Shown here in pieces: positions 1-38,324 of a DNA stretch of 38,324 nt; the first letter of the stretch is position 1; each line of letters begins with the position of its first letter. The notes below the pieces were generated by a model. The model was not told where the DNA came from, ran no database searches, and was given only the letters and a program-made list of their open reading frames with translations. Position numbers and translations under genes: made by a program. The stretch comes from an uncultured Opitutales bacterium (GTDB taxonomy: Bacteria > Verrucomicrobiota > Verrucomicrobiia > Opitutales > Oceanipulchritudinaceae). The stretch spans positions 1 through 38,324 of the forward strand of contig CAJXMX010000006.1 in assembly GCA_913056355.1 (NCBI GenBank), in the 5' to 3' direction.

Positions 1-332
1 TCCGCCGACGTGGTCGTGACCGTGGGCGGTGATTCCACCGAGCCCACCCGGGCCCCGGCCCTGAAACTGGCCGAAGACTACATTCCGAGCGACTTTTCCG
101 GGGATATCCGGTTCAATCCCCTCCTCAACGACGAAGGAACCGGGACCCTCTGGTCCGGTCCCATCGAGGCCATGGTGGGCCCCAACGACACGACCCCGGA
201 GGCGTATTCCGAAGGTGCTTTCCATCTGGTCGGCGCCCGGGTCCTCTCCGGTTCCGGGTCCCTCACCCTGGAAAACCAGAGCCTCTCCCGCAGCGGCGAG
301 GCGGCCTACGCCTATACCGGCTATATGGTCTA
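1..332 (+). repeat. Near-identical tract, copy 1 of a tandem gene duplication
   Basis: This stretch matches 4846-5177 base for base apart from about a dozen substitutions counted by eye. The first 60 bases are identical. Beyond roughly base 333 similarity falls quickly, although the two proteins remain homologous to their ends. The pattern fits a paralogous pair with recent gene conversion or strong constraint in this segment. Confidence 0.85.
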
Positions 333-2118
333 CTCCCCAGGCGCTACTGATTTGGATTCCGTTATCATCGAGTACACCGTTATGGATGCCAACGGCAATA
401 CCGCCACCGCTCAGGTGACCATCGGGCAGAGCGTCAATCAGGATCCGTACCTGACGGTGGTTACTTCCGACGCCTCGGTGGCCGAGGATGCGGGACAAGT
501 TGTTGCTTTCACCATCGGACGATCCAGCAATGCTGATCTTTCAGTGGACGAAGTGGTACAGTTCCATGTTGGAGGGAATGCGGATCCGGCAAGCATGCGT
601 GCCGATTATGCCTTTGCCGGACAGGATGACTTTGATCCGGTGACCGGGGTGGGATCGCTGACCATTCCCGCCGGACAGGGACAGGCCCAGGTCTACGCCG
701 CGATCCTCGATGACGGAGTGGATGAGGATTACGAGACCTGCATCCTGACGGTTACGGGGAGTTCATCCGGAATGACCGTCAGCCCTGTCTTCGGCGAGGC
801 AACTTTATATATCCGGGACAACTCCGTGATCTTCGTGGAGCCTTTCGACAGTTTCAACACTGACGAGACGAGCTGGAATGGCTGGTCCAACCTGAAGGAC
901 ATGCGCAGCAATGGCAAAGGTGGTGAAGACTGGTTTGACTGGGCCATCAACAGCGGATCCACGCCAACCAGCAATACCGGACCGATTGCCGACCACACCT
1001 CTGGTTCAGGAAAGTATCTTTACGCTGAAGCCTCCGGTAACGCTGAACTCTATTCCTACCTGCAGAGCCCGCTCATCGATGTCTCCGGGAAATCGGGGGC
1101 CAAACTCGAATTTGCCTACCACATGTTCGGATCAGGCATGGGGTCCCTTACCCTGGACCTTTACGCGGACGGAGTTCTGGCCGCTTCCCGGGCCTGGAGT
1201 GCCAGCGGACAGCAAAGCAGCAGCTCGACAGACTGGAAAACGGTCGAACTGGACGTGTCTTCCCTTCTCCCGGCCTCCACCCTGCAGCTTCGCTTCCGCG
1301 CCGATATCGGCTCCACGGAATTCAGTGATATTGCGATCGATGATGTTCGCCTGACCGAGATTACCGCCGGGGATCCGCTGCCGCCGCACGTCCTGGTGGA
1401 TCCCATCGGGGGTTCCATCGAGAAGGGGCAAAGCGCCTACCTTTCCGTCATTCCTGAAGGATTCCCATCACCCGGCATCCAGTGGCTCAAAAACGGCGTG
1501 GCCGTTCCGGGTGCGACCGGTCCCTCATTTTTCATTGCCTCGGTTGATACGGGCACCGTGGGCAGTTATTCCGCCCTCGTGACCAACACGGAGGGACAGG
1601 TGGTCAGCCTTGCTGCCGAAGTGACCCTTCCCGACAACCCGCCCGATGGCGATCCGGGCGGCGCCTACTTCGGCTGGGCCGGCGATGCCGGACTGATCGG
1701 AGGTCCGGGAGAGCCCGACCTCAGCAGCCCGACCCTGGATCCCGATCTCGATGGAATCCTGAACCTCTTTGAGTATGCCTTCGGAATGGATCCCATGGTC
1801 ACCGATACCGAGAAAATGCCCCGGGTCCAGATGCAGGAAGTCTCGGGCCAGATGTACCTGGAGATCACCTACAACCGCCGCATCGGGGGCACGGGCGATA
1901 CCGGGATCGACTACACCGTCGATGAGATCACTTACCGGGTGGAGGTCGCGACCAGCCTGACGGGGACATGGAGTTCCGGGTCCGGCGTGGTCGGGGAGGT
2001 TGGGACTGCCCAGAACAACGGCAACGGGACCGAGACAGTCACGGTCCGCCGGTCGGCTCCGCTGACCGGAGGCCCGGTCTTCATGCGGGTCTCCATCGAG
2101 CCGGGCTTCACCTACTAG
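1..2118 (+). CDS. Secreted multidomain protein, 5' truncated (Calx-beta, MAM, Ig-like, C-terminal tail)
   Basis: The reading frame is open from base 1, so the true start lies left of the window and about 705 codons are visible. In order I see the end of a cadherin/Ig-like tandem region (to about residue 145), a Calx-beta domain (about 148-275), a MAM-type jelly-roll domain (about 278-450, with GP..DHTSGSG and the closing IAIDDVRL), an Ig-like domain without cysteines (about 462-545), and a C-terminal tail with an acidic DPDLDGILNLFEYAFGMDP segment. These domains occur in extracellular or surface-attached proteins. It is the paralogue of the gene at 3112-7041, which carries a metzincin protease domain upstream of the same modules. 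This copy may therefore also be a metalloprotease, but that part is not visible. The gene ends with TAG. No transmembrane anchor or LPXTG motif is seen at the C-terminus. Confidence 0.85.
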   Translation, partial: SADVVVTVGGDSTEPTRAPALKLAEDYIPSDFSGDIRFNPLLNDEGTGTLWSGPIEAMVGPNDTTPEAYSEGAFHLVGARVLSGSGSLTLENQSLSRSGEAAYAYTGYMVYSPGATDLDSVIIEYTVMDANGNTATAQVTIGQSVNQDPYLTVVTSDASVAEDAGQVVAFTIGRSSNADLSVDEVVQFHVGGNADPASMRADYAFAGQDDFDPVTGVGSLTIPAGQGQAQVYAAILDDGVDEDYETCILTVTGSSSGMTVSPVFGEATLYIRDNSVIFVEPFDSFNTDETSWNGWSNLKDMRSNGKGGEDWFDWAINSGSTPTSNTGPIADHTSGSGKYLYAEASGNAELYSYLQSPLIDVSGKSGAKLEFAYHMFGSGMGSLTLDLYADGVLAASRAWSASGQQSSSSTDWKTVELDVSSLLPASTLQLRFRADIGSTEFSDIAIDDVRLTEITAGDPLPPHVLVDPIGGSIEKGQSAYLSVIPEGFPSPGIQWLKNGVAVPGATGPSFFIASVDTGTVGSYSALVTNTEGQVVSLAAEVTLPDNPPDGDPGGAYFGWAGDAGLIGGPGEPDLSSPTLDPDLDGILNLFEYAFGMDPMVTDTEKMPRVQMQEVSGQMYLEITYNRRIGGTGDTGIDYTVDEITYRVEVATSLTGTWSSGSGVVGEVGTAQNNGNGTETVTVRRSAPLTGGPVFMRVSIEPGFTY

Positions 2119-2163
2119 CCGAAAGAGCTTTTCCTCACCCGGAGGCCCGTTCATTCTGGGCCC

Positions 2164-2973
2164 GTGGTGCTGATTCCGGATCAATTGGAGGCGATCGCCC
2201 GCTCCCCGGGCCTGGACCGGATTCACGAGTACGGGCTGGTGGTCCTCAGTCAGCGGGCCCCCTACTGGGTCCGCGAAGAGGATGGGGAGTACCTGCTCCT
2301 GGTTGAGGCCGGGCGGGCCGGGGAGCTGAGCAGGCAGTTGGGATTCTACGACCGGGAGTCGGTCAACTGGCCGCCGCCGGAGCCGGCCCTCGCGGAATCG
2401 GAAACGCCGCCCTGGGCGGCCCTGGGCTGGATCCTGATCCTGTTCTTTGGTCACGGCTTGAGCCAGCAATGGCCGGAATTGTACGCGTTCGGGCGCAGTT
2501 CGGCTGAACAGGTCATGCACGGGGAAGTCTATCGGGCCTTCACGGCCCTGCTGCTCCATTCCGATTTTGGACACCTGACCGGGAACCTTGTTTTCGGAGC
2601 CATCTTCGTGCACCTGGTAAGCCGTTTCATCGGCGCCTGGTGGGCCTTGCCGCTGGTCCTGCTGAGCGGGTTCCTCGGCAATCTGCTCAACGCCGCCCTT
2701 TACTATCCGGCGGACCATTATTCAATCGGGGCCTCCACGGCGGTCTTCGGGGCCATCGGAATCCTCGTGGCCATTCCGGGCGGGTTTGCCCTCCGTCACC
2801 GGGCCATCCGCATCCTGCGGCTCTGGACCATCCCTATGGTGGTTGGCCTGGTCTTCCTGGCCTGGTTCGGGACCGGAGATGCCCAGACCGATACATCCGC
2901 CCACTTGCTCGGCTTTGCCAGCGGTTTGGGGGTGGGCTTCCTCGCGGGATTGACGGTACGGGAATTTGGCTGA
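2164..2973 (+). CDS. Rhomboid-family intramembrane serine protease
   Basis: This 269-aa protein has a soluble N-terminal region (about residues 1-82) followed by about six membrane segments. The rhomboid hallmarks are present: HSDFGHLTGN (H132, H137, N141) in the second helix, the catalytic serine in GASTAVFG (S191), and the catalytic histidine in AHLLGFASG (H247). Rhomboids cleave substrates within or close to the membrane. The start is one of two adjacent GTG codons at 2164 and 2167, and there is no clear ribosome binding site at the usual distance. The gene lies 45 bases after the preceding large protein and between two paralogous extracellular proteins, so co-expression and a processing role are plausible inferences. 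No GlyGly-CTERM tail is present on the neighbours, so this is not an obvious rhombosortase pair. Confidence 0.93.
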   Translation: MVLIPDQLEAIARSPGLDRIHEYGLVVLSQRAPYWVREEDGEYLLLVEAGRAGELSRQLGFYDRESVNWPPPEPALAESETPPWAALGWILILFFGHGLSQQWPELYAFGRSSAEQVMHGEVYRAFTALLLHSDFGHLTGNLVFGAIFVHLVSRFIGAWWALPLVLLSGFLGNLLNAALYYPADHYSIGASTAVFGAIGILVAIPGGFALRHRAIRILRLWTIPMVVGLVFLAWFGTGDAQTDTSAHLLGFASGLGVGFLAGLTVREFG

Positions 2974-3065
2974 TGTCCGGTTCGGGGAGCTATTGAAGGA
3001 CATGCTGTAAATTTTCGGGTAAAAACCGCCATGGAGAGCTTGAGGTGTTTTTTTCAATGGACATT

Positions 3066-3105
3066 CGCTGCTTGATTAAGCGCTTAATACAACTATCAAG
3101 CAGCG
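3066..3105. promoter_or_regulatory. Nested palindromes upstream of the metalloprotease start
   Basis: The outer arms CGCTGCTTGAT (3066-3076) and ATCAAGCAGCG (3095-3105) are perfect inverted repeats. They enclose and slightly overlap a 14-bp palindrome, ATTAAGCGCTTAAT (3075-3088). The centre AAGCGCTT resembles operators of LacI/GalR-family repressors. The structure ends six bases before the ATG at 3112. It could be a repressor site, an mRNA hairpin that limits ribosome access, or both. The sequence shows the symmetry; the function is inferred. Confidence 0.55.
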
Positions 3106-3339
3106 CTTTTAATGATGAAGCATCGTCCAAACTTATACTCGCCCAAGACTCTCATGCTGATCCTCGTGGCCGTTTTGGCCACCGCTATTCTGGTGCTGAG
3201 AACCATTTCTCCCGCCCGTGGATCCGTGGATGAAGGGGTTCTTCCGAACCCCGCCTAGGCCTCCGAACCGGAGGTTGCTTCCACGTTCCCAAAACCGGCT
3301 CCTGAATCTACCCCAGCCGCTTCGCAAGTTGACGACTGG

Positions 3340-5811
3340 ATGAACAACGGGGGTGAGTTCACCGAGCCCACCGCCGAGCTGGTGGCATGGCTGGATGCGG
3401 GGAAGCCCCTGGCCATCCGGATCGGGGATGAAGAAGCTCGCTACGGTTTCTGTCCGTCCGGGATCACGACAGAAGACTTCCGGCTGTCCTCCGGGATCAC
3501 CCGGGAAATGCCGGCGGAGTACCGCATTTACAGCGGCCGTCAGCTGCTGCCGGACGGCTCCCTTGGGGAGCGGGCCTCGGTTGCCGTGGTGAACGGCGCG
3601 GTCTCTATGGCCGTCACCCGCGACGGGATGGAATACCTGGTCGAGACCGATCCCGAAACGGGCCAGCTCTACGCGACTGAAGTGACAAGTCTTTATCGTT
3701 CCCCCGCCTGTCAGGATGAAACCCATGGTGAGGATCATTTGTTCTGTGCCCTGTCTGAAGGGGGCCGGTTGGCTTCGGTCACCGCCCCCGACGGGGCCGG
3801 GATGATGGAAGGCGAGCGGATTCCGGTGGATTTCGACTACCCGGACCTGCAGGCCGGCGACATTGCCAACGCCGAGACACCACCGGTGGAATCAGCCCAG
3901 GTGAGCCACCCCTACTTTCGCCGGAGTCCCGTTTACGATGCCTCCCTGCGGGACATGGTCGTGCTGCATACCTCGGCCAAGAGCCAGACCGGGGATTCCT
4001 CCTTGCTCAGCAGCCGGGCCGCTTCCTATTTCAGCTACTTTGCCCAGACGGCCGACATTTACGAGCGCCAGCTGGGACTGCGGTACCTGATCCAGGAACT
4101 GATCCTGGTCCCCAGCGACTCCAACGACGAGGATCCCGGCAACCCGCCGGACGGGGTCTATTCCAACAGTCCGGACCTGGAGCACTACCAGGTCTGGCTG
4201 AACAAGTACCGCCCGCAATCGACGTACAAGTACGGCCACGCGGCCCTCTGGACCCTTGTCGATGGAAGCGCCGGCGGTGTGGTTGGCAGGGCCTGGCTGG
4301 ATTCCTACGGTTCCTCCAGGTACGCCCAGTCGGTGCAGGAGCGGAACTGGGGCTGGCTGGTCCATTCGCATGAGCTGGGACACAATGTGGGCTCCTCCCA
4401 CACCTCGGGGGGCGTCATGAATCCTTCCCTGATCTCCGGAGCGGAGGATTTCTTCACCCTTGTTTCCGGTCAGACCTACACCGGGGCCAAGGACATTTTC
4501 AACTACATGGGATACGCCAGCCGGGCCTATGTCTACGGTCCGGCCAGCCTGCGCAATCCGGAGGAAATGCCTTTCGGGATCGATGACGCCGTCTCCACCG
4601 CAACCGATACCGCCGTGAGTTTCAACCCCCTGGCCAACGACCGCAGGCAGGTCACCAACGGGGCCCTCAACAACCTGCGCCTGATCGAGGTCGGGGCCGT
4701 TTATCCGGCAGCCGCCGGCAGCGCCGAGATCGTCAATGGCCAGATCCAGTTTACCCCGGCCGGCGGCTACACCGGGCAGGTCTGGTTTACCTACACCCTG
4801 GCCGGCGATGTCGGCAACAACGGGAACGGCTGGTACCATTCCGCCGACGTGGTCGTGACCGTGGGCGGTGATTCCACCGAGCCCACCCGGGCCCCGGCCC
4901 TGAAACTGGCCGAAGATTACATTCCGAGCGACTTTTCCGGGGATATCCGGTTCAATCCCCTCCTCAACGACGAAGGAACCGGGGCCCTCTGGTCCGGTCC
5001 TATCGAGGCCATGGTGGGCCCCAACGACACGACCCCGGAGGCTTATTCCGAAGGAGCTTTCCATCTGGTCAGCGCCCGGGTCCTCTCCGGTTCCGGGTCC
5101 CTTGTCCTGGAAACCCAGAGCCTCTCCCGCAGCGGGGAGGCGGCCTACGCCTACACCGGCTATATGGTCTACACTCCCGGATCCGCGGAATCGGGTTCTG
5201 TCATCATCGAATACACCGTCATGGATGCCAACGGGAACACCTCCACGGGGCAGGTGACCATCGGGTCGGATTCCTCCGGTACACCGACGGACCCGGATCC
5301 CATAGACCCCACGCCCACGGATCCCCCGCCTCCGGAGCCGTACCTGACGGTGGTCGCCTCCGATTCCTCGGTGGCGGAGGATGCCGGGCAGGTTGTTGCC
5401 TTCACCTTCGAGCGGGTGGATGCCGACCTCGCCAAGGCTGAATCGGTTGATTTCCTTGTCGGGGGCACTGCCGATCCAACCAGTTTGAGGGCGGACTATT
5501 CCCTCGCCGGCCATGACCTCTTCGATCCGGCCACCGGAGTCGGATCCATCACCATTCCGGCTGGCGAAAGCCAGGCCTACCTGTACTGCGCCATACTTTC
5601 TGACTGGCAGCAGGAGGGAGACGAAACCTGTGTCTTAACCATCACCGGAAGTTCCTCCAATCTGGCAATCAGCAGCACCGCCTTTGAGGCGACCCTCAAA
5701 ATTGTGGATCCCGCGATCAGTACCACCAGTTTCGTCGAGTCCTTCGACGGTTTCACCAGTGATCCCGCAACATGGAATGGTTGGACCAACGCCAAAAACA
5801 TGAATAAATAG
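3340..5811 (+). CDS. Metzincin (reprolysin-like) protease fragment between the two amber codons
   Basis: This is the longest open piece of the interrupted gene, 823 aa from the only ATG after the first TAG. The zinc-binding signature HELGHNVGSSH lies at 4369-4401, with Gly-Gly and a Met-containing turn (GGVMNPSL) just after it, as expected for M12-type metzincins. The protease part covers roughly 3900-4560. It is followed by cadherin/Ig-like modules (4580-5260), a Pro/Asp/Thr-rich linker (about 5270-5335) absent from the paralogue, and a Calx-beta domain (5340-5720). If translated from 3340 it would lack the signal anchor encoded before the first TAG and would probably remain cytoplasmic. That argues against it being a functional gene by itself. 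Confidence 0.6.
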   Translation: MNNGGEFTEPTAELVAWLDAGKPLAIRIGDEEARYGFCPSGITTEDFRLSSGITREMPAEYRIYSGRQLLPDGSLGERASVAVVNGAVSMAVTRDGMEYLVETDPETGQLYATEVTSLYRSPACQDETHGEDHLFCALSEGGRLASVTAPDGAGMMEGERIPVDFDYPDLQAGDIANAETPPVESAQVSHPYFRRSPVYDASLRDMVVLHTSAKSQTGDSSLLSSRAASYFSYFAQTADIYERQLGLRYLIQELILVPSDSNDEDPGNPPDGVYSNSPDLEHYQVWLNKYRPQSTYKYGHAALWTLVDGSAGGVVGRAWLDSYGSSRYAQSVQERNWGWLVHSHELGHNVGSSHTSGGVMNPSLISGAEDFFTLVSGQTYTGAKDIFNYMGYASRAYVYGPASLRNPEEMPFGIDDAVSTATDTAVSFNPLANDRRQVTNGALNNLRLIEVGAVYPAAAGSAEIVNGQIQFTPAGGYTGQVWFTYTLAGDVGNNGNGWYHSADVVVTVGGDSTEPTRAPALKLAEDYIPSDFSGDIRFNPLLNDEGTGALWSGPIEAMVGPNDTTPEAYSEGAFHLVSARVLSGSGSLVLETQSLSRSGEAAYAYTGYMVYTPGSAESGSVIIEYTVMDANGNTSTGQVTIGSDSSGTPTDPDPIDPTPTDPPPPEPYLTVVASDSSVAEDAGQVVAFTFERVDADLAKAESVDFLVGGTADPTSLRADYSLAGHDLFDPATGVGSITIPAGESQAYLYCAILSDWQQEGDETCVLTITGSSSNLAISSTAFEATLKIVDPAISTTSFVESFDGFTSDPATWNGWTNAKNMNK
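4846..5177 (+). repeat. Near-identical tract, copy 2 of a tandem gene duplication
   Basis: This is the partner of 1-332 in the paralogous gene, with about a dozen base differences in 332. It lies in the same protein module of both genes, in the same orientation, 4845 bases apart. Recombination between the copies would remove the rhomboid gene and one metalloprotease copy. Confidence 0.85.
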
Positions 5812-5979
5812 GGCAAGGGTGGCGATGACTGGGCCGACTGGCTGCTGAACCAGGGATCCACTCCCACCAGGAATACAGGTCCGGCCGGGGACAACAGCAG
5901 TGGAACCGGAAATTACCTGTATGCCGAAGCAAGTGGAAATGATGGCCTGTTCTCCATCCTGAACAGTCCTTCCCTTGAT

Positions 5980-7041
5980 ATGAATGGACGCGCTGAAGCC
6001 CAACTTGAGTTTGCCTACCATATGTATGGATCTGACATGGGCTCCTTGACCGTGGACCTTTACGTGGACGGCGTGCTCGCCAGGTCCTCAATCTGGAGCC
6101 GCTCCGGGCAGCAGAGTTCCGACCCGGGTGACTGGCAGATTGCCGTTCTGGACCTCAGCCCGTACCTGCCGGCCGGCTCGATTCAACTGAGTTTCAGAGC
6201 CGACTTCGGATACGGTGATTTGAGCGACATCGCCATAGACGACCTACAGGTCGTTTCAACCGCTGTCGGCAACGCAGTGGCCCCGACCGTGCTGGTGGAT
6301 CCCCAGAGTAGTTCCGTGGAAGCGGGTGAAAGTGCCTACCTTTCGGTGATTGCTGAAGGTTCTCCGTCCCCGGGTGTCCAGTGGTACCAGAACGGCGCAG
6401 CGATCCCCGGAGCAACCGGCCTGTCCTATTACATCCCTGCAGTGGATGGCTCAGCCATCGGCACCTACGAGGCGGTGATCAGCAATTCCGGTGGCGAGGT
6501 GGTCAGCCTTCCCGCCACTCTGGATGTTCCCGGTGAAACGCCCCCCGTGGATCCCGAGCCGGCTCCGATGCCGGGAGACGCCTACTTTGAGTGGGCTGGC
6601 CTCATGGGACTGTTCACCGGCGGTCCAGGCGGGGCGGACGTGAGTGGTTTGTTCCTGGATCCGGATATGGACGATACCGCCAACCTGTTGGAGTTTGCCT
6701 TTGGTCTGGACCCGCTTGTTTACACCACCACCGGCCTGCCGCAGATTGTAACCACCGATAGCGGTGGCGATTCGTACCTGGAAATTACCTATCGCCGACG
6801 CATTGGAGGCAGCGGAACAACCGGGATCGATTACACCGTGGACGACATCACCTACTTTGTCGAAACGACCACCAATCCCAACAAGGAATGGACCTCCGGC
6901 GCTTCCGAAGTCGTCGCGGTTGGTTCCCCGGTGGACAATGGGGACGGAACGGAGACGGTTGTCGTTCGCCGCCTGACACCGATCAAGGGGGGAAGCCCGG
7001 TCTACCTGAGGGTAACCGTAGAAGCAGGCTTCTCCTACTAG
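5980..7041 (+). CDS. C-terminal fragment of the interrupted metalloprotease (MAM end, Ig-like, C-terminal tail)
   Basis: This 353-aa open frame follows the second TAG and is in the same frame as the upstream part. Its first ATG lies inside the MAM domain, just before AQLEFAYHMYG, so it is not a natural gene start. After the MAM end (IAIDDLQV) come an Ig-like domain (about residues 100-180), a linker, and the shared tail with DPDMDDTANLLEFAFGLDP and a closing YLRVTVEAGFSY. The whole fragment aligns with residues 365-705 of the protein at 1-2118. It is best read as part of the gene starting at 3112. Confidence 0.55.
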   Translation: MNGRAEAQLEFAYHMYGSDMGSLTVDLYVDGVLARSSIWSRSGQQSSDPGDWQIAVLDLSPYLPAGSIQLSFRADFGYGDLSDIAIDDLQVVSTAVGNAVAPTVLVDPQSSSVEAGESAYLSVIAEGSPSPGVQWYQNGAAIPGATGLSYYIPAVDGSAIGTYEAVISNSGGEVVSLPATLDVPGETPPVDPEPAPMPGDAYFEWAGLMGLFTGGPGGADVSGLFLDPDMDDTANLLEFAFGLDPLVYTTTGLPQIVTTDSGGDSYLEITYRRRIGGSGTTGIDYTVDDITYFVETTTNPNKEWTSGASEVVAVGSPVDNGDGTETVVVRRLTPIKGGSPVYLRVTVEAGFSY

Positions 7042-7067
7042 ACGATCAACAATTGCTTAAACATGAC

Positions 7068-7106
7068 ATGGACCCCGGCCGTTGCGCCGGGGTCCATTTG
7101 TTTTTT
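7068..7106 (+). terminator. Rho-independent terminator
   Basis: A perfect 12-bp stem (ATGGACCCCGGC at 7068-7079 with its complement at 7086-7097) encloses a six-base loop. It is followed by TTGTTTTTT. It lies 27 bases after the stop of the metalloprotease gene and before the convergent symporter gene, so it terminates plus-strand transcription. Confidence 0.9.
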
Positions 7107-7165
7107 CGAATTGGAGCAGGTGGGAGGTCCATGCTTCCGTCACAACCTGGAGCTCGCGGAGCCGA

Positions 7166-9004
7166 CTAGTGTTCCGGTCCTGAATCGATGTCCACCGCCG
7201 GGGACCAGCCCTCCGGTTCGCGGACCTTGTCCACCAGGTCCTGGATCCGCTGGTCGGGGGCCGGGAAGAACGGCGTCAGGACAATCGTGATGAGGAAATT
7301 CAGGAACATCCCGACGGTGCCGATTCCCTGGGGATCGATGCCGTTGGCGGTCAGGCCCAAGGTCCATTTTTCCATCCCGAAAAAGACGACTCCCACAATA
7401 TAGAAGCCGGTCAGGCCGATACCGCCCAGCATGCCGGCGATGGCGGGGATCATGCTGACCCGTTTCCAGAAGATGCCCAGGACGATGACCGGGAAGAAAC
7501 TGGCTGCGGCCAGGCCGAAGGCGAAGGCCACGACCTGTCCCACGAAGGCCGGCGGATAAATGCCGAAGAGTCCCGCCACGATGACCGCCACCCCGATGGT
7601 GGCCCGGCCAATGAGGAGCCGCTTCTGCTCGCTGGCCGATGGATTGAGCACCTTGTAGTAAAGGTCGTGGGCCACGCTGGAGGAGATGACCAGCAACAGG
7701 CCGCTGGCGGTCGAGAGGGCGGCCGCCAATCCACCCGCCGCGACAAAGGCGATGATCCAGTTGGAGAGTTCGGCCATTTCCGGAGTGGCCAGAACGATGA
7801 TGTCCCGGTCCGGTCCGCTCAGGCCATGCGCCTTGAGGATGGGCCGGGCATCGGCCCCGGAGCTGTGGCCGCTGTCCAGCCAGAGCTGGTGGTCGCGGGC
7901 CAGTGTCGAGAGTTCCGCCGGACTGAGGGTTCCGGCCCGGAATATTTCATTCCGGTCATCCCCGGAATAGTGGATTTTGCCGTCCCCGTTGTCATACCAG
8001 AGGACCAGGCCGGTCGTTTCCCAGCTGTTGAACCACTGGGGCAGCTCCTCCCGGGTGGTCCCGTTGAGGGATTCCAGCATGTAGTAGCGGGCAAAACCCG
8101 CCACGGCCGGGGCGGTGAGGTACAGTCCGGCAATAAAGAACAGGGCCCAGAATCCGCTCCAGCGCGCGCTGCGTGGCGTCTTCACGGTGTAGAAGCGGAC
8201 AATGACGTGGGGCAGGCCGGCGGTGCCGACCATCAGGGCCAGGGCCACGAAAAAGACGTTCACCTTGTCCCATCTGCCCACGAAGGGCTCGGTGTACGGG
8301 CCGAAGCCCAGTTCCCGGTTTAACCCGTCGAGCTTGGAGAGCAAGCTCACCGACTGGTTGGCCAAATCGCTGCCAAGGCCAGCCTGCGGCATCGGGTTGC
8401 CGGTCAACTTGATGGAAATGGCAATGGCCGGGATCAGGAAAGCCGTGATCAGGACCCAGTACTGGGCCACCTGGGTCCAGGTGATGCCCTTCATACCGCC
8501 CAGGGTGGCGTAAATGAAGACAATGACCATGCCGATCACCACCCCGACGGTGACATCCACCTCCAGGAAGCGGCTGAAGACCACGCCCACGCCGCGCATC
8601 TGTCCGGCCACATAGGTGAAACTGACAAACAGGGCGCAGAGGACGGCGATGATCCGGGCAAAGCGGGAGTCATAGCGGTCCCCGACAAAGTCCGGCACCG
8701 TATAGTGGCCAAACTTGCGCAGATATGGCGCGAGCAGGAGGGAGAGGAGGACGAAACCGCCTGTCCAGCCCATCAGGTAGACGCCCCCGGCGAAGCCCAT
8801 GGTGGAGATCAGGCCGGCCATGGAAATGAAGGAGGCCGCGCTCATCCAGTCCGCCGCCGTGGCCATCCCGTTGGCGGCGGCCGGGACTCCACGGCCGGCC
8901 ACGTAGAATCCCTTGGTGTCGCGTACCCGGCTCCACCAGGCGATACTGAGGTAAAGGGCGAAGGTGAGCCCGACGAAGATATAGGTCCAGACCTGTACGT
9001 TCAT
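7166..9004 (-). CDS. Sodium:solute symporter, acetate-permease type (VC_2705-like subfamily)
   Basis: This 612-aa protein belongs to the SSS family with about 13 membrane segments. It starts at an ATG preceded by AAGGAG at a spacing of eight. The N-terminal half has typical SSS features: a GFYVAGRG segment near residue 32, MATAADWMSAASFISMAG near 47-64, and the GMKGITWTQVAQYWVL segment near 168-185. A long soluble loop (about 315-415) precedes helix NWIIAFVAAGGLAAALSTASG. Together with the small DUF4212 protein just upstream (gap 20 bases), it matches the two-gene unit annotated in many bacteria as a cation/acetate or short-chain monocarboxylate symporter. The substrate is inferred from family membership; acetate, propionate or pyruvate are possible. 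Confidence 0.9.
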   Translation of the reverse strand: MNVQVWTYIFVGLTFALYLSIAWWSRVRDTKGFYVAGRGVPAAANGMATAADWMSAASFISMAGLISTMGFAGGVYLMGWTGGFVLLSLLLAPYLRKFGHYTVPDFVGDRYDSRFARIIAVLCALFVSFTYVAGQMRGVGVVFSRFLEVDVTVGVVIGMVIVFIYATLGGMKGITWTQVAQYWVLITAFLIPAIAISIKLTGNPMPQAGLGSDLANQSVSLLSKLDGLNRELGFGPYTEPFVGRWDKVNVFFVALALMVGTAGLPHVIVRFYTVKTPRSARWSGFWALFFIAGLYLTAPAVAGFARYYMLESLNGTTREELPQWFNSWETTGLVLWYDNGDGKIHYSGDDRNEIFRAGTLSPAELSTLARDHQLWLDSGHSSGADARPILKAHGLSGPDRDIIVLATPEMAELSNWIIAFVAAGGLAAALSTASGLLLVISSSVAHDLYYKVLNPSASEQKRLLIGRATIGVAVIVAGLFGIYPPAFVGQVVAFAFGLAAASFFPVIVLGIFWKRVSMIPAIAGMLGGIGLTGFYIVGVVFFGMEKWTLGLTANGIDPQGIGTVGMFLNFLITIVLTPFFPAPDQRIQDLVDKVREPEGWSPAVDIDSGPEH

Positions 9005-9024
9005 GCTGTCTGCTCCTTCCTGAA

Positions 9025-9387
9025 TCAGATGCCCTCGCCGGTGTAAGCCTGCGGCTCGCCCTCTTCACCGATCAGCTCCGCCCGTTGCTTGTGGTGGAGG
9101 CGGTCCAGCCGGTTCATGAGAATCGCATAGACCAGGATCAGGACCACGAAGGTGACAATGGCTCCCTGCTGGGCGAACCAGAAGCCCAGCGGATAACCGG
9201 TCCCCGGCAATTCGAAGGGATTGAGGACATCGGCCAGCAATATCCCGCAGCCCAGCCCGACGAAGGCCCAGATCAGGAGCAGGATTCCCATGATGCGGAT
9301 GTTGCTTTCCCAGTAGCGCTTGAGAATGGCCTGTTCGCCGGCATGGATTTGTTCCGGGGTGGGGGAAGGAGTCGCTTCAGTTGTCAT
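9025..9387 (-). CDS. DUF4212 family small membrane protein, partner of the symporter
   Basis: This 120-aa protein has two predicted membrane helices (about residues 32-53 and 70-90). Between them is a conserved-looking ELPGTGYPLGFWFAQQG segment, preceded by RYWESNIRIMGILLLIWAFV. This layout is that of DUF4212 proteins, which are regularly encoded directly before an acetate-type SSS symporter. The gene starts with ATG at 9387 after GAGAGG and is likely transcribed with the symporter from a promoter in the 140-base divergent gap at 9388-9527. It is probably an accessory subunit or stabiliser; its exact job is unknown. Confidence 0.88.
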   Translation of the reverse strand: MTTEATPSPTPEQIHAGEQAILKRYWESNIRIMGILLLIWAFVGLGCGILLADVLNPFELPGTGYPLGFWFAQQGAIVTFVVLILVYAILMNRLDRLHHKQRAELIGEEGEPQAYTGEGI

Positions 9388-9527
9388 GGCCTCTCATTTA
9401 GGACCTGCCTGCTCCTTTGTCACATATAAAAATTAATGCCGGCCATGAGCCCGGGTTATATCCTTTATAATTTTCTTCGTGACGCGCCGGCATCCGGGTC
9501 TATAGCCTTGGCAGGATTTCTGAAGCC

Positions 9528-10235
9528 ATGAACCGACGGAACTTCATGATTGGGATTGCCGGATTGCTGCTGCCGGCCGGACTCGGCCAGTTATGGGCGG
9601 CCGGCTCCAGCGTGCATGTGGTGCGCAAAGGCGACACCCTGAGCGGCCTCTCTCTCCAGTACGGAGTCTCGGTTTCCCAGATCAAATCGCTCAATGGCCT
9701 CAAGTCGGACATGATCCGCATCGGCCAGAAGCTGAAGATCCCGGAAGGCCTGCCCGCCGGGCCGGATATCGGCAAGCTCCTCTCCGGAATCCGGGTCGAC
9801 CGCCAGCGCTGGACCTATATCGTCGGCCACCATAGCGCGACCAAGTACGGAAATGCGGAAATCTACAACCGCAACCACCTCCGCCGGGGCATGGAGAACG
9901 GCCTGGCCTATCACTTTGTCATCGGCAACGGTATCGACTCCGGCGACGGGGAGATCGAGATCGGCCCGCGTTGGAAAAAGCAGCTCGAGGGGGGACATGT
10001 CCGCAAGCGGGAGGTCAACCTGCACGGGATCGGGATCTGCCTGGTGGGCAACTTCGAGGAGACCCATCCCTCCCGCAAGCAGATGGCTTCCTTCACCCGC
10101 CTGGTCGACCATCTCGGCGGCAGTGTATTGAAACACAAATACAAGTTCGCCGTGCACAAGGAGATCGACCGCAACCATACCGTCTGTCCCGGCCGCAATT
10201 TCCCGGTCCGGGCCATGCACGAGCGCTTTGGCTAA
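9528..10235 (+). CDS. LysM-containing N-acetylmuramoyl-L-alanine amidase / PGRP-like protein
   Basis: The 235-aa protein begins with an export signal that has two arginines before the hydrophobic stretch (MNRRNFMIGIAGLLL), Tat-like but also compatible with Sec. A LysM peptidoglycan-binding domain occupies about residues 29-72 (VRKGDTLSGLSLQYGVS). An Amidase_2/PGRP domain follows (about 95-222). Candidate zinc ligands are H101/H102, H210 and C220 in the NHTVCPG motif. The enzyme would cleave the amide bond between muramic acid and the stem peptide in the cell envelope. Its last two bases are part of the inverted repeat that follows. It is transcribed divergently from the DUF4212 gene. Confidence 0.9.
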   Translation: MNRRNFMIGIAGLLLPAGLGQLWAAGSSVHVVRKGDTLSGLSLQYGVSVSQIKSLNGLKSDMIRIGQKLKIPEGLPAGPDIGKLLSGIRVDRQRWTYIVGHHSATKYGNAEIYNRNHLRRGMENGLAYHFVIGNGIDSGDGEIEIGPRWKKQLEGGHVRKREVNLHGIGICLVGNFEETHPSRKQMASFTRLVDHLGGSVLKHKYKFAVHKEIDRNHTVCPGRNFPVRAMHERFG

Positions 10236-10308
10236 GGGGTCAGCCCTTGGATTTTGGCATGGCCGTCTCCAATGTCCCTCAATGCCAAAATCCAAGGGCT
10301 GACCCCTT
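10234..10308. repeat. 27-bp perfect inverted repeat (REP-like hairpin, possible bidirectional terminator)
   Basis: The left arm at 10234-10260 and right arm at 10282-10308 are exact reverse complements over 27 bases, with a 21-base loop. The arm begins AAGGGGTCAGCCCTTGG and ends TTTTGGCAT. The first two bases are the AA of the amidase TAA stop. The element sits between convergent amidase and uvrB genes and could stop transcription from both sides. Its length and GGGGTCAGCCC-type end resemble dispersed REP-type palindromes moved by IS200-like tyrosine transposases; that origin is inferred. No transposase gene is in the window. Confidence 0.88.
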
Positions 10309-10322
10309 GATCCGGTCGGCGG

Positions 10323-12332
<2,010 letters not shown>

Positions 12333-12338
<6 letters not shown>

Positions 12339-12388
12339 AGGACGAAGGACGAAGGACTAAGGACGAAGGACGAAGGACGAAGGACCAA
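12333..12388. repeat. Heptanucleotide tandem repeat, GGACGAA x 8 with variants
   Basis: Eight consecutive seven-base units run without a gap. Five are GGACGAA and three carry one change each (GGACAAA, GGACTAA, GGACCAA). Read on the minus strand (TTCGTCC) the array forms the whole region where the uvrB ribosome binding site should be. The GGACAAA variant supplies the TTG start codon and the GGACTAA variant an in-frame upstream TAG. The array fills most of the 59-base gap between the symporter stop and uvrB. Short heptamer arrays of this style are known from other phyla (for example cyanobacterial STRRs). Confidence 0.95.
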
Positions 12389-12397
12389 GGTCGGGGG

Positions 12398-13717
12398 TCA
12401 GGAGTCTTCCTTTTCGAGTTCGGAGAGGCTGCGGTGGTAGGTGTCGATGTCGATGGCGTTTTCCCCCTTGGCCACGATGCAGCTGACCGCGCTGTCGCCG
12501 GTCACGTTGACGGCGGTCCGTATCATGTCCAGGAGCCGGTCAATGCCGATAATCAGGGCGATGCCCTCCACCGGCAGGCCGACCTGCTTGAGGACCATGC
12601 TGAGCATGATCAGGCCCACGCCGGGAACCCCGGCGGTGCCGACCGAGGCCAGGGTCGCGGTCAGGATCACCATCAGGTAATCGGTCAGGCCGAGTCCCAT
12701 GGTGTAGGCCTGGGCTATAAAGACGGTGGCCACTCCCTGCATGATGGCGGTTCCGTCCATGTTGATGGTGGCGCCAAGGGGAATGGTGAAGGAGGCCACG
12801 CTGTTTTTCACCCCGAGATGCTTTTCCACCGTGTTCAGGGTCACGGGAAGGGTAGCATTGGAACTGGCCGTGGAAAAGGCGAAGACCTGCACCTCCCGCA
12901 TCTTGCTCAGGAAGGGGCGTGGACTGAGCCCGCTGAAGACTTTGAGAAGGGCGGGGTAAACCACCAGGAGCTGGAAAAAGAGGACCGCCACGATCAGGAC
13001 AAAGTATTTGGCCAGGGGGGCGAAGGCGGCAAATCCCTGCTCGCTGAAGGTCCTGGCGATCAGGGCAAAAACCCCGTAGGGAGCGAGGACCATGACAATC
13101 CAGACCAGTTTCATGATGACCTCGTTGACGTCGTTCAGGAAGGCCAGGATCCGCTCTCCCGCCTTGCCGGCCATGGTCAGGGCCAGGCCGAACAGGATCG
13201 CGAAGACGATAATCTGCAGCATGTTCCCCTCGCCCAGGGACTGGAAAATGTTCTTCGGGAAGATCCCGATCAGGACATCGACCAGCGAGGGGGCCGTGGC
13301 GGCCTCGAAGGTGGCCTCCGAGTCCAGGCCGAAACCGCGACCGGGCCCGACCAGGACGGCTGCGAAGAGGGCGATGCTGATGGCGATGGCGGTGGTCATC
13401 AGGTACAGCCCGAAGGTCCGGATCCCGATCCGGCCCAGCCGGCGGACATCGTTCAGCGCCGCGGTGCCACAGGTCAGCGAGACCAGGACCAGCGGCACCA
13501 CCAGCACCTGCAGGAGGGCCAGGAAGACCTGCCCGGCCAGCCTGAATACCCCGTCCACGGCGACCTTGCGGATCAGCTGGCCTGTCGTCTCCCCGATAGT
13601 GCCCAGAAACAGGTTGAGGGCCAGGCCCACCACCACTCCGATGCCCATTCCAATCAGGATCTGGACGGTCAGTCGATGCTTGCTGGAGCGGCTGTGTGAT
13701 TCGGTTTTCGGTTCCAT
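12398..13717 (-). CDS. Dicarboxylate/amino acid:cation symporter (DAACS family)
   Basis: This is a 439-aa GltP/DctA/GltPh-type carrier. The signature serine-rich hairpin STASSNATLP is at residues 282-291, NMDGTA at 319-324, and the substrate-site helix GIDRLLDMIRTAVNVTGD at 391-408. D397, R400 and N404 correspond to the GltPh residues that bind the amino group and the side-chain carboxylate. Arginine at this position predicts an acidic amino acid or C4-dicarboxylate substrate, with Na+ or H+ as coupling ion. I chose the ATG at 13717: it overlaps the stop of the upstream HAD gene as TAATG, and the longer open frame merely runs through that gene out of frame. Translational coupling to the HAD gene is likely. 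Confidence 0.94.
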   Translation of the reverse strand: MEPKTESHSRSSKHRLTVQILIGMGIGVVVGLALNLFLGTIGETTGQLIRKVAVDGVFRLAGQVFLALLQVLVVPLVLVSLTCGTAALNDVRRLGRIGIRTFGLYLMTTAIAISIALFAAVLVGPGRGFGLDSEATFEAATAPSLVDVLIGIFPKNIFQSLGEGNMLQIIVFAILFGLALTMAGKAGERILAFLNDVNEVIMKLVWIVMVLAPYGVFALIARTFSEQGFAAFAPLAKYFVLIVAVLFFQLLVVYPALLKVFSGLSPRPFLSKMREVQVFAFSTASSNATLPVTLNTVEKHLGVKNSVASFTIPLGATINMDGTAIMQGVATVFIAQAYTMGLGLTDYLMVILTATLASVGTAGVPGVGLIMLSMVLKQVGLPVEGIALIIGIDRLLDMIRTAVNVTGDSAVSCIVAKGENAIDIDTYHRSLSELEKEDS

Positions 13718-14391
13718 TAAATTCGGTTGGTTTCCTGGTTGTTGACGATCGAGGCCAGCTGGGCGGCACTGACAAAACTGAGGTCCGGCACCACCAGGTC
13801 GGCCCCGTCCATGGTGTTGCTGGAATGCGAAGTGAGCAGGCCGACGGATTTCATCCCGGCCCGGCGGGCGGCCTCGATGCCGTAGGGGGCATCCTCGATG
13901 ACCACGCACCGGGCGGGTGCGATCCCGATACTGGCGGCGGATTTGAGAAAGACATCCGGAGCCGGTTTGCCCTCCACCACGTCCTCGGCCGAGGCAATTC
14001 CATCGAAGCAGCCTTCCAGCCCGAATTGCCGGATGGCCTGCTCGATGTTGGCCCGGTCCGTGGAGGAACCGACGGCGCAGCGGATCCCCCAATCCCGCAG
14101 TTCACCCAGCAACTCGCGCGCCCCGGGCAGGATCCGGCCATGGCCGGAGGCCAGGAGTTCCCGGTACAGGGCTTCCTTGCGGTCGGAGAGATCCGCCACC
14201 TCCTCCGGTTCATTGGCCCAGCCCAGGATATCGGGAATAATGGTCGTGTTCTTCTTGCCGAAACCGCGTTCCATATGGTCCTCCGGAATGGGTTTGCCGA
14301 TGTCGGCCGCCAGTTGTTCCCAACTCCTTTTATGGGCGGCCGAGGAATCCACGACGACGCCGTCCCAGTCGAAAATGACACCCCATTCCAT
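13717..14391 (-). CDS. HAD-superfamily hydrolase, beta-phosphoglucomutase-like
   Basis: This 224-aa protein has all four HAD motifs: DWDGVVVDS with nucleophile D8 and general acid/base D10, GSST (motif II), the lysine in EGKPAP (motif III), and VIEDAPYGIEAA (motif IV). The alpha-helical cap lies between motifs I and II, as in subclass IA enzymes such as beta-phosphoglucomutase and phosphoglycolate or sugar phosphatases. Which phosphoester it uses cannot be read from the sequence. The stop codon shares one base with the start of the downstream symporter. The gene is divergent from fabV across a 125-base gap. Confidence 0.9.
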   Translation of the reverse strand: MEWGVIFDWDGVVVDSSAAHKRSWEQLAADIGKPIPEDHMERGFGKKNTTIIPDILGWANEPEEVADLSDRKEALYRELLASGHGRILPGARELLGELRDWGIRCAVGSSTDRANIEQAIRQFGLEGCFDGIASAEDVVEGKPAPDVFLKSAASIGIAPARCVVIEDAPYGIEAARRAGMKSVGLLTSHSSNTMDGADLVVPDLSFVSAAQLASIVNNQETNRI

Positions 14392-14516
14392 GTGGCCTAG
14401 GCTGGATCGGGACGCAACCGAGGCAAGTGGATTTTGTCATTGCCCCGCTATGGGCTTGAATTAGCGTAACCTTTTCGCAAGCCCCTCGGAAAGGGGGAGT
14501 TACCCAGCAATTTGCC

Positions 14517-15713
14517 ATGATTATTAAACCAAGAGTCAGGGGATTTATTTGTATAACCGCGCATCCCGAGGGATGTTCCCGCCACATCCAGGAGCAGATT
14601 GACCATGTCAAGGGAAACGGGCCGATAAAGGACGGGCCCAAAAAGGTCCTGGTTCTGGGAGCCTCCACCGGCTATGGGCTGGCTTCCCGGATCACCGCCG
14701 CCTTCGGGTCTGGTGCGGCCACCATCGGGGTTTTCTTCGAGCGCCCTTCCGCCAAGGGGAATACCGCCTCCGCCGGCTGGTACAATACCGCTGCCTTTGA
14801 GAGGGCAGCCAAGGCTGAAGGACTTTACGCCGCTTCCTTGAACGGCGACGCCTTTTCCGACGAATTGAAGTCCCAGGCCATCGAGCTGATCAAGCGTGAC
14901 CTCGGCGAGGTGGACCTGGTCGTCTACAGCCTGGCCTCACCCCGCCGGACCGACCCGGTCACCGGGGAAACCTTCCGCAGCTGCCTGAAGCCGATCGGCG
15001 AGCCCTTTACCGCCAACAATCTCGATACCGACCGGAAGGTGGTCGCTCCCGTGACCATCGAGCCCGCCACCGAGGAGGACATCGAGTCGACCGTCAAGGT
15101 CATGGGCGGCGAGGATTGGGAGCGCTGGATGGAGCAGCTGGATGCCGCCGGTGTCCTTGCCGAGGGTTGCCAGTCCGTGGCCTACGACTACGTGGGTCCG
15201 GAAGTGACCTGGCCGGTCTACCACAACGGGACCATCGGCATGGCCAAAAAACATCTCCGGGACACCGCACAGCGCATCGACGCCCTGCTCAAGCTGCAGC
15301 GCGGAGCCGCCTTTATTTCCGTCAACAAGGCGGTGGTGACCCAGGCCAGCAGCGCCATCCCGGTGGTTCCCCTCTACATCTCCATCCTCTTCAAGATCAT
15401 GAAGGAGAAGGGCTTGCATGAGGATTGCATCCAGCAGATCGACCGTCTTTTCCGCACCCGGATGTACAACGACAGTGCCCTCGTCTTTGACGAGGAAGGC
15501 CGCGTCCGCATGGATGACTGGGAAATGAAGCCGGAGATCCAGGACGCGGTCAAGGCGGCCTGGGACAAGGTGACTACCGACACCATCGATGAGGAGACGG
15601 ACTTTGCCGGGTACCAGGCAAATTTCCTGAAACTGTTCGGATTCGGTCTTCCCGGAGTGGACTACGAGGCCGATACGGAGGTCGTGGTGCCGGTTCCCAG
15701 CATCGGGGAGTAG
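14517..15713 (+). CDS. fabV: FabV-type enoyl-ACP reductase / trans-2-enoyl-CoA reductase (NADH)
   Basis: FabV catalyses the last reduction of the fatty-acid elongation cycle; related Ter enzymes reduce crotonyl-CoA. The 398-aa length and the N-terminus MIIKPRVRGFICITAHP are typical. The dinucleotide-binding motif GASTGYGLASR is at residues 48-58. The catalytic Tyr-X8-Lys signature, characteristic of FabV, is Y235...K244 in YHNGTIGMAKK. A GGGGGAG stretch about 17 bases upstream is too distant to be a strong ribosome binding site, but the conserved N-terminus fixes the start. The stop is TAG. It converges on the TPR gene with a gap of 13 bases and no visible terminator. No other fatty-acid gene is nearby. 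Confidence 0.96.
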   Translation: MIIKPRVRGFICITAHPEGCSRHIQEQIDHVKGNGPIKDGPKKVLVLGASTGYGLASRITAAFGSGAATIGVFFERPSAKGNTASAGWYNTAAFERAAKAEGLYAASLNGDAFSDELKSQAIELIKRDLGEVDLVVYSLASPRRTDPVTGETFRSCLKPIGEPFTANNLDTDRKVVAPVTIEPATEEDIESTVKVMGGEDWERWMEQLDAAGVLAEGCQSVAYDYVGPEVTWPVYHNGTIGMAKKHLRDTAQRIDALLKLQRGAAFISVNKAVVTQASSAIPVVPLYISILFKIMKEKGLHEDCIQQIDRLFRTRMYNDSALVFDEEGRVRMDDWEMKPEIQDAVKAAWDKVTTDTIDEETDFAGYQANFLKLFGFGLPGVDYEADTEVVVPVPSIGE

Positions 15714-15726
15714 GACTCCGCCCGCT

Positions 15727-16983
15727 CTACATTTTGCCGGCCTGCTTGCGCAGGCGGACGTTCTCCATGACCAGCAGCCCGATCATCATGCAGAGAATGA
15801 TGATGGTCGCAGTCCGGAAGGGCAGGTGACGGTTGCCTGCGCCCAGTTCCGTGGGGGTGGTTACTTCCGGCTCCCGTTCCGGTTCCGGCAGAATGGGCTC
15901 CTTGATCTGGTTTTCCCGGGTTCGTGAAGCGAACCATCCCGCCAGGTCCTTGTAATAGGTTTCCAGGCCGGATTCACCGGTTTTGCCATAGGCCCTGGCC
16001 ATGAGGGCCGCAATGTCCCTCAACTGGGAGAGGGCGTTCATCTTTTTGGCCGCCTCGAATGCGATTTCCAGTTCACTGAGGGCATCCTCTGTCCGGTCCA
16101 GATTCAGGTACTCCTCGGCCAGGCGCAGGCGGGTGCCGGATGCGGCCCAGTCATCGTCCAGTTCCTCCTGCATCCGGAGCGCTTTCCGGTACAGCTCCAG
16201 CGCCTCTTCCGGCTTGTTCTGGCGCGAGCGAAGCTCCCCAAAATTGTAATAGGTATAGGCCATGTTGCGGGGGTCACCCAGTTTCTCCTCCAGGGCCATG
16301 GACTGGTCCAAATACTGTTCGGCCTCTTGCAACCGTCCGGAGGGGATCAGGACTTCGGCCAGGTTGCTCAGCAGGGAGGCCCGAAGGCGGTCATTCTCAG
16401 TATCGGCCAGGAAGGAAAGGCCCCGCACATACCAGTCGATGGCTTCGGGATAATTTTTCAGGGAGGCGGAAATATTGCCCAGGTTGTTGGCCGTACTGGC
16501 CATGCAAACCGGCTCCTTCAATTCCTCAAAAAGAGCCAGGGTGTCGACCAGGTCTGCCTGGGCCCGGGCCAGGTTGCCAAGCTTCCATTCCAGTACCCCG
16601 AGGGCTCCCAGGAAGTCGGCTGAAAGTGAAGTCAGCTTCAGGCGCTTGGCTTCATTGTACCCCACCTCCAGGTTGGCCCTGGCGGAGTCGTAGTCCTCCT
16701 GGAAATACTGTAGGATGGCGATCTGGTAGAGGGCCTCGATGACGACCTCGTCGTATTGCTCATCCCGGGCGATGGCCAGGACCTTTTCCGCCAGGCGCAT
16801 CCCTTCCTCGTATTGATCCTTCGAGCGAAATGCTTCCACTTCCTTCAACTCCGTGCGCAGGGCTTCGGGGGTACGCGTTGATTCTTCCGCCTCGAGTGGC
16901 AAGGCGAACAGCATCAAGGCCAGGCAACTGAACTGGCCGATGGGATATCTAAGGAATCTGGTTAAGGGCTTGGTGGAGTACAA
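15727..16983 (-). CDS. TPR-repeat protein with N-terminal signal and C-terminal membrane anchor
   Basis: The protein of about 418 aa consists mostly of tetratricopeptide repeats (roughly residues 40-330, for example NLGNISASLKNYPEAIDWYV and YTYYNFGELRSRQNKPEEAL). It is flanked by an N-terminal hydrophobic export signal (about 16-33, before EAEESTRT) and a C-terminal membrane helix (about 389-409, TATIIILCMMIGLLVMENV) followed by RLRKQAGKM. The repeats would face the periplasm, anchored by the C-terminal helix. The frame stays open far into lspA but contains no credible start there. The best start is TTG at 16983, 23 bases after the lspA stop; ATG at 16914 would shorten the signal. TPR domains mediate protein-protein contacts; no specific function can be given. 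Confidence 0.75.
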   Translation of the reverse strand: MYSTKPLTRFLRYPIGQFSCLALMLFALPLEAEESTRTPEALRTELKEVEAFRSKDQYEEGMRLAEKVLAIARDEQYDEVVIEALYQIAILQYFQEDYDSARANLEVGYNEAKRLKLTSLSADFLGALGVLEWKLGNLARAQADLVDTLALFEELKEPVCMASTANNLGNISASLKNYPEAIDWYVRGLSFLADTENDRLRASLLSNLAEVLIPSGRLQEAEQYLDQSMALEEKLGDPRNMAYTYYNFGELRSRQNKPEEALELYRKALRMQEELDDDWAASGTRLRLAEEYLNLDRTEDALSELEIAFEAAKKMNALSQLRDIAALMARAYGKTGESGLETYYKDLAGWFASRTRENQIKEPILPEPEREPEVTTPTELGAGNRHLPFRTATIIILCMMIGLLVMENVRLRKQAGKM

Positions 16984-17006
16984 AACAGTCTGGACTTGCA
17001 GAAGTT

Positions 17007-17531
17007 TTAATCCCTTTGGTGCCTGAACTGCAAGTATATATACCAGATCGTGCCGACTACAATGGCGGAATCGGCCACATTGAAGGTCGGCCACTGGTAG
17101 CCGGGAAGGCGGAAGTCGAGAAAATCCACGACATGCCCGCGCAGGAGCCGGTCGAAAGTATTGCCAATGATGCCGCCGCTGATCATGCCGAAACAAAGCT
17201 GGTGGGCGGGAAGAACCAGGCCCAGATCCTTGCGGAACACCCAGATCAGGGCCAGGACGACCACGGCCAGGAGGATCAGCAGCCAGGAATACCCCTCCAT
17301 CATGCCCCAGGCCGCCCCGTAATTGACGGCATAGACGATGTTGAAGAACCCGGGGATGATGGTCTTTCCCCCGAAGGGCGGATACATCCCGAGCGGAAAG
17401 CCCGACCAGTCCACGATGATCCACTTGCTGGCCTGGTCAGCCAGAAGGATGGCCAGCAGGATAATCCAGAACCGGCGGTAATCCAGGAAAGGAGAACCGC
17501 TTTGAGCTGCGGGTTTAGTTGTCCCCGTCAT
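17007..17531 (-). CDS. lspA: Lipoprotein signal peptidase (signal peptidase II)
   Basis: LspA removes the signal peptide of lipoproteins after lipid modification, acting in the inner membrane. The 174-aa protein has four membrane helices and the family motifs LADQASK (residues 30-36), VNYGAAWGM (69-77), GGIIGNTFDR with catalytic D127, and FNVADSAI with catalytic D154. The start ATG at 17531 overlaps the end of the DksA-like gene by 17 bases, which suggests translational coupling. The order ileS, DksA-like, lspA extends the familiar ileS-lspA neighbourhood of many bacteria by one gene. Confidence 0.97.
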   Translation of the reverse strand: MTGTTKPAAQSGSPFLDYRRFWIILLAILLADQASKWIIVDWSGFPLGMYPPFGGKTIIPGFFNIVYAVNYGAAWGMMEGYSWLLILLAVVVLALIWVFRKDLGLVLPAHQLCFGMISGGIIGNTFDRLLRGHVVDFLDFRLPGYQWPTFNVADSAIVVGTIWYIYLQFRHQRD

Positions 17532-18495
17532 CGTCCCCGAAGCTGATGGTCTCCCCCGAAGCCTCGTTGAGGAAGGCTCCGGTACGGGTGACGCGCTTGC
17601 GGGAAGTCATTTCGTACTGTCGTTGCCCGTCCAACGAGAAGCGGGTGAAGGGGACCGCTTCCAGCCGCTCTTCCTTGATCGGCTCACCGGTGACTTCACA
17701 GATCCCGTAGGTGCCGTTGAAAATTCGCTGGATGGCGGCCTCGATTTCCTTGAGGGATTCCTGCTCGCTGGACAGCAGGCTGAGGGCGAAATCCCGGTCG
17801 AAGTTATCGGTCCCGGCATCCACGGAAATGGACAGGTCCCCGGCATCCTCCTTCTGGGACCGTTTCAAGGTGTCGTTGGAGTGCAGGTTCAATTCGGCCC
17901 GGACATGGTCCCTCAGCTCGATCAGGAGGCGGTAGTACTTCTCGAACTTCCGGGGTACTTTTCCGCTGCCTGACTTGCCGGACGCCGTTGGGACGGAAAT
18001 CCCCAGGATGTCATCCAGGGTGGCGGCCTGGTGCTTGCTGGTACGGGGGGAGTCGTCCTCGACGGCAGCGGCCGGCTTGGGCTCATGGTTGACCTGTTCC
18101 TTCCTGGCGGGCTCCTTCCTGGATTGTGCTTCCTCCTTGCTCCGCTTTTTCAGGAGATCCCGGATGTCATCCATGTTGAAGAGGATATGGCTGCCCTTCT
18201 TGGAGTTGGGCTTGAAAATGGCCGGGGTATGGGAAGCCCGCTTGATCAAATCGCTGGCCTTGGGCTTGCCGGATTCAGTCCCTTCGTTTCGGGCCTTCTT
18301 GGCGGCTTTCCCGGCCGCGCTCTTCTTCTTGCTGGCGCCCTTTTTGGCCGTCTTCCTGGCGGCCTTCCTGGCAGGTGCCTTGGCGGCCTTCTTACTGACG
18401 GTCTTCTTTTTCGCAGCCTTGCTGGCCGTCTTCCTGACCGCCTTTTTGGCGACGGTCTTCTTGGCGGCTTTCTTGGCGTTTTTCTTGGTCGGCAT
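17515..18495 (-). CDS. DksA/TraR-like protein with histone-H1-like lysine/alanine-rich N-terminus
   Basis: The 326-aa protein has two different parts. Residues 1-69 are almost only Lys, Ala, Ser, Thr and Arg (about 30 basic residues), like the C-terminal tails of histone H1 and bacterial H1-like proteins. The middle (about 70-190) is polar and probably flexible. The C-terminal third (about 192-295) has a helical region followed by a degenerate DksA/TraR finger, YGICEVTGEPIKEERLEAVP. Of the four canonical zinc cysteines (C-x2-C-x17-C-x2-C) only C266 remains; the others are T269, S287 and G290. DksA binds RNA polymerase; a DNA- or polymerase-binding regulator is a reasonable guess, not proven. 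It lies nine bases after ileS and overlaps lspA. Confidence 0.88.
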   Translation of the reverse strand: MPTKKNAKKAAKKTVAKKAVRKTASKAAKKKTVSKKAAKAPARKAARKTAKKGASKKKSAAGKAAKKARNEGTESGKPKASDLIKRASHTPAIFKPNSKKGSHILFNMDDIRDLLKKRSKEEAQSRKEPARKEQVNHEPKPAAAVEDDSPRTSKHQAATLDDILGISVPTASGKSGSGKVPRKFEKYYRLLIELRDHVRAELNLHSNDTLKRSQKEDAGDLSISVDAGTDNFDRDFALSLLSSEQESLKEIEAAIQRIFNGTYGICEVTGEPIKEERLEAVPFTRFSLDGQRQYEMTSRKRVTRTGAFLNEASGETISFGDDDGDN

Positions 18496-18504
18496 AGGAA
18501 ATGT

Positions 18505-21279
18505 TTAGTTGGAATTCAGGACAAAAGGTTCAACTGCATCGGCACAGCGCGGGCAGACATGGCCCAGACTGGTCTCCTGCAGTTCCGGAACCGTCCTCCA
18601 GCAACGGGGGCAACGGTCTCCGGAGGCTGGTTGGACGGATAATTCCGTTTTGGAAAGCGTGGCATCCATGGCCACTGTGACTTCCGAGACAATAAAAATC
18701 TCGGCCAGCTGGTTGCGGTATTTCTCGAGAAGGCCGGCCAGGGGGGCTTCCGCCGGCACCTTCAGGTCGAGAACCGCTTCCACCGACTTGCCGATTTCCT
18801 TGCGGCTGCGCAGGACCTCCAGTTTCTCGTTCACCGGGTCCCGCAGCTCCAGGAGCTGCTCGATTTCGGCGGCGGTTTCCGGGTTGCGCCAGGATTCCGG
18901 AACCACCGGCCAGTTCTCGAGGTGGATGGAATCCATGCTGTGTTCCCTGTCGGCCCGGTAGGCCTCGTCGCAGGTGAAGACCAGGAAGGGCGCCAGGATG
19001 CGTTCCAGGACTCCCAGGTGGTGGTGGATGACGGTTTGCGCGGAACGCCGTTCCGGGGAGTCGGCCCGGAAAGTGTAAAGGCGGTCCTTGAGGAAATCAT
19101 GGTATCGGGCCGAAAGGGTGACCGTGTAGAAGCGGTTGATCAGTTGGTAGACGCGGTGAAACTCGTAGCGCTCGAAGGCCTCGGTGACCTTGTCGGTCAG
19201 GACCGCCAGTTCGTGCAGGGCCCACTGGTCCAGCGGAGTCAGGTCGGCCGGATCCACCAGGTCCTGCTGCGGATCGAAATCAAACAGGTTGCCGAGCTGG
19301 AAGCGGAATGTGTTGCGGATGGTCCGGTAGGCATCTGCGGTGATCTTCATGATCTCGCCCGACATTCCCACATCGTTGCGGTAGTCGGTACTGGCTACCC
19401 AGAGCCGCAGGATATCGCTACCGAACTGCTTGACCAGGTCCAGCGGGGAGATGACATTGCCCATGGACTTGGACATGGCCCGGCCTTCACCGTCGAGGAC
19501 GAAGCCGTGGGTCAGGACGCTCTTGAAGGGCGCCCGGTCCCGGGCCCCGACGGAAGTCAGGAGTGCGTGCTGGAACCAGCCGCGGTGCTGGTCGCTGCCT
19601 TCAAGGTAGAGATCGGCCGGCGAGTGCAGGCGCTCGTCCAGCTCCAGGACGGCCACATGGGAGGCCCCGGAATCGAACCAGACGTCAAGGATATCGAATT
19701 CCTTCTCGTAGTCTTCCTCATTCCAGCCGGAGGGGAGGAAGCGGGAAAGGGGTTCGGCGTACCAGGCATTGGTGCCATGCTCGGCCACCACCTCGATGAA
19801 GCGCCGGATGACCTCCGGTTCGAGGACGGATTCCCCGGTCTTCAGGTTCCGGATTGAGGGAATCGGCACCCCCCAGTGGCGCTGGCGGCTGATGCACCAT
19901 TCCGGGCGGCGCTCGACCATGGCCCGGATGCGTTCCTGACCCCATGAGGGAATCCATTCGACCGAGTTCTCGATCAGTTCCAGGGCCTTTTCCCGGACGC
20001 CCCCGTCGGCCAGTTCCATGAACCACTGCTCGGTGGCCCGGAAAATGATCGGGTGCTTGCTGCGCCAGCTGTAGGGGTACTCGTGGGATACCGTCTTGCT
20101 GGCAATGAGGAGACCGCGCTCCTTCAGCAACTCGACCACCTTGGGATTGGCGTCGAAGACGAAGGTGCCGGCCATCTGCGGGAATTCATCGGTGTAGCAG
20201 CCCTTGTCATCGACCGGACAGAAGACCGGCAGGCCGTAGGCGTTGCCAATGGTGAAGTCGTCGGCGCCATGGCCGGGAGCGGTGTGGACGCAACCGGTAC
20301 CCTGTTCCAGGGTTACGTGTTCGCCCAGCATGACCAGGCTCTCCCGGTCGTCGAAAATGGGATGAGCCGCTTTGGCCCGGTCGAAGGCGGAAGCCTTGAA
20401 GGTGGCCACGGTCTCGGTGCCCTCCAGCCCGGTATCGGCGAGGAAGGATTCGACCAGTTCCCGGGCCACCACGTAATGGGCACCATCGGTCGTTTTCAGG
20501 GCCACGTAATCGAACTCCGGATGGAGGCAGACCCCGAGGTTGGCCGGCATGGTCCATGGGGTGGTGGTCCAGATCACGAGGGAGACATTCTCCAGCTGGG
20601 ACACCGGCTGGATCGAGCCCGGATCGAGCAGCTTCATGGCCACGTAGATTGAGGGCGACTTGTGGGTATGGTACTCGATTTCCGCCTCCGCCAGGGCGGT
20701 TCGGAAAATCGGGTCCCAATGGACGGCCTTGTAGCCCTTGCGGATCAGGTTCCGTTCCACAAGGGACAGAAGGACGCTCAGGATTCCCGTTTCATACTGG
20801 TGGGTGACCGTGGCGTAGGGATTTTCCCAGTCCCCGAGGATGCCCAGGCGCTTGAACTGTGCGCGCTGCCTGTCGATCCATTCCAGCGCGTAATCGTGGC
20901 AGAGCTGGCGCAGCTCCGTCGGCTCCATTTCATGGATCTTGTCCCCGATCCGCTTGAGGATCTGCTGCTCGATGGGCAGACCGTGGCAATCCCAGCCCGG
21001 AACGTATGGAGAACGGTAGCCCCGCATGGTCTTGTAGCGGACCACGATGTCCTTGAGGATCTTGTTCAGGGCATGGCCCAGGTGGATATCGCCGTTGGCA
21101 TAGGGCGGGCCGTCATGCAGGATGAAGGCCGGTCCGTTGGCCCGGGTCTCGAGGGTTTTCCGGTAGAGGTCGCCGGCATCCCATTCGGCGAATCTTTCCG
21201 GTTCGCGCTGGGCGAGATTGCCCCGCATGGGAAAGGGGGTCTCCGGAAGATTCAGCGTGTCTTTCAGTTCGGTGGCCAT
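18505..21279 (-). CDS. ileS: Isoleucyl-tRNA synthetase
   Basis: IleS charges tRNA-Ile and edits misactivated valine. The 924-aa length is that of bacterial IleS type 1. The class I HIGH motif appears as HLGH (residues 66-69, in PPYANGDIHLGHA). The second signature appears as AMSKS (601-605, in GRAMSKSMGN), with Ala in place of the usual first Lys. The editing domain contains WTTTPWTMPANL. The C-terminal zinc module CPRCW...CPRC near residues 890-912 is intact. The gene is followed after nine bases by the DksA-like gene. No T-box leader was recognised in the 112 bases upstream. Confidence 0.98.
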   Translation of the reverse strand: MATELKDTLNLPETPFPMRGNLAQREPERFAEWDAGDLYRKTLETRANGPAFILHDGPPYANGDIHLGHALNKILKDIVVRYKTMRGYRSPYVPGWDCHGLPIEQQILKRIGDKIHEMEPTELRQLCHDYALEWIDRQRAQFKRLGILGDWENPYATVTHQYETGILSVLLSLVERNLIRKGYKAVHWDPIFRTALAEAEIEYHTHKSPSIYVAMKLLDPGSIQPVSQLENVSLVIWTTTPWTMPANLGVCLHPEFDYVALKTTDGAHYVVARELVESFLADTGLEGTETVATFKASAFDRAKAAHPIFDDRESLVMLGEHVTLEQGTGCVHTAPGHGADDFTIGNAYGLPVFCPVDDKGCYTDEFPQMAGTFVFDANPKVVELLKERGLLIASKTVSHEYPYSWRSKHPIIFRATEQWFMELADGGVREKALELIENSVEWIPSWGQERIRAMVERRPEWCISRQRHWGVPIPSIRNLKTGESVLEPEVIRRFIEVVAEHGTNAWYAEPLSRFLPSGWNEEDYEKEFDILDVWFDSGASHVAVLELDERLHSPADLYLEGSDQHRGWFQHALLTSVGARDRAPFKSVLTHGFVLDGEGRAMSKSMGNVISPLDLVKQFGSDILRLWVASTDYRNDVGMSGEIMKITADAYRTIRNTFRFQLGNLFDFDPQQDLVDPADLTPLDQWALHELAVLTDKVTEAFERYEFHRVYQLINRFYTVTLSARYHDFLKDRLYTFRADSPERRSAQTVIHHHLGVLERILAPFLVFTCDEAYRADREHSMDSIHLENWPVVPESWRNPETAAEIEQLLELRDPVNEKLEVLRSRKEIGKSVEAVLDLKVPAEAPLAGLLEKYRNQLAEIFIVSEVTVAMDATLSKTELSVQPASGDRCPRCWRTVPELQETSLGHVCPRCADAVEPFVLNSN

Positions 21280-21391
21280 GTCCAGATGGAGGGTCGCCCC
21301 GCGAATCCGAGGCGGTTGAAAGCCGCGAACATGTTCAATGCGGCAGGCAAGTCAAGCTAACAGGACGCTTCTCCCGAAGCCTCTTGGAAAG

Positions 21392-21655
21392 CTAGAAAAG
21401 ACGGAATGCGCGGATGCTTTCAACGGCCAGCCAGCCCAGGGCCAGAAGGACGATTATTCCGATCACCAGGCCCCCCTTTTTCCGCCGCCGCCGGACCCTC
21501 AGGTAGGGGTCGTTGTCGGTCTGCCAGAAGTTGGATTGAGACAGGTGGGCGAAGAATCCCGGCTTGAAGGGTCCCCGGTAATGGCGCTTGTCCAGCCGGT
21601 AGTGGGACCGGCCCATGCGCTTTTCCGCCCGCCAGATGAAAAATCGCCGAAACAT
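21392..21655 (-). CDS. Small basic protein with one C-terminal membrane helix, unknown function
   Basis: This 87-aa open frame begins MFRRFFIWRAEKRMGRSHYR and is rich in Arg/Lys and aromatic residues over the first 60 positions, including a run of RVRRRRKK. A single hydrophobic helix follows (about 63-79, LVIGIIVLLALGWLAV). The clear positive-inside pattern suggests a cytoplasmic N-terminus. It fits the codon pattern of its neighbours and fills the gap between mmdB and ileS in the same orientation, so I consider it a real gene. I do not recognise the family. Confidence 0.65.
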   Translation of the reverse strand: MFRRFFIWRAEKRMGRSHYRLDKRHYRGPFKPGFFAHLSQSNFWQTDNDPYLRVRRRRKKGGLVIGIIVLLALGWLAVESIRAFRLF

Positions 21656-21706
21656 GGCCGGAATTTACCGCAGCCGCGGGGCTGCTGGCAATCGGCAATT
21701 GTGGAC

Positions 21707-22867
21707 TTAGCCGCCGAGGACGGCGATGAAATACCCGGCGGCGAGGGCGCTCCCGATGACGCCGGCCACGTTCGGTCCCATGGCGTGCATGAGCAGGAAA
21801 TTGCCGGGATCGGCCTTCTGCCCTTCCACCTGGCTGACCCGGGCCGCCATCGGAACGGCACTGACCCCGGCCGAGCCGATCAACGGGTTGATCTTGTTGT
21901 GGCTGAACAGATTCATGAGCTTGGCCATCAGGACCCCGCTGGCGGTGGCGATCAGGAAGGCTGTCACCCCCAGGGCCAGGATGCCCAGGGTTTCCCCTCT
22001 GAGGAACTGGTCCCAGCCCATTTTCAAGCCTACTGTCAGGCCCAGGAAAATCGTCACGACATTGATGATCTCATTCTGGGCGGCCCGGACCAGGCGCTCC
22101 GTGACGCCGTTTTCCCGGATGAAGTTCCCGATGAAGAGCATCGAGATCAGCGGGGCCGCGGCCGGAATGACGACCAGGCAGAAGGTCATGACCACCAGGG
22201 CGAAGATCAGCTTTTCCAGCTTGGAGACCTTGCGCAGCGACTTCATGCGGATCTTGCGCTCCTTTTCGGAAGTCAGCAGCCGCATCACCGGAGGCTGGAT
22301 GACCGGCACCAGGGCCATGTAGGAATAGGCGGCCACGGCAATGGCCCCCAGAAGGTGGGGAGCCAGTTTGTTGGCCACGAAAATCGAGGTCGGCCCGTCG
22401 GCGCCGCCGATAATGCCGATTGCGGCAGCCTCCTGGAGGGAGAAGACCCCGCTGCCCACGGCGGCGAAGAAGGTCGCGAATATGCCAAACTGGGCGGCGG
22501 CGCCGAGGAGCAGGGTCCGCGGATTGGCGATCAGGGGACCGAAATCCGTCAGCGCGCCCACTCCCATGAAAATCAGGGGCGGGAAGATCTCCAGCTTGAC
22601 CCCCAGCTGTATATAATAGAACAGCCCGCCGGGAGCGAGCAGTTCATGGGTCTGGGGATCGTAGACCGGGTGCTGGAGGATTACATCGTGGATGGGGAGA
22701 TTGGCCAGCAGGGCTCCCAGGCTGATCGGGACCAGGAGCAACGGCTCGAACTGCTTGACGATCGCCAGGTACAGCAGAACCCCGATAATCACCCACATCA
22801 CGACCATCTGCCAATTAAGGGCAACAAAACCGGTCGATTGGAGAACGTCGCGTATGGATTCCATCAT
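21707..22867 (-). CDS. mmdB: Na+-translocating decarboxylase, beta subunit (OadB/GcdB/MmdB family)
   Basis: The 386-aa integral membrane subunit decarboxylates carboxybiotin and couples this to Na+ export. It has about nine membrane segments. The strongly conserved [17 protein letters not shown] stretch includes the aspartate implicated in Na+ binding in OadB. Other family segments are [18 protein letters not shown] and the C-terminal [16 protein letters not shown]. It follows the biotin carrier by 21 bases. Context with mmdA, mce and the mutase genes favours methylmalonyl-CoA over oxaloacetate or glutaconyl-CoA as the substrate. Two adjacent ATG codons (22867 and 22864) could serve as start. 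Confidence 0.93.
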
Positions 22868-22888
22868 GGTCTGGTCTGGGGTCTGGGG

Positions 22889-23272
22889 TTATTCGATTGT
22901 CAGGAGAGGCTGGCCTTCTTCGACCGAATCGCCGGCGCTCACAAGGATGGCCTTGACGGTCCCGGCAGCATGGGCGTTGACGACGGTGTTCATCTTCATG
23001 GCTTCCAGGGTGACGACTTTCTGGCCGGCCTGGACCTGGGCCCCGACGGCCACGTCCACCGAGACCACCTTGCCGGCCAGCGGACTGGCGACTTCGCCTC
23101 CGTCGGCGCCGGGAGCGGGTGCGGCCTTGGGGGCGGGTGCGGCCACCGCGGCGGCACCGGCTGAGCGGGGCTGCCGGGGGCCGGCCGGGGCGGCGGGTTC
23201 TTCCTCGCCGATCAACTCGGCGACAACGTCGTAACTCTTCCCATTGAGAGTGATGCGGAATTGTTTTTTCAT
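22889..23272 (-). CDS. mmdC: Biotin carboxyl carrier subunit (MmdC/gamma) of the decarboxylase
   Basis: This 127-aa protein has a short N-terminal beta segment (MKKQFRITLNGKSYDVVAEL), a flexible Ala/Pro-rich linker (about residues 26-58) and a biotinyl domain (about 60-127). The biotinylation motif is EAMKM with K93 as the modified lysine. The linker lets the biotin swing between the carboxyltransferase (MmdA) and the membrane decarboxylase (MmdB). The start is ATG at 23272; the open frame extends upstream to 23368 but that part overlaps the intergenic region and the mmdD end, without similarity. Confidence 0.93.
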   Translation of the reverse strand: MKKQFRITLNGKSYDVVAELIGEEEPAAPAGPRQPRSAGAAAVAAPAPKAAPAPGADGGEVASPLAGKVVSVDVAVGAQVQAGQKVVTLEAMKMNTVVNAHAAGTVKAILVSAGDSVEEGQPLLTIE

Positions 23273-23303
23273 TATGCTGAAATCTACTGGTTTGTGGATG
23301 CCT

Positions 23304-23642
23304 TTACCGGATCCGGTGCGAGGCGAAATGTTCGCGACGACCCTCGCGGTTCCAGTCCTTGGCGGCACTGCTGCGAATCGAAACCACCCGCGAACGCCGC
23401 CCCATCAGGAGGGCCGCACAGGCGCTGATGGCCACCACTTCCTCGTCCGTGATGTCTCCCTCCGTGGCCGGTCCCGCCGCGGCCGCAGCCGGCCGGGCCG
23501 GAGCGGCGGCCGGGCGCCTGGCGAAGTAGCTGCCGATAAGGGCGGTCAGGCCGTAAAGGAGCCCCAGGACAAAAAGGACCACCACGAATCCGATGATGTG
23601 TTCCAGGGAGACGATGAAGGGACTGGCTTCTGCGATGACCAT
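23304..23642 (-). CDS. mmdD: OadG/MmdD-type small membrane subunit of the decarboxylase
   Basis: The 112-aa protein has one N-terminal membrane helix (about residues 15-39), an Ala/Pro-rich linker (about 43-62), and a C-terminal segment with EEVVAISACAALLMG and the ending WNREGRREHFASHRIR. This architecture and ending are those of OadG-like gamma/delta subunits, which hold the complex together and bind the carboxyltransferase. The order mmdA, mmdD, mmdC, mmdB is that of the Veillonella methylmalonyl-CoA decarboxylase operon, without a recognisable mmdE. Confidence 0.85.
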   Translation of the reverse strand: MVIAEASPFIVSLEHIIGFVVVLFVLGLLYGLTALIGSYFARRPAAAPARPAAAAAGPATEGDITDEEVVAISACAALLMGRRSRVVSIRSSAAKDWNREGRREHFASHRIR

Positions 23643-23672
23643 GAGGATCGTTTTAGGTTATAAATCTTAAAA

Positions 23673-25226
23673 TTAAAGAGGAATATTCCCGTGCTTCTTG
23701 GGCGGACGGGTCTCCCGTTTGCTGAGCAGGCTCCGCAGGCCGAGGGAAACGGCGCCGCGGGTATGGCTGGGCTCAATCACATCGGTGATCAGGGCCCGGC
23801 CCGCCGCCTGGTAGGGGCTGGCGAACTCGTCGTGGTAGGAGGAAATCAATTCCTTGCGCTTGGCATCGGGATCTTCCGAGGCCTTGATCTCCTTGCCGAA
23901 GACGATGTTGACCGCGCCCTCGGCTCCCATGACCGCTATCTCGGCGGTCGGCCAGGCGAAGACCAGGTCCGCGCCGAGGTCCGAGCTGCACATGGCCAGG
24001 TAGGCCCCTCCGTAGGCTTTGCGCATGATGACCGTAATCTTCGGCACCGTGGAGGCGGCATAACCGAAGAGCATCTTGGCCCCGTGGCGGATGATGCCGC
24101 CCCGTTCCTGGGCCAGTCCCGGGAAGAATCCGGGCACGTCGACCAGGGTTACCAGCGGGATCGAGTAGATGTTGCAGACCCGGACAAAGCGGGCCCCCTT
24201 GTCGGAGGCGTCAATGTCCAGGCAGCCGGCCTTGACCTTGGGCTGGTTGGCCACCACGCCGACCACGACCCCGTCGATGCGGGCGAATCCGGTCACCAGG
24301 TTGGCCGCAAAGTCGGGCATGATCTCGAAGAAGCTTTCCTTGTCGACCAGGGTGTCGATGACCTCCTTGACGTCGAAGGGTTCCTTCGGGTTCTCCGGGA
24401 TGATGTCGTTGAAGCGCTTGATCGGGTCCAGGCTGAGGGATTCCGTCGGATGGTGCGGCGCGTCATCGATGTTGTTCAACGGCAGGTAGGACATGAGGTG
24501 CTGGGCCAGGTCCAGGGCGTGCTCGTCGTCCTCCGCGATGAGGTGGATATTGCCGCTCACGCTGGCATGCGCATCCGCCGTGGCGAACTGCTCCAGCTTG
24601 GCCTTCTCACCGGTCGCGGCCTCGATGACGGAGGGCCCGCAGATGAACATGTTGGCGTTTTCCCGGGTCATGATCAGGAAGTCCGTCAGGGCGGGGGAAT
24701 AGGCCGCGCCACCGGCGCAGGGGCCGGCAATGATGGCGATCTGGGGCACCAGTCCCGAACACTGCACGTTGCGGAAAAAGATTCTGCCATAGCCGGACAG
24801 GGAGTCCACGCCTTCCTGGATGCGGGCCCCGCCCGAGTCGTTCCAGCCGATGATCGGGATCCCGGCCTTGATGGCGTAGTCCATCAGGTCGCAGACTTTC
24901 TTGGCATGGATGCGGCCCAGGGCTCCGCCGCCGACCGTGAAGTCGTGGGCGAAGGCGGCCACCGGGCGACCGTCGATATAGCCGGTGCCGGTCACCACCC
25001 CGTCCCCGGGGAGCTTTTTCTTATCCATCCCGAAACTCATGCAGGAATGCTGGGCGTGCATCCCGAACTCCTGGAAGGTGTTCGGGTCGAACAGTTTCTC
25101 CAGTCGTTCGCGGGCGGTCAGGATTCCCTTTTCCCTGCGCTTCTGCTGCTTGTCCTCGCCGCCTCCGGCCAATGCGACCTTGCGCCGCGCCTCGAGGTCT
25201 TCCAGTAATTTTGGATCTATGGGCAT
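23673..25226 (-). CDS. mmdA: Methylmalonyl-CoA decarboxylase carboxyltransferase (alpha) subunit
   Basis: The 517-aa protein is of the acyl-CoA carboxylase beta / carboxyltransferase family, with both crotonase-like halves. Visible family segments are ARERLEKLFD, DFTVGGGALGRIHAKKVCDL, the oxyanion-hole region NDSGGARIQEGVDSLSGYG, GPCAGGAAYSPALTDF, and in the second half VDVPGFFPGLAQERGGIIRHG and AYGGAYLAMCS. It transfers the carboxyl group from methylmalonyl-CoA to biotin on MmdC. The same family includes propionyl-CoA carboxylase beta (PccB). The adjacent mmdD, mmdC and mmdB genes support the decarboxylase role, though the complex could run in reverse. The ATG is preceded by AAGGGGAA. Confidence 0.92.
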   Translation of the reverse strand: MPIDPKLLEDLEARRKVALAGGGEDKQQKRREKGILTARERLEKLFDPNTFQEFGMHAQHSCMSFGMDKKKLPGDGVVTGTGYIDGRPVAAFAHDFTVGGGALGRIHAKKVCDLMDYAIKAGIPIIGWNDSGGARIQEGVDSLSGYGRIFFRNVQCSGLVPQIAIIAGPCAGGAAYSPALTDFLIMTRENANMFICGPSVIEAATGEKAKLEQFATADAHASVSGNIHLIAEDDEHALDLAQHLMSYLPLNNIDDAPHHPTESLSLDPIKRFNDIIPENPKEPFDVKEVIDTLVDKESFFEIMPDFAANLVTGFARIDGVVVGVVANQPKVKAGCLDIDASDKGARFVRVCNIYSIPLVTLVDVPGFFPGLAQERGGIIRHGAKMLFGYAASTVPKITVIMRKAYGGAYLAMCSSDLGADLVFAWPTAEIAVMGAEGAVNIVFGKEIKASEDPDAKRKELISSYHDEFASPYQAAGRALITDVIEPSHTRGAVSLGLRSLLSKRETRPPKKHGNIPL

Positions 25227-25254
25227 TTTGCTTTCCCCTTGTTTTGAAAGTGAT

Positions 25255-25662
25255 TCAGGCCTTTTTCTCGGCGCAGAACTCGGTCAGCACGCCGTGGGTC
25301 GACTTCGGATGCAGGAAGGCTACCAGTTTGTTGGCCGCCCCCTCGAAAGGCACTTCGTGGATCAGGCGGGTCCCCGCCTCCGCGGCCTGCTTCAGCTGGC
25401 CCGCGATATTGTTGGTCCGGAAGGCGATGTGATGGATCCCCTCGCCGTTCTTTTCCACGAACTTGGCGATCGGGCTTTCCGGGTCGGTCGCTTCCAGCAG
25501 TTCCAGATGCACCTCGCCAACGTGAAAGAAAGCCGTCCTGACCTTCTGCGAAGCCACTTCCTCCACCGCCTCGCAGTGCAGCCCCAGTGTTTTTTCATAG
25601 TAGCGGATCCCGTCCTCCAGCGACTTCACCGCAATTCCAATATGGTCGATCTGTTCAATCAT
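25255..25662 (-). CDS. mce: Methylmalonyl-CoA epimerase
   Basis: This 135-aa VOC-fold protein interconverts the (R) and (S) forms of methylmalonyl-CoA, linking the mutase product to the decarboxylase. Typical features are DHIGIAV with metal ligand H7, VHLELLE, GIHHIAF (H77/H78) and the closing LTEFC with E128, giving the expected set of metal ligands. It has a clear ribosome binding site, AGGAG, six bases before the ATG. It is the first gene of the leftward decarboxylase operon, divergent from mutA. Confidence 0.95.
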   Translation of the reverse strand: MIEQIDHIGIAVKSLEDGIRYYEKTLGLHCEAVEEVASQKVRTAFFHVGEVHLELLEATDPESPIAKFVEKNGEGIHHIAFRTNNIAGQLKQAAEAGTRLIHEVPFEGAANKLVAFLHPKSTHGVLTEFCAEKKA

Positions 25663-25850
25663 TTTCTACTCCTGTTATAATAGGTCTTGCATAATCCCAT
25701 TCCTGCCCTCAGGACAAGACTAAAATTAAAATTACTTAACGAAAAATCTTGTAGTATTAGAAAAATTAATCAAAAACAGGATCCGTAACCGCGCCCCTGC
25801 CGGCGCTCAAAGCCTCTTTTCTCTAGAACTCAACGATCAACACTCGAAAC
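25663..25850. promoter_or_regulatory. Divergent intergenic region between mce and mutA
   Basis: This 188-base gap is the most AT-rich part of the neighbourhood, especially 25719-25782. It must hold the start signals of both the decarboxylase operon and the mutase operon. I could not identify convincing -35/-10 pairs on either strand. TATTAT close to the mce ribosome binding site on the minus strand is a possible -10 element. No riboswitch fold is evident by eye. Confidence 0.5.
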
Positions 25851-27977
25851 ATGGACGAGAACACATCATCCCGTTTATTGAGCGAGTTTCCTGCCCATAC
25901 GTACGAGGAATGGAAATCCGCCGCAACAGATCTTTTGAAGGGGCGCCCCTTCGAGAAGACCCTGGTCACGCCGACTTACGAGGGATTTGATATCCAGCCG
26001 ATCTATACCCGCGAGGTGCTGGACAAGCTCCTGCATACCAGCGACCTGCCGGGAGGGGGAAGCCTGGTCCGGGGCGGCCGTCCGGATGGATACCTCCAGG
26101 CCGGCTGGCTGGTCTCCCAGGAGCTGACCGCCCCGACACCGGCGGAAATGAACCAGGTGGCCCGCAGGGAACTGGCCAGCGGCCAGACCGAACTCAATGT
26201 CTGGCTGGACGGGCCCAGCCGTCGTGCCGAGGAGCCCGCCGCGGATAACCTCTCCAGGGTCGGCCTCTGCGGGGTTTCCCTGAGCACCATCGACGACATG
26301 AAGCAGTTGCTGGACGGCATCGACCTCGGTGAAGTCTCCCTCTACCTGCAGGGAGGCAAGGCCGCCCCGGCGCTGTACGCGCTGCTGGTCCCGGCCCTCG
26401 CCGAGACGGGCCGCGACCCGGCGGCCCTTCGCGGCTGCCTGGGCATGGATCCCTTCAGCTGGCTGGTCGAGGCCGGGAACGGCGCCGAACTGGAAAAGCA
26501 GTACGATGAAATGGCGGACATCCTGCGCCATGCCATGAAGAACCTGCCCAGACTGCAGGTCATCAACATTCAGGGCCACGGCTACCACAACGGCGGTGCT
26601 TCCTCGACCCAGGAGATGGCCATCGTGCTGGCCGGTGCGGTGGCCTGCCTGAAAGCCATGGAATCCCGCGGCCTGAAGGCGGTGGACGTCATTCCGCGGA
26701 TGCGGCTCTCCCTTTCCGTCGGAGGCAATTACTTTGTCGAGGTGGCCAAGTTCAGGGCCCTGCGCCTGCTCTGGAGCAAGGTGGCCGGGGCTTTCGGGGT
26801 GGCGGAAGATTCCCGCGCGGTGCACCTGCACGCCCGGACCGGCCTGTGGAATAAAACCCTTTTTGATCCCTATGTGAACCTCTTGCGGACCACCACCGAG
26901 GCCTTCAGCGCCGTGGTTGGCGGGTGCGACAGCCTGCATGTGGGTCCCTTCGACGAGGTGGTCCGGGAAAGCGACAGTTTCTCCCGCCGGATTGCCCGCA
27001 ACACCCACGCCGTCCTGGCCGAGGAGTGTGACATGCGGCGGGTGGTGGATCCCGCCGGCGGTTCCTGGGCGGTGGAATCCCTGACCGACCAGATGGCCGC
27101 GCAGGCCTGGAAGCAGCTCCAGGACATCGAGTCCCGGGGCGGACTTCCGGCGGTGCTGAAGGACGGCAGCCTGCAGGCCTCCATCGAGGCCACCCGTCAG
27201 GAGAAGGCGCGCAACATCCAGCGGCGCAAGGATGTCATCGTCGGCACCAACACTTATCCCAACGCCGGCGAGGAACTGCTCAAGCCGGCCAAGGTAGATT
27301 ACGCCACCGCGGCCCGCGGTCGGGCCGAGGCGGTCGCCGCCGCCAAGGCCGCCCGTGACAACCCGGCTGTTGTTTCCGCCCTGGAGCGTTCCGGGGAATG
27401 CACCGGCAACGACCGCATGGAGGCTCTCCTGGCCGCCGCAGCCGCCGGGGCCACCACCGCCGAGCTGCTTAAGGCCGCCGGCCTGGACGGCCAGTCGGTA
27501 GTGGTCAAGTCGATACCGCTGATGCGGGGCGCCGGGGATTTCGAGAAGCTTCGCCTGTCCGCCATGGCCCTGTCCGCCAAGGGACAGGAACCCGTGATCC
27601 ACCAGTTGAACATGGGCCCCTCGCGGCGCTACCGGATCCGGGCCGACTGGACCAGCGCCTTCTTCCAGGTGGCCGGGTTCAGGCTGCTCAACGACGACGA
27701 TTATGACTCCGTCGAGGATGCCGTGGAAGCCCTCCGGTCCGGGGGGGCGCGAGTGGCGGTCATCACCTCCGATGACGAGACCTACGCCTCCATGGTCGGA
27801 CCCCTGGCCAAGGCCGTCAAGGCCCTCGACGGCGGGATCAAGGTCCTGGTCGCCGGGGCCCCGGGCGAGAATGAGGAAGCCTGGCGCGAGGCCGGGGTGG
27901 AGGACTTTGTCCATGTCCGGGTCAACAACTACACCTTCAACCGGGCGCTTCTGGAATCCATGGGCGCCGAACTCTGA
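25851..27977 (+). CDS. mutA: Methylmalonyl-CoA mutase, small (beta) subunit
   Basis: The 708-aa protein has the mutase N-terminal fold (for example [41 protein letters not shown]) and a C-terminal Rossmann-like domain (about 570-708). It lacks the DxHxxG cobalamin-binding motif. This is the normal state of the non-catalytic small chain in heterodimeric mutases, which supports the catalytic MutB chain. It is 35 bases upstream of mutB in the same operon. No ribosome binding site is obvious; the ATG at 25851 leads straight into a plausible N-terminus. Confidence 0.94.
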
Positions 27978-28012
27978 AGCGGACTAGAGAACCTTTAACT
28001 TGTCACAGAAAA

Positions 28013-30196
28013 ATGACGACAACGCCTGATTTCACCAAGCTGGACTACCAGCCGAAGAACACCAAGCAGGGTTACGCCGACTGGAAGGCGGACCTGGAAA
28101 AGAATACCGGCAAGCGCGCCGAGGACTATGTCTGGGACACCATGGAACAGATCCCGGTCAAGCCCCTCTTCACCGCCGAGGACTATGAAGGCATGGAGCA
28201 CCTCGACTACCAGGCCGGGATCGCCCCGTTCCTGCGGGGTCCCTACGCCACCATGTACGTCTTCCGCCCGTGGACGGTCCGCCAGTACGCCGGCTTCTCG
28301 ACCGCCGAGGAGTCCAACGCCTTCTACCGCCGCAACCTGGCGGCCGGGCAGAGGGGCCTCTCGGTGGCCTTCGACCTGGCCACCCACCGCGGCTACGACA
28401 GCGACCACGAGCGCGTGGTCGGGGACGTCGGCAAGGCCGGGGTAGCGATCGACTCGATACTGGACATGCGCATCCTCTTCGACCGGATCCCGCTCAACAA
28501 GGTGTCCGTCTCGATGACCATGAACGGCGCGGTGCTGCCGGTCCTGGCCTTCTACATCGTGGCCGCCCTGGAGCAGGGGGCCAAGCTGGAGGAGTTGTCC
28601 GGGACCATCCAGAACGACATTCTCAAGGAGTACATGGTGCGGAACACCTACATTTATCCGCCCATCCCGAGCATGAAGATCATCGCCGACATCTTCGAGT
28701 TCACCTCGAGGAACATGCCGAAGTTCAACTCCATTTCCATTTCCGGCTACCACATGCAGGAGGCCGGCGCCACCGCCGACCTGGAAATGGCCTACACCCT
28801 GGCCGACGGGCTGGAGTACATCCGGACCGGGATCGAGGCCGGCATCGACATCGACGCCTTCGCCCCGCGCCTGAGCTTCTTCTGGGCCCAGGGGAAGAAC
28901 TACTTCATGGAAGTGGCCAAGATGCGGGCCGCGCGCCTGCTCTGGTCCAAGATCGTCAAGCAGTTCAACCCGAAGAACCCGAAGTCGCTGGCCCTGCGGA
29001 CGCACTCCCAGACCAGCGGATGGAGCCTGACCGAGCAGGATCCGTACAACAACGTGACCCGGACCTGCATCGAGGCCATGGCCGCCGCCCTGGGACACAC
29101 CCAGAGCCTGCACACCAACGCCCTTGACGAGGCCATCGCCCTGCCGACCGATTTCTCCGCCCGGATCGCCCGCAACACCCAGCTCTTCCTCCAGGACGAG
29201 ACGGGGATCTGCAAGATCATCGACCCATGGGGCGGCAGCTACTACGTCGAGGCCCTGACCCACGCCCTCAAGGAGCGCGCCTGGGCCCACATCGAGGAAG
29301 TCGAGGGGCTCGGCGGAATGGCCAAGGCCATCGAGACCGGCCTGCCCAAGATGCGCATCGAGGAGGCCGCGGCCCGCCGCCAGGCCCGCATCGACAGCGC
29401 CCGGGAGACCATTGTCGGCGTCAACAAGTACCGCCTCGAGAAGGAGGACCCGCTGGAGATCCTGGACGTCGACAACACGGCGGTCCGGGAAGCCCAGCTG
29501 CGCCGGCTGGAAAAGCTCCGTTCCGAGCGGGACGATTCTGCCTGCCGCCAGGTGCTCGAGCGCCTGACCAAGGCGGCGGCCGGTGAAACGAAGGAGAACC
29601 TGCTGGCCCTGGCCATTGAGGCCACCCAGGCCAGGGCTTCCCTGGGCGAGATTTCCAGCGCCATGGAGAAAGTATATGGTCGCCATCAGGCGGTAATTCG
29701 ATCGATTAGCGGTGTGTACAGCAGCGAATACGGAGACAAGGGCGAGGTGGAGCAGATCCGCGCCCGGACCGACGCCTTTGCCGAGAGGGAAGGCCGTCGT
29801 CCCCGGATCATGGTTGCCAAGATGGGCCAGGACGGGCACGACCGCGGCGCCAAGGTGGTGGCCACGGCCTATGCCGACCTCGGCTTTGACGTCGACATCG
29901 GACCGCTCTTCCAGACCCCGGAGGAAACAGCTTCCCAGGCGGTGGAGAACGATGTCCACATCGTGGCCATGAGCTCCCTCGCCGCCGGGCACAAGACCCT
30001 TCTGCCCAAACTGGTCGAGGCCCTGGCCTCCCATGGCCGGGAAGACATCCTGGTTGTCGTCGGCGGGGTCATCCCGGCCCAGGATTACGACGAGCTGTAC
30101 ACCAACGGGGCGAGCGCCATTTTCGGCCCGGGAACGGTCATTACCGAATCCGCCCGCAAGCTGCTCGACATCCTCGACCAACAGCACGAGAGCTGA
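28013..30196 (+). CDS. mutB: Methylmalonyl-CoA mutase, large (alpha) subunit
   Basis: MutB interconverts succinyl-CoA and methylmalonyl-CoA using adenosylcobalamin. The 727-aa protein has the substrate-binding TIM barrel with highly conserved stretches ([57 protein letters not shown]) and a C-terminal B12 domain. The cobalamin motif DGHDRG is at residues 607-612 (H609 as the lower axial ligand), followed by SSLAAGH and GGVIP. It is followed by a leader with repeats and then meaB. Confidence 0.98.
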
Positions 30197-30209
30197 AATA
30201 TAAATCTCT

Positions 30210-30288
30210 AGCTCAATCTTGATCTCAAGCTTCGGGCCATTCCGGTTTGCCGGGGATTGAGCTTGAGATAGGGCTTGAGCTTGAGATC
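30210..30288. repeat. Direct and inverted repeats in the mutB-meaB spacer
   Basis: Two direct copies of TTGAGCTTGAGAT occur at 30257-30269 and 30275-30287. Upstream, GATCTCAAGCT (30221-30231) is the exact complement of AGCTTGAGATC (30278-30288), and its last ten bases also pair with 30260-30269. GCTCAATC (30211-30218) pairs with GATTGAGC (30255-30262). Two mutually exclusive hairpins are therefore possible, in a spacer between two genes of one pathway. This could be an attenuator, a processing site or a dispersed repeat. Confidence 0.75.
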
Positions 30289-30395
30289 CTGAAATTATGC
30301 CTGAGGAAAGAAAGCGGCCCGAGTGGTCCCCGCCTGATGGCGGGGAAGGCTTCACCTCGCATGTCATGAAAGGGGTCGAGGGAGGGCATGAAGGT

Positions 30396-31421
30396 ATGCC
30401 GGGATCGGTTTCACCGGTTTCCCGGAAGGCTCCCCTGAAGCGCCAGCAACTCAGCGTGTCGGACCTTGAAAAAGGAATCCGGCAAGGCAACCGGACCATG
30501 CTGGCCCGGGCCATTACCCTTGTGGAAAGCAATTCAACCCGTCACCAGGCGGAGTCCCAGGAACTGCTGGACCGGCTGATGGACCGGACCGGAAAGGCCC
30601 TGCGGATCGGGATCACCGGTGTGCCGGGGGCTGGCAAATCGACCACCATCGACACCTTCGGCTCGATGCTTTGCGAGGAGGGGCACCAGGTGGCGGTCCT
30701 GGCGGTGGATCCCTCAAGTTCCGTCACCAAGGGCAGCATTCTGGGGGACAAGACCCGGATGGAGAAACTGCTGCGCAGCCCCAAGGCCTACGTCCGGCCG
30801 TCACCGACCGGGGGCTGCCTTGGCGGGGTGGCCCGCAAGACGCGGGAGACACTGCTCCTTTGCGAGGCCTTCGGCTTCGACATTATCATCCTGGAGACGG
30901 TCGGGGTGGGGCAGAGCGAGGTCACCGTCCGGTCCATGGTCGATTTCTTTCTCCTGATCCTGATCTCCGGTGCCGGGGACGAACTGCAGGGAATCAAAAA
31001 GGGCGTTATCGAGCTGGCGGACGCCATCGTCGTCAACAAGGCAGACGGGGACAACCAGCGCCGGGCGAGAATGGCCAAGGCCGAATACAACCGCGTTTTT
31101 AGTTTTCTGCAGCCCTTCACCGAGGGCTGGAAGCCGAAGGCCTACACGGCCTCGGCGCTGACCGGGGAGGGAATTCCCGGCATCTGGGAAGTGATCCAGA
31201 ACTTCAGGGAGACCACCCGGGCCAGCGGGGTCTTCGAGCGTCGCCGGCGGGAACAGAACCTGGACTGGATGCGCGGCATGCTGGACGAGGCCCTGCGGCG
31301 CCGCTTCTTCGCCGATCCGGACGTGGTGCGGAAGCTGGAGTCCCTTTCCTCGGCGGTGGCCCGCGGGGAGATGCCTCCGGTCAAGGCTGTTGAAACATTG
31401 ATGGCCGAGTGGGTTCGTTGA
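30396..31421 (+). CDS. meaB: MeaB/ArgK-type GTPase, methylmalonyl-CoA mutase chaperone
   Basis: MeaB proteins load and protect adenosylcobalamin in methylmalonyl-CoA mutase. The G3E-type P-loop is GVPGAGKST, followed by DPSSSVTKGSILGDKTRM, the ETVGVGQSE switch region and the NKAD base-recognition motif. I prefer the ATG at 30396 (341 aa): GGAGGG lies nine bases upstream and the length fits the family (about 330). An ATG at 30297 in the same frame would add 33 residues with no similarity and would place a GC-rich hairpin (TCCCCGCC/GGCGGGGA, 30327-30346) inside the gene. The last 41 bases overlap the convergent mscS-like gene. Confidence 0.93.
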   Translation: MPGSVSPVSRKAPLKRQQLSVSDLEKGIRQGNRTMLARAITLVESNSTRHQAESQELLDRLMDRTGKALRIGITGVPGAGKSTTIDTFGSMLCEEGHQVAVLAVDPSSSVTKGSILGDKTRMEKLLRSPKAYVRPSPTGGCLGGVARKTRETLLLCEAFGFDIIILETVGVGQSEVTVRSMVDFFLLILISGAGDELQGIKKGVIELADAIVVNKADGDNQRRARMAKAEYNRVFSFLQPFTEGWKPKAYTASALTGEGIPGIWEVIQNFRETTRASGVFERRRREQNLDWMRGMLDEALRRRFFADPDVVRKLESLSSAVARGEMPPVKAVETLMAEWVR

Positions 31422-32238
31422 GTATCCGCACCTCGCGCTGGGGGAAGGGAATGGCCACCTCGTGTTCCTGGAAGGCCTTGAAAATGGCCATGTTGATCCG
31501 GTAGGCCGTCTGGTAGTAAACCTCGGTCTTTACCCAGTAGCGGTAGGCGATGTTGATCGACGAATCCGCGAAGGCCTCGATTCCGACCTGGACCGGGCTT
31601 TCCCGGGAAACATTCTCATCGGCCTGGAGACATTCCCGGATGAGGTCCACGGCCTGTTCCGGATCGGCCGAATAAGCGATCCCGATGGATCCTTCCACCA
31701 CCTTGTTGGGGAATGAATTGATGAAAATCTCTCCCAGCACGTGCTTGTTGGGAATGGTGATCTGCTCGCCGTCCTCGGTGGTCAGGATGGTCGCCCCCAG
31801 CTTGATTTCCTCCACGATCCCCGTCAGCGAATGAAGGGTCAGGGTATCCCCGACCTTGAAGGGCCGGGTAATGATCAGGGCCAGGCCGGCCCCGTAGTTG
31901 GAGACGGGTCCCTGGATGGCCAGGGAGAGGCCGAAGGCGCCGGCACCGATGGCGGCCACCATGGGGGCGATGGTGATCCCGAACTTGGCCATGGCCACAA
32001 TCAGGGCCAGGCCGAGGACAACCGTCTTGACCACCCCGACGAAGAACTTGGTCAGGGTGATGTCGAGCTTGGTCCTCACGCAGATCCGTTTCGTGATCCG
32101 GCCGCAGATGTTGGCCAGGATAATCCCGATGACCAGGATCAGGATGGCCCCGAAGACCTGGAATCCGTAACGGATGCCCAGGTCGACAATGGTATCGTAA
32201 ATGGCTTGGGCTTGCTCGATTTGTTGCTCCATGACCAT
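31381..32238 (-). CDS. Small-conductance mechanosensitive channel, MscS family
   Basis: The roughly 285-aa protein has three N-terminal membrane helices and the pore-lining MscS segment with Gly/Ala packing (GAGAFGLSLAIQGPVSNYGAG, about residues 91-111). The beta domain follows (PFKVGDTLTLHSLTGIVEEI and TIPNKHVLGEIFINSF), then the alpha-beta cytoplasmic domain. It would open on hypo-osmotic shock to release solutes. The start is ATG at 32238 or 32232; the frame stays open further upstream but without similarity. Its 3' end overlaps meaB by 41 bases on the opposite strand. Confidence 0.93.
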   Translation of the reverse strand: MVMEQQIEQAQAIYDTIVDLGIRYGFQVFGAILILVIGIILANICGRITKRICVRTKLDITLTKFFVGVVKTVVLGLALIVAMAKFGITIAPMVAAIGAGAFGLSLAIQGPVSNYGAGLALIITRPFKVGDTLTLHSLTGIVEEIKLGATILTTEDGEQITIPNKHVLGEIFINSFPNKVVEGSIGIAYSADPEQAVDLIRECLQADENVSRESPVQVGIEAFADSSINIAYRYWVKTEVYYQTAYRINMAIFKAFQEHEVAIPFPQREVRILNEPTRPSMFQQP

Positions 32239-32355
32239 GCAGCCTAGGAATTGCGGTAAATTTGACCAGCCTTGTCTTCCGGACCGGAGCCTCTCCGCTC
32301 GGCCGCACTCGGCTTGTGCTTGTCGCAAAGGCCGGGATGGCTAAGAATCCCCATC

Positions 32356-35292
32356 ATGAGCGAGGCTTTCCCCGAAACGATCGTGGCCCCGCCGGGATTT
32401 ACCGGTACCTTCGCCACGGATGATACCCTTCGGCGGCTTTACGCCACGGATGCCTCCGAATTCCAGGAGCTGCCTGTCGCCGTGGCCATGCCGAAGACCG
32501 AAGGGGAGGTGCGGGACCTGGTCCTGCTGGCCGGCAAGCGCAGGCTGGGTATCATTCCGCGCGCCGCCGGAACCTCCCTCGCGGGGCAGGTCGTGGGCAA
32601 CGGAATTGTAGTCGACGTCGGCCGCCACCTGAACCGGATCCTTTCCATCGATGCCGCCCGAAAGCGGGTCCGGGTCCAGCCCGGGGTTATCCGCAACGAG
32701 CTGAACATGGCGCTCAGGGAGCACGGGCTGATGTTTGGCCCGGAAACCTCTACCGCCAACCGGGCCATGATGGGGGGCATGGTCGGCAATAATTCCTGCG
32801 GCTCGAATTCCGTCGTCTACGGCTCGACCCGGGATCATCTGGTCTCCGCCCGCGGCTTTCTCAGCGATGGCAGCGAGGTGAGCTTCGGTCCTCTCAGTGA
32901 TGAGGAATTCACCGCCAAGTGCGAGGGGCCGGACTGCCTGGAAACCCGTATCTACCAAGGCCTCCGGGACATGCTTTCCGATTCCTCGAACCGCGCCCTG
33001 ATCCGGGAGAATTTCCCGAAGCCCTCCATCACCCGGCGCAACACCGGCTACGCCCTGGACCAGTTGATGGAGGCCCGGGTCTTCGATCCCGAATCGGAAA
33101 AGCCCTTCAACCTCTGCCGGCTCATCGCCGGGTCCGAGGGAACCCTGTTCCTCGGGGTGGAGTTTGAATTCAATTGCGAACCGCTGCCGCCTCCCGGAGC
33201 CCTGATGTGCGCCCACTTCGGCTCGGTGATCGAGTCCCTCCACGCCAACCTGATCGCCCTGCGGCATAATCCCAGCGCGGTGGAGCTGATCGACAAGCAC
33301 ATCCTCGACTGTACCAAGGCCAACATCGAGCAGCGCAAGAACCGCTTCTTTGTGGAAGGGGATCCGGGGGCCATCCTGGTCATCGAGATCCGGCGCGCGG
33401 AAAAGGCCGCCATCGAGGAGGAGATGGCCCGGCTGCAAGCGGAACTGAAGGGAGCCGGGCTGGGTTACGCATGGCCCGTCCTGTGGGGGGATGATTGCGA
33501 CAGGATCTGGGAGCTGCGACGGGCGGGGCAGGGCGTGATGACCAATGTCGTCGGCGACACCCGGCCGGCCGAGATCTGCGAGGACACCGCCGTCGACGTC
33601 AACGACCTGCCCGACTACATCGGGGAGTTCGACTCCCTGATGCGGCACAAGTACGGCATCGAGTGCGTCTACTACGCCCACGCCGGTAGTGGCGAATTGC
33701 ATACACGGCCCATGATCAACCTCAAGACGGAGGAGGGACACAGGATGTTCCGCTCCATCGGCGAGGACATCGCGGCCCTGGTTAAAAAGTACCGAGGCTC
33801 CCTCAGCGGCGAGCACGGGGACGGGAGGCTGCGCGGGGAGTTCATCAGCTACATGGTCGGGAAGGAATGCTATGCCCTGATGCGGCAGGTCAAGGAGCTC
33901 TTCGATCCCCGGAACGTCTTTAATCCCGGCAAGATTATCGACACCCCGCCGATGGACGCCTTTCACCGCTATGGCCCCGGGCATCCCACGCCGGACTACG
34001 AGACCGTGTTCGACTTCTCCGATGTCATGGGCGTGCTCCGGGCGGCCGAGAAGTGCAACGGCTCGGGTGACTGCCGGAAGACCCAGCTCACCGGCGGCAC
34101 GATGTGCCCCAGCTACATGGCCACGCGGGAGGAGAAGGATTCCACCCGGGCCCGGGCCAACATCCTGCGGCATATGCTGACCCATCCCCCCGACCCGGAG
34201 AAGCCCTTCGCCAGCGAGGCCGTCAAGGAGGTCATGGACCTCTGCCTCTCCTGCAAGGGCTGCAAGTCGGAATGCCCCTCCAACGTGGACATCGCCAAGC
34301 TCAAGGCGGAATTCCTGCAGCATTATTACGACACCAGGGGGACGCCCTTCCGGGTCCGGCTGATCAGCCGGTTTGCCGGCTCGGCCAGGATGGGCTCGAT
34401 CGCACCGTGGGCTTACAACCTTTTTGTCGGGACAAAATGGATACGCCGGCTGCTCAACAAGGCGGTCGGCTTCCATCCGGACCGGACGCTGCCCAAGCTG
34501 GGCAAGACCACGGTCCGCAAGTGGTTCAAGTCGCACGACCGGCCCAGCGTGCCGGCCAACGGGCGCACCGTGCTGCTATTCTGCGACGAGTTCACCGATT
34601 ACAACGACGTGGAGGTCGGTATTGCCGCGGTCAAGCTGCTGGAGCGCCTCGGCTACGAGGTGGTCATCCCCCCGCACGGGGAGAGCGGCCGGGCCTCGCT
34701 CTCCAAGGGGCTGCTCCGCCGGGCCCGGGGCTTTGCCCGTCGCAATGTTACCGCCCTGGAGCCCCTGGTTTCCGAAACGATGCCCCTGGTCGGGATCGAG
34801 CCCTCGGCCATCCTTTGTTTCCGTGACGAGTATCCGGACCTGCTCCGGGATGGGGAACAGGAGGCGGCCCGCCGGCTGGCGGAGAACTGCCTCATGGTCG
34901 ATGAGTTCATTGCCCGGGAAATGGATGCCAGGCGGATCCGGCCGGAACAGTTCAACCCGGGCAAGAAGGTCATCCACCTGCACGGCCACTGCCAGCAGAA
35001 GGCCCTGGCTTCCCTGACCCCCACGGTGCGGATGCTCAATTTGCCCGAGGGCAACCAGGTTCGCCTGATCCCCTCCGGCTGCTGCGGCATGGCCGGTTCC
35101 TTCGGCTACGAGGCCGAGCACTTCGAGCTTTCCAACAAGGTCGGCGAGCTGGTCCTCTTTCCCCGGGTCCGCAAAGCCCCCGAGGATGAAGTCATCGCCG
35201 CCCCGGGAACCTCCTGCCGCCACCAGATCCACGACGGCACCGGCCGCACCGCCCTCCATCCGGTCCAGGTCCTGCTGGAGTCCTTGCGCTAG
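32356..35292 (+). CDS. FAD-linked oxidase fused to Fe-S/CCG domain (D-2-hydroxyacid dehydrogenase, YdiJ/GlcDF-like)
   Basis: The 978-aa protein joins a GlcD-like flavin half to a GlcF-like iron-sulfur half. The FAD-binding part has [17 protein letters not shown] near residue 65 and [20 protein letters not shown] near 140; the FAD C-terminal domain ends near [19 protein letters not shown]. Two ferredoxin-like clusters follow: CNGSGDCRK...MCPSY and [14 protein letters not shown] cysteine-rich CCG domain comes last ([23 protein letters not shown]). Enzymes of this layout oxidise D-lactate, D-2-hydroxyglutarate or similar acids and pass electrons to quinone or another carrier; the substrate is not readable here. 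The ATG at 32356 was chosen because upstream codons show no similarity. Its TAG stop overlaps the metH stop. Confidence 0.92.
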
Positions 35293-38200
35293 AGCAGGGG
35301 CGCCAGCCAGCGTTCCAGCTCGGCCACGCGGACCCCCTTGAGGGTGGCGTAGGCCTCCAGTTGGTCGCGTCCGATGCGTCCGATGTTGAAGTACTTGGCC
35401 TGCGGGTGGGCAAAGTAGAGTCCGCAGACGGATCCGGCCGGGTGCATGGCGTAGTTCTCGGTCAGGGAAATTCCGGTTTTCTCCGTTGCCTGAAGCAACT
35501 CGAAGAGGATGGCCTTCTCGGTGTGGTCGGGCACCGAGGGATAGCCCATGGCCGGACGGATGCCGCGGTACTTTTCCGCGATCAGGTCCTCGTTGCTGAG
35601 GTTTTCCTCCCTGCCGAAGCCCCACTGGCGGCGGACTTCCGCGTGCAGGTACTCGGCGAAAGCCTCGGCCAGGCGGTCGCCCAGGGCCTTGACCATGATC
35701 GTGTTGTAGTCGTCGTGCTGCTCCTCGCAGGATTTGGCCAGGGCGTCGACTTCCGTCCCCGAGGTGACCGCGAAGGCGCCGATGTAGTCGATCCGCCCGC
35801 TTTCCCGGGGAGCGATAAAGTCACTACAACTCAGGTAATGGCTGCCCTCTGACTTGGATTTTTCCCGCTGCTGGCGAAGGAAGTGGAAGCGGGTCACGGT
35901 GCCGGAGCGTTCCGTGTCCGAATAGAGTTCAACCAGGTTGCCGCGGGAGTTGGCCGGCCAGATGCCGAAGGCGGCCCTGGGTTGGAGGCTCTTTTCGCGG
36001 ACCAGCTTGTCCAGCAGCTGGCGGGCGTCCCGGTAAAGCTTGGTCGCCTCCTCCCCGTACTTGGGATGCTCGAGGATCTTCGGGAAGACCCCGCGCAATT
36101 CCCAGGTCCAGAACAAGGGCGACCAGTCGATGTAGGGAATGAGGGTTTCCAGGGAAATATCGTCGATCACCTGCAGGCCGGTCCTTTCCGGAACGGGAAT
36201 CTCCATGCTTTCCCAGTCGAATTGCGGGGCTCCCTCCTGCGCTGTGCCAAGGGAAAGGAGCCTGGCGCCCTGCTGGCGGCTCTTCTCGTAGCGCTGGCGG
36301 TGCTTTTCATTTTCCTCACGGGCCTCCTCGGCAGCCGCCTGGCGGGCCTCCGGATTCAGCAACTTCGAACAGACCCCGACCACCCGGGAAGCGTCCGGCA
36401 CCTGGACCACGGGGCCCTTGTATTCCGGCTCGATCTTGACCGCGGTGTGGGCCTTGGAAGTGGTGGCGCCACCGATCAGGAGGGGAATGTCGATTCCCTC
36501 CCGGGCAAAGGTGTGGGCGTTGTGAACCATCTCGTCCAGCGACGGGGTGATCAGTCCGCTCAGGCCGACAATGTCGGCGTCCACCTCGCGGATCTTGTGG
36601 ATGATCCGTTCCACCGGGATCATCACCCCCATGTCGTGGACCCGGTAGTTGTTGCAGGCCAGGACCACCCCCACGATGTTCTTGCCGATGTCGTGGACGT
36701 CCCCCTTGACCGTGGCCAGGACCACGTCGCCGGCGGTTTCCTTCTCGGGGTTGAATTCCTCGCCCCGGGACTCCGCTTCCGCCCGCAGCCGCTCGTTCCG
36801 CTCGGCCTTTTCCTTTTCCATGAACGGGGTCAGCCAGGCCACGGCCCGCTTCATGACCCGGGCGCTCTTGACCACCTGGGGAAGGAACATCTTCCCCTCG
36901 CCGAAGAGGTCGCCGACGATCTTCATCCCGTCCATCAGGGGGCCCTCGATCACTTCCAGGGGCCGGTCGAACTGCAGGCGCGCCTCCTCGGTGTCCTCCT
37001 CGACAAAGTCGACCACCCCGTGCCGGATGGCATGGGCCAGCCGCTCGGCCACGGGCAGGTCGCGCCAGGCCAGCCGGGTGGATTCAGGCATGGCCTCCTT
37101 CTGGCCCTTGTACTCCCCGGCCAGGGCGATCAGGGCATCGGTGGCCTCCGGTTTGCGGTTGAAAAGGACGTCCTCGATCTTTTCCCGCAGGACCGGATCG
37201 ATATCCTCGTAGACCGCCAGCATTCCGGCGTTGACGATGCCCATGTCCAGTCCGGCCCGGATGGCGTGGTAGAGGAAGGCGCTGTGCATGGCCTCGCGAA
37301 CCACGTTGTTCCCCCGGAAGGAGAATGAAATATTGGATACGCCGCCGCTGACCCGGGCGTGCGGGCAGAGCTCCTTGATCCGGCGGGTGGCCTCGATGAA
37401 GTTGACCGCGTAGTTGTTGTGTTCCTCCATCCCGGTGGCCACGGTCAGGATGTTGGGATCGAAAATGATGTCCGCCGGGTTGAAGTCGACTTTCAGGGTC
37501 AGCAGGTCGTAAGCCCGCTTGCAGATCCGCACCTTGTCCTCGACGGAGGTGGCCTGTCCCTTTTCGTCGAAGGCCATGACCACCACCGCCGCGCCGTAGC
37601 GCTTGACCAGACTGGCCTGGCGCAGGAACTCCTCCTCGCCCTCCTTGAGGCTGATGGAGTTGACCACGCCTTTGCCCTGCAGGCAGTGCAGGCCGGTCTC
37701 GATGACCGACCACTTGGAGGAGTCCACCATGACCGGGACCCGGGCGATGTCCGGCTCGGCGGCCAGGAGGTTGAGGAAGGTCCTCATGCATGCCTCGGAG
37801 TCGAGAAGCCCCTCGTCAAAGTTCACGTCCAGCATGTTGGCCCCGTTTTCCACCTGCTGGCGGGCCACCTCGAGGGCCTCGTCGAAATCCTCCTCCTTGA
37901 TCAGGCGGCGGAAGCGCGGCGAACCGGTCACATTGGTCCGTTCGCCAATGACGAAGAACGACGCCGGCTGACCCTCGATCTTGACCGGCTCCAGGCCGCT
38001 GTAGCGTGAGGCAACCGGTATGGTGCGCACCTTGCGGGGGGCATGGGCGGCAACCTTTCCGGCAATCGCGGCAATGTGGGCCGGGGTGGAGCCGCAGCAT
38101 CCCCCGACAATGTTCAGCCAGCCTTCCCGGGCAAAGCCCTCCAGCACCGAGGCCATGTGCTCCGGGGTGTCGTCGTATTCCCCGAAGGCGTTGGGCAAGC

Positions 38201-38324
38201 CGGCGTTGGGGTAGCAGCTGAGGTGGGTGTCGGCGATCCGTGACAGCTCCTCGATGTAGGGCGCCATCTCCTTGGCGCCGAGTGCACAGTTGATTCCCAC
38301 GGCCAGCGGACGGGCATGGGAAAC
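35289..38324 (-). CDS. metH: Cobalamin-dependent methionine synthase, C-terminal 1011 residues (5' end outside window)
   Basis: MetH transfers a methyl group from methyltetrahydrofolate to homocysteine through cobalamin. The frame is open to the right edge. Compared with the E. coli enzyme about 230 N-terminal residues are missing. Visible are the end of the homocysteine domain with its zinc cysteines (NCALG and GGCCGST), the pterin-binding domain ([16 protein letters not shown] onward), the cap and B12-binding region with DVHDIGKNI (His is the axial ligand), and the C-terminal AdoMet activation domain ([28 protein letters not shown]). It ends with TAG inside CTAG at 35289-35292, shared with the convergent dehydrogenase gene. 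Any cobalamin riboswitch would lie outside the window. Confidence 0.97.

Follow-up and report, generated by a model that had tools for sequence, protein, structure and literature searches.

The window analysed here, a stretch of 38324 bases that makes up a complete contig, carries at its start a tandem pair of genes for a large multidomain protease, which flank a gene for a rhomboid intramembrane protease. The features of this region are as follows:

1..2118, plus strand: 3' part of the upstream tandem copy, with the end of the Ig-like region and the Calx-beta-like, MAM, Ig and C-terminal domains; its 5' half is lost at the contig start
2164..2973, plus strand: gene for a rhomboid intramembrane protease, situated between the copies (Pfam Rhomboid, 2.6e-16)
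3112..3255, plus strand: 5' piece of the downstream copy, start and signal anchor, 48 codons
3256..3258, plus strand: premature TAG 1, in a variable linker downstream of the anchor; homologues are uninterrupted
3259..5808, plus strand: metzincin protease, Ig-like and Calx-beta-like domains (Reprolysin_5, Big_9; the Calx-beta-like label was assigned by eye and is not a profile match)
4840..5265, plus strand: tract sharing 92% identity with contig bases 1-426, without any difference over the first 77
5809..5811, plus strand: premature TAG 2, in the early part of the MAM domain; the paralogue has AAT (Asn)
5812..7041, plus strand: remaining MAM domain, Ig domain (Ig_3, 2e-7) and C-terminal domain, with its own TAG at the end

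Farther downstream, 21707-31421 encodes a carboxyltransferase, an oxaloacetate-decarboxylase-type beta subunit, two methylmalonyl-CoA mutase subunits and MeaB, which together form a propionate/methylmalonyl-CoA gene cluster.

The downstream copy (3112-7041, plus strand) occupies 1310 codons of a single frame. Its translation has internal stops at two codons only, 49 (TAG 3256-3258) and 900 (TAG 5809-5811), ahead of the terminal TAG at 7039, and thus agrees with the initial annotation, which had described the frame as continuous apart from these two codons and free of frameshifts. The 48-codon 5' piece, which opens with charged residues and continues into a hydrophobic anchor, was correctly recognised there as a signal anchor, a hydrophobic N-terminus being present at the matching place in all homologues. 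Across the whole frame, the encoded product comprises a signal anchor followed by metzincin protease, Ig-like, MAM and Ig domains. The middle piece (850 codons, between the two TAGs) is matched by the Pfam profiles Reprolysin_5 (4e-12; 47 bits against a cut-off of 27) and Big_9 (2.5e-15), and the last piece (409 codons, 3' of the second TAG) by MAM (5e-18) and Ig (2e-7). The HExxHxxGxxH motif is present as HELGHNVGSSH, intact as reported earlier; together with the Reprolysin_5 match it marks the product as a putative metzincin/M12B-like (reprolysin) peptidase. A sequence search found no solved structure matching it. The open length and the domains matching in the same frame on either side of a stop indicate that this arrangement is not due to chance.

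The gene is accessory: of the 16 further genomes searched within the family, three belonging to the same genus, none yielded a match at E<=1e-8. A scan of genome contigs with a single protein query and a plasmid search likewise gave no match. Relatives are present in five genomes among the 373 sampled from the order and the 384 sampled from the class, and in all five the matched regions are free of inner stops. Three of these (G052, G084, G668) are more distant than the other two, from an Opitutales draft genome (G210, 47%) and an Akkermansiaceae draft genome (G661, 47%), which are complete and 42-47% identical to the gene described here. Both run in a single open frame from a hydrophobic N-terminus through the protease, Ig-like, Calx-beta-like, MAM and Ig domains. 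The orthologue comparison proposed at the outset thus finds uninterrupted relatives at both sites, and with two complete relatives in one open frame both TAGs appear as real interruptions. Counted in the alignment, the distance from the start methionine to a conserved GEF motif is 81 positions here versus 76 and 70 in these two relatives; this similar spacing argues that the 5' piece forms the genuine N-terminus and that TAG 1 is a real interruption in a variable linker. Visual inspection of the long frames beside the same two relatives revealed no rhomboid gene. In a same-genus genome sample, 36 aligned regions covering 37 kb contained no inner stops, an overlap too small for the comparison to be used.

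The upstream copy at 1-2118 had been treated as an uninterrupted paralogue. Its alignment across both flanks of TAG 2, with AAT (Asn) opposite the stop, holds; what the contig contains is only the 3' part of that copy, and since the contig begins inside it, its protease half and the position equivalent to TAG 1 are unseen. The missing 5' half was not found elsewhere in the assembly of 425 contigs. Contig bases 1-77 are an exact repeat of 4840-4916, after which the two sequences diverge, and in a second contig of the same genome (C12) the first 77 bases likewise recur exactly farther in (1-77 and 395-471 of L059). We interpret these self-repeats at two contig starts as the trace of k=77 de Bruijn assembly breaks at repeats. 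The tract 4840..5265 represents a recent duplication or conversion and also the point at which the assembly broke. Beyond it the DNA of the copies has diverged by about 35% (~65% identical), the TAG 2 region included. Caution is due in that the intact paralogue used as a yardstick is a contig-end fragment produced by a k=77 assembly break. Recombinational phase variation between the copies, offered earlier as an option, finds no positive evidence: there is a single nearly identical shared tract, TAG 2 lies outside it and the 5' half of the paralogue is unassembled.

Several lines of evidence bear on whether UAG is read as sense in this genome. The RF1 gene is complete, with its PVT and GGQ motifs, and TAG terminates 123 of 505 coding-like stretches, about a quarter, in a 787 kb genome sample. 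It is also the ordinary stop of the neighbouring genes ending at 2116, 7039, 15711 and 35290, as the initial annotation had stated. The search that it had proposed for an amber-suppressor tRNA or pyl genes came out negative: no CUA anticodon occurs among the 32 tRNAs found, in a tRNA set and genome that are both incomplete, and PylS gave no match above the cut-off, only background matches of the kind that 13 of 14 control genomes show as well. Neither 35 sulfatase matches nor 55 ABC-domain matches of this genome contain an inner stop, so an interrupted gene is exceptional here. The RNA 3' of each TAG folds no better than shuffled sequences (z 0.23 and 1.64), the window has no Rfam elements and a literature search found nothing relevant. 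A codon-score scan for further in-frame stops was set aside, as it returned many chance matches from shadow frames and neighbouring genes; its stop mix (TAG in 22 of 122), which is not a count of pseudogenes, shows no excess of TAG relative to gene ends (123 of 505). As far as it was recovered, the genome displays neither a pyrrolysine or amber-suppressor system, as marked by a CUA tRNA or PylS, nor a genome-wide reassignment of TAG, as marked by loss of RF1 and of TAG stops with many in-frame TAGs.

There is nothing remarkable in both stops being TAG, and no explanation is needed: 52-58% of the one-step nonsense mutations available to the codons of this gene lead to TAG, and under simple mutation models both stops are TAG with a probability of 0.27-0.33 among double-nonsense cases. 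The dN/dS comparison suggested previously gives ~0.2 for the shared tract as well as for each flank of TAG 2, with dS saturated outside the shared tract. It shows past purifying selection, which covers the time before the stops arose, and does not date the stops themselves.

We regard it as probable that nonsense mutations have recently inactivated this copy of a secreted multidomain metzincin protease gene and made it a pseudogene within a tandem pair around the rhomboid gene; the very young pseudogene is the best supported of the options offered earlier. The premature stops relative to uninterrupted homologues, the signs that UAG works as a stop, the rarity of interrupted genes in this genome, the mutational odds of two TAGs, the accessory character, the tandem redundancy, the recent shared tract and past purifying selection speak for it. 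Against it stand the otherwise undecayed state of the 3.9 kb, with neither frameshifts nor deletions, which implies either that the loss is very recent or that the stops are not real, and the upstream copy being seen without its 5' half, so that its intactness is not demonstrated. The second of these implications is the core of the main rival, an unlikely one in our estimate: in a fragmented, metagenome-type assembly, wrong bases or a consensus blended from different strains or from both tandem copies would have placed stops in a gene that is intact in the cell. The 425 contigs favour it, as does the k=77 repeat break inside the gene pair: with the 5' half of the other copy missing, reads of the two copies may have been merged. 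However, two independent stop-making errors with zero frameshift errors in one gene would be unlikely, the 90 other domain matches lack inner stops, and merging cannot have created TAG 2, where the copies are only ~65% identical in DNA.

Two further explanations would retain a functional product. Gene-specific amber readthrough or suppression, yielding a low level of full-length protease, could account for the intact frame, active-site motif and downstream domains; yet RF1 is present, a suppressor tRNA and PylS were not detected, no structured element follows the TAGs, the stops are absent from relatives and losses at two serial stops would multiply. We hold it to be highly improbable, and give equally little credence to its specific form, in which double readthrough via a suppressor unrecovered in the incomplete genome would maintain a very small amount of secreted protease; TAG usage and the domain matches lend the option no support either. 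Alternatively, the pieces might be separate functional genes with re-initiation at ATG 3340, in the protease piece, and ATG 5980, after TAG 2. Both pieces do have such an inner ATG and retain coding composition, but the protease piece would have no signal for export, the second would start within the MAM domain, each homologue is one long frame and no clear ribosome-binding site was seen before ATG 3340, making this arrangement very unlikely.

Under the nonsense pseudogene reading, two point mutations would have generated the UAG codons, the first of which would leave only a 48-residue signal-anchor peptide; a product restarted at ATG 3340 would have no signal and would be cut again within the MAM domain. 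We infer that the organism itself carries the stops, that they arose recently and that the function may be supplied by the upstream copy. The significance is small: a tandem pair of accessory secreted proteases, one copy of which seems just to have been lost.

Among known systems, the gene resembles the large secreted metzincin proteases (Pfam Reprolysin_5/M12B-like) of Opitutales and Akkermansiaceae drafts (JABBCA010000098.1, JALZUC010000017.1) in their common domain order, 42-47% identity and HELGHNVG motif; whereas those are single uninterrupted frames, it contains two TAGs. With bacterial nonsense pseudogenes of duplicate genes it shares premature stops, an accessory character, tandem duplication and past purifying selection. 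Unlike these, 3112-7041 has so far accumulated no frameshifts or deletions, and its sister copy is seen in part only.
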